The notes beneath the pieces were generated by a model. That model was not told the DNA's origin, made no database searches, and worked only from the letters and a program-made list of their open reading frames with translations. A stretch of 64,000 nucleotides of DNA, taken from Akkermansia muciniphila (lineage in GTDB: Bacteria > Verrucomicrobiota > Verrucomicrobiia > Verrucomicrobiales > DEV007). The translations under genes were made by a program, and so were the position numbers. Shown here one piece after another: positions 1 through 64,000 of the stretch; positions within the stretch are counted from its first letter, which is position 1, and every line of letters starts with the position of its first letter. The stretch spans positions 1 through 64,000 of the forward strand of contig CAMCXS010000005.1 of the NCBI GenBank assembly GCA_945883495.1, read 5' to 3'.

Positions 1-2103
1 GGTGTTGCGGACGTGGGTGCCGCCGCAGAGTTCCATGGAGTAGCCGTTGAGGTGGTCGCGGGCTCCGCCGATTTGGACGACGCGGACAATTTCGCCGTAT
101 TTGTCGCCGAAGAACTGCATGATGTCGGGGCGGCCCTGAATCTGTTTGTGGGGCACTTCACTCCACGAAACTTGTTCAGCGGCGGCGATTCGCTCGTTGA
201 CCGTTTGCTCCACGGCGGCGAGTTGGGCGGGGGTGAGGGCTTTGCTGTTGAAGTCGAACCGGAGCCGGTCCGGGGACACAAAGGAGCCCTGCTGGACGGC
301 GTCGCGATCGACCTTCTCGTGCAGGGCCCAGTGGAGGAGGTGAGTGGCGGTGTGGTGCGCCTCGATGTCCCGGCGGCGCATTTGATCCACCCGAAGCCGG
401 ACTTGTGTCCCCTGGACAAGTTCTTCGGCCCGGCGGGCGAGGTGCAGGCAAATGGCTTCCCCGGCCATGGTGGCGGCGGTTACGGGGATGCGCTTGCGAT
501 TGATAATCAAGACGCCGGTATCGCCCACTTGACCGCCCTTCTCGATGTAAAATGGGCTTTGATCGACGATCGCGATGAGTCCGTCCTCGCCCTCGATGAG
601 CTCCAGCACGGTGGCGAAGACTTCGTCCTTTTCGTAACCGACGAACTTGGAGACGACGTTAGACTCGATCTTCACGGCGGCGACGACCTGGGAGGTTTGG
701 CCTTCCGCGCCGGTGCCTTTGTGGATTTTGATGAGTTCCTCGACCATGTCGCGGTCGGTGCTGACGCCGCGTTCGGTGAGCATGAGCTCGGTGAGATCCA
801 GCGGGAAGCCGTAGGTCTCCCAAAGCTTCACAACGGTAGCCGGAGGGAAGATGGAATTGGCGGCGAGGGCTTTGGTGGCGGCGTCGTCGAAGAATTTGAG
901 ACCGCGGTCGAGCGTGCGGTTGAAGAGGCTTTCTTCGGAAGCGAGTGTTTCCTCGATCGCGCCTTGTTGGGTGCGCAGTTCGGGGAAGGCGTGGCCGAAG
1001 TGCTGCACGAGGATGGGGACGAGCTTGGGGAGGAACGGTTCGCCTTCGCCCAGTCCGAGATGACGGCCGAAACGGACGGCGCGGCGGAGAATCCCGCGAA
1101 GCACGTAGTTGCGGCCCTTGTTCCCCGGCAGAATGCCATCCGCGATGGAGAACGAAAGGGTGCGGATATGATCGCCGATAACGCGGAAGGCGACGTCGGT
1201 CTGCTCTTGGTCGCTCAATCCGGTGCGGGAGGCGGGGATGGTGGCGGTGTATTTGCGCCCAGTGAGCTCCGCGAGTTTAGCGAAGATGGGGGCGAAGACG
1301 TCAGTATCGTAGTTGGAGGCGAGCTTGCTGAAGTCCTGGAAGCCCTTCGTGCACTGGATGATGGAGCAGGCACGCTCAAAGCCCATCCCGGTATCGACGT
1401 GTTTGGCGGGGAGGGGACGGTAGGAGCCGTCTTCGTCGCGGTTGAACTGGATGAAGACGAGATTCCAGATTTCGATGCAACGGGGATCGCCCATATTGAC
1501 GAGCTTGCCCTTCGTATCGCCTTTGGGGGTAAGATCGACGTGGAGTTCGGAGCAGGGACCGCAGGGGCCGGTATCGCCCATGGCCCAGAAGTTGTCCTTC
1601 ACGTTGCCGTTGACGATGTGGACCTTGGGATCGAGTCCTGCCTTTTTGAAGAGGCGGGCCCAGTGGTCGTAGGCTTCCTGGTCGAACTCGGATGGATCGC
1701 CGGGGCCGGGGCTGTAAACGGTGGTGTAGAGGCGTTCCGCGGGGAAGCCCCAGGTTTCGACGACGAGTTCCCAGGCCCACTGAATAGCGTCCGCCTTGAA
1801 GTAATCGCCGAAGGACCAGTTCCCCAGCATTTCAAAGAGAGTGTGGTGGTAGGTGTCGTAGCCGACATCCTCGAGGTCGTTGTGTTTGCCGCCGGCGCGG
1901 ATGCACTTTTGGGTGTCGGCGGACCGGGGCGGGTTATAGGGGGCTTTCTCGGTGCCAAGGAAATACGGCACGAACTGATTCATCCCCGCGTTGGTGAAGA
2001 GAAGATTGGGGCTCGTCGGCATCAGGGAGGCGGACGGGACGATGGTGTGACCCCTGGCTTGAAAGAAATCGAGGAAGGATTGACGCAGTTCGTTGGCGGT
2101 CAT
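1..2103 (-). CDS. alaS: alanyl-tRNA synthetase, C-terminus cut by the window edge
   Basis: Charges tRNA-Ala with alanine in the cytoplasm and edits mischarged Ser or Gly. The minus-strand reading starts at ATG 2103 with MTANELRQSFLDFF, a typical AlaRS N-terminus, and 701 codons lie inside the window. The class II core follows (GNWSFGDYFK; CGPCSELHVD; DTGMGFER), then the tRNA-recognition region, then the editing domain with HHTATHLLH and, at the very edge, the ELCGGTHVRNT motif. The full protein is usually about 870-900 residues, so the C-Ala domain is missing only because the window ends. No Shine-Dalgarno is seen before the start. A long open plus-strand frame covers the gene but is a codon-bias shadow. 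Confidence 0.97.
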   Translation of the reverse strand, partial: MTANELRQSFLDFFQARGHTIVPSASLMPTSPNLLFTNAGMNQFVPYFLGTEKAPYNPPRSADTQKCIRAGGKHNDLEDVGYDTYHHTLFEMLGNWSFGDYFKADAIQWAWELVVETWGFPAERLYTTVYSPGPGDPSEFDQEAYDHWARLFKKAGLDPKVHIVNGNVKDNFWAMGDTGPCGPCSELHVDLTPKGDTKGKLVNMGDPRCIEIWNLVFIQFNRDEDGSYRPLPAKHVDTGMGFERACSIIQCTKGFQDFSKLASNYDTDVFAPIFAKLAELTGRKYTATIPASRTGLSDQEQTDVAFRVIGDHIRTLSFSIADGILPGNKGRNYVLRGILRRAVRFGRHLGLGEGEPFLPKLVPILVQHFGHAFPELRTQQGAIEETLASEESLFNRTLDRGLKFFDDAATKALAANSIFPPATVVKLWETYGFPLDLTELMLTERGVSTDRDMVEELIKIHKGTGAEGQTSQVVAAVKIESNVVSKFVGYEKDEVFATVLELIEGEDGLIAIVDQSPFYIEKGGQVGDTGVLIINRKRIPVTAATMAGEAICLHLARRAEELVQGTQVRLRVDQMRRRDIEAHHTATHLLHWALHEKVDRDAVQQGSFVSPDRLRFDFNSKALTPAQLAAVEQTVNERIAAAEQVSWSEVPHKQIQGRPDIMQFFGDKYGEIVRVVQIGGARDHLNGYSMELCGGTHVRNT

Positions 2104-2264
2104 GGACGGACGATCGTGTGTAGAACGGGTAATTTACGTGGGGGAGCCGTATTTCGGTCTTCCTTCGCAAAGAATCAACCGTCAACCATCAACAAGAGCG
2201 CAAGCGGAGCCTTGCTCAAACATCTAGTCGCGGCGATAGTGGAACGCCTCTCCTGAACAATCCC

Positions 2265-3668
2265 ATGACTGGAAGGGTCATAAACCCCGTGCGAACGCCT
2301 TTTTCACCCTCGTCCGTTTGCCAGATGGCCGCTGGCTGCCTCGGCCTTTGCCTTTGTTGCCTCTTTGGAACCGGCTCGATCTTCGCGCAGCAGAGCGGCT
2401 TTCAGACCGACGGCACGCCGATCTACCCTGCATTGCCCGTGCCGCCGACTGGAGTTCCTCCGGTAACTTCGCCTGCACAGGCACCGGCTCCTGGAGTCGT
2501 GCCTGGACAGCCCGTCGCTCCCGGTATGGCTCCTGCCCCTGCTCCGGCCGCGAATCCGGATTATCCGCAACTGGTCTACCCGCCGGTTTACTCGCCCGAA
2601 ACCGTGCCAGCGCGTCCGCCGCGCGCGATGCCCGTCCCCGAAAAAAAGGGAAAATTTGGCCTCTTCGGCAAGCGGAAGGACAAGGGGCGCGATGACGACG
2701 ATGTTCCGGCACCGCGCACCATGGAGTCGGACCAAGCCCGGGTCTATCCGGATCCCTCCGCGGCGTATCCGCAGGGGCAAGGCCAAGGTCAAATGCAGCC
2801 GCGTCCTGGGTTTGACCCTAATTACCCGCCGGGGGCGGTTCCGCCGGCTACCGATGCCTACGGCCGGCCGGTGAATCCAGGGGCCTACACCGCGACGGCG
2901 CCCCAGCAAGGGATGCAGTCTCGTCCGTCGTTGGACAGCCGGTATCCTGTTTACACCACCCAGCCCGCGGTGCCGCCTGCGTATCCCGCGCCCGGGTCTG
3001 ATCCGGGGGCTAGCACACTGCCACCGCTGCCGGATTCTCCGTCGTCGATGCAGACGGCGCAACCCCCGGCTTATCCGCAGGGGACGTATCCGCAAACGAA
3101 CTCGCCCGCGCCCACCACGCCTCCACCCGCGGGAGTGTATGGGAATTCCGGAGGCTCGTTGGCGCAAGCACCGGCAGGGCCGTCGATGCCTCCGTCGGAT
3201 GCGCCGATTTTCCGCCGGGAACCGGTATTGGAACCCGCTCCGGCGCCCGCGACGGCTCAAGGCGGGGGAGCCAACGCCCCGATTTTCCGGACTACGCCTC
3301 CGTCCTCGCCAACTCCGCCGACGCAAACTCCACCCGCAACGGGGAGCGGTTCGCAGTGGGAGACCGCCCGAACGGGGGGCGGCACGAGCATGGGCGGAAG
3401 TCCTGCTACGGGTTCAAGCACCGGTTCGCGTCAGAGTGGAACGGGGCTTCCCGCGCCTCGGAACGAAACGCCTCCAGCGCCGCCCAAGCCGGAGGCTAGC
3501 GAATTTGCCAATCTTCCCTTCGCGAAGCCTGTTCCAGGAAAAGTCGGATTCGTGACGGTATCGACCTACAGCGGCGAGATCGATGTGCGTGGGATCGCGC
3601 CCGGCACGCCGGTGGAAATTCCGGATCCTTCCGACGGCACCAAAACGATTCAGTTTCGGGTGCCTTGA
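2265..3668 (+). CDS. exported proline-rich protein with a conserved C-terminal domain
   Basis: 467 residues if started at 2265; the ATG at 2325 is an equally good start and puts the hydrophobic segment (MAAGCLGLCLCC...) at the very N-terminus. A signal peptide ending near FAQQ suggests export. Residues 45-410 are low-complexity and rich in Pro, Gln, Ala and Tyr, with one basic patch (KKGKFGLFGKRKDKGR) followed by DDDD. The last 51 residues form an ordered-looking block containing LPFAKPVPG, IDVRGIAPGTPVE and IQFRVP. The same block ends the putative lipoprotein at 45816-46559. Function unknown; a long extended periplasmic or envelope spacer with a C-terminal interaction domain is a guess. The gene is divergent from alaS. 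Confidence 0.8.
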   Translation: MTGRVINPVRTPFSPSSVCQMAAGCLGLCLCCLFGTGSIFAQQSGFQTDGTPIYPALPVPPTGVPPVTSPAQAPAPGVVPGQPVAPGMAPAPAPAANPDYPQLVYPPVYSPETVPARPPRAMPVPEKKGKFGLFGKRKDKGRDDDDVPAPRTMESDQARVYPDPSAAYPQGQGQGQMQPRPGFDPNYPPGAVPPATDAYGRPVNPGAYTATAPQQGMQSRPSLDSRYPVYTTQPAVPPAYPAPGSDPGASTLPPLPDSPSSMQTAQPPAYPQGTYPQTNSPAPTTPPPAGVYGNSGGSLAQAPAGPSMPPSDAPIFRREPVLEPAPAPATAQGGGANAPIFRTTPPSSPTPPTQTPPATGSGSQWETARTGGGTSMGGSPATGSSTGSRQSGTGLPAPRNETPPAPPKPEASEFANLPFAKPVPGKVGFVTVSTYSGEIDVRGIAPGTPVEIPDPSDGTKTIQFRVP

Positions 3669-3698
3669 GCATGAAAGCCCTAAGGCCAAGAACGCGAG

Positions 3699-4328
3699 TT
3701 ACCGGCCGATCATCGCGCGCAGCGTCAAGGCAACGAGGAGCCAGCCCAGCAAAAAGGTGCCTGTGGCCGCAGCAGCGGTGATCCAGGGACCGAGCGTCGG
3801 CGTTCTGACGACGGGTTCCGCAGTTGTCATATCTGGGACGCTTTGAACCGTCGGCTCTGGTTCGGCCGGGGCTTGTGGGGCATGTGTCTGCGCGGGGGCG
3901 GCGACCGTGGCATGACCCGGAGCCTGCGGGGCCCGGAGTCCATAGCTGGTTTCGAGATCGGGGTCCCGGTATTCAGGCTGAATCTCGATGGCGCGTTGAT
4001 AATATGCCTGGGCCCCGGCGTGGTCTCCCAAGCGGAGAGCGGTGTCGGCCATGGCCAAATGGACGACGGCGGAGCGGGGATACCGTTGCAGCCAAGCGTG
4101 CAGCAGTTGGACGGCTTTGGCGGGCTGGGTTTGTGCGTAAATCTCCGCGCACTGCAGAAGCTCCGGCTCGCAGTCTGGCGGGTTCGGGGCGGAGTCGAGG
4201 ATGCTTACGGCTTCACCGGCTCGGCCCTCGGCGGACAGCGTGGCGGCGGCGGAGAGCCGCAGCTCCCAGTTTTCTGGGGCCTGAAGCAAGCGCTCGATGA
4301 TTTGTTGACCAGTGGGCTTATTTTCCAT
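3699..4328 (-). CDS. TPR-repeat protein with C-terminal membrane anchor
   Basis: 209 residues from ATG 4328 (MENKPTGQQIIERLL). Residues about 10-125 contain helix pairs of the tetratricopeptide type (LLHAWLQRYPRSAVVHLAMADTALRLGDHAGAQAYYQRAIEIQPEYRD follows the TPR pattern). A Pro/Ala linker comes next, then one hydrophobic helix near the C-terminus (WITAAAATGTFLLGWLLVALTL). This topology suggests a tail-anchored inner-membrane scaffold. The start overlaps the end of sanA upstream by 11 bases, so the two are probably co-transcribed and translationally coupled. The frame is open further upstream, but that stretch lies inside sanA and looks unlike TPR sequence. Partner proteins are unknown. Confidence 0.8.
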   Translation of the reverse strand: MENKPTGQQIIERLLQAPENWELRLSAAATLSAEGRAGEAVSILDSAPNPPDCEPELLQCAEIYAQTQPAKAVQLLHAWLQRYPRSAVVHLAMADTALRLGDHAGAQAYYQRAIEIQPEYRDPDLETSYGLRAPQAPGHATVAAPAQTHAPQAPAEPEPTVQSVPDMTTAEPVVRTPTLGPWITAAAATGTFLLGWLLVALTLRAMIGR

Positions 4329-5025
4329 GTGGAGGCAGGGACGGGGCGTTGGCCGGATGGGAGGTGAGCTGGCGCGGACGGCTCTGCTCGCGCGGTTGAG
4401 TGCCAAAGAGGTAAACGTCGAGCACGGCTTTGACCCGGGCAAAGACTTCCCGGAATCGGCTTCGGAAGGAAATGGAAGGATCGACGCGAGCGGCGGCGAA
4501 GCCTACGGCATCGTGCCCATGATGCCGGGCCAGAAAGACGGCGCGATTGATGTGAAAATCGTCGGTGATTAGGGTGTAGCGGGTTTCGCCGAAAACTTCC
4601 GCCACGCGGACCACGGAGTCGAGTGTGCGAAAGCCGGAGCGGTCCGGGGTGATCGCGGTGGAGGGCACGCCGAGCCGGACCAAGGCGGACATCATATCGG
4701 ACGGCTCATCGTAATAGCGGGAATTTTGGGCGCCGCTGACGATGATGTGGCGGATCCGGCCAGCCTGGTAAAGGCGGTAGGTTGCCTCCATGCGGGTTTG
4801 GAAGTGGAGGTTGGGCCGGTTGGGGGCGATGTTTTTCGAGGTGCCGAGAACGACGCCGACGGCGGTTGGGGGTAATGCATCAATCGAAGAATAGACGTGG
4901 GAACGGGTCTCCCAGAGTATCCAGGCGTTGCAGGCGAGCGTAAAGAGGACGACCACCAGCGGCGGAATAATCAGCGCCGCCAGCAGCCAGCGCAGCCGCC
5001 GGTGAGTCCGTTGCATTTCCTTCAT
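4318..5025 (-). CDS. sanA: SanA-like DUF218 inner-membrane protein
   Basis: 235 residues from ATG 5025 (MKEMQRTHRR). One N-terminal membrane helix (LLAALIIPPLVVVLFTLACNAWILW) is followed by a DUF218 domain. Diagnostic SanA stretches are GVVLGTSKN, IVSGAQN, DEPSDMM, SGFRTLDSVVR, FHINRAVFLARHHG and LDVYLFGTQPR, which match the order and spacing I recall for E. coli SanA. SanA contributes to envelope barrier function (vancomycin exclusion at high temperature); its biochemical activity is unsettled. The C-terminus is a basic tail. It lies upstream of, and overlaps, the TPR gene and is divergent from the ABC exporter at 5106. An ATG nine bases downstream (5016) is an alternative start. Confidence 0.88.
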   Translation of the reverse strand: MKEMQRTHRRLRWLLAALIIPPLVVVLFTLACNAWILWETRSHVYSSIDALPPTAVGVVLGTSKNIAPNRPNLHFQTRMEATYRLYQAGRIRHIIVSGAQNSRYYDEPSDMMSALVRLGVPSTAITPDRSGFRTLDSVVRVAEVFGETRYTLITDDFHINRAVFLARHHGHDAVGFAAARVDPSISFRSRFREVFARVKAVLDVYLFGTQPREQSRPRQLTSHPANAPSLPPHGK

Positions 5026-5105
5026 GCTGTGTATTGGACGATCGTCGCTGTCGAGTCGTGGCCGGTCCAGCAGAAAGATCACTTGCACGGAATCGATCCG
5101 ATGTC

Positions 5106-6854
5106 ATGCGCATTCCTGCCCTGGACCGAATGAGAACGATTGCCCGACTCTTAGCCTATTTGCGTCGCTATCCTTTGCTGGCCTTGGCCCAGTTGCTGTG
5201 CGCGGCGGCGGGGACGGGAATGGTGATTGTGTTCCCGAAGATTTTGCAGGTGGTGATCGACGACGTGATCCCGAACCAGCGAATGGAACGACTGGGTCCG
5301 TTGATCACGGCGGCGGTAGGGGCCTTTTTCTTGCAGGAGGTCTTGGATTTCCTCCGGATCCGCCTGAACAACGGTTTTGAGCAGAAGGTGATCTTTGATC
5401 TGCGCAGCGATTTGTATCAGCACTTGCAGACCTTGCCGCTCGGCTGGTTCGACAATCACCCGACGGGAGACGTGATGACCTGTGTTTCCGAAGACGTGCA
5501 GAGCATGGAGCGCGTCCTGATTGATGGGGTAGAACAGGGGCTGGTAGCGATCCTGCAAATCCTGGTGGTGGGAACGATGTTGATCTTGACGCATGCGCAG
5601 CTGGCGGCGGCGGCGCTATTCCCGGTGCCATTTCTCGTGGCCGGAGCGATCATTTACACGAAAGGCGCGCGGGGGCGTCATGCCGAGGTGAGGCGCGCTA
5701 CGGGGGAGATGAACTCGTTGCTTCATGACAACCTGGCCGGCATCCGCCAGATCAAATCCTACGCCTTGGAAGCGAGCGAGCACGGGCACTTCAATGAGGC
5801 GAGCCGGGCGGTGCGTGAGGCGACCTTGGGGGTGATGCGGGCTTGGTCGATCTATAAGCCGGGAATGGCGTTTCTTAATTCCCTTGGGCGAGTCATCGTG
5901 ATCGGATTCGGCGCTTGGTTGACCTTCCGGGGCGAACTGAAAGTGGGGGATCTCACGGCGTTCCTTTACTTGGTGACGCTCTATTTTTACGAGCCGGTGA
6001 CCCGTCTCCACCAGCTCAATCAACTGGTGCTCTCCGGCTTGGCGGCGGGGGAACGCGTTTTCCGGATTCTCGACACCGCGCCCGAAACTGGGATCGAGGA
6101 CGAGAGGCGACTTCCGGAACTCCGCGGGCATGTGGTCTACGACCGCGTGAGTTTCGCCTATTCCGATCGGGTCGCCACACTGAGCGAAGTGAGTTTGGAG
6201 GCGATGCCGGGGCAAACCATCGCCCTGGTGGGGCCCACGGGCGCGGGGAAATCGACGATCATCAATTTGCTCGCCCGCTTTTACGAGCATGACCAAGGCC
6301 GGATTCTGGTGGACGGGCACGTGATCGGGACCTTGGGCAAGCGCTACTTGCGTTCCCAGATCGGCTACGTGACCCAAGAAAGCTTCCTCTTCAACGGCAC
6401 GGTCCGGGATAACCTCCTCATCGCAAAACGGACCGCCGGCGAGGAAGAGCTTTGGGAAGCTCTCGCAGCGGCTAACGCCCAGGCCTTTGTGGAACGGCTT
6501 CCATCGCGGCTCGATACCCATGTCGGGGAGCGTGGGGTGAAGTTGAGTGTCGGGGAGAAGCAACGCATCTCGATTGCCCGCGCCCTGCTGAAGAATCCGC
6601 CGATCCTCTTGCTCGACGAGGCGACGGCGAGTGTCGACACCGCGACGGAGCGCTTGATCCAGGAGGCGCTGGAAAAGCTAATGGTGAATCGGACGAGCTT
6701 CGTCATCGCGCACCGGCTATCAACGGTCTGCCGGGCGCAGCGGATTTACGTGCTGGATCACGGACGGATCGTGGAAGAGGGGACGCACGCGGAGTTGCTG
6801 GCTCAGGGAGGACTCTACGCTGGGTTGTGCCGGACGGCACTTTCCGAGGAATAG
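5106..6854 (+). CDS. MsbA-type ABC exporter, fused permease and ATPase
   Basis: 582 residues from ATG 5106; ATG 5130 is also possible. Residues about 1-310 are a six-helix exporter transmembrane domain (YPLLALAQLLCAAAGTGMVIVF; AVGAFFLQEVLDFLRI). The ATPase follows: Walker A GPTGAGKST, Q-loop VTQESFLFNG, Walker B ILLLDEATASVD with the catalytic Glu present, H-loop IAHRLSTV. The signature reads LSVGE instead of LSGGQ, a variant also found in other MsbA-like exporters. It should act as a homodimer in the inner membrane, exporting a lipid or drug; the substrate cannot be told. The gene stands alone: sanA is divergent, and a separate promoter candidate precedes the next gene. Confidence 0.93.
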   Translation: MRIPALDRMRTIARLLAYLRRYPLLALAQLLCAAAGTGMVIVFPKILQVVIDDVIPNQRMERLGPLITAAVGAFFLQEVLDFLRIRLNNGFEQKVIFDLRSDLYQHLQTLPLGWFDNHPTGDVMTCVSEDVQSMERVLIDGVEQGLVAILQILVVGTMLILTHAQLAAAALFPVPFLVAGAIIYTKGARGRHAEVRRATGEMNSLLHDNLAGIRQIKSYALEASEHGHFNEASRAVREATLGVMRAWSIYKPGMAFLNSLGRVIVIGFGAWLTFRGELKVGDLTAFLYLVTLYFYEPVTRLHQLNQLVLSGLAAGERVFRILDTAPETGIEDERRLPELRGHVVYDRVSFAYSDRVATLSEVSLEAMPGQTIALVGPTGAGKSTIINLLARFYEHDQGRILVDGHVIGTLGKRYLRSQIGYVTQESFLFNGTVRDNLLIAKRTAGEEELWEALAAANAQAFVERLPSRLDTHVGERGVKLSVGEKQRISIARALLKNPPILLLDEATASVDTATERLIQEALEKLMVNRTSFVIAHRLSTVCRAQRIYVLDHGRIVEEGTHAELLAQGGLYAGLCRTALSEE

Positions 6855-6858
6855 GTTC

Positions 6859-6886
6859 TTTACATTGCGATTCCGGCTTCTATGGT
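6859..6886 (+). promoter_or_regulatory. candidate sigma70-type promoter for the peroxiredoxin gene
   Basis: TTTACA at 6859-6864 (5 of 6 to the -35 consensus), a 16-base spacer, and TATGGT at 6881-6886 (4 of 6 to the -10). It lies about 70 bases before the peroxiredoxin start and just after the stop of the ABC exporter. Confidence 0.4.
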
Positions 6887-6956
6887 TTCGCAATCCTAAC
6901 AAGGCATTCCTTGAGGGAGCTTCACCCAACCCACAACTCGTAATCCATACCCGATC

Positions 6957-7448
6957 ATGGCACTTACCGTCGGAACCACCGCTCCGGACTTCACGCTGAC
7001 GACGAAAACTCCCGAAGGCCCGGCCCTTTGGAGCCTTCATGAGCACGTCGGCTCATCGAACCTAGTGCTTCTCTTCGTGCCGATGGCCTTCACGGGCGTT
7101 TGCACCAAGGAGCTTTGCGAAATCTCCCAAGGCTTGTCCGAGTATGCGTCCTTGAACGCAACGGTGGTCGGCATTTCCGGCGACAACCCGTTCGCGCAGG
7201 CGGCTTGGGCGGAGAAAGAGGGGATCACCATCCCGCTGCTCAGCGACTACGAGCACGGGGTCGCTAAGGCCTACGGCGTGGCCTACGATCAGTTCTTGCC
7301 TGCCAAGAATCTGCCGATGGGCGGCGTGCCAAAACGTTCGGCGTTCGTCATCGACAAGCAGGGCGTGATCCAATACTCGGAAAGCAACGACGATCCAGGC
7401 AAGCTTCCCGACTTCGCGGCGATCAAGGCGAAGCTGGCCTCGCTCTGA
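6957..7448 (+). CDS. peroxiredoxin of the BCP/PrxQ type
   Basis: 163-residue thioredoxin-fold peroxidase that reduces H2O2 and organic hydroperoxides in the cytoplasm. The active-site motif P-x3-T-x2-C is present (Pro42, Thr46, Cys49). A second Cys at 54, five residues on, matches the resolving cysteine position of E. coli BCP/PrxQ-type atypical two-Cys enzymes. The second half holds the usual VGISGDNPFAQAAWAE and PKRSAFVIDKQGVIQY strands. The length is normal. Overall similarity to AhpE-like one-Cys enzymes is also possible, in which case Cys54 may be incidental. It has its own candidate promoter and terminator, so it looks monocistronic. Confidence 0.93.
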   Translation: MALTVGTTAPDFTLTTKTPEGPALWSLHEHVGSSNLVLLFVPMAFTGVCTKELCEISQGLSEYASLNATVVGISGDNPFAQAAWAEKEGITIPLLSDYEHGVAKAYGVAYDQFLPAKNLPMGGVPKRSAFVIDKQGVIQYSESNDDPGKLPDFAAIKAKLASL

Positions 7449-7475
7449 ACGGCCTTCCGTCCGCTTCGTGAGATT

Positions 7476-8159
7476 TCAGAAGACGGTTCTCTCCGAGACC
7501 GTCTTCATCTTTTCGTGCCGGTAATTCTCGATCATGATCGCGAGATTGACGGCATTGCTGACCTCCATCTTGCGGTAGAGGTTGCGGCGGTGGAAGTCCA
7601 CCGTCACTTCGCGGATCTCAAGCTCGAAGGCAATCTCCTTGGTGGACTTGCCGTCGAGTACGAGATCGAAGAGCTGGCGTTCCCGGCGGGTGAGACCTTT
7701 GATCAGTTGTTCCACCCGGGCGACTTCCGTGATCACCGGGAAGGTGCGGCGATACGCCAAAATACCTTCTTCAATGCGATGGGCGAGCATGGCGGCGTCC
7801 CAAGGAGCTTCGAAGAAGTCGAACGCACCCCAGCGCATCGCATCCACCACGGTCGAAATCGGTGGTTTCTCGGCGATCAAGATCACCGGCAGGCAGGCAT
7901 GGGCGTGCCGGATGGTGCGGAGGACGGAAAGTGCGGTAACATGCCTGGCCCCGAGCTCCGCCACGACGCAGCATACTTGGTTCCAGCAGGGAAACGGACG
8001 GGAGCGCTCGATCATTCCTTGAGCGGAAACGCGAATTCCGCTGCTCTGGAGGATCCTGGAGACTGGGCCGTAGGAGTCCGGATCGGCGACATGAAGGGCT
8101 ACGCCGTCGCCAGCATGTTCGGGTAAGGCGACGGGATTGTCTAATTTGGAGAGGAACAT
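7476..8159 (-). CDS. FixJ/NarL-like regulator with degenerate receiver and LuxR-type HTH
   Basis: 227 residues from ATG 8159; GTG 8177 or TTG 8192 could extend it by 6 or 11 residues. Residues 18-135 fold like a receiver domain (ALHVADPDSYGPVSRIL; AMRWGAFDFFEAPWD). Residues 154-213 are a clear LuxR-type helix-turn-helix (LTRRERQLFDLVLDGKSTKEIA; VTVDFHRRNLYRKM). The position aligned with the phosphoacceptor Asp is Glu68 (CCVVAEL), and the conserved Lys of the FxKP motif is Ala118 (FFEAPW). Phosphorelay control is therefore unlikely. It is divergent from the transglutaminase cluster, which makes that cluster a plausible target. Its stop lies in the peroxiredoxin terminator. Confidence 0.88.
   Translation of the reverse strand: MFLSKLDNPVALPEHAGDGVALHVADPDSYGPVSRILQSSGIRVSAQGMIERSRPFPCWNQVCCVVAELGARHVTALSVLRTIRHAHACLPVILIAEKPPISTVVDAMRWGAFDFFEAPWDAAMLAHRIEEGILAYRRTFPVITEVARVEQLIKGLTRRERQLFDLVLDGKSTKEIAFELEIREVTVDFHRRNLYRKMEVSNAVNLAIMIENYRHEKMKTVSERTVF
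7479..7513 (+). terminator. intrinsic terminator after the peroxiredoxin gene
   Basis: GAAGACGGT at 7479-7487 pairs with ACCGTCTTC at 7498-7506. Three more pairs (CTC/GAG) lie inside past one bulged T, with a TCC loop. A T-rich tail ATCTTTT follows. Only the plus-strand direction has the T tract. The hairpin lies inside the last codons of the converging regulator gene. Confidence 0.75.
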
Positions 8160-8261
8160 ACGCAGGGAGTGCGGCACTGACCCCCCTTTCAAGCAATGTC
8201 CATGCCAGATGTGTGACTAAGAAATGATGTAGTGGTTCTGAAGGCTCGGAATTTCATAGGG

Positions 8262-8290
8262 TTGAATTTTAGACGGCGTGAAAATATCTG
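8262..8290 (+). promoter_or_regulatory. weak candidate promoter of the transglutaminase/ATP-grasp cluster
   Basis: TTGAAT at 8262-8267, a 17-base spacer and TATCTG at 8285-8290, in a locally AT-rich stretch, about 38 bases before the ATG at 8328. The -10 match is poor (3 of 6), so this is a suggestion only. Confidence 0.3.
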
Positions 8291-8327
8291 TCATATTTGG
8301 CATCTCCATTCCAAAGCAGCCCTGCCC

Positions 8328-11300
8328 ATGGCCACCCGCATCTCCCTCTGTCACCGAACAACTTATACCTACGACCGCCTGGTCACGCTGAGTCCCCACG
8401 TCATCCGGCTCCGGCCGGCTCCTCACTGCCGGACCCGGATTCTTTCCTATTCGCTGCGGATTGAACCGGAGAATCACTTCTTCAACCTCAATCAGGATCC
8501 ATTTTCGAACTATGAATCGCGTATTGTCTTTAAGGAGCCGATGCGCAAGTTCGAGGTCGTCGTGGATCTGACGGCGGAGCTGATCGCGATCAATCCCTTT
8601 GACTTCTTCCTGGAGAAGTACGCGGAAACCTTTCCATTCGATTATCCAGCGGAGCTTCTTCATGAGCTAAAGCCCTACCTGGAGCCGTCAGAAGGCGGCC
8701 GTTTGCTGAAGAATCTTTTCGTGAACGAATGGCCGCGTAATCCGGTCCGCACGAATGACATTCTGGTTCATTTGAACCAAAGTGTCCAGAAGCTGGTTTC
8801 GTACTCGATCCGCTTGGAACCAGGCGTGCAAACCTGCGAGGAGACCTTAGAAAAGGGTGTCGGCTCGTGCCGGGATTCCGCCTACCTCCTGGTGCAACTG
8901 CTCCGTCACATGGGCTTGGCGGCGCGCTTTGTGTCCGGGTATTTGGTGCAGCTCGTTCCGGATGAAAAGCCAATTGAGGGCCCAGCGGGTCCGGAGAAGG
9001 ATTTCACGGATTTGCACGCCTGGGCCGAGGTGTTCCTCCCCGGCGCCGGTTGGGTGGGCTTGGACCCGACCTCGGGTTTGTTCGCTTCTGAAGGGCACAT
9101 TCCGCTCGCTTGCACGCCGGAGCCATCCAACGCGGCCCCCATCACCGGGGCGGTGGACGAGTGCGAAACGGAGTTCAGCTACGAGAACACCGTCCGCCGG
9201 GTGTACGAAGATCCGCGGGTGACGCGTCCGTACACCCCGGAAGAGTGGAACGCCGTCCAAATGCTGGGCGGAATCGTTGATCAACGCCTGGATGAAGGCG
9301 ACGTCCGGCTCACGATGGGGGGCGAACCGACCTTCGTGTCCATCGACGACATGGACGGTCCCGAGTGGAACACCACGGCGGACAGCCCGTTCAAGCGGGA
9401 GCGCGCCAGTGAATTGCTGAAGCGGCTGCAAAGGATTTTCGCGCCCTGCGGCATCCGCTGGTATGGCGAAGGAAAGTGGTATCCCGGGGAGCCGGTGCCG
9501 CGGTGGGCGTATGGTCTTTTCTGGCGTAAGGACGGCCATGCGCTCTGGGGCCGGCAGGATCTTTTGGCGGATTTGCAAGCGCCGGGGAATTCAAACATCG
9601 AACAGTGCGAAGAGTTCGCTCGCGCCGTCGCGGATCAGCTGCACATCGCGCATGAGTGCGTGCACCCGGCGCTGGAGGACGCGGAGTATTACCGTTGGAA
9701 AGCGGCGACTTTGCCCACCGATGAAGTCATTACGGTGACGGGAGAATCCGATTCTCTGGAGCGGCGGACGTTGGCGGCGTTGATCCGGCGTGGGTTGGAT
9801 GTGCCTTCGGGATTTGTCATTCCGGTCTATTTTGATGAGATTTATGGCGGCTGGCGCGGTGGGCGTTGGTACTTCCGGCGCGGGCACCTTTTTCTGATTC
9901 CGGGGGCGTCGCCTCTCGGATTCCGCTTGCCGCTGAATTCGCTGAATCGGGATCGCCCACTCGATTTCTTGCCCGAGCATTCTCCTCTGGAAAGTTTGCC
10001 GCCGCTGCTGCAATTCCCAGCGGACGCGATTCCGCGCCGGGCACCAGATCCGGACACCCATCCGTCGCTTGACCCAGCGAATTGGAGCGGCTTGGGAGAA
10101 GGCGCCGCGGGGGACGCGCAGTGGATCAGCGGTGCCGGAACCGGCGGCTGGCAAGACTCTGACGGATATGTGCTGACGCCGGAAGGTGTGCAATACTGGA
10201 TGCCGCGGACGGCACTTTGCTTTGAGATCCGGGAGAAACGCCTTCACGTCTTCTTCCCGCCCTGCGGATTGCTGGAGCGTTACCTAATTCTCCTGGCGGT
10301 GGTGGAACGCGTGGCCGCGCAGTTTGGACTGCCGGTGGTGATCGAAGGCTACGAGCCGCCTCGCGATCCCCGCATGGAGCAGCTCAAGGTGACGCCGGAC
10401 CCGGGGGTGATCGAAGTGAACATTCATCCGGCTCGCAATTGGGAGGAGTTGGTCCGCAATACCGATATCCTCTACCACGAAGCGCGGATGTCGCGTTTGG
10501 GTGCGGAGAAGTTCATGCTCGACGGCCGCCACACCGGAACGGGTGGAGGCAACCACGTGGTGATCGGCGCGGAACATCCGTCCTCCAGCCCGTTCCTGCG
10601 CCGCCCTGGGTTGCTGCGCAGCCTGATTACCTATTGGCAGCATCACCCCGGCCTTTCGTTCCTGTTCTCGGGGATGTTTATCGGGCCCACCAGCCAAGCG
10701 CCGCGGGTCGATCAAGTGATGGAAGACCGCTTGTTCGAGCTCGACATCGCGTTCCAACAACTGCCGGAGACGACCGATGCTCCCTGGATCGTGGACCGCA
10801 CGTTGCGCAACTTGTTGACCGACCTGACCGGAAACACGCACCGGACGGAGTTTTGCATCGACAAACTCTATTCGCCGGACTCGGCTTCGGGGCGGTTGGG
10901 CTTGTTGGAATTGCGAGCCTTCGAAATGCCGCCGCATCCGCGAATGAGCTTGGTCCAGGCGTTGCTGGTGCGGGCGTTGGTTGCGAAGTTCTGGGATCAG
11001 CCGTATCACCACAAACTGGTGCGCTGGGGAACCACGTTGCACGACCGGTTCCTTCTGCCCGAGTTCACCTGGCAGGACGTCAGCGAAGTTTGCATGGAGT
11101 TGCGGGAGGCGGGCCTTCCTTTCGAACTCGATTGGTTGAAGCCGTTCTATGAATTCCGCTTCCCTCTTTACGGACGTGTTCAACACGGCGGAGTGGAGTT
11201 GGAAATCCGCTTTGCCCTCGAACCTTGGCACGTTTTGGGAGAAGAACGGACCGCCGCAGGCACGGCCCGCTACGTGGACTCGTCTCTGGAACGTCTCCAA

Positions 11301-11816
11301 GTCAAGGTGCGCGGAGCGGTGGAGGGCAAACACATCATCACCTGCAACGGGCGCCGTCTCCCGCTGTTCCCCACGGGGACAAACCAAGAATACGTCTCCG
11401 GCGTCCGCTACAAGGCGTGGTCGCCTTACTCCGCGCTGCACCCGTCGATCGGCGAGCAAACGCCGCTCTGCTTCGACATCGTGGATGAGCGGAACCGGAA
11501 ATCCTTGGGCGGTTGCGTGTATCACGTGAGCCACCCGGGCGGACGGGCCTACGAGACGTTCCCGGTGAACGCGTTGGAAGCGGAATCGCGCCGGATCAGC
11601 CGGTTCTGGGAGTGGGGGCACACACCCGCGGAAATGGAATCTCGCGCCACGAGCCTGGCCTACGCCCGGATCAATGGCCGCCGCTTGGAGCGGGTGGGGC
11701 CGCAAGGGATCACCTTCATCCCGCCGGAGGAGCCGCTTCCGGAATTTCCCGCGACTCTGGATCTGCGATTTTCCCCGGAACCAGTGAGCTCTGGGGGGCG
11801 TTATCCAGTGCGCTGA
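8328..11816 (+). CDS. transglutaminase-like protease fold fused to DUF2126 (putative amidoligase)
   Basis: 1162 residues from ATG 8328; the upstream in-frame extension is AT-rich and lacks family sequence. Residues 1-90 are the beta-sandwich found before bacterial transglutaminase-like domains (ISLCHRTTYTYDR). Residues about 145-265 form the thiol-protease-like core with a complete triad: Cys181 (GVGSCRDSA), His230 (DLHAWAEVF) and Asp246 (GLDPTSG). From about 310 onward is DUF2126, beginning RLTMGGEPTFVSIDDMDG and running to the C-terminus. Aravind and colleagues grouped DUF2126 with COOH-NH2 ligases of the glutamine-synthetase type, linked to ATP-grasp and transglutaminase genes. Its substrate is unknown. 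It is the first gene of a three-gene plus-strand cluster. Confidence 0.9.
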   Translation: MATRISLCHRTTYTYDRLVTLSPHVIRLRPAPHCRTRILSYSLRIEPENHFFNLNQDPFSNYESRIVFKEPMRKFEVVVDLTAELIAINPFDFFLEKYAETFPFDYPAELLHELKPYLEPSEGGRLLKNLFVNEWPRNPVRTNDILVHLNQSVQKLVSYSIRLEPGVQTCEETLEKGVGSCRDSAYLLVQLLRHMGLAARFVSGYLVQLVPDEKPIEGPAGPEKDFTDLHAWAEVFLPGAGWVGLDPTSGLFASEGHIPLACTPEPSNAAPITGAVDECETEFSYENTVRRVYEDPRVTRPYTPEEWNAVQMLGGIVDQRLDEGDVRLTMGGEPTFVSIDDMDGPEWNTTADSPFKRERASELLKRLQRIFAPCGIRWYGEGKWYPGEPVPRWAYGLFWRKDGHALWGRQDLLADLQAPGNSNIEQCEEFARAVADQLHIAHECVHPALEDAEYYRWKAATLPTDEVITVTGESDSLERRTLAALIRRGLDVPSGFVIPVYFDEIYGGWRGGRWYFRRGHLFLIPGASPLGFRLPLNSLNRDRPLDFLPEHSPLESLPPLLQFPADAIPRRAPDPDTHPSLDPANWSGLGEGAAGDAQWISGAGTGGWQDSDGYVLTPEGVQYWMPRTALCFEIREKRLHVFFPPCGLLERYLILLAVVERVAAQFGLPVVIEGYEPPRDPRMEQLKVTPDPGVIEVNIHPARNWEELVRNTDILYHEARMSRLGAEKFMLDGRHTGTGGGNHVVIGAEHPSSSPFLRRPGLLRSLITYWQHHPGLSFLFSGMFIGPTSQAPRVDQVMEDRLFELDIAFQQLPETTDAPWIVDRTLRNLLTDLTGNTHRTEFCIDKLYSPDSASGRLGLLELRAFEMPPHPRMSLVQALLVRALVAKFWDQPYHHKLVRWGTTLHDRFLLPEFTWQDVSEVCMELREAGLPFELDWLKPFYEFRFPLYGRVQHGGVELEIRFALEPWHVLGEERTAAGTARYVDSSLERLQVKVRGAVEGKHIITCNGRRLPLFPTGTNQEYVSGVRYKAWSPYSALHPSIGEQTPLCFDIVDERNRKSLGGCVYHVSHPGGRAYETFPVNALEAESRRISRFWEWGHTPAEMESRATSLAYARINGRRLERVGPQGITFIPPEEPLPEFPATLDLRFSPEPVSSGGRYPVR

Positions 11817-11887
11817 CGGGAGCTTACGCGTTTCCCGGCCTTGCGTTTGGCGCTGGCGCGGACTAGGGGTGGGCCGCGATAAGGGGC

Positions 11888-14452
11888 ATGGAAACGGCAG
11901 AGGCAAAGCGCATGCCCGGGGAATTCTACCGGCCGGGACCGTCCGCTTACGACGAACTGTTACACAAGGACGGGACCGTCCGGGAGCCGTGGCAAGAATG
12001 GGCCATGCTGTGCCGTGAGGGTGGGGAGAAGATTTACCGGGCCTGGAACAAGGCGACGATCCGATTCGTGCGGGAGATTGGGGTTTCCTACTCGGTGCAT
12101 CGGGCGGCGGGCAAGCGCGGCCCCTGGAGCTTCGATCCGGTGCCGTGGATTTTCGGAGCATCGGAGTGGGCCGGGATCGAGGCGGGCATTGCGCAACGGG
12201 TGCGGCTCTGTTCGGCCATTCTCGCGGATCTCTACGGGGACCAAACCCTGATCCGGGAGGGCATTTTGCCGCTGGAGATCGTTTACCGGGATCGCGGTTT
12301 TTTGCGGCCGTTCGTTCTGGACCCGGAGCGGAACCGGAAGGGAGGGCGAGGCGGAGGCATTCCGGGGCTGGTCAATTTTGGAAAGAAAACGGCGCCGGTG
12401 CTGGGGCTGAGCCTAGCCGCCGTGGATTTGGCACGTGGGCCGGAAGGGCGGATGTGGGTTGTCAATCAGCGGACGGATTGTCCGTTCGGTCTCGGGTTCG
12501 CCTTGGAAAACCGGAGCATTCTGAGCCGGGTATTGCCAGCGACGTTCCAGCGTTGCCAAGTCCATCGATTGGCGAACTTCTTCCGGACATGGAGAGGCGA
12601 GCTAGAGAGCAATCCGTCGCAGGGCAGAGAAGTGCGGGTGGTAATTTTGGCCGCCGAGGGCCAGGCCCAGGAGTTTGAGACCGCCTACCTTGCCAACTAC
12701 CTGGGCTACGTGCGGGTGGTGCCCGGAGATTTGACGGTGCGCGACCAGAAAGTTTGGCTGAAGACCCTGGGGGGCTTGCAACCGGTGGACGTGATTTGGA
12801 GGGCGATGCCCGGCCGGATGCTCGATCCGTTGGAGGCGGAAGCGGGCAATGTGTTCGGGATCCCAGGCTTGTTTCAGGCGATGCGGGCAGGGAACGTCAC
12901 CGTGATGAATCATCCCGGAGCGGGTGTGGTGGAAACGCCGGGCCTGCATCCCTTCCTCCCGGCAATTGCCAAAGCGCTGCTCAGCGAGGAACTCATCCTC
13001 CCGACGGTGGCGACCTGGTGGTGCGGACAGCCAAGGGAGTTGCAGCACGTTCTGGCGAATCTTCCGAAAATGGTGATCAAGGGGATCGATATCCGGTCTG
13101 GCTTCCAGACCATCTACGGCAGTGATCTTTCCGACTCCAGGTTGCAGGAATTGCGCAACCGCATTCTCGGCGATCCAGGGCTCTATGTGGGCCAGGAGGA
13201 GGTGCACTTTTCCACGATTCCCTGCCTCCAAGGGGCTGCTTTGGAACCGCGTTCCGCGATTCTCCGCGCCTATGGTTTGCAAACGCGTTCCGGTGAGGTC
13301 CACGTGCTTCCCGGCGGACTGGCTCGCGCTTCCTCGGAGCAGAGCTTCATCGTTTCCACCTTGGCCGGCGGAATTTCCAAGGACGTGTGGGTGCGGTCGG
13401 ACACTCCGCCCCCGAGACATGTGACTCTCTGGAAGCCAGAGGGGGTTCCCACGGAAGAGACCAATCCAAGTCATATTCCGAGCCGGACCGGGGAGAACTT
13501 GTTTTGGACCGGACGTTACGCGGAACGGGCGGACGTGACCGCCCGCTATCTGCGCCGGATTCTACGCAACCGGGTGGAAGGATTTGAACAGGACTCGGAG
13601 CTCGAGGAGCGGCACGAAAGCTTCCTGTTCCATGCGTTTTGCGAGGTGATGCTGATCGCGCCTCGCCTTCATCACGGCGGAAAGGATCCGCTCTTGGAAC
13701 TGGCTTCGCTGCTGGAGGATGAAACCCGGTTGGGGAGTTTGCCGGCGGCGCTCGATGCCTTCCGCCGTGCGTCCCATGAGATTCGCGATGTCTGGTCCGC
13801 GACCAGCTTGCAGGCGATCGAGGCTTGCGCGGATGGTTGGATGGACGCTCGGGGGGCGGCGAAGTCGGTCTTCGACTACTATGCGCCACTGGACCGCCTG
13901 CTGCTCGACCTGACTGCGTTCGTTGGTCTTTCCTTGGAGAGCATGACCCGGGATGCGGGCTGGTGCCTTTTGGATGCCGGACGGCGGATTGAGCGGGCGT
14001 TGCTGCTCGTGGAATTGTTACAACACGGCTTGGCGCGTCCCGTGGAACCGGAAGTCGCCTCCCTGGTTTGCGAATCGGTGTTGGTGATTGCGGACAGCTT
14101 GGTGACGTTCCGGCGTCGCTACCGGCGTGAGTTGCGGCCGCACCGGGTCATTGATCTCCTGATCTACGTGGAGAACAATCCGCGGTCGCTGTCGTATCAG
14201 TTTGACCGTTTGGAGCAGTTTCTCGCGCTCTTGCCCAGAGACGGGGGAGGGAAGGGGAACAATCCGTTGAACCTGATTCGGGAAGCGCGCAAAGATCTCC
14301 AACGATTCACCCCGGAGCAGCTCTCGGCTCAAGATGCGACGAACGGGTCGCGGCCGGACCTTCGCGACTTGCTGAAGCGGCAACGCAAGCGCCTGCTGAG
14401 GCTTTCTGACGAACTCACCATGGCCTACTTCAGCCATTCTTTGCGCCGCTGA
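11888..14452 (+). CDS. circularly permuted ATP-grasp fused to alpha-E domain
   Basis: 854 residues. Residues about 60-500 are a circularly permuted ATP-grasp ligase: AAVDLARGPEGRMWVVNQRT, GFALENR, VMNHPGAGVVETPGL, TVATWWCGQPRE, MVIKGIDIRSG, YVGQEEV and LPGGLARAS follow the family's order. From about residue 527 (SRTGENLFWTGRYAERAD) to the end is the all-helical alpha-E (DUF403) domain. In many genomes the two parts are separate neighbouring genes; here they are fused. ATP-grasp enzymes of this kind are predicted to form amide bonds on peptides; no product is known. The sequence AAGGGG lies directly before the ATG, one of few purine-rich leaders here. Confidence 0.92.
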   Translation: METAEAKRMPGEFYRPGPSAYDELLHKDGTVREPWQEWAMLCREGGEKIYRAWNKATIRFVREIGVSYSVHRAAGKRGPWSFDPVPWIFGASEWAGIEAGIAQRVRLCSAILADLYGDQTLIREGILPLEIVYRDRGFLRPFVLDPERNRKGGRGGGIPGLVNFGKKTAPVLGLSLAAVDLARGPEGRMWVVNQRTDCPFGLGFALENRSILSRVLPATFQRCQVHRLANFFRTWRGELESNPSQGREVRVVILAAEGQAQEFETAYLANYLGYVRVVPGDLTVRDQKVWLKTLGGLQPVDVIWRAMPGRMLDPLEAEAGNVFGIPGLFQAMRAGNVTVMNHPGAGVVETPGLHPFLPAIAKALLSEELILPTVATWWCGQPRELQHVLANLPKMVIKGIDIRSGFQTIYGSDLSDSRLQELRNRILGDPGLYVGQEEVHFSTIPCLQGAALEPRSAILRAYGLQTRSGEVHVLPGGLARASSEQSFIVSTLAGGISKDVWVRSDTPPPRHVTLWKPEGVPTEETNPSHIPSRTGENLFWTGRYAERADVTARYLRRILRNRVEGFEQDSELEERHESFLFHAFCEVMLIAPRLHHGGKDPLLELASLLEDETRLGSLPAALDAFRRASHEIRDVWSATSLQAIEACADGWMDARGAAKSVFDYYAPLDRLLLDLTAFVGLSLESMTRDAGWCLLDAGRRIERALLLVELLQHGLARPVEPEVASLVCESVLVIADSLVTFRRRYRRELRPHRVIDLLIYVENNPRSLSYQFDRLEQFLALLPRDGGGKGNNPLNLIREARKDLQRFTPEQLSAQDATNGSRPDLRDLLKRQRKRLLRLSDELTMAYFSHSLRR

Positions 14453-14473
14453 CGCCCTGTTGCACCGCCCGCC

Positions 14474-15364
14474 ATGCCCGAGGAATTCCGTTATCGCGTC
14501 ATCCACGAGACCTCGTATCTCTACAGCGGTCGCATCGACCTCTGTCACAGCCTCTGCTGTCTCTGTCCGCGTGATACGCCATTTCAAACCCGGGCCAGTC
14601 ATTTCATGGCGATCGAGCCGCGTCCTGAGGTGATTGGCGATCATGTCGATTTTTTTGGGAATCACCGGAACGTCTTTTCCGTTCAGCATTCCCACGAAAA
14701 GCTCCTGGTCCGCTCCACCAGTGAAGTGCGCATCTCGACTAGCCCCCGTCCCTGGGAAGGCGAGTTTGAGGATCTGCCCTGGGAACGGGTTGCCGCCGAG
14801 TTGCCGGCCCTGCGAGGGGAGGCGACGCGCGCGATCGGCGGGTTCCGGCTGGCTTCTCCGGCTACCGCCCCGCTAGCGGAGTTGCGCGACTACACGCTGG
14901 CGTCGTTTCCGGCCGGCACGGGGGTTTTTGCCGGTTGCCAGGCGTTGATGGATCGGGTTCACCGGGATTTCACTTATTCTCCGGGGAGCACGGCGGTGCA
15001 CACCAGCATCCAAGAGGTGTATTCGGGGCGCCAGGGCGTATGCCAAGATTTCGCCCATCTCCTGCTTTCGGGGCTGCGCAGCATTGGACTGTCGGCCCGC
15101 TATGTCAGCGGATACCTGGAAACTCTGCCGCCGCCGGGCAAGCCGAGGCTCCAGGGCGCCGATGCCTCCCATGCCTGGATCGATGTCTATGTGCCCGGAT
15201 TGGATTGGGTGCCGTTCGATCCGACGAACAATCTTTGCCCCGGCCCGCGTCACATCGTCGCGGCCATTGGACGGGACTACTTCGACGTGCAACCGTTGCG
15301 CGGGATTTTCCTGGGCAGCGGCAGCCAGTCGCTCGGGGTCCGGGTCGATGTGGCGCGCTCGTGA
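14474..15364 (+). CDS. transglutaminase-like cysteine protease-fold protein
   Basis: 296 residues, 21 bases after the ATP-grasp gene. It has the same N-terminal beta-sandwich (YRVIHETSYLYSGRID) as the large protein at 8328, then a transglutaminase core with a complete triad: Cys190 (GVCQDFAH), His233 (ASHAWIDVY) and Asp249 (PFDPTNN). No signal peptide is seen, so it probably acts in the cytoplasm with its two neighbours. Family members are predicted peptidases or amide-forming enzymes. The window thus holds two such domains, one free and one fused, in one operon, which suggests they process the product of, or supply substrate for, the ligases between them. Confidence 0.9.
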   Translation: MPEEFRYRVIHETSYLYSGRIDLCHSLCCLCPRDTPFQTRASHFMAIEPRPEVIGDHVDFFGNHRNVFSVQHSHEKLLVRSTSEVRISTSPRPWEGEFEDLPWERVAAELPALRGEATRAIGGFRLASPATAPLAELRDYTLASFPAGTGVFAGCQALMDRVHRDFTYSPGSTAVHTSIQEVYSGRQGVCQDFAHLLLSGLRSIGLSARYVSGYLETLPPPGKPRLQGADASHAWIDVYVPGLDWVPFDPTNNLCPGPRHIVAAIGRDYFDVQPLRGIFLGSGSQSLGVRVDVARS

Positions 15365-15424
15365 GCGCCCATGCCGGTTTCCTTCCGTTGACTCTCAGCG
15401 GCTCTGGGGTAAGTAGCGGCTTCC

Positions 15425-15802
15425 ATGAACGTTCCCGCGGATCTCAAATACGCCAGCAGTCACGAATGGGCCCGGCTGGAGGGCGATCTGGTCACGGTCG
15501 GCATCTCCGATCACGCCCAGGCGGAGTTGACCGATGTTGTGTTTCTCGAACTACCCCGGGTGGGACGCCAGGTGAATGCGGGCGAAAGCGTTGCCGTCAT
15601 TGAGTCGGTGAAATCGGCCAACGACATCTACGCGCCGGTCGCTGGGGAAATCGTCGAGATCAACGGTCCGCTGGCGGAAGACCCGGCCGGAGTGAACTCG
15701 GATCCGTATGGCGCGGGGTGGCTTTTCCGGATCCGCATCGCACCGGGCACAAGTTTGGATCACCTGTTCACCGCGGATCAGTACCGCGGCGAAATTTCCT
15801 GA
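15425..15802 (+). CDS. gcvH: glycine cleavage system H protein
   Basis: 125-residue lipoyl carrier that shuttles the aminomethyl group from P to T protein. The lipoylation site is Lys63 in ESVKSAND, with the expected flanks. The N-terminus ([13 protein letters not shown]) and the C-terminal [10 protein letters not shown] block are typical, and length is normal. It is 24 bases before gcvP, so the two are co-transcribed. The T protein gene (gcvT) is not in the window. The preceding transglutaminase gene ends 60 bases upstream in the same direction, so read-through from that cluster is possible. Confidence 0.97.
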
Positions 15803-15826
15803 CCTCCCCGAGACCGACCGACTTCC

Positions 15827-18619
15827 GTGAGTTCCACTTCCAGCTTCCTGCACCGTCATCTCGGCTCCAGCGAGGAGGTGGCGGCTGAAATGGCCAAGAT
15901 GACCGGGTTTGCATCGGTCGATGCCCTGGTGGAAGCGGCGGTGCCGGAGGCGATTCGGCGGCAGAAGCACTTTGTGCTGCCCGAGCCGGTGGGTGAGGCG
16001 GACGCTTTGGAACGGCTCCGGCGGATGATGGCCCGGAACGTCGTGAAGCGCTCACTGATCGGGATGGGCTACGCCGACTGCATCACGCCGCCGGTGATTC
16101 AGCGAAACGTTCTGGAGAATCCCGGTTGGTATACGGCCTACACTCCATATCAGGCGGAGATTTCCCAGGGGCGCCTGGAAGCTTTGCTCAACTTCCAGAC
16201 CATGGTCGCGAACTTGACCGGGCTTGACGTGGCCAACGCCTCCCTCCTGGATGAAGGGACCGCCGCCGCCGAGGCCATGAGCCTGTGCGCCGCTTCCAAA
16301 CCGGAGGCGCATACCTTTTTCGTTTCAGACAAGTGCCATCCCCAAACCATCGCCGTGGTCCAGACCCGGGCCGAGCCGCTCGGGATCCAGTTGGTGATTG
16401 GCGATTTCGCGAACTTCGAGCCGGACAGCACCCTGCTCGGCGCTTTGATCCAAGTGCCGGACACCGATGGCGCGTTGCCCGATTTGGGCGATTTCGTCCA
16501 GCGCGTTCATGCCGCGGGTGGGCTTGTCATCGCGGCGACGGACCTGCTCTACCTCTGCTTGCACGAAGCCCCGGGGGAATGGGGCGCGGACATCGCGATC
16601 GGGAACAGCCAACGCTTTGGCGTGCCGCTCGGGTTCGGCGGACCGCACGCCGCATTCATGGCGGTGCGGGAGGAGCTGAAACGGCGTTTGCCGGGACGAT
16701 TGGTTGGCGTCTCCCGGGATGCCTCGGGACTTCCGGCCTACCGGTTGGCGTTGCAAACCCGGGAGCAGCACATCCGGCGGGAGAAGGCCACCAGCAATAT
16801 CTGCACAGCTCAAGTGCTGTTGGCCGTAGTCGCTTCCATGTATGCGGTTTACCACGGTCCGGAGGGACTGCGGGAGATGGCTCTTCGCGTGAGGGAACTC
16901 GCTTGGCGGCTGGCTCGGGCGATCGGCGGTACGGCGGGGTTCGACACCGTCAAGGTGACCCTGAATCCGGAGCGGCAACGGGAAATCCTTTCGGCGGCCG
17001 GAGACGCGGGCTTTAACTTGCGGGAGTTTGCCGACGGCGGGATCGGGATTACCCTGGATGAGCGCTCCACGTCCGAGGAAGTGGGTGCTTTGGCGGCGCT
17101 CTTCGGCGCGGAGGTTGACTTTTCCGGCGAGGTGCCCGCGTTGGACCGGCCGCGGAAATCCGCGTGTCTGACCCACGAGGTCTTTCACCGACACCATACG
17201 GAGACCGCGATGATGCGGTATCTCCACCGGCTGGAGAGCAAAGATCTCTCCCTCACCACCAGCATGATTCCGCTTGGGTCGTGCACGATGAAGCTCAACG
17301 CGGCCGCCGAGATGACGCCGTTGAGCTGGCCAGAAGTGAACCGGCTTCATCCCTTCGCCCCCAAGGAGCAATGGACCGGCTATGCCGAACTGATCGCGGA
17401 TCTGGAGAAATGGCTGGCCGAGGCTACGGGCTTCGACGCCGTTTCCCTGCAGCCGAACGCCGGTTCGCAAGGCGAGTACGCCGGGCTGCTGGCGATTCGC
17501 GGTTGGCACCGGGCCAATGGCGATTCTGCGCGCGACGTGTGTCTGATCCCGGCGTCGGCCCACGGCACCAATCCGGCAAGCGCGGTGATGGCGGGGATGA
17601 AAGTGGTCCCGGTCCGGTGCGATGCCTTGGGGAATGTGGACCTAGGAGATCTGGAAGCCAAAGCCGTGGCCAACAGCAGCCGTTTGGCGGCGGTCATGGT
17701 GACCTATCCCTCCACGCACGGGGTTTTTGAGGAAGGGATTCGCGAGATCAGCCGGATCGTGCATCACCACGGCGGCCAAGTCTACATGGACGGGGCCAAT
17801 CTGAACGCCCAAGTCGGAGTTTGCTCCCCGGCCGAGCTAGGGGCCGATGTTTGCCACCTCAATCTTCACAAGACGTTTTGCATCCCGCACGGGGGCGGGG
17901 GACCGGGCGTTGGCCCCATCGCGGTCGCGGCGCATTTGGCTCCCTACTTGCCAGGGCATCCCTTCCACTTGCCCGGCGCGGCGGGACCCGTGAGTGCCGC
18001 TCCGTTTGGCAGCGCCAGCATTCTGGTGATTCCCTGGATGTACGTTGCGATGATGGGCTCCCGGGGGCTGACCCAAGCGACGAAGTGGGCCATTCTCAAC
18101 GCGAACTACATCGCGCGTCGCCTGGAGCGATTCTATCCCGTCCTTTATCGCGGACCGGGCGGGATGGTGGCGCATGAGTGCATTCTGGATCTGCGCCCAT
18201 TTAAGGAATCCGCCGGGGTCGAGGTCGAGGATGTCGCCAAACGCCTCATCGACTACGGCTTTCACGCTCCGACGATGTCCTGGCCCGTGCCGGGAACCTT
18301 GATGGTCGAGCCGACCGAAAGCGAATCCCGGGAGGAGCTGGACCGCTTTTGCGATGCCATGATCGCAATCCATGGCGAGATCATGGCCATCGCCAACGGG
18401 CAATTTGACCGTGAGCGGAATCCTCTCAAGCACGCGCCGCACCCGGCGGCCGTGTTGCTGGCGGATTCTTGGGACCGGCCCTACTCGCGTGAAATCGCGG
18501 CCTTTCCGGCCCCGTGGACCCGCGTTCACAAATACTGGCCACCGGTCTCGCGGATCGACAATGTCCATGGCGACCGGCATTTGGTCTGCAGCTGTCCGGA
18601 CGTTTCCAGTTACGGTTGA
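15827..18619 (+). CDS. gcvP: glycine dehydrogenase (decarboxylating), single-chain P protein
   Basis: 930 residues from a GTG start. PLP-dependent P protein that decarboxylates glycine and loads the aminomethyl group on GcvH. Both homologous halves of the single-chain form are present: the N-terminal half starts FLHRHLGSS and the C-terminal half from about residue 445. The PLP lysine is Lys682 ([18 protein letters not shown]). [15 protein letters not shown] and [13 protein letters not shown] are family signatures. Length matches the homodimeric class, not the split gcvPA/gcvPB class. The stop is 6 bases from the stop of the converging gene at 18626. Confidence 0.97.
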
Positions 18620-18625
18620 TCGACC

Positions 18626-19090
18626 TCAATCCTCGTCCGGCCAGATCTCGCGGGCGACCAATTTGGCTTTTTCGAGGCCCAGCGGGGTGAATCGGAAACG
18701 CTTCGAGCCTGAGGTGCTGGCCACCGCCATCAGGTAGTGGTCTACGCAGAGTGGGTTGAGTGCTTGTACATTGAGGCGCGCATGCCGGGCGTCTCCGATC
18801 ACTTCGTTGAGCTCTTCTGTGCCAAATTGTACATCCGGCCGGGTGTGATTGGAGACAAAGGCCAAGGCTGCCACCAATGCGGCGTCTGGCGCCGTTAGGG
18901 CGGCCAGCCCCTCGCGCAGTTGCGCCCGTGGCGGCAACGGGAGGGCATTGGGAATTGGAGCCGCGCTTCTGCTCGGGAGGGAATCGATCGTCAATGCCAT
19001 TCGACTGAGCACAGCGACCACGAGATCGATCTGCTGCTTGCGAGGAAGGGCCGCGATGAGCCGGGCCAGTTCATCGGGATCGGACTCCAT
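18626..19090 (-). CDS. hypothetical small protein, possible winged-helix DNA-binding
   Basis: 154 residues. I do not recognise a named family. The N-terminus is helical (DELARLIAALPRKQQIDLVVAVLSRMALTI), followed by a Pro-rich linker. The C-terminal half (EELNEVIG...HYLMAVASTS...KRFRFTPLGLEKAKLVAREIW) has the helix-turn-wing look of a winged-helix domain, ending with the 'FRFTPLG' wing often seen in small regulators. It is divergent from the MarR-like gene at 19436, and TTGTACA motifs lie both inside it and in its upstream region. Autoregulation is plausible but not shown. Confidence 0.7.
   Translation of the reverse strand: MESDPDELARLIAALPRKQQIDLVVAVLSRMALTIDSLPSRSAAPIPNALPLPPRAQLREGLAALTAPDAALVAALAFVSNHTRPDVQFGTEELNEVIGDARHARLNVQALNPLCVDHYLMAVASTSGSKRFRFTPLGLEKAKLVAREIWPDED
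18764..18771 (+). promoter_or_regulatory. TTGTACAT motif, copy 1
   Basis: First of five TTGTACA copies in 450 bases. It lies inside the coding region of the small gene at 18626-19090, in the reverse direction to that gene. It may be an operator half-site or simply codon usage (Val-Gln). Confidence 0.35.
18827..18834 (+). promoter_or_regulatory. TTGTACAT motif, copy 2
   Basis: Identical 8-mer to copy 1, 63 bases further along, also inside the small gene. The gene reads Val-Gln here too, so an intragenic operator and coincidental codon use are both possible. Confidence 0.35.
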
Positions 19091-19435
19091 GGTGCACCGG
19101 TAGACATTTTGTACAGAGAATCAGGGATTGGCAACCGATTGAGCGGGAACTGATAGGACAAAATGTACAAAAATGCGAGAAAGTCTTGCACTATTAACCT
19201 TTCGATGTACAATCAGGGCGGCGAACCCGATATGCGTTGAGCTATTCGGAAAGGATGGGCCGGTCTCGAAAGGGATCGGCCCATTTCGTTTACTGGCCCG
19301 AAAGGTTTGCTTCTTCGATCAATTAAGCGTTGCGTGTTTTCAGGTTCTGGCACAGAGTGCTAGAGCAAGCGAGACAGTTGCCGCACGGGTTCGCCAAATT
19401 CAGGCGGTGCTGGCTCGCATAACCCGAATAGCTCA
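19091..19435. promoter_or_regulatory. divergent intergenic region with three TTGTACA sites
   Basis: 345 bases between two divergent small genes. TTGTACAG lies at 19109-19116 on plus. On the minus strand TTGTACAT occurs at 19170-19163 and again at 19212-19205. The first two are extended by T runs (TTTTGTACA and TTTTTGTACA) and face each other. The third overlaps a likely -10 box for the MarR-like gene. An open frame within (19173-19439) has no recognisable protein character and I do not call it. The remaining part (19215-19435) shows nothing I can name. Confidence 0.55.
19186..19213 (+). promoter_or_regulatory. candidate promoter overlapped by an operator-like site
   Basis: TTGCAC at 19186-19191, a 16-base spacer and TACAAT (5 of 6 to the -10) at 19208-19213. 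The -10 is embedded in ATGTACAAT, one of the TTGTACAT copies on the opposite strand. That arrangement fits repression of the plus-strand MarR-like gene, leaving a leader of about 215 bases. Confidence 0.4.
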
Positions 19436-19951
19436 ATGACGAATCCAAACGACCGTGAGGATCCGGTAGGGATGTTTGTGCCCGCTCCGGATCGGAACCA
19501 ACGTCGCGCCGCCGAAGTGCGGGAGCGGCTTGAACAAATGATTGAGAGGCTGCGCGCCGAGGGCCATGAGCCAGAGGAGATTTCCTCGATCCTGGCGGAC
19601 CATGTGGCGGGAGCGATGGAGCGAGTGCCGGTCTTATCGAAGAGGCAAATGCCGTCACCCGGACTTGGGGTTCTGAGCGCCGGGACGGTGCTGGTCAACC
19701 TTGCCACGGTGCCTCTTCGCTTCTCCGTGAGCGCGGTGATGGTGCTCTATCATCTTCAGTCCGGCGGAAGTCAGCCAGCCCGGCTCGGCGAAGCTGTGGG
19801 GATTTCTCCGGCGGCCATGAGTGGCATTTTGGAAACCCTGGAAGGTAAGCGCCTCATCACCCGGGTTCGTGATGCTGATGACCGACGCAAGATTCAGGTC
19901 GAACTGTCGGAGGAAGGCCGCCGGATGGTCGCCAGCATGTTTCTCAACTAG
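19436..19951 (+). CDS. MarR-like winged-helix transcriptional regulator
   Basis: 171 residues. An acidic/basic helical N-terminus (AEVRERLEQMIERLRAEGHEPEEISSILADH) precedes a winged-helix domain at about 90-165: AVMVLYHLQSGGSQPARLGEAVGISPAAMSGILETLEGKRLITRVRDADDRRKIQVELSEEGRRM. The recognition helix (SPAAMSGILETLE) and the wing with DADDRR are textbook MarR features. The dimerisation helices are shorter than in typical MarR and replaced by the N-terminal extension. The ligand is unknown. It is divergent from another possible winged-helix gene, and a TTGTACA-bearing region lies between them. A strong intrinsic terminator follows. Confidence 0.85.
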   Translation: MTNPNDREDPVGMFVPAPDRNQRRAAEVRERLEQMIERLRAEGHEPEEISSILADHVAGAMERVPVLSKRQMPSPGLGVLSAGTVLVNLATVPLRFSVSAVMVLYHLQSGGSQPARLGEAVGISPAAMSGILETLEGKRLITRVRDADDRRKIQVELSEEGRRMVASMFLN

Positions 19952-19970
19952 TCCATCTCTCAATCCATGC

Positions 19971-20010
19971 AGCTCAGGCCATCCACTTTCGGACGGCCTG
20001 AGCTTCGTTT
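19971..20010 (+). terminator. intrinsic terminator after the MarR-like gene
   Basis: AGCTCAGGCC at 19971-19980 pairs perfectly with GGCCTGAGCT at 19995-20004; three more pairs lie inside past one mismatch, with an ACTTTC loop. TCGTTT follows. The opposite strand has no T run, so it serves the plus-strand gene. Confidence 0.7.
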
Positions 20011-20021
20011 GCTCGCTTCCT

Positions 20022-20642
20022 TTACGACTCCACTGGTGGACGCTTTGGCGTTTGTCCTGCGCCACCGCTTCCTTCTCCTCGGGCGGCTTTAATTTCCTCC
20101 GGCGTGACTTTCCCATCCGCGTTGGCGTCCGCCTTGGACATCCGCGACCAGACTTCAGCGGGAGCTTCCTCTTCTGTGATCCCGCCATTGCCGTCTTTGT
20201 CCATCTTGGTGAAGAATTCCTGGGGATTGGGCCGGGTGACGCCTCCTCCAGCTCCGCGCATGGCAGCTACCAACTCCTCGCGTGTGACGCCTCCGTCCCC
20301 GTTTTTGTCCGCTTTACTCATTCGTTCCCATCGCTCTCCGGCTTCCTCCGCCGTGATCTTTCCGTCTCCATTCTTGTCGGCCGTCTGAAAGAAGGCTCCG
20401 CCACCCGGAGCGCCGGCTCCGCCAGGACGCGCGCTGGCCAGTTCTTGCGGGGTGACCGCGCCGTCTCCGTCGGCGTCCAACTTCGAAAGTTTGTCCCAAA
20501 CAGCCGCGGGAGCTTCGTCCTGGGAGATTTTACCGTCTCCGTTTTGATCCATCTGTTTGAGGCGCGAGCCATCTTGGGCCACGAGGCCGGTGCAGGTGAC
20601 TCCGAGGGCGATGGCGGGGATGAGCAAAGTTTTCAGTTTCAT
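20022..20642 (-). CDS. exported protein with six EF-hand calcium-binding loops
   Basis: 206 residues from ATG 20642 (MKLKTLLIPAIALGVTCTGLVAQ), a clear signal peptide. Six EF-hand loops follow: MDQNGDGKISQDE, LDADGDGAVTPQE, ADKNGDGKITAEE, ADKNGDGGVTREE, MDKDGNGGITEEE and ADANADGKVTPEE. All carry the D-x-[DN]-x-[DN]-G calcium pattern, except that loop 6 has Ala at one position (ANADG). They sit in three pairs separated by Gly/Pro-rich linkers. Such short EF-hand proteins are common in planctomycetes and verrucomicrobia; their role is unknown, perhaps calcium buffering or matrix binding. Several out-of-frame ORFs here are shadows of the repeat. Confidence 0.9.
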   Translation of the reverse strand: MKLKTLLIPAIALGVTCTGLVAQDGSRLKQMDQNGDGKISQDEAPAAVWDKLSKLDADGDGAVTPQELASARPGGAGAPGGGAFFQTADKNGDGKITAEEAGERWERMSKADKNGDGGVTREELVAAMRGAGGGVTRPNPQEFFTKMDKDGNGGITEEEAPAEVWSRMSKADANADGKVTPEEIKAARGEGSGGAGQTPKRPPVES

Positions 20643-20791
20643 CTTGTTGTAGGGAGGAATGACGGGCGTCGGCACCGCCGGTTACCGAGGGATTTCAGAA
20701 ATTTCGCCGAAGTTGGGCGACTTTGTTTGTGTTGGCTTGAGTGGTTAGCTTTATTTGGGCCGAGATCCGCTGCGCTCTGTCCTGTGATAGC

Positions 20792-22018
20792 TTAGCCTTC
20801 CCAGGCATCTGCATACTTTGCAAACAGTGTCCGGAATGTGCCGTTCCAATCGAGACCCGTTTGAATGACGTGCTGGCGGGCGAGGGCGCTCATCTCTTTG
20901 CGTTGCTGAGCCGCGATCTTGAGCTGCCGGGCCATCGCATCAGCGTCATCTACCGGGACCAAGTAACCGGTGCCTGGGACCACGCGTTCCCGCAAAGCCC
21001 CGGCGGCGACGCCCACCACGGGAAGGCCGCTGGCTTGTGCCTCGATCACCGACAGACCGAAGGTCTCATGCGGACCGGCGGTCACGTAGAGATCGGAGGA
21101 GGCAAGCAACGTGGCGAACTCCTCCCGGCTGCTCGCATAAGGCCGGACCAGAAAGCCAGGCAGCGTTTCCGAGCGATCCTCAAGCTTCTTGCGGAGAGCG
21201 CCTTCTCCGGTGACGAGAAGCATCGCTTGAGGCAACCGGGGATGGAGCCGTTCAAAGGCCTCGACCAGTGTTTCCACGTGCTTTTCGCTATCGAGCCGTC
21301 CTCCGTAGATCAGGAGCACCGTCTCCGGAGTGGCGCCGAGGCTGGCTCTGACTTCCTCGCTGCGGCGGCTAGGATGGAAAAGATCAATATCGACGCCCAA
21401 CGGGACGAGCCGGGTGTGGTCGGAATCGTAATCCCGCAGGTAATGGTGGAGACGAGTGAGCTGCTGCGGGCTGGCCGCGAAGACGAGATCGCACTTCGCG
21501 AAGATCGCTCCAAAGTACTTTTCCGCGCCGAACTCCGCCGCCTCCGCCAAGCTTAATCCCCAGCGGGTCAGTAGGTCGCTGGATTGGCTGAGGTGATCGT
21601 GAAGGACTTCGCGCAACGGGGAGCCGAAATAGGCGTCCGCCAAATCCGTGTGAAAATAACCGCTGACAAGGCAGCGCATTTCGTTGTCGTTGCGATGCCC
21701 TCGGTATTGAAACGCTGCCCAGGGGCAAGCGAAAAAGGTGCCGAGCTCGACAATGTCCGGCTGTTCTTCCAACAAGGCTTCAAGCAGTCGCAACGGTTGC
21801 CAAAAAAAGCGGTAGGGAGCGCATCCCGGGATCAGGGGGCCGGCCAAAGTCCGAATCGTGAGACGCCCGTGGCTTTCCCGGCCATCGCTTTCCCCGGGGA
21901 TAATGAGAACATGCTCGTCGTTCGTCTGCTCCTGGACGTAGCGGCGCTTCGCGTCGATGTAGGTCCGGATGCCGCCGCTGGTGGCGGTGTAGGCGAGCGT
22001 GAGGTCACAATATCTCAT
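20792..22018 (-). CDS. GT4-family glycosyltransferase
   Basis: 408 residues, GT-B fold. The N-terminal Rossmann domain begins DLTLAYTATSGGIRTYIDAKRR, with the Gly-rich loop GGIRT. The C-terminal domain has LIYGGRLDSEKHVETLVEAF, LLVTGEGALRKKLE, and the retaining-GT4 E-x7-E motif in HETFGLSVIEAQASGLPVVG. It transfers a sugar from a nucleotide-sugar donor; the acceptor is unknown. Its start overlaps the end of the upstream GH63-type gene by 14 bases, so the pair is translationally coupled. That coupling hints that both act on the same glucoside or mannoside, possibly a compatible solute or cell-surface glycan. Confidence 0.92.
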   Translation of the reverse strand: MRYCDLTLAYTATSGGIRTYIDAKRRYVQEQTNDEHVLIIPGESDGRESHGRLTIRTLAGPLIPGCAPYRFFWQPLRLLEALLEEQPDIVELGTFFACPWAAFQYRGHRNDNEMRCLVSGYFHTDLADAYFGSPLREVLHDHLSQSSDLLTRWGLSLAEAAEFGAEKYFGAIFAKCDLVFAASPQQLTRLHHYLRDYDSDHTRLVPLGVDIDLFHPSRRSEEVRASLGATPETVLLIYGGRLDSEKHVETLVEAFERLHPRLPQAMLLVTGEGALRKKLEDRSETLPGFLVRPYASSREEFATLLASSDLYVTAGPHETFGLSVIEAQASGLPVVGVAAGALRERVVPGTGYLVPVDDADAMARQLKIAAQQRKEMSALARQHVIQTGLDWNGTFRTLFAKYADAWEG

Positions 22019-23648
22019 GTTGAATGGGAGGTGCGTCGATGGGGATACGTTCGCCGAAGCTGGCGAGGTGTTCCATGCAGGTCGAGGGGGTGCGAATGGT
22101 AACTCGCACGGAATCTGGGCCGAGCACGGAAAAATTGAGGGCGAGAGATTCGCCTGGCAGCCGCAACGCGTAAGCTTTGCCGGCAGAGGCTGAGGGGAAA
22201 CGCGGTTGCACGAAGCGGAGGCCGTTCTCGCGGTGGAACCCGGCGAACTGTTCGATGACCAGCGTGTTGACCAGGCCGGTCCAACCGACGAAGTCCGCCT
22301 GCGGTTTCACGCCCAGAGTGAACGCCTTCCAGCGGTTCCCCTTCTTGCGGTGCAGCCGGGCCAAACTGGCCTCTTCGGGATCGTAGAACTCGTAGAAGCG
22401 CCGTTCCCGGCGGAAGATGCGGTAGATGTGATCACAAAGCCGGTAAGCCATCTCGCTGACCTCCTTTTCCAACCCGTAACGCTTCAAGCCGAGGAGGACG
22501 CCGTAAGCCACGTTGACCCAGACCGGTCCGCGCCACATATCGAGCGAGAAATCAGGATCCGAAATGGCCACGGAGGGGAGGGGAAGCGGTGAATTGAATC
22601 CTTCCGGGGAAAGCACGTGCTCCAGGATCCGGCGCAGTTGGCGCTCGTCGGCTGCTCCCGCCCACAGGGGCAGCACCGATGCGATCGTGCGGCTGCGGAT
22701 GAACTCGCCGGTCTCCGTGTGCCGATCGTAGAACAGTCCGTCCCCGGCGTGCCAAAGTTCCTCCCGGATCTTGGCCTGAAGGGCGGCCGCTTTGTCGAGG
22801 AACGGTTGGGGATCTTGTCCCAAAATCCGGGCCATGGTGGCCAGGGCCTCGTTTTGCAGCACGACGTAGGCGCTCAGGTCCGGCGCCGCCAGTTTGGTGG
22901 TGTCGCGGAAGACGCTTTCGTCTCGCGAGCTGAATCGCGGCGCGTTTTCCACGCCGGATTCGTAGGGATGCCGCCAGAAAAACAGGCCGCTGGGCAACTG
23001 GCGGTTCGCGTAGAGCCAGTTGTTGTAAGCGCAGAGGGCGGGGAAGAGCGGTTCGATCTTGAGAGCGGCTTCCTCACGCGAGTGCCCTTCCCAGATCCGT
23101 GCCAGAGACCAAGCGATCAACGGCGGTTGGGTGTAGACCGAGGCCACCAAGTCAGAGACCACGTGCTGCAAGCGGTCCCCGTCGCGAAGGTGGACGACGA
23201 CTCGACTCACGTCGTGGGCGACGTCGCGGTCCCAGGTCTTCCAAACTTGCGAGATAAAGGCGGAATCCCAAAGATACACGCCGCGAAACGCCGGGGCCGG
23301 ATGGGCATAGCGGATGGGCGAAAGGACGTCCGGGATCTGCAGGTTTTCGAAGAGCACCGCGTAGACGCCCGCGAAGCCGTGGTCCCAGTGCGCCACCTCC
23401 CCGTGCATTCCGGACACGTGGAGCACCGGTGCTTCGACCTCCACCTTTTTGCGCACCAGCAGGCGGAGCGGGACCTCGATCGGGATTGGGCCGCGGCGGC
23501 TCCGGAAGACCCGGGACCACAACACCAGATCGAGCGCGAAGAAGGCGATCCGGTTGAAGCGGGTCGCCAACCCCGTAACGCGCCGGGTGCGCCGGCGCAG
23601 GAAGCTCTCGACGGTACGGAGGAAGGGCAAAATGGATTTACGCCACAT
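22005..23648 (-). CDS. GH63-like (alpha/alpha)6-barrel glycosidase
   Basis: 547 residues. Motifs of the GH63/GH37 clan are visible: FRGVYLWDSAFISQVWKTWD, VYTQPPLIAWSLARIW, APDLSAYVVLQNEALA, DMWRGPVWVNVAYGVLLGL and RFYEFYDPEE. The Asp in LWDSAF is the usual candidate acid and a Glu near the C-terminal motif the base. There is no signal peptide, although the N-terminus is basic and mildly hydrophobic, so a cytoplasmic site is likely. GH63 members cleave alpha-glucosides, and some bacterial ones hydrolyse glucosyl- or mannosylglycerates. Coupled to the GT4 gene downstream and divergent from murJ. Confidence 0.85.
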   Translation of the reverse strand: MWRKSILPFLRTVESFLRRRTRRVTGLATRFNRIAFFALDLVLWSRVFRSRRGPIPIEVPLRLLVRKKVEVEAPVLHVSGMHGEVAHWDHGFAGVYAVLFENLQIPDVLSPIRYAHPAPAFRGVYLWDSAFISQVWKTWDRDVAHDVSRVVVHLRDGDRLQHVVSDLVASVYTQPPLIAWSLARIWEGHSREEAALKIEPLFPALCAYNNWLYANRQLPSGLFFWRHPYESGVENAPRFSSRDESVFRDTTKLAAPDLSAYVVLQNEALATMARILGQDPQPFLDKAAALQAKIREELWHAGDGLFYDRHTETGEFIRSRTIASVLPLWAGAADERQLRRILEHVLSPEGFNSPLPLPSVAISDPDFSLDMWRGPVWVNVAYGVLLGLKRYGLEKEVSEMAYRLCDHIYRIFRRERRFYEFYDPEEASLARLHRKKGNRWKAFTLGVKPQADFVGWTGLVNTLVIEQFAGFHRENGLRFVQPRFPSASAGKAYALRLPGESLALNFSVLGPDSVRVTIRTPSTCMEHLASFGERIPIDAPPIQHEIL

Positions 23649-23788
23649 GCAGACCGCACTCTAGCGCAGTCCGGGACACCGTCGCCCCCGATCTCTTGTC
23701 GGGAAAGGCCGGGCGATGGCAAGGCTTGCGCTCCCGCTAGTTCCGGCGGATCACTTCCCGCCGAGTTTGTCCTTGTTTCGAGCCGCCC

Positions 23789-25480
23789 ATGAACGAATCC
23801 ACCGCCGAGCCGCGCTCCCCCTCCCAAGAATCCTCCGCCGCCAGCGCGGGGGGCACGGCGAAGAAGGCGGGACTGGTCTCGATCGCCATCATGTGCAGCC
23901 GCGTCCTCGGCCTGGTGCGCGAGGTGGTCTTGGGGGGCCTCTTCGGCGGGAGCAAATGGATGGATGGATTCATGGTGGCTTTCCGCATCCCGAACATGCT
24001 CCGGGATCTCTTCGCGGAAGGCGCGCTCTCCACGGCCTTCGTGACGACGTTTTCCCAGACGATCAAAAAGGAGGGCGATGAATCCGCCTTCGATCTCGCG
24101 AGGAAGATGCTGACCCTCACCGCCGTCGCCATGGCGCTGGTCGCGTTGGTCTGCATCGCCATCGCGCCGTGGGTGGTGCCGATGCTCGTGCCCGGCTGGA
24201 CTTCCGGGGACACGGCCCGGCCCGAATTGATCGGTCCGACGATTTTTTGGACGCAGATTATCTACACCTTCATTCCGATGCTCTCGCTGGCTGCGGTGGT
24301 CATGGGGATTCTCAATTCCAAGGGCGTCTTCTTCGTCCCGGCCATGGCCTCGAGCTTCTTCAACCTCGGGTCGATCGTCAGTGGCGTGCTCATCGGGTAT
24401 TGGCTGGAACCAGAGTTTTTCCGTCCCGTGGCCGAGGGTGCGGTCGCTCCCACCGGGTCCAAGGCGCTCACCGGGATGTCCATCGGGGTGGCGATCGGTG
24501 GGTTTTGCCAGTTTGGGGTGCAATTGCCCTCCTTGCTCAAGGTGGGGTTCAAGTTCCGGCCCGACTTCTCCTGGAGGGATCCCAAGGTGCAGCGCGTCCT
24601 CGCCCTCATGGGCCCGGCGGTGATTTCGAGCGCGGCCGTGCAAGTCGGCGTAGTGATCAACACGATTTTCGCGGCCTACTTGCCGACGGAAGGCGCCGTC
24701 AGCTCGCTGCAATGGGCGTTCCGGCTCATGCAATTGCCGATCGGGGTGTTTGGCGTCGCCATCTCCACCGTCACGCTGCCTGCCGCCTCACGAGCCGCGG
24801 CGGAGGGAATTACCGATGAATTTCGCGGCATCCTGGCCCGGGGTATCCGGCTTGCGATGCTCGTGACCATCCCCTCCGCGATTGGCCTGGCGGTGTTGGC
24901 GGAACCGATCATCGCCACGATTTGGCAACGTGGCCGATTCGACGTCGAGGATACGCTGGCGACGGCCGCCGCGCTGCGTGGCTATGCGTTGGGGCTGATC
25001 TTCTATTCAGCGATCAAGATTTTGCAGCCGACATTTTATTCGATCGACCGCAAATGGGTGCCGATGTGGGTCAGCGTGGGGGCGATCGTGCTCAACGCGG
25101 TATTGAACTCCATCTGGATCTTCTGGCTCAAGCTCGGGCATGAATATTTGGCGTTATCCACTACGATTGGTTCCGTCTTCAACTTCGCCGCGCTCTACTT
25201 GATGATGTTGCACTACGCGAAGCGGTTGGAGACCGGGCGCCTTTTCCGAAGCTTGGCCAAGATCGGCGTGGCTAGCACCGCGCTCACCGTGGTGGCCCTA
25301 GCGGGACAGATGACCATTCTGGCGAATTGGCGGGAGCAAGGGTTCTTCACGAATTGCGGTGGTCTCGTGTTGACCATCGGGCTGGGTGTGGCTGCCTACT
25401 TCGGTGTCGCCAAGTTCTTGCATGTCGAGGAGATGAATTTGTTTGTCTCCATGGTGCGGCGCAAAGTAGCGAAGCGGTGA
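23789..25480 (+). CDS. murJ: lipid II flippase MurJ
   Basis: 563 residues, MATE-like inner-membrane protein with about 14 hydrophobic helices. The N-terminal motif SIAIMCSRVLGLVREVVLGGLFG and the following RIPNMLRDLFAEGALSTAFVTTF are diagnostic for MurJ/MviN. It flips undecaprenyl-PP-MurNAc-pentapeptide-GlcNAc to the periplasm for peptidoglycan synthesis. The N-terminus carries a 25-residue polar extension (rich in Ser, Ala, Glu). Length is slightly above the usual 510-530. Single gene: divergent from GH63 and convergent with hemL. Confidence 0.96.
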   Translation: MNESTAEPRSPSQESSAASAGGTAKKAGLVSIAIMCSRVLGLVREVVLGGLFGGSKWMDGFMVAFRIPNMLRDLFAEGALSTAFVTTFSQTIKKEGDESAFDLARKMLTLTAVAMALVALVCIAIAPWVVPMLVPGWTSGDTARPELIGPTIFWTQIIYTFIPMLSLAAVVMGILNSKGVFFVPAMASSFFNLGSIVSGVLIGYWLEPEFFRPVAEGAVAPTGSKALTGMSIGVAIGGFCQFGVQLPSLLKVGFKFRPDFSWRDPKVQRVLALMGPAVISSAAVQVGVVINTIFAAYLPTEGAVSSLQWAFRLMQLPIGVFGVAISTVTLPAASRAAAEGITDEFRGILARGIRLAMLVTIPSAIGLAVLAEPIIATIWQRGRFDVEDTLATAAALRGYALGLIFYSAIKILQPTFYSIDRKWVPMWVSVGAIVLNAVLNSIWIFWLKLGHEYLALSTTIGSVFNFAALYLMMLHYAKRLETGRLFRSLAKIGVASTALTVVALAGQMTILANWREQGFFTNCGGLVLTIGLGVAAYFGVAKFLHVEEMNLFVSMVRRKVAKR

Positions 25481-25527
25481 TCACGATCGCGGATTCTGCT
25501 TTCGTACCGTGCTGCCCGTCACGCACG

Positions 25528-25547
25528 ACGCGTCGAGATGGACGCGT
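25528..25547. other. small hairpin between the convergent genes murJ and hemL
   Basis: ACGCGTC and GACGCGT form a 7-base stem around GAGATG in the 147-base gap. There is no T tract on either side, so intrinsic termination is doubtful. Confidence 0.25.
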
Positions 25548-25627
25548 TGGAGCGGAGCGCGCACCCGCAGTGTTCGTGGCGGTGGCTTGGTAACGCTGGG
25601 TCGTCTTGGTGGTTGTCCCGGCAGGGA

Positions 25628-26905
25628 TCAGGCTTGCAGGCACTCCGCGACGACCTCCGCAGTGCGGGCGATGGCTTCCTCGTCATGCGCCAGGGAGATG
25701 AAGCCAGCTTCATATTGAGACGGGGCAAAGTAGACTCCGCGTTCAAGACAGGCCCAGAAGAAGCGGTTGAAGGCAGCGAAATCGGCTTTCTTGACGTCCT
25801 CGACGCTGAAGATCGGAGCCTCGGTGAAGAAGAGGCAGAACATGGAACCGACACGGTGAAGCGTGTAATTCTTACCGGCTTTCTTGAGGGCGGCGCGGGT
25901 GGTTTCTTCGAATTGCGCGCCAGCGGCTTCGAGCTTGCGGTAGCCATCGAGCCGTTCGAGCTCCCGGAGTTGGGCGAGCCCGGCCGCCATGGCGAGCGGG
26001 TTTCCGGACAGCGTCCCGGCCTGGTAAACGGGACCGAGCGGGGCGAGGTGGTTCATGATTTCCGCTTTGCCGCCAAACGCGCCGACGGGGAGGCCGCCGC
26101 CGATGACTTTGCCCATGGCAGTGAGATCCGGGATGACGCCGGTGATTTCTTGGACGCCGCCCTTGGCAAGGCGGAAGCCGGTCATTACTTCGTCGAAGAT
26201 GAGGATGCTATCGTGTTGCCGGGTGATTTCGCGGAGGAACGCAAGGTAACCGGGCCGGGGAAAAATGAGCCCGGCGTTCGCGGGGATCGGCTCCAAAATG
26301 ACGGCGGCGATCCGGTCCGGATACTTGAGGAAGGCATCGCGAACGGCGGCTTCGTCATTGAAGGGAAGGGAGAGCGTCAAGGCGGCGAAGTCCTTGGGGA
26401 TGCCGGCGCTATCCGGTTTCCCATGGGTCAAGGCGCCGCTGCCGGCGGAGACGAGGAGGGAATCCACATGACCGTGGTAGCAACCCTGGAACTTGATGAT
26501 GAGATCGCGCCCTGTGTAGCCCCGGGCGAGGCGGATGGCGGTCATCGTGGCCTCCGTGCCGCTGTTGACCATGCGGACCTTTTCTACGGAGGGGACCCAC
26601 TCGACGATTTTTTCGGCGATCTCGACCTCGAGCGGGTTGGGAATGCCGAAGCTGACACCGTGTTGCGCCGTGGAAACGATGGCCTCGCGGACGGCGGCCG
26701 GAGCGTGCCCCAAGATGGCCGGACCCCAGGTTCCGACGTAATCAATCATTTCCTTGCCATCAACGTCCCGGATGCGGCAGCCCTCGGCATGATCGACGAA
26801 GAACGGCTCGCCATCGACGTTGCGGAAGGCGCGGACCGGGGAGTTGACGCCTCCGGGGATGACGTTTTTGGCGGCGGCGAAAAGGGTTTGCGAGCGGTTT
26901 GGCAT
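25628..26905 (-). CDS. hemL: glutamate-1-semialdehyde 2,1-aminomutase
   Basis: 425 residues from ATG 26905 (MPNRSQTLFAAAKNVIPGGVNSPVRAF, the standard HemL start). PLP enzyme converting glutamate-1-semialdehyde to 5-aminolevulinate in C5-pathway haem synthesis. The catalytic lysine is Lys266 (LTAMGKVIGGGLPVGAFGG). Other signatures are MVNSGTEATMTAIRLARG, GCYHGHVD and LIFDEVMTGFR. An in-frame extension to 26983 exists but lacks family sequence. Convergent with murJ and divergent from the GT9 gene. Confidence 0.97.
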   Translation of the reverse strand: MPNRSQTLFAAAKNVIPGGVNSPVRAFRNVDGEPFFVDHAEGCRIRDVDGKEMIDYVGTWGPAILGHAPAAVREAIVSTAQHGVSFGIPNPLEVEIAEKIVEWVPSVEKVRMVNSGTEATMTAIRLARGYTGRDLIIKFQGCYHGHVDSLLVSAGSGALTHGKPDSAGIPKDFAALTLSLPFNDEAAVRDAFLKYPDRIAAVILEPIPANAGLIFPRPGYLAFLREITRQHDSILIFDEVMTGFRLAKGGVQEITGVIPDLTAMGKVIGGGLPVGAFGGKAEIMNHLAPLGPVYQAGTLSGNPLAMAAGLAQLRELERLDGYRKLEAAGAQFEETTRAALKKAGKNYTLHRVGSMFCLFFTEAPIFSVEDVKKADFAAFNRFFWACLERGVYFAPSQYEAGFISLAHDEEAIARTAEVVAECLQA

Positions 26906-27020
26906 GTGTGGGTTTGCGTCGATGGATGAGGAAGTCGCCGGAATCGTGCACCATTCCGTTGCTCCAGGCATCCAATTATCCAATCATCCGGCGGTCCAAT
27001 TTTTTTCTGATCTCTCGCCG

Positions 27021-28040
27021 ATGGAAGCTCCGCGAATTCTGGTCATTCAACTCAAACGTATCGGCGATCTGGTGTTGACGGCGCCGATGGTGGCTCGGCT
27101 GCGGGAGCAAGTTCCCGACGCCCGGATCGGGGTGGCGGTGAGTGACGCGGCGGGAGCGCTGGCGCCTTGTCTGCCGGGGGTGGACGACGTCTTTCATTTT
27201 CGCCGGGGCCAACTAAACGCGGACTATTGGGGAGGGATCGCTGTGGCGCGTCCGTTTGACGTCGCGTTCGACTGCGACGGCACGGACCGGGCGGCGGCGA
27301 CGGCGTTGGTCTCTGGCGCGACGGTGCGGGTGACGTATGCGAAACATCGCAGAAGCTTCCCCCGGGACCGGATCTTCACCCACGGCTGTGGGGCATCGCT
27401 GAAGGAGTATCACACCATCGACCATGTGGCGGCGCTCTTGGATACGGTGGGGATTGGCGGGGAGACGCCGCCGCTTCGGTTGGAGTTGCCCAGGGAGGCG
27501 CGAGAGGCCGCTGAGGCGTTGGCCTTGCCGGAGCGGTATGTGGTGGTGCATCCGGGGAGTGCTCGGATTGAGAAATTCTGGCCAGCGGAACGTTGGGCCC
27601 GGGTCATTGATGACCTCAGCGAAAGCATCGGACTGCCGACGGTGGTTACTGGCGGGCCGTGGAAAGTGGAGGCGGAGCATTTGACGGAAGTCGCGCGGCT
27701 TTCGAAGCAGGGGTTTTGCAATCTGGCGGGAAAGACTAGCTTGACTTGTATGGCGGCGGTGCTGGCGAGGGCCAGCTTGGCAATCACCGTGGATACAGCC
27801 GCCTTGCACCTGGCGTCGGCTTTTGGCGTGCCGCAAGTGGCGCTCTTTGGGCCGACCAATCCCTTCCGTTGGGGCCCAAGGCACGAGCGGGCCTGGATCG
27901 TTCGTGCCGGCAAGCTGGGGCCGCTGCCAGGGACCCACGTATTCTCCAAGCCCGACGACTTTGCACCCATGGAAGAGATTGAAGTGGAGGAGGTTCTCGA
28001 AGCGGCTCGGCGGGCGGTCGCGGCTTGCGGCAGTTCATAG
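27021..28040 (+). CDS. GT9-family (heptosyltransferase-like) glycosyltransferase
   Basis: 339 residues from ATG 27021 (MEAPRILVIQLKRIGDLVLTAPMVARLR), the classic GT9 N-terminus. Later motifs are YVVVHPGSARIEKFWPAERWARVIDDL, VVTGGPWKVEAEHL, NLAGKTSLTCMAAVLARASLAITVDTAALHLASAFGVPQVALFGPTNPFRWGP. GT9 enzymes add heptose to the LPS inner core from ADP-heptose at the cytoplasmic face of the inner membrane. Whether heptose or another sugar is used here cannot be told. The open frame extends upstream to 26820, over the start of hemL, but without homology. Confidence 0.93.
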   Translation: MEAPRILVIQLKRIGDLVLTAPMVARLREQVPDARIGVAVSDAAGALAPCLPGVDDVFHFRRGQLNADYWGGIAVARPFDVAFDCDGTDRAAATALVSGATVRVTYAKHRRSFPRDRIFTHGCGASLKEYHTIDHVAALLDTVGIGGETPPLRLELPREAREAAEALALPERYVVVHPGSARIEKFWPAERWARVIDDLSESIGLPTVVTGGPWKVEAEHLTEVARLSKQGFCNLAGKTSLTCMAAVLARASLAITVDTAALHLASAFGVPQVALFGPTNPFRWGPRHERAWIVRAGKLGPLPGTHVFSKPDDFAPMEEIEVEEVLEAARRAVAACGSS

Positions 28041-28089
28041 TTCGCGGGGCGGACCGATTTCTGCTCATCAACCCTCCACCAACGCAACC

Positions 28090-28112
28090 CGCACTTGAAG
28101 GAGTGCGGTTCG
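28090..28112 (+). terminator. possible terminator hairpin after the GT9 gene
   Basis: CCGCACT and AGTGCGG pair around TGAAGG in the 91-base gap between the GT9 gene and the next secreted protein. The stem is GC-rich, but no T tract follows, so it could equally be a leader structure. Confidence 0.3.
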
Positions 28113-28131
28113 TCTCTAGGGTGGGTGTGCC

Positions 28132-29178
28132 ATGAACATCCTCCTTCGTTCCGGTTGGTCTTTTCCTCTGCGCTGTTTGGTGTCGGCCCTGGCCGTTTTG
28201 GCCGCAGGGGCTGGCCAGCTTTTGGCTGTGCCGTCGCAGTATTACATGGATGAGCGGGGGAATGAGTTGTTGCTGTTGGAAGACGACGAAGTTCCATACG
28301 GAACGCTGCGGGTGATCGCTCCTTCCCGGACCTTGCTGATCACGGGTGATCTCATGAAGGAAGGGAATCAGTTTTGGTTTACGATGCCCGACGAGGCGGC
28401 GTTGAACCAAGACCAAGAACCGGATTCGGGTTGGAAGGTGGCTGGGACGGTCGATTCCGCCAAAAACAGTGCCCAGGTCAAGGTGGAACGGTATGGTCCG
28501 CAGGCGCAAGCGAAGGGGGAAAATGTTCCCCCGTCCCAAGGGCTTTACCGACGGGTCATGGGAGCGGAAAGATTGCGCCGGGCGCGAGAGGAGAACGAGC
28601 GGGCCGAGGGGGAATTGTTGTCCGCCAAGGAACGGGTGAGCGCAGTGGACCATCCCGGCCTGCGGGAAATCCTCAAGAGCGAATCCGCATGGAACGATGA
28701 ACGTATGGAAACCGCTCGGATGGTGGCAGAGAGCATGGAGGAGCAGCGTCCTCCCACCGAGGTGCCGGACTACTGGCACACCATGGCGGAGCTGGGCCGG
28801 ATGCGTGCTCAACTTCTCATCGCTGCTTCGGGGATCGCGACTCCGGAAGGGCGGAACGGAGCCTACATGGACGACGCAGGGGGCTCGCTTGGATTATCTG
28901 ACCTGAGCGCGGATGCTCCTAAGATTCTGCGCTTCCAGATCAGCGTCGTGCGTGGGCCAACCGCCCATACCGGGGCGCTTTCGGGGGTGGCCAAATTCGT
29001 CGAACCCGATTTAGCGGTGTTTGTTGACGCAAACGAGGAAGCTTTTGATGAGGGCAATCCGGCCACCTTGCGATTCAGGTTTCAAGGTCATGAATTGATC
29101 GTGGAGGCGGAGCATACCAGTTATTATCACGGGGCTCGAGCCTATTTCGATGGCACCTATTATCGGGTGCCGGAGTGA
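28132..29178 (+). CDS. exported hypothetical protein with a central helical segment
   Basis: 348 residues, family not recognised. A signal peptide (LRCLVSALAVLAAGAGQLLAVP) is followed by a beta-rich part (ELLLLEDDEVPYGTLRVIAPSRTLLITG). Residues about 135-215 are a charged helix (RLRRAREENERAEGELLSAKERVS; WNDERMETARMVAESMEEQ) likely to form a coiled coil. A beta-rich C-terminal domain ends with HARAYFDGTYYRVPE-like Tyr-rich sequence. It probably acts in the periplasm. It stands alone between a hairpin and the AT-rich 29179-29464 gap. Confidence 0.75.
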   Translation: MNILLRSGWSFPLRCLVSALAVLAAGAGQLLAVPSQYYMDERGNELLLLEDDEVPYGTLRVIAPSRTLLITGDLMKEGNQFWFTMPDEAALNQDQEPDSGWKVAGTVDSAKNSAQVKVERYGPQAQAKGENVPPSQGLYRRVMGAERLRRAREENERAEGELLSAKERVSAVDHPGLREILKSESAWNDERMETARMVAESMEEQRPPTEVPDYWHTMAELGRMRAQLLIAASGIATPEGRNGAYMDDAGGSLGLSDLSADAPKILRFQISVVRGPTAHTGALSGVAKFVEPDLAVFVDANEEAFDEGNPATLRFRFQGHELIVEAEHTSYYHGARAYFDGTYYRVPE

Positions 29179-29464
29179 CGGCTGAGCTGGGAACGGGCAG
29201 GTCGACGCTGTGGCGGGCGCTACGGTTCATTTGGGGTGTCTCGACATTTTGGATGCCTGAATGACCAGGATGGCGATGTCCCATATCGCTAGCTGAGTCT
29301 GGATCGACTCCGATCTAGCCGATGCACCCGCAGAGGAGTCTTTGAGCTTGCTGATGACTAGAACTTTCATATAGGTCAAAGCGAATAATTGCAGAAATCC
29401 TAGTTGTTTAAGATTTATTAAATAACTGCTTGCCGTCATTCTTTTGCTACTGCATTGTCACCTC
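29179..29464. other. gene-free gap, AT-rich in its second half
   Basis: 286 bases. From about 29360 the composition becomes markedly AT-rich, as expected of a promoter for the coiled-coil operon that follows, but I find no convincing -35/-10 pair. No gene, RNA or repeat is seen. Confidence 0.4.
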
Positions 29465-30904
29465 ATGAATGTGAGCCCCAGCGGTTCCCAGATCAGGGAG
29501 CAAGAAGAGCGCGTCATGATTGGCGTGGCGCTGGCGCTTGGCTTGCTTCTCATTCCGCTGTTGTTCACTTGGTTCTTCCCGAGCTCAATTGGCACCGTCC
29601 TGCCAGCGGGTTGGTGGGAGCCTCCAGAAGTGGTCAAGACTCCAGCCGAACCGGTGGCCTCACCGGAAGCTTTACCTCATCCTGCCGATTCCCGGGTGGC
29701 CGAGCCTTCCCCAGCGGAACTTGCGGCGCGGACCACCGCGGCGCGATTGGCCTTTCTGGAGAAGGAAAATGCGGAATTGCAGTCCCGTTTGAAGGAGCAG
29801 GAGCAGCGCCTGGCGTCCTCCGTCCCGGCGGGTGATCTCGCGGCGATGGAAAAGGAGATGAACACGCTCAAGGATTTGATCGTGCAGTTGAACACGACCT
29901 CCAAGCGTCAAGAGTCCCGAGCGGCCCAAGCCGCGGCGGATTTGACCAAAGCTCGTGCCGATTTGAAGAGCGCCCGGACAGACTTGGACCGGCTGACCGC
30001 ATCCGAGGCGAAACTGCGTAAGCAATCAGAGCAGGAAGCGGCGGCGGTACAGACGGCGCGGGCGGAATTGGCGAAGCTGCAAGCGCAATTTGATCAGCTC
30101 AAAGCCCTCAAGGCCACGGATCTCGCGCAATTGGATGCGAACGGGCGCAAGGCGATCGAAGATCTGACAGCACGCTTGGCCACTGCGGAAAAAGATCGAG
30201 AAGCGGCCGTGGCCGAGCTTGAACGGATGATTTTGCGGGAGAAAGCCGCTCAAGGGGGCCAACCAATGCCGCCTGCACCCACACCGTCAACGGCTACTCC
30301 CTCTGCGCAAGCCACGGAATTGCAGCGGGTTCAGGAACAACTGAGGGCCGCCCAGGAGCGGATCCGGCAGTTAGAAGAGAAGCTCAGCAGCCAGCCGGGG
30401 GCGCGGAGTGAAGTGCGCACCGATGTGTTCCGGAAGACGTCAGATTGGGGCGCTCTGCCGGCGGAGGCCACGCAACCTGGTGATCTTTGGATCGGCGCCA
30501 TGCCGCTGTTTCAAACGCTGAAGCAATCGACGTCCGCCAAGGAGACAGTTGAAGTCCGCGACGCCTATGTGCAATCCAATCGTCTGGGTACCTTGGTCGC
30601 GCGGATTTATTTCGAAGACGCGCAAGCCCGGCCCAGCGCCAAGGCCGTGGCGGACTTGCAACGAGCTCTTCAGGTTGTCGCTCCAGACGCTTACCTTTTG
30701 GCCGTTGGCTACGCCTCCGTCGAGGGCAAGACTGGTTACAATGACACTCTTTCTTCCCGCCGCGCCGAGAGCATCGTGGAGTTGGTCCGCCCCTCCATTA
30801 AGAATGGAAAAGTCCAAATGGTTTTCTTCGGGGAAACGTCCCAGTTCGACTCCCGCGACCTCACGAAAAATCGTGTGGTAGAGCTTTGGCGCATTGATCC
30901 CTGA
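29465..30904 (+). CDS. inner-membrane-anchored coiled-coil protein with C-terminal OmpA-like domain
   Basis: 479 residues from ATG 29465; TTG 29444 is possible. One membrane helix at about residues 18-40 (MIGVALALGLLLIPLLFTWFF) is followed by a Pro-rich linker. Heptad-like coiled coil covers about 75-270, with repeated Ala, Leu, Gln, Lys and Glu; a Pro/Thr break and a second coil run to about 320. The last 120 residues resemble an OmpA/MotB peptidoglycan-binding domain: VARIYFEDAQARPSAKAVADLQRAL, LLAVGYASVEGKTGYNDTLSSRRAESIVELV, KNRVVELW. It probably bridges the inner membrane to peptidoglycan. The next gene has the same anchor-plus-coil design and follows after 61 bases. Confidence 0.85.
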   Translation: MNVSPSGSQIREQEERVMIGVALALGLLLIPLLFTWFFPSSIGTVLPAGWWEPPEVVKTPAEPVASPEALPHPADSRVAEPSPAELAARTTAARLAFLEKENAELQSRLKEQEQRLASSVPAGDLAAMEKEMNTLKDLIVQLNTTSKRQESRAAQAAADLTKARADLKSARTDLDRLTASEAKLRKQSEQEAAAVQTARAELAKLQAQFDQLKALKATDLAQLDANGRKAIEDLTARLATAEKDREAAVAELERMILREKAAQGGQPMPPAPTPSTATPSAQATELQRVQEQLRAAQERIRQLEEKLSSQPGARSEVRTDVFRKTSDWGALPAEATQPGDLWIGAMPLFQTLKQSTSAKETVEVRDAYVQSNRLGTLVARIYFEDAQARPSAKAVADLQRALQVVAPDAYLLAVGYASVEGKTGYNDTLSSRRAESIVELVRPSIKNGKVQMVFFGETSQFDSRDLTKNRVVELWRIDP

Positions 30905-30965
30905 GCCCGTCCTGATCCATTCTCTCCACCCACCATTCCAAACATCCCGTCCGATCCGTCCAGCC

Positions 30966-31961
30966 ATGACTGCATCCTCCAGCAACTCCATCCCCGCCTC
31001 TCCCGAGAATGAGATTATCGACATTCCTCGGGGCAACGATTTACTCGCCTCCCTGGCCGTCACCGTGGGGCTGCCCTTGATCATGCTCGCGGGCATCTTC
31101 AATGGGCTCCGCCCTGCATCGGTCAGTCAAAAGGCGTCGATTCTCGCCACGGCCACCACGGCCACCACGGGCAGCAGTCCGGGCGGTCCGGCGAAGAATT
31201 GGAGTCCTGAGCTTTCGGCCATGCAGGCGCGCCTGGACGAGGCTGAGCAACGCAACGCAATCCTTGACGCGGAATTGGAGAAACTCCTCTCGGAAATTCG
31301 CCAAGCCCGCGACGAAGCCCGGTTGGCCAAGCAGCAGCAAGCGGAAGTGGAGATCGTCCATCGGGAGCGCCTGCAAGGCTTTGCGTATCAAGTCGCGGGC
31401 ATGACTCAACGGATCGCGGACGGAAGGGATGCCGATGCCAAGCTCCGCTCCGAGCTGGTGGCGGCCCAAGACCGCAGCCGTTCCTACCAGAGCTTGGCGG
31501 ACCAACGCGGCGCTGAAATCACCCGTTTGAAGAGCGAGGTTGCCGCCTTGACCGAAATTGGCAAGAGTACGCAAACCCGGCTCGTCGCCGTGCAAAACCT
31601 CGCGGACGCACGCAAGCGCGATGCCGATTCCTTGACCCATCAACTGGCCGCCGAACGCGCTCTTGTGGCCCAAACGCGTCAAGAGCTCACCGCAGCCCGC
31701 TCGTTGGCGGATCAGCGATTGGTCCAGATCGGACGTCTTGAGACCGAGCGCAAGGAGTCGGCGGATTTCTTTGCCGCCCAAGTTCTGGAGAAGAATCAAG
31801 TCGTGGTCCGCCGCGATCAACGGATCGGCTCCTTGGAGCGCTCCTTGGATGAGGTGCGCAATCTTTCCGCTAAGCAGGCCGCCGAATTGCAAGCGGCTGA
31901 GGCCAGCATTGGGAGCCTGCGCCAAGCCGTTTCTTCCCTCAGCTCAGGCTTAGTCAAGTGA
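30966..31961 (+). CDS. membrane-anchored coiled-coil protein with 35-residue repeats
   Basis: 331 residues from ATG 30966. One membrane helix at about residues 27-47 (LASLAVTVGLPLIMLAGIFNGL), an Ala/Thr/Gly linker, then coiled coil to the C-terminus. LADQR, LADAR and LADQR occur at residues 177, 212 and 247, exactly 35 residues (five heptads) apart. There is no OmpA domain. The position right after the OmpA-domain coil protein suggests a paired structural role, for example a hetero-coiled-coil in the periplasm. The family is not recognised. Confidence 0.8.
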   Translation: MTASSSNSIPASPENEIIDIPRGNDLLASLAVTVGLPLIMLAGIFNGLRPASVSQKASILATATTATTGSSPGGPAKNWSPELSAMQARLDEAEQRNAILDAELEKLLSEIRQARDEARLAKQQQAEVEIVHRERLQGFAYQVAGMTQRIADGRDADAKLRSELVAAQDRSRSYQSLADQRGAEITRLKSEVAALTEIGKSTQTRLVAVQNLADARKRDADSLTHQLAAERALVAQTRQELTAARSLADQRLVQIGRLETERKESADFFAAQVLEKNQVVVRRDQRIGSLERSLDEVRNLSAKQAAELQAAEASIGSLRQAVSSLSSGLVK

Positions 31962-32044
31962 GCGGCGTTGCCCTTTTCAGGATTCCCTGAGGTGCTTTTG
32001 CCTTTCGAGTTCGCATCTGGGCGGATCGGGACACTAGGACGTAG

Positions 32045-32066
32045 GGGCCGCTTTCCGGCGCGGCCC
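32045..32066. other. GC hairpin in the convergent gap before the HU-family gene
   Basis: GGGCCGC at 32045-32051 pairs with GCGGCCC at 32060-32066. The gap (31962-32105) separates converging genes; no T tract is present, so a terminator role is uncertain. Confidence 0.3.
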
Positions 32067-32105
32067 GGCCAGTAGGTCTTCGAAAGCAAAGCAGTGCCGA
32101 GATTG

Positions 32106-32411
32106 CTACTCAGGCGCTGGCAGGACTTCGATGACTTGGTTTTGGAGTTCCTTGCCCGGCTTGAACCGGACAATGGTTCGCTCCGGAATGGTCACATTTT
32201 TTTTGGGTTGGGCCGGATTCCGTCCGATTCTGGGTTTGGTCCGTCGCAACTGGAAGGTTCCGAAGTTGCGCATGACCACCTGATCTCCTGCGGCGAGGCG
32301 CCGCGTGATTTCATCGAGCATTCCTTGAACGACGTCGAGAACTTGCTGTTGAGTCAAGCCAGTACGGGAGGCAAGTTCCTGGACAAGATCGCGCTTTGTG
32401 ACGGTTGTCAT
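32106..32411 (-). CDS. HU/IHF-family DNA-binding protein
   Basis: 101 residues from ATG 32411 (MTTVTKRDLVQELASRTGLTQQQVLDVVQGMLDEI); ATG 32417 adds two residues. The family core follows: VVMRNFGTFQLRRTKPRIGRNPAQPKKNVTIPERTIVRFKPGKEL, containing the GRNP motif with the DNA-intercalating proline. A nucleoid protein that bends DNA as a dimer. Length is normal with a short C-terminal tail. It starts 7 bases after the rnhC stop in the same direction, so the two form an operon. Confidence 0.95.
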   Translation of the reverse strand: MTTVTKRDLVQELASRTGLTQQQVLDVVQGMLDEITRRLAAGDQVVMRNFGTFQLRRTKPRIGRNPAQPKKNVTIPERTIVRFKPGKELQNQVIEVLPAPE

Positions 32412-32418
32412 TACCATT

Positions 32419-33336
32419 CTACTCGGTTGCGGTTGAGCTATTTGCAAACCGAAAATGCATCTTACCGACTTCCCGGAGAAAATCATCTCCCCTCTGGTCC
32501 AGAAGTGTCTTTGTCAACTCCTGAACTTCCCTGGAAGCCCCCCTGGGCAGTTTGACACCAATGGCATTGCCTGTGTCCCGTAGCCAGTTGATAAAGCTCT
32601 CCCGGGCCAGAATGGATGCCGCCGCGACGGCAATGTCTGATTCCGCTTTGGTCCGCTGTTGCAGGAGGATTCCTCGTCCGCGCTCCTGCAAGGCGCGCTC
32701 CAATTCCCTGGGATTTGCAAACTGGTCGCTCAAGGCGCGGGGGCAGTCTGGCCGGCGCTCTAGCAGCAGCTCAATGATCTTTGCGTGCCCCCAAGCGAGC
32801 AGCCGGTTGAGATTGGCGAACTTCTCATACAATTCGTTGTAACGTCGCGGGTTGATACACACGATTTCCCAAGCGACTCCGGGCGTTTGTCTCACTACTT
32901 CCGCCAGGGTGCGAATCCGGGCGTCGGACTTGATCGCCTTGCTGTCCTGGATTCCAGCTTCCAGCAGGCTGCGGGTCGCGATCGCATCGGTGTAGACTCC
33001 GGCAATCACGAGCGGTCCAAAAAAATCGCCTTTGCCGCTTTCATCGACGCCGATATGTGGGGCAAACATTTCAGGGTTGTGCAGCTCCTCGTAGCCGAGC
33101 TTGGCGTCACCGAGCACCTGGGGCTCCAGGGTGAACCGAATGAAATCCTCGGTGTCCTTGCCCTGCACGAGCGCTTTGGGCCCTTTCTCGTACACTGCCA
33201 CCGAAACCTTCCCTTTGCTCGCCGCGTAGAGTGTGTAGGGCTTCGGTTCGAAGTCGTAGCCTTCCTCCTCCAACACTTCACGCAGCCGCGCCGCTTGAGC
33301 CGCCGTCAGGATCGCGGTATGTGAGGTTTTAGCCAT
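32419..33336 (-). CDS. rnhC: ribonuclease HIII
   Basis: 305 residues from ATG 33336. Cleaves RNA in RNA-DNA hybrids, removing R-loops and primers. The N-terminal TBP-like substrate-binding domain (ILTAAQAARLREVLEEEGYDFEPKPYTLYAASKGKVSVAVYEKG) identifies it as HIII rather than HII. The catalytic core starts GVDESGKGDFFGPLVIAGV, with the Asp-Glu pair, followed by QDSKAIKSD and KAESDIAVAAASILARE. The ATG overlaps the divergent mutY ATG at a single CATG. Confidence 0.96.
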   Translation of the reverse strand: MAKTSHTAILTAAQAARLREVLEEEGYDFEPKPYTLYAASKGKVSVAVYEKGPKALVQGKDTEDFIRFTLEPQVLGDAKLGYEELHNPEMFAPHIGVDESGKGDFFGPLVIAGVYTDAIATRSLLEAGIQDSKAIKSDARIRTLAEVVRQTPGVAWEIVCINPRRYNELYEKFANLNRLLAWGHAKIIELLLERRPDCPRALSDQFANPRELERALQERGRGILLQQRTKAESDIAVAAASILARESFINWLRDTGNAIGVKLPRGASREVQELTKTLLDQRGDDFLREVGKMHFRFANSSTATE

Positions 33337-34438
33337 GAGCCAAATCGACCCTACCCGCCTCCGGCCCGCAAGGCAAGCGACGGACGTTCTTCCGGGCTTC
33401 GACAAACCTCCGCGCCAGAGGTTCGCGATCGAGGCGCTTCAGGAGTTCCGCGATGCCGTGGTCGAGTGGTTCGATGCCACGGGGCGTGCCTATCCTTGGC
33501 GGGAGACGACGGAGCCCTACGCGATTCTCGTTTCCGAATTGATGCTCCAGCAGACCCGCATCGAAACCGTCTTGGAACGCCGCTACTTTGAACGTTGGAT
33601 GCAACAATTCCCCACCGTCGCCGAGTTGGCGAATGCTACGGACGACGCCATCCTCAAGGCTTGGGAAGGGTTGGGCTACTACCGGAGGGCGCGTCATCTT
33701 CGGGAAGCAGCCCGCAGCATCATCGCGGAGCACGGGGGCCTGTTTCCTTCAGAGCCGGCGGCCATTCGTTCGTTGCCTGGCGTCGGCGATTACACGGCAG
33801 GAGCGCTTCTGGCCTTTGCCTACGATCGGGCCGCGCCGATGATCGATGGCAACGTAGCCCGTGTTCTCGCCAGGCTCTTTGACTTCAACGGTTCGATTAA
33901 CGACCCGGCCGGCAAACGGCAACTTGCGGATTGGTCTAGCCGGTTGGCTGATCCCGAGCGAGCGCGGCGGTTTCAATCGGGGCTCATGGAAATTGGCCAG
34001 CGTCTCTGCAAGGCTCAGCGGCCCTTGTGCTGGGAGTGCCCCATTTCTTCGTTCTGTGCAAGCCGGGATCCGGAGCGGTTGCCGGTGAAACGGGCCAGAG
34101 CGGAAACCGAGGAAGTCGAGGAGCACGCCGGTTACTCTTTGGATGCCGAAGGCAGGGTATTTCTCACCCAGGAGAGCGGTGCTCGCCGCTCGGGTTTGTG
34201 GCGCCTTCCGCTGGTGGAGGCGGAGGATCGAGACTGCACAAGAATGCTGCTTCGGTTCGCTTACCCAATCACCCGTTACCGCGTTTGGTTGCACGTGTAC
34301 GCCTTGGCGCCAAATCGGCCGCCGAATGGCTGCGCGGGGCAATGGGTCTCCGCCGCAGAGCTGGAATCAATCGCGCTGGGCTCTCCTTACCGGCGTGCGC
34401 TCCGCAAAATCGCTCAAAGTAGCCCCGGCGTCAGTTGA
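33335..34438 (+). CDS. mutY: A/G-specific adenine glycosylase
   Basis: 367 residues. Removes adenine mispaired with 8-oxoguanine. Catalytic Glu69 (SELMLQQTRIETV) and Asp171 (MIDGNVARVL) flank the helix-hairpin-helix LPGVGDYTAGA. The iron-sulphur ligands are Cys225, Cys232, Cys235 and Cys241 with perfect C-x6-C-x2-C-x5-C spacing. The C-terminal 110 residues are a NUDIX-like domain that reads 8-oxoG. ATG 33335 is the only start before the conserved core, and it lies inside the same CATG as the rnhC start. The 3' end overlaps the converging gene by 8 bases. Confidence 0.96.
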   Translation: MSQIDPTRLRPARQATDVLPGFDKPPRQRFAIEALQEFRDAVVEWFDATGRAYPWRETTEPYAILVSELMLQQTRIETVLERRYFERWMQQFPTVAELANATDDAILKAWEGLGYYRRARHLREAARSIIAEHGGLFPSEPAAIRSLPGVGDYTAGALLAFAYDRAAPMIDGNVARVLARLFDFNGSINDPAGKRQLADWSSRLADPERARRFQSGLMEIGQRLCKAQRPLCWECPISSFCASRDPERLPVKRARAETEEVEEHAGYSLDAEGRVFLTQESGARRSGLWRLPLVEAEDRDCTRMLLRFAYPITRYRVWLHVYALAPNRPPNGCAGQWVSAAELESIALGSPYRRALRKIAQSSPGVS

Positions 34439-35549
34439 TCTCGGGGACTTGGCGGAGTTGCCGCACCTCGGGAATCGATGTGGGATTGGGGCAGGTGCGC
34501 AGGGTGGAGTTCTGCGATTGTACGACGCCGGCCGGAGCGGGTTGTGGAGGCACTTCGACGGTGATGACCTCGCCAAACTGGCGGCCGGATTTGCGCAGGA
34601 GCCGTTTCGGGAGGTCCGCCAAAGGATGAGGACCGCAGAGTTTGTCACCGAGCGGGAGAAGGGCTTCCATCAATTGCTGACCGTGGGTGGCGCAATTGTG
34701 GCGCAGTGGTTTGAACGGCCCTAATTTCAATGCACGCAATTCTTCGCTCCGGCCGGCAGCCTTCATCAGGGTGACGTATTCCTCGGTGGCCGGGGTGAAT
34801 TGCATGGTTACGCCGTAGCCCCTGTAGGCCGTTTGGGTGTAAAGCCAGTCGGAGAGGTGGGAGACCTCCACGGTCATGATCATCGAATTGTCGAAATTGA
34901 ACCAGTCGATGATGGTCGGATGCGTGTCCTTGAGCCATGGCGCTCGCGGGTCAAGGACCCAATCATCGCGCCGCGCGCCGTTGCTGCCATTTTTGCGCAA
35001 GCCAAGAGCGAAGTGAGAATAGAACTCTGCGGGGCTTTTCGCGGTCATGACGATGAGGTGGTGATCGTGAACTGGAGTGAGAGGCTCATCCATGCGCACC
35101 TTCCACCAAGCGTTGCCCACTTCATCGCGGACGGGGTGGTGGGTTAACTGGCCTGTGCCGATCTCTACGAATCGCTGCTTGGTCATCGGAATCAGTGGAA
35201 GGGAATCCTCACTCGTCTCGATGGGTTCCACGTGGCGATCCCAAACATGTTCCAGGACGCTCTTAGCCAAAGCAGATGAGTAGGGCGTGGACGGCTTGGC
35301 CGTTTCGACCCGGATCGATTCGATTTTCGGGCTCTTCGCCGATCTTAAGGCGGGGCGCTGGATCGAGACATGCGGGGATGAGCCGATGCCGGGAACGGTG
35401 CGCCGATCCACTACAGGATCACCGACGGCGTGCGCGATGACCGGGGGAAGATCGAGCAGGTCGCTGAGTCGCTTTTGCGGGAGCTCGGCGGCATTAGCCA
35501 GAAGAGCGAACGCCAGCCAGGTCAATGCGGGGAAAAAACAACGATTCAT
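34431..35549 (-). CDS. exported hypothetical protein, distantly DUF4105/Lnb-like
   Basis: 372 residues from ATG 35549, with a signal peptide (MNRCFFPALTWLAFALLANAAELP). Residues about 150-310 hold an ordered domain: HDHHLIVMTAKSPAEFYSHFALGLRKNG, HPTIIDWFNFDNSMIMTVEVSHLSDWLYTQTAYRGYGVTMQFTPATEEYVTLM, and PLRHNCATHGQQLMEALLPLG. The pattern of an early His region and a late N-C-[AT]-T motif resembles the cysteine-protease-like DUF4105 domain. That assignment is tentative. The C-terminus is Pro-rich and probably disordered. Periplasmic location is likely. Confidence 0.65.
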   Translation of the reverse strand: MNRCFFPALTWLAFALLANAAELPQKRLSDLLDLPPVIAHAVGDPVVDRRTVPGIGSSPHVSIQRPALRSAKSPKIESIRVETAKPSTPYSSALAKSVLEHVWDRHVEPIETSEDSLPLIPMTKQRFVEIGTGQLTHHPVRDEVGNAWWKVRMDEPLTPVHDHHLIVMTAKSPAEFYSHFALGLRKNGSNGARRDDWVLDPRAPWLKDTHPTIIDWFNFDNSMIMTVEVSHLSDWLYTQTAYRGYGVTMQFTPATEEYVTLMKAAGRSEELRALKLGPFKPLRHNCATHGQQLMEALLPLGDKLCGPHPLADLPKRLLRKSGRQFGEVITVEVPPQPAPAGVVQSQNSTLRTCPNPTSIPEVRQLRQVPEIN

Positions 35550-35648
35550 GAATCTGTCTTGAAGCGCCGTAATTACCACTACGGAGATGCCCCACGTCAA
35601 CTGGAGACGTTCGGGGATCTCCACGCATTCAGCTACGCGGCTGGAGCC

Positions 35649-36080
35649 TCAGCACGGAGTGACCCCTTTTTGCAGAAGAATATTCCCGTATTTGGCGGTT
35701 TCCCCCGTCATCACCACGGCGAAGGCTTCCTTGGCCCGATCGTAAAAGGCGAATCGGTCGAGACGGACAATCGGTGGTGCCGTTGGCGCGTGCTCCTGGA
35801 TGGGCACGAGATAAGTGGCTTCAACCGCAGGATCGAGAACATCCCCTGGAACAGCGGCCATCATGCAGATCGGATCGGGAACGAAGCTGTCGAGTTCCAA
35901 GAGCGGAAGAATGGCGTCCAGCAGCGGGGCGATGCGGAGTCCATCGGCACGGACTACCCGCTTGCCACAGGTTTCGCCAGGGAAATGCGCATCGGCCAAG
36001 ACAAGGGCATCCCCATGTCCCATGGCGCAAAGTGTCGATAACAGTTCGGGGGAGATGAGAGGGGAAATCCCTTTGAGCAT
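35649..36080 (-). CDS. fucU: L-fucose mutarotase
   Basis: 143 residues from ATG 36080 ([34 protein letters not shown]), which closely follows FucU. Other signatures are [65 protein letters not shown]. It interconverts alpha- and beta-L-fucose in the cytoplasm and belongs to the RbsD/FucU family. His in MGHGD and DAHFP are the catalytic region. No other fucose gene lies next to it, but a semialdehyde dehydrogenase is 340 bases upstream. A perfect 6+6 inverted repeat lies in its upstream region. Confidence 0.93.
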
Positions 36081-36420
36081 GGCTGCATGAAAAAGCGCAC
36101 GTTGCGGAGATGCAACAGGTCTGATCAACGAAAGGGCGAGGTGGGGGAGATTCTGGCAAGACCAAGACCGATTCGAAGGGAGGGCAAAAATATTTTATTT
36201 TAAAGTTGATTGTATAAGTATACATTGAGCGGCAAGGCAGGTCCGTTGGGACCAAATTTGTTCCGAAATGACAGCTCTTGAGTTCCTCACCATCGGCGAT
36301 GTGGCCGAGTCGTGGCAGCGTTATTCAGCCAAATCAGCGGGCGGCCGTTGACCCGTTGATCTAAGGCGGGAAAGGCCACCACCCTCGCGCCCAGATCTGA
36401 GCAGGATCGTAATCTGCCAA
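36081..36420. other. gene-free region upstream of fucU
   Basis: 340 bases. A stretch from about 36185 to 36226 is very AT-rich for this genome and holds an inverted repeat. A 27-codon plus-strand frame (36268-36351, MTALEFLTIGDVAESW...) begins like a PfkB-type sugar kinase but stops early. I do not call it a gene. The remaining part up to 36420 shows nothing I can name. Confidence 0.45.
36211..36224. promoter_or_regulatory. operator-like inverted repeat upstream of fucU
   Basis: TGTATA-AG-TATACA, two perfect 6-base arms around a 2-base centre, about 131 bases before the fucU start. The GTATAC-type core resembles sites of GntR-family regulators, but the regulator is unknown. The minus strand also offers AT-rich -10-like sequences here. 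Confidence 0.45.
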
Positions 36421-37968
36421 TCAGCCGACTGGCGACTGAGTCCGGACGTTGTTGACCATGCGCCAGATGCCACGGGGGTTGTGGTTTTTGAGCTCTTCAG
36501 GCAGGAGCATTTCGGGAACGTCCTGGAAGCAGAAGGGCCGGACGAAGCGCAGATACGAATTGAGCCCGATTGAGGTGAAAAAGGAATGAGTTGCGGCGGG
36601 GTAGGGGCCGCCGTGGTGAAGGGAGGGACAAACTTCCAGGCCGGTCGGGTAGCCGTTGATGACGAGCCGGCCGGTTTTGGTTTGGAGGACATCGATGAGT
36701 TCCCGGTATTCTTCCAAGTCTTCTGGCGTGCCGTGGACGGTGGCGCTGAGGCTTCCGTCCATGCTTTCCGCGAAACGGACCATTTCGGAGGGTTCGGGGC
36801 AACGCAGAACGACGGACGAGGGACCGAAGACTTCCTCGCGAAGAACTTCGCGATGCTTGAAGTAGGTTTCGCTCGCGGTTTCGAAGAGGACGGCGGCGGC
36901 TTGGCCTTTGGATAGATCGGCACCCGAGGCTTTGGCGGTGACGAGAACCTCTGACAAAATTTGAATGCGGTTCACTCCTTGCTCGTAAGCTTGGTGAATG
37001 CCGCGGTGCAGCATGCTGGCGGGCGCGACGGCGGCGACGCGGCGGCCGGCTTCGTTGAGGAAGAGATCGAGTTCCGCTCCGCCTTGCGCCAAAACCATGG
37101 CGGGGTTCGTGCAAAACTGGCCAGTACCCAAGGTGAGCGAGGCGACGAAGCCCTCGGCAATCTGCTCGGCGCGGGTCGCGAGGGCGCGGGGGAGGAGGAA
37201 AACGGGATTGAGGCTGCCCATTTCCGCGTAAACAGGGACTGGTCGGTCCCGTTTGGCGGCAACGTCGAAGAGCGCGCGTCCGCCACGCAAGGAACCAGTG
37301 AAGGCAACGGCTTCGGTCAGTGGGTGGGCGACCAAGGCGGTGCCGACTTCGTTGGAGCGGCCGTGGACCATTGCAAACACGCCGTCCGGCAGTCCGCTTT
37401 CCAGGGCGGCACTTTTCACGATGGCGGCGAGTCGGTCACAGGTATGCGGGTGCGCCGGGTGCGCTTTGACGACCACGGGGCAGCCGACAGCGAGGGCGGA
37501 AACGGTGTCCGTGCCGATCACGGAAATGGCGAACGGAAAGTTGCTGGCGCCGAACACGACAACTGGACCAACTGGGTGGTGCATGAGGCGGATGTCCGGC
37601 TTGGGAGCGGGCTTGCGGTCGGGGATGGCGGTATCGATCCGGGCATCAACCCAGGAACCCTCGCGCAACATGGCCGCGAACATGCGGGCGCCGTTGCAGG
37701 CGCGAACGAGTTCCCCGGGAAGACGAGGGCGGCCCAGGCCGGTCTCTTGATCGGCCAGCTCGATGAGATCCTCTGCTGCGGCTTCGGTTCCGGCGGCGAT
37801 GCGCTCAAGGAAGAGGGCGCGGGTTTCCACCGGGGCATTCCGGTAGGTGCGGAAAGCATCGGCTGCGGCGCGAAGGGCGGCGTCAATCTGCTCGGAGGTG
37901 GCTTCGGGGAATTCACCGGGGAGCGTTTCGCCGGTGCGGGCGTTGTGGCTTTGGAAAACTGGGCTCAT
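36421..37968 (-). CDS. alpha-ketoglutarate semialdehyde (2,5-dioxovalerate) dehydrogenase
   Basis: 515-residue aldehyde dehydrogenase that oxidises 2,5-dioxopentanoate to 2-oxoglutarate, the last step of sugar-acid and pentose catabolism. Features of this subfamily are VVFGASNFPFAISVIGTDTVSALAVGCPVVVKAHPAHPHT, VYAEMGSLNPVFLLP and GTGQFCTNPAMVL. The catalytic Cys is 286 and the general base Glu is 249. Length fits. It lies 30 bases after a DHDPS-like gene in the same direction. In B. subtilis and pseudomonads a DHDPS-family dehydratase precedes this dehydrogenase, so the pair looks like the end of a sugar-acid pathway. Confidence 0.88.
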   Translation of the reverse strand: MSPVFQSHNARTGETLPGEFPEATSEQIDAALRAAADAFRTYRNAPVETRALFLERIAAGTEAAAEDLIELADQETGLGRPRLPGELVRACNGARMFAAMLREGSWVDARIDTAIPDRKPAPKPDIRLMHHPVGPVVVFGASNFPFAISVIGTDTVSALAVGCPVVVKAHPAHPHTCDRLAAIVKSAALESGLPDGVFAMVHGRSNEVGTALVAHPLTEAVAFTGSLRGGRALFDVAAKRDRPVPVYAEMGSLNPVFLLPRALATRAEQIAEGFVASLTLGTGQFCTNPAMVLAQGGAELDLFLNEAGRRVAAVAPASMLHRGIHQAYEQGVNRIQILSEVLVTAKASGADLSKGQAAAVLFETASETYFKHREVLREEVFGPSSVVLRCPEPSEMVRFAESMDGSLSATVHGTPEDLEEYRELIDVLQTKTGRLVINGYPTGLEVCPSLHHGGPYPAATHSFFTSIGLNSYLRFVRPFCFQDVPEMLLPEELKNHNPRGIWRMVNNVRTQSPVG

Positions 37969-37998
37969 GAAATGGAAAAGGGGCTGGTGGTGGATGAG

Positions 37999-38910
37999 TT
38001 ATTCCCCGGCGAGCAGGGTCTGGGCGGCTTCGCGGACGCGGCTGAGGTAACGTTCGTTCACCGGCGTCAACATCGCGGGGATTGGCCCCATCTCAGCGAT
38101 GCCGGCAAAGGTAAGGGCCTCGTGCAGCACGGAAACCGGCGATTGTTTGCGGCGCAACTCCTCAAGCGGCCGGAAAATGCCGCGAATCTCCTCGGCCTCG
38201 GCCCATTCCCCCCGTCGCATCGTTTCGAGGAAACACTGGGAGAGCCGGGACGCGACGCAAGCGCAACCGGAGGCAAAACCGCCCACTCCGAATTCGCGGA
38301 AATGCACGATGGCGACCTGCTCACCCAGTCCGCTGACGATGAATCGGGGATCGATGGTATCGACGAGCTCTTGAAGGAGCGGGTCGCTGGCGGGTTCGTC
38401 GAGCTCGACTTGGTAGAGAATGAAAGAGACTTGGCCCGCGTTGACCAAGCGGCGCAGGATGGGCGGGGTGAGGACGCCGGGATCGGTAACCGCCAGCACG
38501 GCGGGCCGTTCCAATTGCGAAGTGATTTCCCCGACGGCGCGCTCGAAGCCGGAAGCGGTGACGGCATCGGCTGGGGGCAAGATGTGGACGGTGGGGAAGG
38601 AGGTGCCGCGGAGGACTTCGAGCTGCTCCATCATGAGGCCGTGGGAAGGGCCGATGGAGGGGATCACGACAGTGTCCGGACCGGCGATTTGCTCAAGCAT
38701 GGCGAGCAGCGGGGCGTATTCGCTGGGGCGGAGGTGTTGCAAGAGAGCGTTGCTGCCGTAGAGCAGGACACGAATGCCGCCCGCTTCGATGGAACGGATC
38801 AGGCGTTGGTTTTGCTCCGGGCTGAGCGCGAGATCTTGGGCGCGGGCCAAAGGCGGTAGGGCGACGACGGAATGGGTAAAAAGTTCGGGCTGGACCGGCA
38901 GCGGATTCAT
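37999..38910 (-). CDS. DHDPS-superfamily protein lacking the Schiff-base lysine
   Basis: 303 residues, (beta/alpha)8 barrel of the dihydrodipicolinate synthase/N-acetylneuraminate lyase type. Family landmarks are IRSIEAGGIRVLLYGSN, VIPSIGPSHGLMMEQLEVLRGTSFPTVHILPP, FIVSGLGEQVAIVHFREFGVGGFASGCACVAPR-like (here ASRLSQC). At the position of the catalytic Lys (GIKEA in DHDPS) it reads SFILYQ, with Leu165. The usual active-site Tyr position reads VLAVT, with Ala140. Both are read directly from codons. It is in an operon with a semialdehyde dehydrogenase, where an active dehydratase would be expected. Possible roles are a changed chemistry or a regulatory barrel. Confidence 0.8.
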   Translation of the reverse strand: MNPLPVQPELFTHSVVALPPLARAQDLALSPEQNQRLIRSIEAGGIRVLLYGSNALLQHLRPSEYAPLLAMLEQIAGPDTVVIPSIGPSHGLMMEQLEVLRGTSFPTVHILPPADAVTASGFERAVGEITSQLERPAVLAVTDPGVLTPPILRRLVNAGQVSFILYQVELDEPASDPLLQELVDTIDPRFIVSGLGEQVAIVHFREFGVGGFASGCACVASRLSQCFLETMRRGEWAEAEEIRGIFRPLEELRRKQSPVSVLHEALTFAGIAEMGPIPAMLTPVNERYLSRVREAAQTLLAGE

Positions 38911-39065
38911 GGAAGAAGGAAAAGGAAGCCTGTTGGACGCTCAAACGGTCCCGATCTCTGTAACAACATCACGGCGAAGGGCAAACTGCAATCCTGCAAA
39001 GGGTGTGGGCGGCGCGTTCGTAGACTCCTTGTTCGAAATGATCTCATCAGATTTGCCTGCCAGCG

Positions 39066-40541
39066 TTAGGGATTATTGGATAGAATGAAGTTCAGGTTGG
39101 CTTCAACTAAATCCCCCATGTTCTCGCAATGGCGGAAAACGTTGCTTTGGTGGTGCTCGTTCAACCCTTCGCGCAGTTGCGCGATTTTGACCTCTGAGGA
39201 CAATGTCTGTGACTTCATCGCCCGAAATAGGGCGTTGAGCCGCTGGTGTTCCACCTGAAGCCGCCGAGCAATGAGGCTGCGCTCTTCCACTTGGTATTGC
39301 CGCATCGTCTGGTAGTTCAATACCTCGGTGCAGAGCTTCACCACCATGGCATTCTCGCGGAAGAACTGCGGCAGATAAATGTGCAGATCGCCTTCGTAAG
39401 ATTGCTGGTCGAAGTCGATCGCCCGGACACGAAACTGCACTTCCTCGAAGTCAGGGGTGATATCGACCACATAGTTGTAGGTCCGCATATCCCCGAGCAG
39501 GCGAATGAAGCAACGCTCTGTGAACTTCACGAACTCCTTGGCGACTCGAACTCGGTTGAGATGACGATCATCGAGATGCTCCCGGATGAAGGTATCCCCT
39601 GGCACCCCGGCGATGTGCTCCTCGATCAGCGAATTCTGGTGGACAAGGTAATTGATGCGGTTTGGCGAGAGGGCGTGTTCGAGTTCCAGACCAAAGATGC
39701 GGGAAGCGTCCGGCACTTTTACATAGAAGTGATCGTAATTGTCGTTGAACTGGTTGACGACACGGACCCGGAATGGCTTGGAGTTTCCGAATTCGCAGTA
39801 ATCGACTCGCTCAATATAGAGGTGTTCGAGGGAGTCGTTTTTGCCAGTTTTGAGTTGCGAATAGATCCGGGAGAGATCGCTATTCAGATCTTTGGTGCGC
39901 TCCGGGTCGTAGGTGACTGTTTTCCAAAGGGAGTCGCCGCCTTCCGGAGTCTGGCAGGGAAACATGCCAGTGAACTCCAGGAGCATGTCGTAGGCCGGCG
40001 GGAATTCAAAGGAGCGCCCGAATTCCGCGAGGAACGCGGTTAGATCGGGGCCGATTTCGTAAAACGCCTTGCGCTGCGAGATCTGATTGTAGCGGATGTT
40101 CGACTCCGGACGGGCAGCGTCAGCATCGGCGGCGGACTTGCGGGCGGCGGCCTTCTCCCGGCGGTAGAGAGTGGAGAGGATCTCGGCGAGGACGGTCCGC
40201 TTGTTCCCGGTCGCGATTTTGGAAGTTTGCGAGCCCGGGAGCCAGAACGCTCCGCAGAAACCACAGTGAAGAATGTGGAAGGAGAGGCCGCGGCCGGCTA
40301 GGGCAGGGCGGAGCAGATTCGCGCATTCCAAACAGGTCGAGGCCGCTTGAGACGGAGCGATCCCTGGGGTCCGGTCCGGTGGTGGGGTCTTCGGTCTCCG
40401 ATGCCGGTTGTCTGTGAGCCAGCGCCAGTAGTGAAATGAGGGGAACCACTCCCCGCCGCAAGAGGAACACGGCCAAGTGGCCGCCTCAAAGGGGCCGGTC
40501 GGTGGCTCGAGAGTTGAGCCAGCGCATCCGGGGCAAGTCAC
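39066..40541 (-). CDS. double TFIIB-type zinc-ribbon protein with a kinase-like domain
   Basis: 491 residues from GTG 40541. Two zinc ribbons: Cys3, 6, 25, 28 and Cys70, 73, 93, 96, each with CxxC...CGG/CGA-x-W as in zf-TFIIB. A basic helix follows (about 115-145). Residues about 245-410 look like a protein-kinase fold: Lys275 (YVKVPDA), Glu286 or Glu288 (GLELEHAL), hinge-like SLIEEHIAGVPG, catalytic-loop-like GDMRTYN with Asp351 and Asn356 at the D-x4-N spacing, and DFD at 376-378. The C-terminal helices may form a coiled coil. I do not know a named family. It is the last gene of the tyrA-aroA run, 3 bases after the preceding stop. Confidence 0.72.
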   Translation of the reverse strand: MTCPGCAGSTLEPPTGPFEAATWPCSSCGGEWFPSFHYWRWLTDNRHRRPKTPPPDRTPGIAPSQAASTCLECANLLRPALAGRGLSFHILHCGFCGAFWLPGSQTSKIATGNKRTVLAEILSTLYRREKAAARKSAADADAARPESNIRYNQISQRKAFYEIGPDLTAFLAEFGRSFEFPPAYDMLLEFTGMFPCQTPEGGDSLWKTVTYDPERTKDLNSDLSRIYSQLKTGKNDSLEHLYIERVDYCEFGNSKPFRVRVVNQFNDNYDHFYVKVPDASRIFGLELEHALSPNRINYLVHQNSLIEEHIAGVPGDTFIREHLDDRHLNRVRVAKEFVKFTERCFIRLLGDMRTYNYVVDITPDFEEVQFRVRAIDFDQQSYEGDLHIYLPQFFRENAMVVKLCTEVLNYQTMRQYQVEERSLIARRLQVEHQRLNALFRAMKSQTLSSEVKIAQLREGLNEHHQSNVFRHCENMGDLVEANLNFILSNNP

Positions 40542-40544
40542 CAG

Positions 40545-42116
40545 TTACGAGTCTCCTTGTTGCTTCTTCTTTTCTTGAATGAACAGAAACACAGTAACGC
40601 CGACAAGGCAGACTGCAACAACTCCCACAATCATGGGCAAAGGCGAGCTTGCTTTCTGCGGTGGGAGCGCCCGGACGGGCTTGGGTTTTTCGATCTCTCC
40701 CGATTCGTCCGTTGTCGCCGCAGCCGAGTTGGAGCGTTTTGCCGCGGCGGTTTTACGTTCGGCCTTGCTTCCCTTGGCGGGCTTGGCCGAGTCTTCGGCG
40801 TTGCTCTTGTCAGTGGCGGAAGAGGCGGTGCGCTGCATGACCAGGGCGTCTAGGGCATCGTCTCCGGAACCTGCTGGTGTTTCGCTAGGGCTGGCTGGAT
40901 CATTGGCGGCCTTCTTCGCTGCCTCCATTTCAGCCAACTTGGCTTGGTTGGCCATCTTTTGGACCCGGTCATCGAGTTGCTGCTGCAAGTGAGCCAAGAT
41001 CGTGGGCCGCTCGGGTGGAGCGGCGGACGTTGTCGCAGAGCTTTTTTTCGTGGAAGGTGTGGTCTTGGCCTTCGCTTGGGAGAACTTGGCGCCGCCATTT
41101 ATGTTGGCGGCCGCGGTCAGGGCGGTCTTCGCTTCGTCGAGTTTTCCTGCGTAAACCAATTCCCCGGCATCGTAGAATGCCTTCGCTTGCGCATCCAATG
41201 CCGCTGGATCGAGTTTGCCGACGCGGTCAATTTCTTTCCGGACGCGGGCGATGGCTTCGTTGATGCTCGCCTCCGACTTCAGATCGACGGTAAGCCAAGT
41301 GATCTTCTTTGCTTTTTCAGCTTCGATTTGAGCTTTGAATCGGGCAGCGGCGGCGTCTAGTTCCTGTTGAGCGGCATCCCGAGCAGCGCCCGTGAGCGAC
41401 GCCATACCTTTTGCGTTCTGGGTTGCGTCGTATTTTGCGTATTCCAGTTCCTGGGTGAGTCGCTGGCCGTAGGCCGGGAGCAGGCTCTTGGCATCGGTGA
41501 TGGCGACAGGAAGAGCCAAGGTCCCTGGATAGGCTTTCTCGATCATCTCGAACTGGCGGAGGGCTCCGAGAAGATTGCGACCGGCAGCGGCTTGCCTCAT
41601 CAGGCGGAGGGCGGTCGCCGCCTCAAGATTGGGAGCGTGAATGGCTTGCTGCTCGGGGGTAAGCCAAGTTCCGCGGAACCGGAGTTCTCCGGATTTGATT
41701 CTCTTCAATTCGCCGTCCAGCGAATCGCGGATGCCCTCGATTTCTGCCCGATATTTGCTCGCTGGATATTTGGCGAGGAACTCGTCGATTACTTTGAGTC
41801 GCTCCTCGTACCCCTTGGCGGGCAGGCCATCTGGAGTGGTCTTCAACGGGAGGCACGCTTCACGCTCGACATCTTCTGGCGTTGTTTTCTCGATTCGATC
41901 GATGCTGACGCGGTTGATTGCTCGCTTGTCCTTTATGGTGCCGACCAGCACCTGAACCCGAACCATGTCGGGGGTCTCTTCAATGATGGTACCTGAGACA
42001 ACATCACCGGATTTCAGATAAACTTTGTCGGCCCAAAGCAATGAGGGCGACAGCAGGACTGCACAGATGAGCGTCTGGCGGCAGATCGAGGATGGGAGTT
42101 GGCGGCCTGGGGACAT
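40545..42116 (-). CDS. exported, C-terminally anchored helical protein of unknown function
   Basis: 523 residues. Signal peptide (ICRQTLICAVLLSPSLLWADK), then a short beta-barrel-like domain (VYLKSGDVVSGTIIEETPDMVRVQVLVG...INRVSIDRIEK). Residues about 90-340 are helical, with TPR-like spacing (YEERLKVIDEFLAKYPASKYRAEIEGIRDSL). A long low-complexity region rich in Ala, Lys, Ser and Thr follows. One membrane helix lies at the end (MIVGVVAVCLVGVTVFLFI) with a KKK tail. So the bulk is periplasmic, tethered at the C-terminus. It starts 81 bases after cmk-plsC and is directly followed by the zinc-ribbon/kinase-like gene. Confidence 0.8.
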   Translation of the reverse strand: MSPGRQLPSSICRQTLICAVLLSPSLLWADKVYLKSGDVVSGTIIEETPDMVRVQVLVGTIKDKRAINRVSIDRIEKTTPEDVEREACLPLKTTPDGLPAKGYEERLKVIDEFLAKYPASKYRAEIEGIRDSLDGELKRIKSGELRFRGTWLTPEQQAIHAPNLEAATALRLMRQAAAGRNLLGALRQFEMIEKAYPGTLALPVAITDAKSLLPAYGQRLTQELEYAKYDATQNAKGMASLTGAARDAAQQELDAAAARFKAQIEAEKAKKITWLTVDLKSEASINEAIARVRKEIDRVGKLDPAALDAQAKAFYDAGELVYAGKLDEAKTALTAAANINGGAKFSQAKAKTTPSTKKSSATTSAAPPERPTILAHLQQQLDDRVQKMANQAKLAEMEAAKKAANDPASPSETPAGSGDDALDALVMQRTASSATDKSNAEDSAKPAKGSKAERKTAAAKRSNSAAATTDESGEIEKPKPVRALPPQKASSPLPMIVGVVAVCLVGVTVFLFIQEKKKQQGDS

Positions 42117-42197
42117 GGAAGAAGCGGAAAAATGAAAATTACTGGGGTGAGTTTACACCGTGTGGAGTGGCACAATCCAGCATTTTTCGGGTTGGAC

Positions 42198-43493
42198 TCA
42201 CGACGAAGTGTCCGGCAGTGAGAGCGAGGCGATGGCGTCCATCACACGGGTGGAAATCGCCTGCTGGCCGGTTTTGCCTTTAGTCGCCAGTTCCTCAGTG
42301 GAGAAATAGATGGGGTGACCGAAAACGACGTGGATTTTGCCGTCCATCCTGGGCAATTTCCGATTTCTCGGATACGCCTCATAGCTTCCGAAGATTCGCA
42401 CCGGGATGACGGGGACCCCGGTTTTGGCGACGAGCATGCCGACTCCGCGTTGCGCCGGCTGCAGGGAACCGTCCGGGGTGCGGGTGCCCTCGGGGAAAAC
42501 CACCATTTTCTTGCCTTCCTTGACGAGCTGCATCGAGATGCGCAGGGAAGAGAGTTCCGCGTTGTCTCGATCCACCGGCACCGTGTTCAGTCGTGGGAGC
42601 AGCCAAGTGAACAGAGGCGGTTTGAAGAGCGTGTTGCGGGCGAGGTAATAAATGGGTTCTTCCAGCGCGGTCCCGACGAGCGGCGGATCGAGGAAACTGG
42701 CGTGATTCGAGGCGAAGTAGGCGCCGCCGACAACCTTGGCCCGTTCCGCGTGGTGGACTTCCATGCCGTAAGCGGCGCGGAAGAACGCTTTAGACAAAGT
42801 ATAGGTGAGCCAGTAAACCCAAGACATCGTGGGCCGCTCCGGCTCCCGACGTCTGACACCCTCGACGTGGAGGATTTGGATCACTCGATCCGCGACTTGC
42901 GGTAGTGTCAGATAGGATGTGTCGATCCGCATCGCGTCCTCCGCCGTACGCAACGGCGCCACGTCGCGGGAGGAGTCCTTGAGATCCCGGAGCCGGATGT
43001 CGTCATCAATGCCTTGGGCCTTGCGGCGGCGTTCCCTGACCTCTGCGGAGGCGTCCAGGTAAAATTTGTAGGGCGTGTCCGGTATCACCACGGTGCCGAT
43101 ATCCCGGCCTTCCATCACCAAATCGCCCATTGAACGGAATCGCTGCTGCTCGGCGACGAGGGCGCGGCGGACTTCTGGGATGGCGGAGATGGAGGAAACT
43201 GCGCCGTTGACCTCTTCGCTGTGCATGAGGGCGTCGGCCACATCCCGGCCGTCGATCCGGATCACGGAGGAGCGATCCTTCAACGCGCACTCGAAATGGC
43301 TGCGCCCGAGCAGTTCCAGCACTGCGGCGGAGTTGGCGGGATCGATTTGATTTTCGAGGACCCACCAAGTGAAGGAGCGGTACATCGCCCCTGAGTTTAC
43401 GAAGAGGAACCCGAAGTGCTCCGCAACGCGGCGTGCCACGCTGCTTTTGCCAGAGGCGGCCGGGCCGTCGATGGCGATGGCGACGTATTGCAT
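42198..43493 (-). CDS. cmk: cytidylate kinase fused to 1-acylglycerol-3-phosphate acyltransferase
   Basis: 431 residues. Residues 1-215 are cytidylate kinase: P-loop GPAASGKSS, NSGAMYRSFTW, EGRDIGTVVIPD, RRKAQG. It phosphorylates CMP and dCMP. Residues about 225-431 are a PlsC acyltransferase: NHASFLDPP (the H-x4-D motif), FPEGTRTPDG, PVIPVRIFGS. It makes phosphatidic acid. The reading frame runs through both without a stop, so the two enzymes are one chain, connecting CTP supply and phospholipid synthesis, which needs CTP for CDP-diacylglycerol. It follows aroA by 25 bases. Confidence 0.94.
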   Translation of the reverse strand: MQYVAIAIDGPAASGKSSVARRVAEHFGFLFVNSGAMYRSFTWWVLENQIDPANSAAVLELLGRSHFECALKDRSSVIRIDGRDVADALMHSEEVNGAVSSISAIPEVRRALVAEQQRFRSMGDLVMEGRDIGTVVIPDTPYKFYLDASAEVRERRRKAQGIDDDIRLRDLKDSSRDVAPLRTAEDAMRIDTSYLTLPQVADRVIQILHVEGVRRREPERPTMSWVYWLTYTLSKAFFRAAYGMEVHHAERAKVVGGAYFASNHASFLDPPLVGTALEEPIYYLARNTLFKPPLFTWLLPRLNTVPVDRDNAELSSLRISMQLVKEGKKMVVFPEGTRTPDGSLQPAQRGVGMLVAKTGVPVIPVRIFGSYEAYPRNRKLPRMDGKIHVVFGHPIYFSTEELATKGKTGQQAISTRVMDAIASLSLPDTSS

Positions 43494-43518
43494 GCGATGG
43501 GCCCGGAACCTAGTGGAG

Positions 43519-44892
43519 TTAAAACTCCTTGTCCGTCGCCGGATTCAAGGAGGTGATGACGGGGGTGTAGTTCCCTTTGTTTTTCGCGGCGATGACTTCG
43601 CGGATCTGGTCTTCAAAGCCGGGATAGCTGGTGCGAATGCATTCCGTGTCCGAAATGAGGGTTTCGCCGTCGGCATGGAGACCGGCGATGGCGAAGGCCA
43701 TAGCGATGCGGTGATCGCCGTGCGACTCGATTCGGGCGCCCTTAAGGTTGGCGCCACCTTGGATTTCCATGCCGTCGAAGAATTCCTCCACCTGCGCGCC
43801 CATCAGTCGAAGGTTGTTTGTGACGGTGGCGATGCGGTCGGATTCCTTGACGCGGAGTTCCTTGGCATCGCGGATAGTGGTTTTGCCCTCGGCCAGCGCT
43901 CCGGCCACGGCAATGACGGGAATCTCGTCGATGACGTTCGGGATGTCCGCTCCTTCGATGGTGGTTCCACGAAGACGGCCTCCATGCACCTCGATGCGGC
44001 CGACGGGCTCCCCGCAGCGGCTGTGGTCGATGACCTCGGTGATTTGCGCTCCCATCCGGATGAGAATCTTGAGGAGGCCGGTCCGGCTTTCGTTCAACCC
44101 GACGTTGTGGACACAGAGGTGGGCGCCGGGCATGGCGGCGGCGGCGACCACCCAAAACGCGGCGCTGGACATGTCTCCTGGTACCTCGAAATCACGGGAT
44201 TCCAGGGTTTGTCCGCCCCAGATCGTGAGTTGATTCTCCTGACGCACGGTTTTCACCCGGAAATACTGAAGCATGCGCTCGGTGTGGTCCCGGCTCTGCT
44301 GCGGCTCCGTGACGGTGGTTTTTCCGTCGGTGAACAGAGCGGCCAGCATGATTGCGCTCTTCACTTGGGCACTGGCAACGGGGGACTGGTAGTCGATTGG
44401 CTTCAGCTGGGCTCCATGGATGACGAGCGGCGCGGTATCTCCCTCACCTTCGGCCCGGATGTTCGCCCCCATTAAGGTAAGCGGCTCGATCACCCGGCGC
44501 ATCGGACGCTTCGAAAGGGAGGCGTCGCCAATTAAGCGAGCCCGGAACCCTTCCTTTTGGCCCGCGAGAATGCCGCTGAGGAGCCGCATGGTGGTCCCGG
44601 AATTCCCGCAATCAATGTCACCAGCAGGGGAGGTGAATTCTCCGCGACGGCCTTCGACGAGCAGGCGAGTCGGTCCCCATTTCGTGGAATTGATTTCGTC
44701 GATTTTGACCCCCATGGCGCGGAAGGCGTTCACAGTGGACAGACAGTCCTCGCTGGGGAGGAAACCATCGATCTCGCACGGCCCGTTGGCGAGCGAGGCC
44801 ATCATGATGGACCGGTGGGAAATACTCTTGTCTCCGGGGACGCGGAGTTCCATCCGGATGGGCCGGCACCTTTTGACCTTGAATTCTGACAT
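43519..44892 (-). CDS. aroA: 5-enolpyruvylshikimate-3-phosphate synthase
   Basis: 457 residues from ATG 44892 (MSEFKVKRCRPIRMELRVPGDKSISHRS). Transfers the enolpyruvyl group of PEP to shikimate-3-phosphate in aromatic amino-acid synthesis. Motifs: DCGNSGTTMRLLSGILAG, SKRPMRRVIEPL, LRVKESDRIATV, GDHRIAMAFAIAG. Length is slightly above the usual 430 because of C-terminal residues. It lies between tyrA and cmk-plsC on the same strand. The frame is open to 44928, but that stretch overlaps the end of tyrA. Confidence 0.96.
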   Translation of the reverse strand: MSEFKVKRCRPIRMELRVPGDKSISHRSIMMASLANGPCEIDGFLPSEDCLSTVNAFRAMGVKIDEINSTKWGPTRLLVEGRRGEFTSPAGDIDCGNSGTTMRLLSGILAGQKEGFRARLIGDASLSKRPMRRVIEPLTLMGANIRAEGEGDTAPLVIHGAQLKPIDYQSPVASAQVKSAIMLAALFTDGKTTVTEPQQSRDHTERMLQYFRVKTVRQENQLTIWGGQTLESRDFEVPGDMSSAAFWVVAAAAMPGAHLCVHNVGLNESRTGLLKILIRMGAQITEVIDHSRCGEPVGRIEVHGGRLRGTTIEGADIPNVIDEIPVIAVAGALAEGKTTIRDAKELRVKESDRIATVTNNLRLMGAQVEEFFDGMEIQGGANLKGARIESHGDHRIAMAFAIAGLHADGETLISDTECIRTSYPGFEDQIREVIAAKNKGNYTPVITSLNPATDKEF

Positions 44893-44924
44893 GCTGCGGC
44901 GAGTCGGAGCTTTGCTAGCTGGCC

Positions 44925-45797
44925 TCACTTTGGACGATCTAGCTGCTCACGCAACTCCCGCGCCTCTTGGAGGAACTCAGCCAGTCTTTCTTGGTCTCGA
45001 TTCTCCAAAAAGACAAGTAAATCGCCGAGAATGGAATGGAGATTTCGCAAGGGGGGCATCAAAGCCTCCCGGTTCTCTAGGAGAATTTCGGTCCACATGG
45101 TGGCGCCGCCCTTGGCGATCCGGGTTGAATCCCGAAGTCCATTTCCACAAAGAGCACCGTCTTCCGGCCGCGGTCCCAGAGCCGCAAGAGTCAAGGCGGC
45201 GGCGGCGGCGTGGGGCAGATGACTCACTCGCGCCAACGCCTGGTCATGATCTTCGGGCGAGATCCGCGAGACGCGCATTCCCAATGCTCGCCAGAACGCT
45301 TCCAGGCGTTCCAACGGCTCTCCGGGTGTCGATGCCAGCGGAGTGAGCAGGCAGGCGGCTCCGTGAAAAAGATTTGGCCGGGCGTGGGCAATGCCGGCGT
45401 TCTCCGAGCCGGCCATGGGATGGGAGCCGATGAAAAGGCCGCCCAGGGCCGAGACAGCGGGGGTGAGTTCCGCCACCACCCGAGCCTTGACGCTGCCGAC
45501 ATCTGTGACAATTGCGCCCGGAGCCAATGCTCGAGCCTCTCCCAGGGCGGTGACCAACTCGAGCATGGCACCGACAGGCGAACAGAGGATGATCAAGTCC
45601 GCCCCTTCCCCGGCTTCCGCTAAGCTGGTGGTCGCTTCCTCCGGCAAGAATCCCCGGGCGTGGAGCTGAGGAAGCGTTTCCGCCCGGCGAGTCCAAAGCC
45701 GCATCGCGCACCCGGGCGTTTCCCGGATGGCGAGCGCGATGGAACCGCCGAGAAGCCCCGGCCCGAGAATGGCAACCTTGGAGAACTCTCCGGACAA
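44925..45797 (-). CDS. tyrA: prephenate dehydrogenase
   Basis: 290 residues. NAD-dependent oxidative decarboxylation of prephenate to 4-hydroxyphenylpyruvate for tyrosine. The Rossmann loop GPGLLGGSIALAIR starts at residue 12; DLIILCSPVGAMLEL, TDVGSVKA, GSHPMAGSENAGI and HLPHAAAAALT follow. It begins with TTG at 45797; an in-frame TGA (the stop of the preceding gene) lies just upstream and no ATG or GTG precedes the Rossmann fold, so the rare start is forced. It follows the lipoprotein gene by 18 bases and overlaps the upstream margin of aroA. Confidence 0.95.
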   Translation of the reverse strand: MSGEFSKVAILGPGLLGGSIALAIRETPGCAMRLWTRRAETLPQLHARGFLPEEATTSLAEAGEGADLIILCSPVGAMLELVTALGEARALAPGAIVTDVGSVKARVVAELTPAVSALGGLFIGSHPMAGSENAGIAHARPNLFHGAACLLTPLASTPGEPLERLEAFWRALGMRVSRISPEDHDQALARVSHLPHAAAAALTLAALGPRPEDGALCGNGLRDSTRIAKGGATMWTEILLENREALMPPLRNLHSILGDLLVFLENRDQERLAEFLQEARELREQLDRPK

Positions 45798-45815
45798 AAC
45801 AGGAATCCGCGAGGG

Positions 45816-46559
45816 TCAGGGGACGCGGAACTGGATGGTGTTCCCGGATTGGCCAGGGTCAGGAACTTCGACGGGCGTGCCGGGGGCTATGCCGCGGACG
45901 TCGATTTCTGGAAGATTTGGGTGATCCGAGAGTTTCACGTAACCCGAACGGCCAGGAACCGGCTGAGCGAAGGGGAGTTTGGTGGTGTCGGGGGGCGATG
46001 ATTGATTACTCGAAGACTCCCGGTCGGACGATTCGGGTTGCGGTTCCGGGGTACTCTCCGTCCTTGGGGTGGAAGCGGCCGAAGCGAGGCGATCCGCGGC
46101 GGACGAGCTGCGCGTTGTCAATGGCCGACGGCGCCAGGAATCATTGATCTGGGAGATAGCAGAGCGGTGCGCGGGAAACATTTCACTGCGCGGAGTGAGC
46201 GAGCGAGACGAGGTGGGACCGGTCAAGCGGCGGCCTTCGAAACTGGAATTCGATGCCGGGCTGGGCTGGCTATAGGATGCGGGCGAAGGGTTGTAGAGCC
46301 GGGTGGTGTCGGGAATTCCTGAAACGCCAGTGTAGAGGCGGTGTCCGCCCTGCGGGGATTCGTAGATTCCCAAACCGGCATATTCATAATGATTGCCCGT
46401 GGCTCCTGGGTAGATCCCGGTGTTGTAGGCGACGTTGGATTGCTCCCAAACGCTAATTGGGCGAGAGCTTCCCGAGTAGCGGGCTACTCGGGACTGGGTG
46501 ACACAACTGCTGGCCATCATGGCCACGGCAAGCGCAAGAATCGGCGATAACTTTTGCAT
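45816..46559 (-). CDS. putative lipoprotein sharing a C-terminal domain with the 2265 protein
   Basis: 247 residues. N-terminus MQKLSPILALAVAMMASSC looks like a lipoprotein signal with Cys19, although Ala at -3 is not ideal. Residues 60-190 are Ser/Pro/Arg-rich and probably disordered. The last 53 residues contain LPFAQPVPG, IDVRGIAPGTPVE and IQFRVP, and align with the end of the exported protein at 2265-3668 at 35 of 51 positions. Function unknown. It heads the tyrA-aroA-cmk run; regulation with aromatic synthesis may be incidental. Confidence 0.8.
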   Translation of the reverse strand: MQKLSPILALAVAMMASSCVTQSRVARYSGSSRPISVWEQSNVAYNTGIYPGATGNHYEYAGLGIYESPQGGHRLYTGVSGIPDTTRLYNPSPASYSQPSPASNSSFEGRRLTGPTSSRSLTPRSEMFPAHRSAISQINDSWRRRPLTTRSSSAADRLASAASTPRTESTPEPQPESSDRESSSNQSSPPDTTKLPFAQPVPGRSGYVKLSDHPNLPEIDVRGIAPGTPVEVPDPGQSGNTIQFRVP

Positions 46560-46683
46560 GGAATGACGGAATTGGGTGAATTAGAATCGATCCTGCGGCG
46601 ATCGGCCGTTCGGCATCAACCACCTGCCTGGACAGCGTCTACCATAAGTGGAGCCAAGCCAGGCGGAAAGCTGAATCGGCGGA

Positions 46684-47835
46684 CTATTTTGAGTCAAGGT
46701 AACGCTTTACGCGGTCCCGGCCACCTAGGCCGATAGCGATGGCGCCACCGACTCCAAACGCGATCACGGCAGCCACGATGGCTCCCCGGATGAGATATTC
46801 CACGACGTTGCTACTCAACGCGGTGATCTGAGCGCGCTGCAGAGCCATGCCGCCGAAGAGGAAAATCACCACATATTGGGCGATAGAACCGAACAAATCG
46901 CTCTTCGAGCCGATTGCCCTTTTCGCCAAATCCGCCAGCACCAAACCAATCAGGAAAATCAACGTGGCTGCCCAGATATTGTTCAGGAGATTCGCCAAAT
47001 CCAAGATTTCCATCTTCCGTAATCCAAGGGACGTCATGGTCACGATCACCGAGATCATGGCAATGAGTCCGAGCGCGGCTGAAGGGCGAAGCCCCAGAAT
47101 GTTGAAAGGGCCTTCATACCCTAGAGAGGCGGGGATGCTGTCCAAACGCAGGCCCTCCAAAACGGCTGTTACCATCTTGCGGACGATGTTGGCCACAAAG
47201 ATCCCGAAGGCGATGACCAACGACCCAAACACCAAATCAGGAAGGAAAGACCAGATCTCGGTGATGAACGGATTTACGAAATTCGAGACCTCAGGAATCC
47301 CGAGGGTATTGACGATCAGAGGAAGCAGAATCAGCCAAATCAAGGAGACCAGGATGGTGAGGATCGCTCGCGAAAGGGGGCGGGTTTCGTCTAACCCGAG
47401 CCGCGCATCGACTCTCGACGCGGTGAGAATTCCTCCCACGATCCGCTTTGCGAGGGTTGCCAACCCCCAAGTCAAAAAGCAAAGGGCGCCGGCGAAAATC
47501 AGATTGGGCACCGACTGGACAATGGGTTCGGTCAAGGTCTGAAGGCGCAAGTTGACTTCGCTCAGGCCAGCTGCATCGAGGGCCGCGATCGCCACCACGA
47601 GCAAAAGGGTCAGAAAAATGAACTGGCTGATTGCCTGTTCGGTGTTCGTGTCTTCAAGACCCAGTCCACGAGCGACCCGTTCATCGAGTCCGGTTTGGTG
47701 CAGCAGGCCGCGCACGAGAAATTTGATGAGCATCGCGCCCGCGATTCCTCCGAGAAGAATCATAGCAGCGCGAGCTCCGGGTAGGTTCTCCGTGAGCTGG
47801 CCGACGTAGTTCAAAAATTGACTGACGGGGTCCAT
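46684..47835 (-). CDS. MscS-like mechanosensitive-channel family membrane protein
   Basis: 383 residues from ATG 47835 (MDPVSQFLNYVGQLTENLPG). Repeated conserved helix segments of the TM-helix type (PF05552-like) are seen: VPNLIFAGALCFLTWGLATLAKRIV, LPDLVFGSLVIAFGIFVANIVRKMV, LLNNIWAATLIFLIGLVLADLAKRAI. It has about eight hydrophobic helices. The beta-domain of true MscS is not apparent, so channel activity is inferred from the helix family only. It follows smpB after a 166-base AT-rich gap that may hold its own promoter. Confidence 0.8.
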   Translation of the reverse strand: MDPVSQFLNYVGQLTENLPGARAAMILLGGIAGAMLIKFLVRGLLHQTGLDERVARGLGLEDTNTEQAISQFIFLTLLLVVAIAALDAAGLSEVNLRLQTLTEPIVQSVPNLIFAGALCFLTWGLATLAKRIVGGILTASRVDARLGLDETRPLSRAILTILVSLIWLILLPLIVNTLGIPEVSNFVNPFITEIWSFLPDLVFGSLVIAFGIFVANIVRKMVTAVLEGLRLDSIPASLGYEGPFNILGLRPSAALGLIAMISVIVTMTSLGLRKMEILDLANLLNNIWAATLIFLIGLVLADLAKRAIGSKSDLFGSIAQYVVIFLFGGMALQRAQITALSSNVVEYLIRGAIVAAVIAFGVGGAIAIGLGGRDRVKRYLDSK

Positions 47836-48001
47836 GGCGTGGCGTGGCGGGTGGTTCTCAATGGCCGGATTGAAGCAGAAAACTCCAAAACTGCCAGAAT
47901 TGCCCGTCAAAAATAAGCGCCACCGAGGAAAAAACCGCAAGTAAAAATTACAGAAAATCTAAAAAACAAGTCTCTTTAGATAAATCTGAACCGACGTCAG
48001 T
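47836..48001. other. AT-rich gap between smpB and the MscS-like gene
   Basis: 166 bases, notably AT-rich from about 47900 to 47995. On the minus strand ATCTAAA and TTTAGAT flank a T-rich stretch, a weak hairpin that may end smpB transcription, and the same stretch may hold a promoter for the downstream gene. Neither is certain. Confidence 0.3.
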
Positions 48002-48466
48002 TCAACGCCGGTTGAAGTCGGCCACCGCGCGTTCGGCTTCGCGCGTTTCCACCCGCTTTTTAAGGTCTTCCCGCCGGTCGCCCTTCGCCTTGCCTCGGGC
48101 TACGCCGATCTCCATTTTGACCCGTTGGCCTCGCCAGTAGGCGCGCAGGGCGACCAAGGTGAGCCCTTTCTCATGGGTGAGCGTAGCCAGCTTGAGGATT
48201 TCCTTGCGGTGAAGGAGAAGTCTGCGCGGGCGCTTGGCTTCGTGCTGGACGAAGCTGGCATTTTCATAAGGTTGAATGTCGCAACCGTGAAGCAGGACCT
48301 CGCCCTTCTCGACCCGGGCGAATGCGTCCCGGATGTTGATGTGGCCTGCGCGGACAGACTTCACCTCTGTACCCCGCAGGACAAGGCCAGCCTCGAAGGT
48401 CTCGACGATTTCGAAATCGTGACGAGCCTTCTTGTTGGTGGCGATATCGGCTTGCTGCTTGCTCAT
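48002..48466 (-). CDS. smpB: SsrA-binding protein SmpB
   Basis: 154 residues from ATG 48466 (MSKQQADIATNKKARHDFEI); GTG 48478 is an alternative. Binds tmRNA and delivers it to stalled ribosomes. Typical motifs are ATNKKARHDFEI, GTEVKSVRAGHINIRDAFARVEKGEVLLHGCDI, RPRRLLLHRKEI, TLVALRAYWRGQRVKMEIGVARGK and the basic tail KGDRREDLKKR. tmRNA itself is not in the window. The gene is 34 bases after rpoZ. Confidence 0.97.
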   Translation of the reverse strand: MSKQQADIATNKKARHDFEIVETFEAGLVLRGTEVKSVRAGHINIRDAFARVEKGEVLLHGCDIQPYENASFVQHEAKRPRRLLLHRKEILKLATLTHEKGLTLVALRAYWRGQRVKMEIGVARGKAKGDRREDLKKRVETREAERAVADFNRR

Positions 48467-48500
48467 GGGATGAGGCACTCAAGCCGTGGCGACCGGCCGC

Positions 48501-48782
48501 TCAGAAGCGCTCTTCGGCGCTGCCCTCGACGAGGACGATTTTGCCTTGAATGATCTCCATCAAAGCGATGTCTGCTTGGCCAACACGCTGGTAGACTCTG
48601 ACCAGCGGCGGGCGCCCGTTGTTCAACTGACGGACGCGTTGAGAGATCATGTTGATCAGTACGGGAATGTCGGGGACGACTTGGGAGGCTTGTTCGAGCA
48701 GGTCACTTCTCATGTTGGGGCGATCGGCGGCACGGGCCGGTTGTCCGGCGGCGGGAAACGGGATAATGTTCGGCTGCGACAT
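48501..48782 (-). CDS. rpoZ: RNA polymerase omega subunit
   Basis: 93 residues from ATG 48782 (MSQPNIIPFPAAG); ATG 48713 would give a shorter form. The core reads MRSDLLEQASQVVPDIPVLINMISQRVRQL, then ADIALMEIIQGKIVL. The pattern 'INMISQRVRQL...ADIALxEIxxGKI' is that of omega. Omega stabilises the beta-prime subunit. The N-terminal 23 residues are Pro/Ala-rich and not conserved. It lies between rpe and smpB, as a short housekeeping run. Confidence 0.88.
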   Translation of the reverse strand: MSQPNIIPFPAAGQPARAADRPNMRSDLLEQASQVVPDIPVLINMISQRVRQLNNGRPPLVRVYQRVGQADIALMEIIQGKIVLVEGSAEERF

Positions 48783-48910
48783 GGGGAGATGGAGCTGCTT
48801 TCGAAAAATAGGAGGCTCGTCGCCGCCAAAACGGCGGGCAACGAAGATAAGTCGAACGGAGGGGGGTGCAACCGAAAATTGCCCGCGCTCCACCGAGAGG
48901 GGCAGAGGTT

Positions 48911-49582
48911 TTACATCCGAGTTTGCCGTTGAGTGGCGATGGCGGCTCCCATGTCCGGCGCTCCAAAAAGCGATGTTCCCGCCACCATGACGTTCGCTCC
49001 ATGTTTCGCCGCCACATGCACCGTGCTGGAGTCAATGCCTCCATCCACTTCAATATGGAATGCCAATCCATGCTCCTCACGCAGCCGCTTGGCGTTGGCG
49101 ACGTGCGGCATGGTTTCCTTCTCCATGAACGGTTGCCCGCCGAAGCCGGGACGGACGGTCATGACGAGGAGAATATCGATTTCGGCGAGGTAAGGGACGA
49201 CCTTCTGAAAATCAGTGTCCGGACTCAACGCTAGTCCGGGTCGGCAGCCGGCTTCGCGGATCTGCTTAAGGGTCGCGGCGGGATCGTGATCCGCCTCGAC
49301 ATGAACGGTGATGTGGTTGGCTCCGGCGGCGACGAAACGGGGCACGTAGTGGTCCGGGTGCTCCAACATGAGGTGGACATCGAGCGGAAGGCTGGTGTGG
49401 GGACGGATCTGGGACACAAAAGAGGGGCCGAAGGAGATATTGTCCACGAAGTGACCGTCCATGACGTCGAGGTGGAGCCAGTCCGCGCCGGACGCTTCCG
49501 CCCTGCGGACTTCGTCGGCCAGCCGGGACCAATCGGCCGCGAGAATGCTGGGGGCAATGATTCGCCGGTTGAAATCGATCAT
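48911..49582 (-). CDS. rpe: ribulose-phosphate 3-epimerase
   Basis: 223 residues from ATG 49582 ([18 protein letters not shown]). TIM-barrel enzyme interconverting ribulose-5-phosphate and xylulose-5-phosphate. Motifs: IAPSILAADWSRLADEV, DWLHLDVMDGHFVDNISFGP, LDVHLMLEHPDHYV, LVMTVRPGFGGQPF, EVDGGIDSSTV. Catalytic Asp in LDVMDG and in VDGGID are present, with metal-binding His in HLDVMDGHF. Its start codon shares the CATG at 49580-49583 with tadA on the other strand. Confidence 0.97.
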   Translation of the reverse strand: MIDFNRRIIAPSILAADWSRLADEVRRAEASGADWLHLDVMDGHFVDNISFGPSFVSQIRPHTSLPLDVHLMLEHPDHYVPRFVAAGANHITVHVEADHDPAATLKQIREAGCRPGLALSPDTDFQKVVPYLAEIDILLVMTVRPGFGGQPFMEKETMPHVANAKRLREEHGLAFHIEVDGGIDSSTVHVAAKHGANVMVAGTSLFGAPDMGAAIATQRQTRM

Positions 49583-50132
49583 GCGCACGAGTATCTGCGA
49601 CCTTTCGGCCGTGCAACTGCCCATCTCTTTCGACGCCAACTCCGAAGCCTCGCGAGACGAGGAGTTCATGGCGGAAGCCTTACGCCAAGCGCGCAAAGCG
49701 TCGGCGAGCGGTGAAGTGCCCGTTGGGGCCGTTATTGTCAGGGACGGGCGGGTGATTGCCAGGGGCTACAACCAAGTGGAGTTGCTCAAGGATGCGACGG
49801 CGCACGCGGAGATGCTGGCACTTTCGAGCGCCCAGGCGAGCTTTGGGGATTGGCGGCTCAATGATTGCGATCTCTACGTCACCAAGGAGCCATGCCCAAT
49901 GTGCGCGGGGGCGATCTACCATTGCCGGATTCGCCGGGTGATTTTTGGGTGTCGCTCCCCGAAAGATGGGGCGGCGGGGAGTTTGCTCAATCTCCTCCAG
50001 CAGCCGACCCTGAATCACCGGAGCGAGATCACGCCTGCGGTGCGCGAGGACGAATGCGCGGCGTTGCTGCGCGAGTTCTTCCTGGAAGCGCGGCAGAATA
50101 AGGAGCGGGAGCGCAAGCTTCCGGACGCCTGA
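49581..50132 (+). CDS. tadA: tRNA-specific adenosine deaminase
   Basis: 183 residues from ATG 49581; GTG 49611 or ATG 49668 are alternatives, the last starting inside the conserved DEEFMAEAL. Converts A34 to inosine in tRNA-Arg(ACG). Zinc ligands are His75 (ATAHAEM, catalytic Glu77), Cys105 and Cys108 (EPCPMC). The C-terminus [17 protein letters not shown] fits TadA. First gene of the long plus-strand run. The ATG overlaps the rpe ATG. Confidence 0.94.
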
Positions 50133-50182
50133 CGGAGTCAGAGGTTGCACGGTCCGGCGAAATCGTCGAAAGCTCTCGGGCG

Positions 50183-51064
50183 ATGAAGCAACGGAAGGGA
50201 ATCATTTTGGCTGGCGGGTCGGGGACCCGGCTTTACCCGCTGACGCAGGTGGCTTGCAAACAACTGCTGCCGATCTACGACAAGCCGATGATCTATTACC
50301 CGCTGGCGACCTTGATGCTGGGGGGGATTCGGGAAATCTTGATCATCTCTACGCCGAAGGACACCCCGCAGTTTGAAAGCTTGCTGGGAGATGGTTCCGC
50401 GTTGGGGATCCGGTTGAGCTATCAGGTTCAGCCTGAGCCGAAAGGGATTGCCCAGGCTTTCATTCTTGCCGAGAACTTCTTAAAGGGAGATGGAGCGGTG
50501 TTGATCCTGGGGGACAATATATTCTACGGAAAGCTCGACTTTTTCCGCCGGGCGTTGGCGATCGAGAACGCTGCTTGTGTCTTTGGATATCACGTGCGCG
50601 ATCCTGAGCGATTTGGCGTTGTGGAATTTGGTAAAGATGGAACGGCGATCAGTATTGAAGAGAAGCCTGCCAAGCCAAAGAGCAACTATGCAGTTCCGGG
50701 GCTCTACGTCTACGACGAGGATGTAGTGGAGTTGACGAAAAGTTTGCAGCCCTCGAAGCGCGGGGAGTTGGAGATCACGGATTTGAATGTTGCCTACTTA
50801 AATCAAGGTCGGCTCAAGGTGGAATTGCTGGGGCGCGGGATTGCGTGGCTCGACACAGGCACGCCGGCCAGTATGCTGGAAGCGAGCAACTACATCGCAA
50901 CGATCGAGAATCAGCAGAATCTCAAAGTCGCCTGTGTGGAAGAAATTGCCTACAACATGGGCTTTATCGACCGGGTTGGCCTGGAAGCGGTAATGGCTGG
51001 CATCAAGAGCCCGGATTACCGGCGATATCTCCAGATGGTGCTGGACGAGCCTGCTCTCCCCTGA
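50183..51064 (+). CDS. rmlA: glucose-1-phosphate thymidylyltransferase
   Basis: 293 residues. Makes dTDP-glucose, the first step to dTDP-L-rhamnose and related sugars. Motifs: [16 protein letters not shown] at the N-terminus, [71 protein letters not shown]. Length is normal. The other rml genes are absent from the window. It lies 50 bases after tadA and 13 before cysS; co-transcription is likely although the functions are unrelated. Confidence 0.96.
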
Positions 51065-51077
51065 ACCGACCACAACG

Positions 51078-52517
51078 ATGACGACTGTGACGCACCTCCG
51101 CCTCTACGATACGCTGAGCCGAGGAGATCTTGAGGTAGCGCCGGGAGACGGCAAAGTACTGCGTTTTTACTGCTGCGGCCCGACGGTGTATGGGCCCGCG
51201 CACATTGGCAATTTCCGGACGTTCGTGCTGCAAGATGTGTTCCGGCGCGTGGTTGAACTGTCGGGTTTGCCGACCCGGCACGTGCGAAATGTCACGGACG
51301 TGGATGACAAGACGATCAGGGATTCCCAGGCGCAAGGCCGGACGTTGAGCGAGTTTACGGCGTTTTGGCGCAAGCAGTTTCAAGAGGATTGCGGTCGCCT
51401 CAATCTTCTCCCTCCGCATGTCGAGCCCGGCGCAGTGGACCATATCCCACACCAGATCGAAATGATCGGGAAATTGATGGAGGGTGGGTATGCCTACAAA
51501 GGGGCGGACGGATCGGTGTATTTTCGGGTTTCCTCGTTTTCGCGCTACGGTCGGCTATCGCACCTGGAGGAGCGGGAGCTTGTCCTTGGTGCTTCGGCGA
51601 ATGACGCAGATGAATACGAGAAGGATGCCTTAGCGGACTTTGCTCTTTGGAAGGCGCGGAAGCCGGAAGATGGGGGGAATTACTGGCCGAGTCCCTGGGG
51701 TGAGGGGCGGCCTGGGTGGCATCTAGAGTGCTCCGCGATGAGTCATGAATATCTCGGCGCAAGCTTCGATCTTCACTCAGGCGGCGTGGATCTTTGTTTC
51801 CCGCATCACGAGAACGAGATCGCGCAAAGTGAAGCTTTTACGGGGCAGGAAATGTGCCGTCACTGGTTTCATATTACCCACCTCATGGTCAACGGGGGGA
51901 AGATGAGCAAAAGCCTGGGGAACTTTTATACCTTGGGCGATTTAGCGGAGCGCGGCTTTACTCCGGCCGAGTTGCGTTACGTGCTGGTGAGTTCTCATTA
52001 CCGGCAGCCGTTGAATTTTGTTTCCCGGGACAAAGCGGGGCAGGAGAGCTTTCCGTCTCTGACGGCGGCGCGGCAGGCTCTGGAACGTTTAGCCAAGGCG
52101 GCGCGGCGCTTGGCGGAGCGGGCCGGGAATCCACCAATTCCGAGTTACGAGGAATTGTGCCGAGGGGTCGATCCTGGGATTTTCGACCCCGCCTGGCAGG
52201 CTTTGCTGGACGATATGAATACGCCGGAGGCGCTGGGACAGGTTTTCACGGCGCTGCGGCAGATCGAGGAGGCGGATCCGGTGAGCAGTTGGAGTGGTTT
52301 CCATCGCATCCTTGCAGCTCTGGGATTGACGCTGCCTGAACCGCAAGCCGCGGTTCTGGTGCCGCCGGAGATTCAAGCATTAGCGCAAACGCGTTGGGAT
52401 GCAAAGCAGGGCCGAGATTGGGCAAAAGCCGATCAGCTCAGGAATGAGTTGGCGTCGCTCGGCTGGCAGGTTAAAGATGGAAAAGAGGGCTTCGAAGTCC
52501 TGCCCTTAGCAACATAA
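51078..52517 (+). CDS. cysS: cysteinyl-tRNA synthetase
   Basis: 479 residues, class I. The HIGH-type motif is GPAHIGNFR and the KMSKS motif GGKMSKSLGN. Zinc-site residues are visible in FYCCGPTVYG, GWHLECSAM and FPHHENEIAQSE. The C-terminal helical tRNA-binding part is somewhat longer than E. coli's 461 residues. In the plus-strand run between rmlA and the TlpA-like gene. Confidence 0.97.
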   Translation: MTTVTHLRLYDTLSRGDLEVAPGDGKVLRFYCCGPTVYGPAHIGNFRTFVLQDVFRRVVELSGLPTRHVRNVTDVDDKTIRDSQAQGRTLSEFTAFWRKQFQEDCGRLNLLPPHVEPGAVDHIPHQIEMIGKLMEGGYAYKGADGSVYFRVSSFSRYGRLSHLEERELVLGASANDADEYEKDALADFALWKARKPEDGGNYWPSPWGEGRPGWHLECSAMSHEYLGASFDLHSGGVDLCFPHHENEIAQSEAFTGQEMCRHWFHITHLMVNGGKMSKSLGNFYTLGDLAERGFTPAELRYVLVSSHYRQPLNFVSRDKAGQESFPSLTAARQALERLAKAARRLAERAGNPPIPSYEELCRGVDPGIFDPAWQALLDDMNTPEALGQVFTALRQIEEADPVSSWSGFHRILAALGLTLPEPQAAVLVPPEIQALAQTRWDAKQGRDWAKADQLRNELASLGWQVKDGKEGFEVLPLAT

Positions 52518-52531
52518 ACGGAGACTGGAAG

Positions 52532-53005
52532 ATGATTGGAGCTGGTCGCTTGCTTTGGTTTGTCGTGATTCTGTTCGGCATCTGGTGGCTCCTGCCATCC
52601 AAGAGCAGTCCGGTGGGAAAGCCGTTTCCCCCGATGGTTGTGCGCTACTTGCCGGGCGCGGAGCCCTACACGCCCGGTCGTCCGGCGGTCGTTGAATTTT
52701 GGGCCACTTGGTGTCCGCCCTGCCGGAAGAGCATCCCGCACCTCAATGAGTTGAAGCAGAAGGGGGCGGATCTTGGGCTCCAGGTGATCGGCATTACGGA
52801 CGAGGATGAAGCCACAGTGACGGCGTTCCGTCGCGAGGTGACAATGGATTACACGGTGGCTATGGATATCAACAAAGGCATGGCTAACCATTTTCAGGTC
52901 ACGGGCATTCCCTACGCCGTCCTGGTTGACCGGGTGGGTAAAGTCCGGTGGGCGGGGCATCCGTCCGAATTGAGCGAGTTTACCCTTCGGGAGGCATTGC
53001 GGTAA
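52532..53005 (+). CDS. TlpA-like membrane-anchored thioredoxin
   Basis: 157 residues. One N-terminal membrane helix (LLWFVVILFGIWWLL) precedes a thioredoxin fold with the active site WCPPC (Cys61, Cys64). Other TlpA/ResA features are VVEFWATWCPPCRKSIPHL, VIGITDEDEATVTAFRR and the cis-Pro loop GIPYAVLVD. It probably reduces disulphides in the periplasm, for instance in cytochrome c or other envelope proteins. A Shine-Dalgarno-like GGAG precedes the ATG, rare in this window. Between cysS and the CYTH-CHAD gene. Confidence 0.9.
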   Translation: MIGAGRLLWFVVILFGIWWLLPSKSSPVGKPFPPMVVRYLPGAEPYTPGRPAVVEFWATWCPPCRKSIPHLNELKQKGADLGLQVIGITDEDEATVTAFRREVTMDYTVAMDINKGMANHFQVTGIPYAVLVDRVGKVRWAGHPSELSEFTLREALR

Positions 53006-53024
53006 GCGAAGGGCTTGCCGGGTG

Positions 53025-54611
53025 ATGCGCGTGAAATTGCCAGCGGACGCTCCATGGCGGGAAAAGGAACTCAAGCTTGGGTTCCGGCCCAGTGATTTGC
53101 CGCTTTTGGAGGCGAGTGCCCTGATTCTCCCGGCGAGCCACGATGGCGAGCCCGGGGCGGAGGTGCATCAGCTTGAAGCGGTTTACTTCGACACTCCGGA
53201 GTTTGCGCTCGCGGATGAGGGAATCGAGCTGCGAATCCGTCGCGAAGCCGGGAGCGGCTGGCTGCAGACGATCAAGCTGCGCCAGGGCGGGCTGCGGAGC
53301 GGGATGTTTGATCGGTTGGAGCACGAGCGTGCGTTAAGCGATCCGGGCCCGAAGCTTACCGGGCTCCCGAAGGATCCGGGGTTTGATCTTTTGCGGTGCA
53401 ACCGGGTTCGCAGACGCCTCCAGCCGGTCTTCGCGACCCGCGTGGAGCGCCGGATTTACCATTTGGCGGGCGAGGCAGGGGGCGAGATTGAGCTGGCGAT
53501 CGATGTGGGACGCCTGAGCGCGGGGCGCCGGACGGCACCGCTTTGCGAGGTGGAGTTAGAGGCAAAGGGGGCAACTCCGGCGAATCTTTTCCGCTTGGCT
53601 GAGGCGTTATCCGAGTCCGTGGACTTGAGGCCGGAAATCCGTGGCAAAGCGGATTTGGGATACGCGCTGCTGCGGCGCACCGTTCCTGGTCCAGAGAAGT
53701 CGGAATCGGTGAGCGTCCGGTGGGAGACTGCGCGGGAAGACGTGTTCGCGGCCATCCTGGAAAACGCCTTTCGCCAGACGCGGGGGAACGAGCGAGCGAT
53801 CCTGGAGACGGGAGATCCCGAGGCGGTGCACCAAATGCGGGTGGCGTTGCGACGACTGCGCGCCTGTTTGAGTGTTTTCCGGAAACAGTTGCCCGCTGGG
53901 ACGGTCGAGCCGGTGCGCGAATCGTTGCGCGGTATCCTGGATGTCCTTGGGCCAGCCCGTGACTGGGAGGTTTTTGTGGCGGACCGGCTCGGCTCAGCCA
54001 AGCTGTTGGCGGGTCACGATCCTCTGTTCGGCAGCATCGTGACCATCGCTGAAAAAGAGCGTTCCAAGGCCTGGACCCAATTGCGCAAGCTGCTGGCTTC
54101 CCGTGAATATAGCCGCACGATTCTCCGCCTCACGGGCTGGATCACTTGCCGGCGATGGCGGGAAGAGATGAATCGGAAGGAACTGCGGCAATTTCGCGGC
54201 CCGGTGGGCAAAATGGCGGTGAAGTCTTTGGAGAAAGGGCATCGACGGTTATGCCGTGCCGGAGGGGATCTCGTGTTTGGAGATGACGATTCTTGGCATG
54301 AACTAAGAATCGCGATCAAGCGGCAGCGCTATTTTCTCGATTCATTCCGGTCCTGTTTCCCGGCGAAGGCGGTCGGCCGCTATGCAGGTGCGCTGGAAGC
54401 ACTGCAGGACGCCTTGGGAGGGCTGCAAGATTTGGCCACCGGAAAGGAATTGCTCGCAAAGCTTGGACGCGGCCGGCCGGAACCGTTGCAGGCGTTTCTG
54501 GGCGGCTTCAGCGCCGGGCAAGCTGGGGAGCGGGCCTTTTTGCGGGAGAGCGTCCTGGAGCAATGGAGCGAGTTTGCGGAATTGAAGCGACCGTGGCATG
54601 ACTGCCGGTAA
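53025..54611 (+). CDS. CYTH-CHAD domain protein
   Basis: 528 residues from ATG 53025; GTG 53022 adds one residue. Residues about 10-215 are a CYTH (triphosphate tunnel) domain: EKELKLGF, the ExExK-like motif, YFDTPEFALADEGIELRIRRE, QTIKLRQGG, EVELEAKGA. Residues about 235-525 are CHAD, a helical domain with conserved His and basic residues (EAVHQMRVALRRLRACLSVF; WHELRIAIKRQRYFLDSF). CYTH enzymes cleave tripolyphosphate; CHAD binds polyphosphate. The pair is known and is linked to polyphosphate granules. The last 14 bases overlap the next ABC gene. Confidence 0.92.
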   Translation: MRVKLPADAPWREKELKLGFRPSDLPLLEASALILPASHDGEPGAEVHQLEAVYFDTPEFALADEGIELRIRREAGSGWLQTIKLRQGGLRSGMFDRLEHERALSDPGPKLTGLPKDPGFDLLRCNRVRRRLQPVFATRVERRIYHLAGEAGGEIELAIDVGRLSAGRRTAPLCEVELEAKGATPANLFRLAEALSESVDLRPEIRGKADLGYALLRRTVPGPEKSESVSVRWETAREDVFAAILENAFRQTRGNERAILETGDPEAVHQMRVALRRLRACLSVFRKQLPAGTVEPVRESLRGILDVLGPARDWEVFVADRLGSAKLLAGHDPLFGSIVTIAEKERSKAWTQLRKLLASREYSRTILRLTGWITCRRWREEMNRKELRQFRGPVGKMAVKSLEKGHRRLCRAGGDLVFGDDDSWHELRIAIKRQRYFLDSFRSCFPAKAVGRYAGALEALQDALGGLQDLATGKELLAKLGRGRPEPLQAFLGGFSAGQAGERAFLRESVLEQWSEFAELKRPWHDCR

Positions 54612-56430
54612 GGCCGCCAGCGATGCATCCCGGCAGCTCTATTTGCTCGGGAGGTTGTTGAGGCTGGCCGGTGGATACTGGGCGGAATGTCTCGGGTTGT
54701 TGCTATTCCAAGTGGCGTTGCTTTCCCTCGGCCTCGCTGGGCTGGCGGCCACGGGTTGGGCCATCGACTATCTTCGCTCGCTGGTGCAGCCCGGGGCTTC
54801 GGCCGTGCAGTTTCCATTTGGCTGGAGCCCGCCTCGGGAGTGGGAGCCGATCCAGGTCTTGTGGTTGCTTGGCGCCGTTGTTTTTGCCTCCGCCGCCGTC
54901 CGAGCTGGATTGTCCGTCCTGAACGCGATGGCGGCCAACCGGCTTGGCCAAGGACGGATCGTCGTGGAGCTACGGGCACGCGTCTACGCGCGGATGCAGA
55001 AGCTCAGCTTCCGGTTTTTCGATGCCAACGCGACCGGATCGCTGATCAACCGGGTGACTGGCGATGTGCAGGCGGTGCGCCTTTTCGTGGATGGGGTCGT
55101 TTTGCAAGCCGTCGGAGTGGTCGTAGCCGGGGTGATTTACCTCTCGACGATGGTCCGGATTCATTCTGGGTTGGCGTTGGCCTGTTTGGCCTATCTGCCG
55201 GTGTTGCTGACGGTGGTGGTGCTCTTTGCGAGGTGGTTGCGCAAAGATTACGAAGAGGGGAGGGGGCGTATGGATACGTTGGTGCGGACCTTTGAGGAGT
55301 TGGCGCGCGGGATCGGCGTGGTGAAAAGTTTTGGCTTGGAAACTTGGGCCTCTGGGCGCTTTCTGGGGACGAACGACGCCGTGACGGCCCAGAAGCACCG
55401 CTTGTTTGCCAAGCTTACGGTGCTCTCGCCGTTGGTCTCTCTCCTCAATCAGATCGGCATGGTGATCCTGCTCGGCTATGGCGGGGTGTTGGCGATTCGT
55501 GGGGAAATTCCGGTGGGGACCGGGCTGCTGGTCTTCGCGGGGGTTTTGCAACAGCTCGCTGCCCAGGTAAACGCGGTGGGCAGCATCGCCGACAATCTCC
55601 AGCAGACCTTGACCGGAGCCGAACGGGTCTATGAGATTCTCGATGCTCCCGATGGCTTGGAGGAGCGGGAAGGTTCGATTCCAATCGAGCAGGCTAAGGG
55701 GGAGATCCGCTTTGAGAAAGTCGAGTTCCGGTTTCAGCCGAACGCCACCGTGCTGCACGAAATCGATTTGGTGATTCGCCCCGGGGAGAAGATTGCCATC
55801 GTGGGGCCGACGGGTTCGGGCAAAAGCGCGTTGGTTTCCCTGATCCCGCGTTTCTACGACCCGGACGGAGGAGTGGTCCGGCTGGATGGGCGGGATTTGC
55901 GGGACTGGCGGCTTGATAGCGTGCGGCGCCAGGTGGGCGTCGTGTTCCAGGAAAGTTTTCTTTTCCGGGCCAGCGTGGCGGCGAACATTTCCTTTGGGAA
56001 TCCTTCGGCTTCGCGGGAGGCGATCGAGCGGGCCGCGCGGCTCGCTTCGGCGGCGGAGTTTATCGAGCGATTGCCCGACGGTTACGATTCCGTGTTGCAT
56101 GAAAATGGATCGAACCTCTCTGGCGGGCAACGGCAGCGGCTGGCCCTGGCGCGGGCGATCCTGCTGGATCCGGCGATCCTCATTTTGGATGACCCGACGG
56201 CGGCGGTCGATGCCAATACGGAACACGAGATCCTGGCGGCGATGGAAGGGGTGATGGCGGGCCGGACTACGGTCTTGATCGCCCACCGCTTCAGCACGGT
56301 GCGACGGGCGGACCGGATTGTGGTACTCGATGCGGGGCGGATTGTGGCGGCAGGAACGCACGAGGAGTTAGCGGAGGTGCCGGGTTACTATCGCGATGCT
56401 CTGCTGGCGGAGAAGGGAGGCGCCGCATGA
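54598..56430 (+). CDS. ABC exporter half with degenerate catalytic site
   Basis: 610 residues. Six-helix exporter domain at about residues 25-325, then the ATPase: Walker A GPTGSGKSAL, Q-loop VVFQESFLF, canonical signature NLSGGQRQRL, Walker B ILILDDPTAAVD, H-loop IAHRFSTV. At the catalytic position after Walker B it has Asp532 instead of Glu. That is the mark of the degenerate subunit in heterodimeric exporters such as TM287/288. The start overlaps the CYTH-CHAD stop by 14 bases, and its stop overlaps the next gene's ATG by 4. Confidence 0.93.
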   Translation: MTAGKAASDASRQLYLLGRLLRLAGGYWAECLGLLLFQVALLSLGLAGLAATGWAIDYLRSLVQPGASAVQFPFGWSPPREWEPIQVLWLLGAVVFASAAVRAGLSVLNAMAANRLGQGRIVVELRARVYARMQKLSFRFFDANATGSLINRVTGDVQAVRLFVDGVVLQAVGVVVAGVIYLSTMVRIHSGLALACLAYLPVLLTVVVLFARWLRKDYEEGRGRMDTLVRTFEELARGIGVVKSFGLETWASGRFLGTNDAVTAQKHRLFAKLTVLSPLVSLLNQIGMVILLGYGGVLAIRGEIPVGTGLLVFAGVLQQLAAQVNAVGSIADNLQQTLTGAERVYEILDAPDGLEEREGSIPIEQAKGEIRFEKVEFRFQPNATVLHEIDLVIRPGEKIAIVGPTGSGKSALVSLIPRFYDPDGGVVRLDGRDLRDWRLDSVRRQVGVVFQESFLFRASVAANISFGNPSASREAIERAARLASAAEFIERLPDGYDSVLHENGSNLSGGQRQRLALARAILLDPAILILDDPTAAVDANTEHEILAAMEGVMAGRTTVLIAHRFSTVRRADRIVVLDAGRIVAAGTHEELAEVPGYYRDALLAEKGGAA

Positions 56431-58280
56431 GCAACCGCGCGAACAACAAAGGATCGATCGCCGGAATCGTCGACCGAGAGGTGCTCGACCGGCTGCGCAA
56501 GGAGCAAGGAGAAGTCGAGGAACGCGATCAGGCGCCACTTTCGTTTCAGCTGATCCGGCGTCTTTTTGCCTTTACCGCGCCCTACAAGACCAAGATGGGC
56601 TGGCTGATTTTCTTGGTCTTGGCTCGGGCGGTGCAAATGCCGGTATTGGCCTGGGCTGTGGGAGCGATCATCAGCGGTCCGGTGACGCGGGGGGACGAGA
56701 CCGAGTTGGGCTGCTGGGTGGGGGGATTTTTTGCGTTTGCCGTGGTGACGGAGATCACGTTCGCGTTCCGCATTAAGCTGGCGCTCGAGGTGGGCGAGGC
56801 GGTGATCCGCGATTTGCGGGCGGCGTTGTTTGGGCATTGGCTCCGGTTGACGATGAGTTATTTCAACGCTAATCCGGTCGGCCGCCTCATCAGCCGGTTG
56901 ACGGGGGATGCCGAGAACGTGCGGGTGGGGGTGCAGAATGTGCTTTTCGTGAGCTTGGTCCAGCTTGGACAAATGCTGGGCTGCGCGGTCCTTATGATTT
57001 GGGAGGACTGGGTCATGTTCCTTTTGGTGCTGGGGATGGCGCCCGTGGTTTGGCTGCTCAACCGGTATTTCCGGGATCGCCTGAGCCGGGCCTACCGGAG
57101 GCAAAGCGATAGCTATAGCCGGATCACGGCGACGATGGCGGAGAGCGTCAGCGGAATCCGGGTGACGCAAAGTTTTGGGCGAGGAGCGATCAATTCCGGC
57201 TTGTTCCGGGATCTGGTGACGGATCACGCTGGGGTGAACTACGTGGCGGCGCGGACAAGCGGGACCTTTTTGCCGCTTCTGGAACTGAACGGCCAGCTGT
57301 TTATGGCGCTGCTCATCGTGGTGGGCGGCTGGCGGGTGTTGCAGCCGGAGATCGCCATGCCTCTGGGCAGCATGGTGCAGTTCTTTTTCTTGGCCGGCCT
57401 CTTCTTCAGCCCGATCACGGTGCTAGGGAACATGTTCAACGAGGCGCTCACCGCGATGGCTGGGGCGGAAAAGGTCTTTGCGATCCTCGATCAAAAGCCG
57501 GATTGGGAAGATCCGCCGGACGCCGTGGAAGTGCCTGGTTTTGAGGGGCGGGTCGAGTTCCAGGACGTCGTTTTCTCCTACCAACCGGGGCGGCCGGTGC
57601 TCAAGGGGATCAGCTTCGTGGCGGAGCCGGGGCAAACGGTGGCCATCGTGGGGGCCACGGGAGGAGGGAAGAGCACCTTGGCGGGGTTAGCCGCGAAGTT
57701 CTTTCTACCGGATGCTGGCGTGGTGCTGTTGGATGGGGTCGATACCCGGCGGATTTCCAGTCCATGGCTGCACCGGCATCTGGCGATCGTGCCGCAGCAG
57801 AACCATCTCTTCGGCGGCAGCTTGTTGGAGAACATTCGCTTGGCGCGGCCCGAGGCATCGCTTGAGGAGGTGCGTGAAGCCTTGCGGAGGCTCGATTGCC
57901 TGGATTTGTTTGATGCGTTGCCACAAGGGCTGGAGACCGGGGTGGGCGAGCGGGGCACGGCGCTTTCCTTGGGGCAACGGCAGTTGGCGTGCTTTGCCCG
58001 GGCACTTCTGGCGGACCCAAGGATTTTGATTTTGGACGAGGCGACCAGCGCGATTGACCCGATCACGGAGAAAAGGACGCAAGCGGCGATGCGGCGTCTT
58101 TTGGTGGGACGGACGAGTTTCGTGGTGGCACATCGACTCAGCACTTTGCTGCATGCGGATCTCGTTTTGGTGCTGGACCACGGGCAACTCGTGGAAAGCG
58201 GTCCCCCGGACGAGCTTTTGGCCCGGGATACGGGCCGGTTCCGGGCATTGTGGCTGGAGGCGGGCATGGCGGAATTGTGA
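56427..58280 (+). CDS. ABC exporter half, partner with canonical Walker B
   Basis: 617 residues. Exporter transmembrane domain (LFAFTAPYKTKMGWLIFLVLARAV and following), then the ATPase: Walker A GATGGGKSTL, Q-loop VPQQNHLFGG, signature LSLGQ with Leu515 instead of Gly, Walker B ILILDEATSAID with catalytic Glu538, H-loop VAHRLSTL. The altered signature would pair with the Asp-bearing site of the preceding subunit, giving one degenerate and one active site. A strong GGGAGG Shine-Dalgarno and a 4-base ATGA overlap couple it to the preceding gene. Substrate unknown. Confidence 0.94.
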   Translation: MSNRANNKGSIAGIVDREVLDRLRKEQGEVEERDQAPLSFQLIRRLFAFTAPYKTKMGWLIFLVLARAVQMPVLAWAVGAIISGPVTRGDETELGCWVGGFFAFAVVTEITFAFRIKLALEVGEAVIRDLRAALFGHWLRLTMSYFNANPVGRLISRLTGDAENVRVGVQNVLFVSLVQLGQMLGCAVLMIWEDWVMFLLVLGMAPVVWLLNRYFRDRLSRAYRRQSDSYSRITATMAESVSGIRVTQSFGRGAINSGLFRDLVTDHAGVNYVAARTSGTFLPLLELNGQLFMALLIVVGGWRVLQPEIAMPLGSMVQFFFLAGLFFSPITVLGNMFNEALTAMAGAEKVFAILDQKPDWEDPPDAVEVPGFEGRVEFQDVVFSYQPGRPVLKGISFVAEPGQTVAIVGATGGGKSTLAGLAAKFFLPDAGVVLLDGVDTRRISSPWLHRHLAIVPQQNHLFGGSLLENIRLARPEASLEEVREALRRLDCLDLFDALPQGLETGVGERGTALSLGQRQLACFARALLADPRILILDEATSAIDPITEKRTQAAMRRLLVGRTSFVVAHRLSTLLHADLVLVLDHGQLVESGPPDELLARDTGRFRALWLEAGMAEL

Positions 58281-58354
58281 CCTCCGCGCACCCGGCATTG
58301 ACGGCGGCCTGAATGCCATTTAGGTTCCCTAACAAGACGATTAATCGCCTAGCC

Positions 58355-60808
58355 ATGGATATCCACGTTTCCGATTACGAAATTCTCGGCAAGTTTTTCC
58401 TTGGTCGTAAATACGACGTCCACGCCAAGCAGATGGCGGATGATCTGGTCCTTTACGATTCCAAGGACCTCGTCACGCACGGAGTGGTTCTGGGCATGAC
58501 GGGTTCGGGCAAAACCGGTCTTTGCCTGGCGCTCTTGGAAGAGGCGGCGATGGATGGCATACCGGCGATTGTGATTGATCCGAAGGGAGACATCCCGAAT
58601 CTGATGCTGCAGTTCCCGGAGCTGCGCGGATCGGATTTTCGCCCCTGGGTCAACGAGGACGATGCCGCGCGCAAGGGGCTGACGCCCGATGACTTTGCCG
58701 CCAAACAGGCCGAGCTTTGGCGAAGCGGTTTGGCGGATTGGGGCCAGGACGCGGAGCGGATCCGGCGGCTGCAGGAGAAGGTGGATATCAACGTCTTCAC
58801 GCCCGGCTCGCGGGCCGGAGTGCCGGTCTCGATCGTAAGCTCGTTGGATGTGCCCGATCCGTCGATCCTGGAGGATCATGAACTCTTCGCCGAAAGGATT
58901 GAATCGACCGTTTCGAGTCTGCTCGCGCTGATGGGGGTCAATGCCGATCCGATTCAGTCCAAGGAGCACATTCTCATTTCCAATATCTTCTCGACGTGTT
59001 GGCAGAATCAGGAGAGCCTCAGCCTGGCTTCGCTGATCGGCTACATCCAATCGCCGCCCTTCAGTAGCATTGGCGTGGTCGAGGTGAACGAATTCTTCGC
59101 CGAGAAGAAGCGCCAGGAGCTGGCCATGCGGCTCAACAGTCTACTGGCGTCTCCGGGGTTCAGCGCCTGGCTCAAAGGCGTGCCGCTCGATATCAAGCAG
59201 ATGATGCACGCCCCGGACGGACGGGCCCGGATCTCGATTTTCTCGATTGCCCACCTGGGCGACAGCGAGCGGATGTTCTTCGTTTCGCTCCTGCTGAACC
59301 AGATGCTCGGCTGGATGCGGGCGCAGTCGGGGACCACCTCGTTGCGGGCGCTGCTCTACATGGATGAGATTTACGGGTATCTCCCACCGACGGCGAATCC
59401 GCCCTCCAAAAAGCCGATGCTGACCATGCTGAAGCAAGGCCGGGCCTTCGGCTTGGGATTGCTGCTGGCGACGCAAAACCCGGTGGACCTGGATTACAAG
59501 GCTTTGTCGAACATCGGCACCTGGTTTCTGGGGCGGCTGCAAACGGAGCGCGACAAGGCCCGAGTGCTCGATGGCTTGGAAGGCGCGGCTTCGGGCCAGG
59601 GCGGCTTCAATCGCGCGGCCATGGACGAGCTCTTGTCCGGTTTGGCGGCCCGAGTCTTTCTGCTCAATAATGTGCATTCTGGAGGTCCAACGACCTTTCA
59701 AGTGCGCTGGGCCATGTCGTATCTGCGGGGGCCGCTCTCCCGGGACCAGATCAAGGTCCTCATGGATCCGAAGCGAGATCAGTTCCCCATCCAGGAACAC
59801 CAAGCTGGGGCGGGGGACGTGAAGCGGAAAACTGCGGCGGCACAGGAGAGCGATAGCAAAAAGCCGCCAGTCTCCAGCAAGGTGGAAGAATTTTTCCTGC
59901 CTCCCTCCGCTCCCTACATCGACAAGGAAGTGATTTTCCTTCCGGCAGTGCTGCGGGCGGCCGAGGTGCGGTACACGAATGCCAAATTGCAAATCAATGG
60001 AGGCAAGCCGGTCCTCAAGCTGAACCGGATTGACGAAGGCTCCGGACAAGTCGAGTGGGATCAACCCATCGCGTTGCCGGACACGATCAACCTCACCCAC
60101 TTTCAACGACACCCCGGCAAGGCTTCCGAGTGGGGCGGGTTGCCGGCTGAGGTGACTGATTCCCCGTTTTACACCCGTGTTCGCAACGAGTTTGCCGACT
60201 GGCTGCAACAAAACGAAAAGCTGCCGCTCTGGTCCGCGCCTCTCTTCAAGCTCATCTCGAAGCCGGGAGAAACGGAGGGCGACTTCCGGGCGCGCCTGCA
60301 ACACGCGGCTCGCGAATTGCGGGACAACGCCGTGGCTGAACTCGAAGCGCAGTTCCAGAAGAAAATCTCGGCGGCGGAGGGCACGCTACAGAAAGCCGTG
60401 GCCAAAGCGGAGGAACAAGCCGCTCAGGCCGCCGCGGCCAAGGTTTCGACGGCAATGACGATCGGGAGCTCGATCTTGAGCTTTGTCTTGGGCGGGCGTT
60501 CCAAGGGGATTTCGGCGACGAAGGCGCGGGCCGCGACGTCCGGAGCTTCCCGCGTTTGGAAAGAGGGGCAAGACGTAAACCGGAGCAAAGAAGAGGTGCG
60601 TCGCCTGGAGTCCATTCTTGATGAGGTGGAGGCGGAATTGGCCCGGGAAGTTGAAAAATTGAAGGTGAGCTTCGATGCCGCTTCAACGCCGCTGGAGCCA
60701 ATTCAGGTGGAAGCGCTGAAGAAGAACATCTCGCCTAAGGTTTGTGGGCTCGCGTGGTTGCCCTACGTTCGCAAGAGCCAGTTTGAGTTGCAGGAAGCCT
60801 GGTACTGA
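58355..60808 (+). CDS. HerA/VirB4-type ATP-binding protein
   Basis: 817 residues from ATG 58355 (MDIHVSDYEILGKFFLG). Walker A GMTGSGKT at residues 47-54, the HerA-like IDPKGDIPN after it, Walker B ALLYMDEIYG with Asp337 and Glu338, and LATQNPVDLDYKALSNIGTWFLGRL. This is the DUF87/HerA-like core. The C-terminal 350 residues include a mixed region, then coiled coil from about 650 to 770 with a hydrophobic stretch (VSTAMTIGSSILSFVLGG). No NurA nuclease gene lies beside it. Such stand-alone members are widespread and of unknown function; DNA translocation or protein export are options. Confidence 0.87.
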   Translation: MDIHVSDYEILGKFFLGRKYDVHAKQMADDLVLYDSKDLVTHGVVLGMTGSGKTGLCLALLEEAAMDGIPAIVIDPKGDIPNLMLQFPELRGSDFRPWVNEDDAARKGLTPDDFAAKQAELWRSGLADWGQDAERIRRLQEKVDINVFTPGSRAGVPVSIVSSLDVPDPSILEDHELFAERIESTVSSLLALMGVNADPIQSKEHILISNIFSTCWQNQESLSLASLIGYIQSPPFSSIGVVEVNEFFAEKKRQELAMRLNSLLASPGFSAWLKGVPLDIKQMMHAPDGRARISIFSIAHLGDSERMFFVSLLLNQMLGWMRAQSGTTSLRALLYMDEIYGYLPPTANPPSKKPMLTMLKQGRAFGLGLLLATQNPVDLDYKALSNIGTWFLGRLQTERDKARVLDGLEGAASGQGGFNRAAMDELLSGLAARVFLLNNVHSGGPTTFQVRWAMSYLRGPLSRDQIKVLMDPKRDQFPIQEHQAGAGDVKRKTAAAQESDSKKPPVSSKVEEFFLPPSAPYIDKEVIFLPAVLRAAEVRYTNAKLQINGGKPVLKLNRIDEGSGQVEWDQPIALPDTINLTHFQRHPGKASEWGGLPAEVTDSPFYTRVRNEFADWLQQNEKLPLWSAPLFKLISKPGETEGDFRARLQHAARELRDNAVAELEAQFQKKISAAEGTLQKAVAKAEEQAAQAAAAKVSTAMTIGSSILSFVLGGRSKGISATKARAATSGASRVWKEGQDVNRSKEEVRRLESILDEVEAELAREVEKLKVSFDAASTPLEPIQVEALKKNISPKVCGLAWLPYVRKSQFELQEAWY

Positions 60809-60899
60809 GCCACGGTTCGAATGCGCGGCCAGCAGCTTGCGTCGGAATAGGGAACGCCGCCATTTCCGGCCTTGCTGGCCTGTCGGAGGAAAAATCAGG

Positions 60900-60953
60900 G
60901 AGGCTTGGCTCTCCCCGGGGCGCGGGTCGTAATCTTTGACCGCGCCAAGCCTC
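60900..60953 (+). promoter_or_regulatory. strong stem-loop in the ABC-F leader
   Basis: GAGGCTTGG at 60900-60908 pairs perfectly with CCAAGCCTC at 60945-60953. Inside, CGCGG(G)TC at 60921-60928 pairs with GACCGCG at 60938-60944 with one bulged G. A one-sided loop contains CCCC/GGGG. It ends 50 bases before the ABC-F start. No T tract follows. It could be an attenuator of the ABC-F gene or a processing/termination site for the upstream gene. Confidence 0.45.
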
Positions 60954-61002
60954 GCATCGCACTGGCGTTTACTACAAATTCATCTACTTTCCCGACCGCC
61001 CT

Positions 61003-62637
61003 ATGCTGACGATCCGAAAACTGACGAAGTCCGTCTCCACGAAGGTGCTCTTTCAAGACGCCAACATGACGGTGAATCACGGCGACCGGGTTGCGTTGGT
61101 CGGACCGAATGGCGCCGGCAAGACCACCCTGTTTCGCATGATCCTCGGGGAGGACGATGCCGATTCCGGAAAAATCGAGCGCGACGAATGGTCGACCACC
61201 GGGTTCCTGCCGCAGGAAAGCGAGCCGGTGGGTGATTTGACCGCCATGGATATCGCCCTGGGCCGCGCTGGTGAATTGGAGCGTCTCGAAGCCATCCTCC
61301 AGGAGCACGAGACCAACGGCACCACCGACGAACCCGCTTATTTTGAGGCGCAGACGAAGCACGACCAGCTTTCCGATCCGGCGCTTGAAGCCAAGGCCAA
61401 GGCGATGCTCCGCGGGCTCGGCTTCCGTGAACGCGACTGGTTGCGTCCCGCGCGCGAGCTTTCCGGTGGTTGGGTGATGCGGGCGCACCTGGCCCGGCTG
61501 TTGTCGATGGAGCCGGATCTGCTGATGCTCGACGAACCGACGAACCACCTCGACTTGCATTCACTCTGGTGGTTCCAAAATCACCTGAAGAGCTATCCCG
61601 GCGCCATTCTCATGATCTCGCACGACCGCGAGTTCATGGACGATATTGTCGGCTCGATTTACGACATCAACGACGGCCAGCTCGATTACTACAAGACGAA
61701 CTACTCGGGCTATTTGAAGGAAGCTCGCGACCGGTTTGAGACCCAGCACGCCGCCTGGAAGAACCAGGAAAAGGAGATCAAGGAAATCCAGGATTTCATC
61801 GACCGGTTCCGTTCGACGACCTCGAAGGCTGCTCAGGTCCAGAGCCGGATCAAGCAGCTCGAGAAGATCGAGCGGGTCCCCAAACCGAAGCCGCCGCGGA
61901 AGGTGTTCCGCATCCAGTTCCCGCAACCGGAGCGCAGCGGTCAACGAGTCATTTACCTGGAGGACGTCCAGTTCTCCTACGGACCGGTCAAGGTTTACGA
62001 AAACCTCAACGTGGATGTCGAACGCGGCGACCGCACCGTCCTCGTCGGTCCCAACGGAGCGGGGAAATCGACCTTGCTGAAGATTTTGGCCGGCGTCGTG
62101 GGGATTCAGGGCGGGACGCGCAAGCCAGGGCACAACTGCAAAATCGGTTACTTCTCCCAGCACCGCTCCGAAATGCTCGATGGCGAGGCCACCGTTTTGG
62201 ACGAGGTCATGAAGTCCAACCCCAAAATGAAAGAGGACGAGGCGCGAGGCATTCTCGGCTCCTTCCTGTTCCGCAAGGAGGAGGTCTTCAAAAAGTGCCG
62301 CGTTCTTTCAGGGGGAGAGAAAAGCCGGTTGAGCTTAGTGAAGTTCCTCGTGGACCCCCCGAACCTCCTGCTCATGGACGAGCCGACCACTCACTTGGAT
62401 ATCGTTTCGATCGAAGCGCTGACCATCGCGCTCCGGGAGTATGAAGGTACGCTCGTATTCATTTCACACGACGTTCACTTCATCCGCCAACTGGCGACAC
62501 AGGTTTATCATATCAGCGCCGGCCAGTTGACCAAGTTCTCCGGTGGATACGATTACTACCTGGAGAAGACCAACGCCGTTGAGAACGCCCGGGCGGCCGT
62601 CGTGGCGGGGGCTCCTTTGGAAAACGCTCAGGTCTGA
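61003..62637 (+). CDS. ABC-F family ribosome-associated ATPase
   Basis: 544 residues, two ATPase domains without membrane helices. First: Walker A GPNGAGKTT, signature LSGGW, Walker B LLMLDEPTNHLD, H-loop ISHDREF. Second: Walker A GPNGAGKST, signature LSGGEKSRLS, Walker B LLLMDEPTTHLD, H-loop ISHDVHF. Between them lies the charged helical P-site tRNA interaction linker (about residues 240-300: QHAAWKNQEKEIKEIQDFIDRFRSTTSKAAQVQSRIKQLEKIERV). These factors rescue stalled ribosomes or tune the first peptide bonds. The first signature's Trp in place of Gln occurs in several ABC-F members. Preceded by a long stem-loop. Confidence 0.94.
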   Translation: MLTIRKLTKSVSTKVLFQDANMTVNHGDRVALVGPNGAGKTTLFRMILGEDDADSGKIERDEWSTTGFLPQESEPVGDLTAMDIALGRAGELERLEAILQEHETNGTTDEPAYFEAQTKHDQLSDPALEAKAKAMLRGLGFRERDWLRPARELSGGWVMRAHLARLLSMEPDLLMLDEPTNHLDLHSLWWFQNHLKSYPGAILMISHDREFMDDIVGSIYDINDGQLDYYKTNYSGYLKEARDRFETQHAAWKNQEKEIKEIQDFIDRFRSTTSKAAQVQSRIKQLEKIERVPKPKPPRKVFRIQFPQPERSGQRVIYLEDVQFSYGPVKVYENLNVDVERGDRTVLVGPNGAGKSTLLKILAGVVGIQGGTRKPGHNCKIGYFSQHRSEMLDGEATVLDEVMKSNPKMKEDEARGILGSFLFRKEEVFKKCRVLSGGEKSRLSLVKFLVDPPNLLLMDEPTTHLDIVSIEALTIALREYEGTLVFISHDVHFIRQLATQVYHISAGQLTKFSGGYDYYLEKTNAVENARAAVVAGAPLENAQV

Positions 62638-62641
62638 AGCA

Positions 62642-63031
62642 TCAACCCGGGGCGGACTCTAGGGGGATTTTGGCCGTTTGGGCCTCCGGCGCCATGGAAA
62701 CTGAGTTTCCGGCGCCGTTCAGGCTGAAGGTGGGGGCTTTCTTGCCCTCGATCGCCCGGGTCCAGGTGAGGCTGTTGTCGGCCCCGTTGAACTTCGCGGC
62801 GCCGAGAGTCCCGATCACCAAGCTGTTGTTGCTGCCAAGCAGGCTTACGGCGGCGACAGCTTGAGCCTTCACTTGGTGGCCGCTCCCGATCACCTTGAGC
62901 TCGCGGCAGTTCCCTGAGAGTTCCACCCGGCAACCGTTCCCCGAGATCACGACGTCCCGGCCGTCGGCGTCCATCACAGGTTGTCTCACCGTACCGGGCG
63001 TGATCACGAGGGAATCGCTCATCGAAAGCAT
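62642..63031 (-). CDS. small DUF3060-like beta-repeat protein
   Basis: 129 residues from ATG 63031; ATG 63022 is an option. Repeated short strands with the N-G-x-N-S type turns (VISGNGCRVELSGNCRELKVIGSGHQVKAQAV; LLGSNNSLVIG; FNGADNSLTW; LNGAGNSVSM) are typical of DUF3060 solenoids, found in exported actinobacterial and other proteins. No signal peptide is seen, which is unusual for the family. Its stop is 4 bases from the ABC-F stop, converging. The terminator of the upstream gene separates it from the beta-barrel gene. Confidence 0.6.
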   Translation of the reverse strand: MLSMSDSLVITPGTVRQPVMDADGRDVVISGNGCRVELSGNCRELKVIGSGHQVKAQAVAAVSLLGSNNSLVIGTLGAAKFNGADNSLTWTRAIEGKKAPTFSLNGAGNSVSMAPEAQTAKIPLESAPG

Positions 63032-63083
63032 TTTTACCGGATTGCGATCCTCGAAGCAAGCGACGAGTCGCGTTTCGGAACGG

Positions 63084-63116
63084 AAAAACCCGCCCCTCGG
63101 AATCCGAAGGGCGGGT
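63084..63116 (-). terminator. intrinsic terminator after the beta-barrel gene
   Basis: On the minus strand, ACCCGCCC and TCGG arms pair with CCGA and GGGCGGGT: 63088-63100 against 63104-63116, 12 of 13 pairs, 3-base loop. Five Ts follow on the minus strand (63088-63084). This is a textbook structure ending the gene at 63158-63895. Confidence 0.88.
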
Positions 63117-63157
63117 CACCTCCATATCACTGTAGCGGATCCTCTCCGCTCCACGCT

Positions 63158-63895
63158 TCAAAAGTTTAGGGTTCCTGTCAGCAGGATCGGAACAAAGAGC
63201 AAGGAATCGCTGCTGTTGTAGTTCTCCAACACGGTGCCGTCGATCTGTTCCAAGGATCCTTGAAACCGGAGCCCTGTTTCCAACCCGATCCGGAAGGCGT
63301 CGGTGAGATCATAAGAGATTCCTGCCGTGACTTCGGCCGAGAAAACCGCGCTGTCGTCGTAAATTGGGAGAGTTCCCAGCTCTAAGACATCCATCTCGAT
63401 GCCGTCCACGAAGCGAACGCCGGTTTCGAAGCCGAGATAGGGATGCAGTCGGCTTGGTTGCAGAAACTCCCGGCGAACCCCGCCCAGCAGAGCGAAGTCC
63501 GTGTAGTCGCTGAAGATGGCTTGGATGTCGGTTCCACCAGAAGTGCCAATCTGGTCCTGGCGACCGTCAGCCTGAGTGTAGGCGAAGCGGAAGTAGGCGT
63601 CGTAGACACCCAAATGTTTCCCGAAGCGGAAACCAAGCAGCCAAGCGTTGCCGTAGAGGCCCTCGAAGTCTTGGGAATAGAGGGAAATGCCGGGGAATTC
63701 GTCGTTCGCCCGCGCAAGGTCACCGCTCACCCCGGCGACTGGGCCTCCAGTGACTTCGAGGAACCAAGTCCGAGCCAGACGGTCATTCGCCTGGAGAATC
63801 GATCTGCCAAGCGAGTTGCTCGTGAATAGGCTGTCGCCAGCCAACGAGGATGCCAAACCAAAAGCGAGGACTAGAGCCGTGATAGGAGATTTCAT
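63158..63895 (-). CDS. outer-membrane beta-barrel protein
   Basis: 245 residues with signal peptide (MKSPITALVLAFGLASSLAGDS). The mature part alternates amphipathic strands (AWLLGFRFGKHLGVYDAYFRFAYTQAD; YTDFALLGGVRREFL; LHPYLGFETGVRFVDG; FSAEVTAGISYDLTDAFRIGLETGLRFQGS) and ends in a C-terminal strand finishing TGTLNF, with the terminal Phe recognised by the BAM complex. About eight to ten strands. No enzymatic motif is seen. A textbook terminator follows; the 5' region (63896-64000) is AT-rich but no clear promoter is called. Confidence 0.82.
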   Translation of the reverse strand: MKSPITALVLAFGLASSLAGDSLFTSNSLGRSILQANDRLARTWFLEVTGGPVAGVSGDLARANDEFPGISLYSQDFEGLYGNAWLLGFRFGKHLGVYDAYFRFAYTQADGRQDQIGTSGGTDIQAIFSDYTDFALLGGVRREFLQPSRLHPYLGFETGVRFVDGIEMDVLELGTLPIYDDSAVFSAEVTAGISYDLTDAFRIGLETGLRFQGSLEQIDGTVLENYNSSDSLLFVPILLTGTLNF

Positions 63896-64000
63896 GCGGG
63901 AATGCGGATATGGAACCTCATTGTGGCATTGTTAGCAACTGAAATATAAGGAAAGTTCAATATTCAAGCCTTCATGCGGTTTCGGACCCTAAGAAAAATG

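Follow-up and report, generated by a model that had tools for sequence, protein, structure and literature searches.

An apparently undescribed, widespread bacterial family with a predicted kinase-like fold, joined to a pair of zinc ribbons in one genus

The described kinases that lie closest to the protein reported here are those of the PI3K/PI4K/PIKK branch (PF00454), the bacterial HipA Ser/Thr kinases (PF07804) and the Bud32/Rio/ePK group, and the counterparts of its N-terminal part are the small proteins of the Zn_ribbon_TFIIB type (PF13453). According to a 2007 account of the microbial kinome, PI3K and alpha kinases relate to other kinases only via structure and key motifs (PMC1821047). 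The KINtaro catalogue holds 72 kinase-like families, 32 of which standard databases do not link to the superfamily; the kinase-fold AMPylases and glutamylases named in it are classed as pseudokinases (PMC10870513).

Here, we describe a gene from a 64,000-nucleotide stretch of DNA, which we refer to as the window, that encodes a protein with a double zinc ribbon and a kinase-fold domain. The open reading frame occupies positions 39066..40541 on the minus strand and specifies a product of 491 aa from a GTG start codon, the start and length being identical in two sister genomes (G001 and G002). The initial annotation of this gene proposed a two-part architecture of zinc ribbons and a kinase fold, and both parts are borne out: the ribbons through a standalone homologue (L028) and the fold through a confident structural model, the listed PDB matches of which are all kinases. 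A comparison of the three sister genomes indicates purifying selection on both parts, stronger in the kinase part (dN/dS of 0.06–0.10, compared with ~0.17 for the ribbons, values that are rough because dS is near saturation). The gene product apparently belongs to a bacterial enzyme family that is both widespread and highly conserved and has a protein- or lipid-kinase-like fold, which we provisionally regard as undescribed, as judged against the Pfam, NCBIfam, PADLOC and PHROGs libraries; no description of it was found in the open-access literature searched. We consider it likely that the C-terminal ~340 residues form an active kinase-fold phosphotransferase of a widespread family of lone proteins acting on one dedicated substrate; its fusion to the ribbons is confined to a single genus among the genomes sampled.

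Predicted fold and relation to known kinases

The kinase-fold domain comprises residues 153–491 (39069..40085, minus strand), and its AlphaFold2 model has a pLDDT of 92.6 and a pTM of 0.90. In a Foldseek search of the PDB with the domain model, all of the listed matches were kinases or kinase-domain proteins (probability near 1, best E value 1.7e-4), including Vps34, IRE1, Bud32, CDPK1 and the ThurKC lanthipeptide synthetase, with modest TM-scores of at most ~0.45. The best match from VIA-align was Vps34 (Z of 13.1, 4.3 Å, 271 of 343 residues), followed by PI4KIIIb (Z of 12.6), Tel1 (12.6), p110gamma (12.4) and SMG1 (11.9), where a Z of 7–8 is typical for models without a clear match; the best 50 rows are all PI3K, PI4K or PIKK catalytic domains, which leaves room for other kinase families and other PDB families further down the ranking. 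The full-length model agrees in both programs, and the matches in a viral structure library are also mostly kinases. A confident model with a non-kinase fold was looked for; instead, every PDB hit listed for the model is a kinase, and the earlier suggestion of a kinase fold stands. In keeping with the Protein kinase-like (PKL) superfamily, the predicted fold is bilobal and carries Lys, Glu, Asp, Asn and Asp in order. In the model the lobe arrangement is closer to that of the PI3K/PI4K/PIKK branch than to that of classical Ser/Thr kinases.

At the sequence level no kinship to any kinase was detected. The domain finds no match in the Pfam, NCBIfam, PADLOC or PHROGs libraries, the family profile finds none among PDB chains, and hhalign scores against the PI3K/PIKK, Pkinase, APH and HipA profiles equal those of unrelated controls. 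For PI3K kinship the power of this last comparison was low because the profile was built from no more than three verified sequences; each letter of the Vps34, p110alpha and mTOR reference sequences was checked against PDB chains. Neither APH (PF01636) nor Pkinase (PF00069) gave a profile match; with hhalign the former did no better than unrelated controls and the latter reached a probability of 0.1, and the HRD and DFG motifs of Pkinase are absent. HMMER and hhalign agree in returning no sequence-level kinase match, as would be expected if the domain were not a kinase fold and its motifs coincidental, but the hits listed for two confident models are all kinases and the motifs lie in the correct order on the correct elements; we regard such a coincidence as very improbable. 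The isolation of the family is the situation described for PI3K and alpha kinases (PMC1821047).

The best whole-domain structural match is to the PI3K/PI4K/PIKK kinases (Vps34, PI4KIIIbeta, p110gamma, Tel1, SMG1 and mTOR), with Z of 11.4–13.1, and local similarities accompany it. The PI3K-type loop GDRHxxN and the family loop GDMRxxN have in common the G-D lead-in and the D-x-x-x-x-N spacing, giving a shared pattern GD-x-[RH]-x-x-N. Following the beta-3 Lys, Vps34, p110alpha and mTOR have D/E at +3 and R at +6, so that K-x-x-acidic-x-x-R is shared with the family, and both lack a classic Gly-rich loop. Nevertheless, there are clear differences. In the family DFD replaces DFG and MR replaces RH, and both the DLRQD block and the accessory FAT or C2 domains are missing. 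PF00454 (PI3_PI4_kinase) does not match the family: no member exceeded the gathering score in scans of 40 and 79 members, a search of Bacteroidota yielded only short sub-threshold hits, none of them at the family, and the hhalign probability is 0.1. In terms of PF00454, the PI3K-type overall fold is supported by the best 50 VIA-align rows, whereas DMRxxN and DFD occupy the places of DRHxxN and DFG. Owing to the shared structure and local patterns, together with the DFD and DLRQD differences, we regard the family as kinase-like and nearest to the PI3K branch, without assigning it to PF00454.

Two further groups deserve comparison. HipA proteins, like those of the present family, are bacterial and have a kinase fold, and their catalytic Asp and Asn lie five residues apart, as they do here. 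However, the HipA_C profile (PF07804) finds no match, the hhalign probability is 0.0, and the family has no conserved adjoining partner gene. Foldseek links the family to the Bud32/Rio/ePK group through Bud32 (E value 5e-5, full-length model) and through IRE1 and CDPK1 (domain model), although PF00069 does not match, hhalign gives 0.1, and the Gly-rich loop, HRD and DFG are all missing.

Catalytic residues and proposed chemistry

The initial annotation listed K275, E286/E288, D351, N356 and DFD376–378 as following the order of kinase catalytic residues, and each was found in its place. The candidate ATP-binding beta-3 lysine, Lys275 (39717..39719), stands at the end of model strand 267–274 within an invariant K-x-x-D278-x-x-R281 motif, and the candidate helix-C glutamate, Glu288 (39678..39680), lies within helix 278–290. 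The putative catalytic loop D351-M-R-x-x-N356 (39474..39491) directly precedes a strand in the model, and the putative metal-binding motif D376-F377-D378 (39408..39416), which replaces DFG, comes after strand 367–373; all four features are on the minus strand, and the order of the motifs on the secondary-structure elements is as in kinases. A Gly-rich GxGxxG loop is absent from the domain. K275, E288, D351, M352, N356, D376, F377 and D378 are identical in 155/155 aligned homologues, E286 is Glu in 152 of the 155, and R353 is Arg in 151 and His in four. Loss of Asp351, Asn356 or DFD among homologues was sought, and the residues proved to be kept in all 155. Invariant positions account for just 35 of the domain's 343 columns, so the catalytic set is conserved far beyond chance.

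We infer that the domain binds ATP–Mg and is catalytic. The nucleotide would be held between the two lobes, where K275 would pair with E288, D351 would serve as the catalytic base, and N356 and D376 would ligate the metals, while R353 may stand in for the catalytic-loop Lys of PKA or the His of the PI3K DRH motif. The gamma-phosphate would then pass to a dedicated substrate. Several non-catalytic blocks are strictly conserved as well, namely an FGNSxPFR loop, an EEHIxGxPGD hinge and a QYxxEER helix, a pattern that points to a single dedicated substrate and away from a broad signalling role.

Two other uses of the fold have to be weighed. Pseudokinases occur among sequence-orphan kinase-fold proteins, and the domain could be a scaffold that binds ATP without catalysis, its conserved residues being structural or allosteric; we think this distinctly improbable, as invariance of every canonical catalytic residue over 155 sequences down to 39% identity is atypical of pseudokinases. 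Alternatively, the fold may have been turned to other chemistry, such as AMPylation in the manner of SelO or glutamylation in the manner of SidJ, by which a target is modified without phosphorylation. Kinase-fold families with such activities exist, as the KINtaro paper relates (PMC10870513), and the present family is equally divergent in sequence, has DFD for DFG and lacks the Gly-rich loop. Every member of the canonical K, E, D, N and D series is nevertheless intact and invariant, whereas the alternative-activity families cited there are classed as pseudokinases, and we hold this reading to be improbable. It had originally been suggested that the protein might phosphorylate or AMPylate a target. 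From the intact residue set, phosphotransfer appears to be the favoured half of that suggestion; AMPylation is not specifically indicated, and is not favoured because the named AMPylases and glutamylases are classed as pseudokinases. An active phosphotransferase is therefore the reading that we retain.

Zinc ribbons and their fusion

The N-terminal part of the protein contains two candidate zinc ribbons on the minus strand. The first, C3-x2-C6 ... C25-x2-C28-GGEW, spans residues 3–28 (40458..40535), and the second, C70-x2-C73 ... C93-x2-C96-GAFW, spans residues 70–96 (40254..40334). The pattern CxxC-x(17–20)-CxxC with a trailing aromatic is thus present twice, the second CxxC of each ribbon being followed by GxxW, and all eight cysteines are kept in both other genomes of the genus of the window. 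Against Zn_ribbon_TFIIB (PF13453) the N-terminus itself scores 10.9 bits, where the Pfam cut-off is 22. The standalone homologue L028, which is related to the window protein with an E value of 4.5e-17, matches the same model in two stretches (E value 1e-18, 66.8 bits), and the ribbons can be assigned to the TFIIB type through this intermediate. The description of the eight cysteines as two TFIIB-type CxxC...CxxC ribbons therefore agrees with their presence, their conservation in the genus and their kinship to L028.

The N-terminal part is homologous to this standalone member of the small Zn_ribbon_TFIIB proteins, but differs from such proteins in being joined to a kinase-fold domain, and in one genus only: among the genomes of the order of the window that bear the kinase domain, the fusion occurs solely in G000, G001 and G002. 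Three relatives (G018, G027 and G037) have ribbon-type proteins at loci apart from the kinase gene, that of G027 having lost most of its cysteines. It would appear that in the genus of the window the enzyme was joined to a protein with two TFIIB-type zinc ribbons that already existed. The statement that no described family has this combination of parts agrees with the four profile libraries, but a single genus has the two parts combined, and the kinase domain itself is widespread as a standalone protein. Further apparent fusions at six loci (L005, L006, L032, L033, L014 and L009) were rejected, their long upstream frames appearing to be noncoding or antisense and those scanned having no Pfam match; an N-terminal tblastn match in Hymenobacter (L077) was apparent only and not real. 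The pair of ribbons is probably a recognition or docking module. That the ribbons recognize the target of the enzyme, as was first proposed, is speculation.

Distribution, gene neighbourhood and significance

A scan of genome contigs recovered at least 587 stretches related to the kinase-fold domain, the best 80 of which come from Verrucomicrobiota, Bacteroidota and one Fibrobacteres MAG. Even draws of genomes gave 36 carriers of the domain among 194 Verrucomicrobiota and 38 among 148 Bacteroidota, and the 17 genomes listed for one genus (g19) in the order to which the window belongs all lacked it. It is usually a separate protein of ~345 aa, commonly in single copy per genome, and these standalone proteins are apparently cytosolic. 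Sequence identity within the family is ~45–60% across the two phyla, with the 155 aligned members reaching down to 39%. In the tree the phyla separate almost cleanly, which fits mainly vertical descent, and the window protein falls inside Verrucomicrobiota on a longish branch. Carriage by mobile elements was ruled against, since searches of phages, plasmids and viral contigs found no homologue. One Bacteroidota genome has a second, divergent kinase-fold copy (L152; G322:C3:105233-106210), which has 39% identity to the window protein and a very long branch but retains the catalytic residues.

In the window the gene order is tyrA-aroA-cmk/plsC-PTPDL-kinase gene. The PTPDL family protein (40545..42116, minus strand; NF041881, 5.5e-66) lies immediately upstream, 3 nt from the kinase gene, and has a signal-peptide-like N-terminus and a C-terminal hydrophobic segment; further upstream is a cytidylate kinase–acyltransferase fusion, cmk-plsC (42198..43493, minus strand; PF02224, 1.1e-59; PF01553, 7.5e-24). 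Adjacency of PTPDL and the kinase gene is kept in G001 and G002 and was not found in other loci, and the full run from tyrA is preserved in the only sister genome whose flank is long enough to show it. The initial annotation placed the gene at the end of an operon; the gene run with cmk-plsC is present, but an operon end is only plausible, because the 155 nt before the next same-strand gene downstream hold no terminator-like site that could be seen on the minus strand. Elsewhere in the window we observed, on the plus strand, a three-gene run at 8232–15364 predicted from sequence to encode two transglutaminase-like proteins, one large and one smaller, with another large conserved protein listed between them; a 632-aa open frame at 36961–38859, antisense to aldehyde-dehydrogenase-like and DHDPS-like genes and probably a by-product of base composition; and a 747-aa open frame at 13–2256, taken from the list of open reading frames.

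Assigning function by association with neighbours failed, as no neighbour is conserved between lineages among 106 loci with the kinase gene called. In one Verrucomicrobiales clade, a methyltransferase gene lies immediately downstream of the standalone kinase gene at 10/10 loci (L035:7011-7616, L036:7014-7592 and eight more). Its product resembles the lipid N-methyltransferase models OlsG (3.9e-33) and PmtA (1.8e-13), neither of which reaches its NCBIfam cut-off, and this lineage-specific neighbour is the sole, weak hint towards lipids across the neighbourhoods. As a special case of the phosphotransferase that we favour, the enzyme might be of PI3K/PI4K type and phosphorylate a small molecule or a lipid, its substrate being a polyol or the headgroup of a membrane lipid. 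The best structural matches are lipid kinases, the OlsG/PmtA-related neighbour is constant within its clade, and plsC belongs to the same gene run in the genus of the window. However, these neighbours are lineage-specific and no lipid gene is conserved beside the family elsewhere, the PIKKs, which share the fold, phosphorylate proteins, and PF00454 does not match; a lipid or polyol substrate is possible, although we think it unlikely.

Between roughly a fifth and a quarter of the sampled Verrucomicrobiota and Bacteroidota genomes carry the protein, yet the searched libraries name no domain in it. A more far-reaching proposal, which we put forward as doubtful, is that this is a widespread bacterial PI3K/PI4K-type family with a conserved substrate, be it a lipid headgroup, a polyol or a core protein, which would form an unrecognized branch near the ancestry of the eukaryotic phosphoinositide kinases and PIKKs and would in one genus have gained a zinc-ribbon targeting module. 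A kinase family of this prevalence would represent a gap in the picture of bacterial signalling or metabolism that is open to direct testing, and its PI3K-like placement, if true, bears on the origin of the PI3K-type kinase branch.
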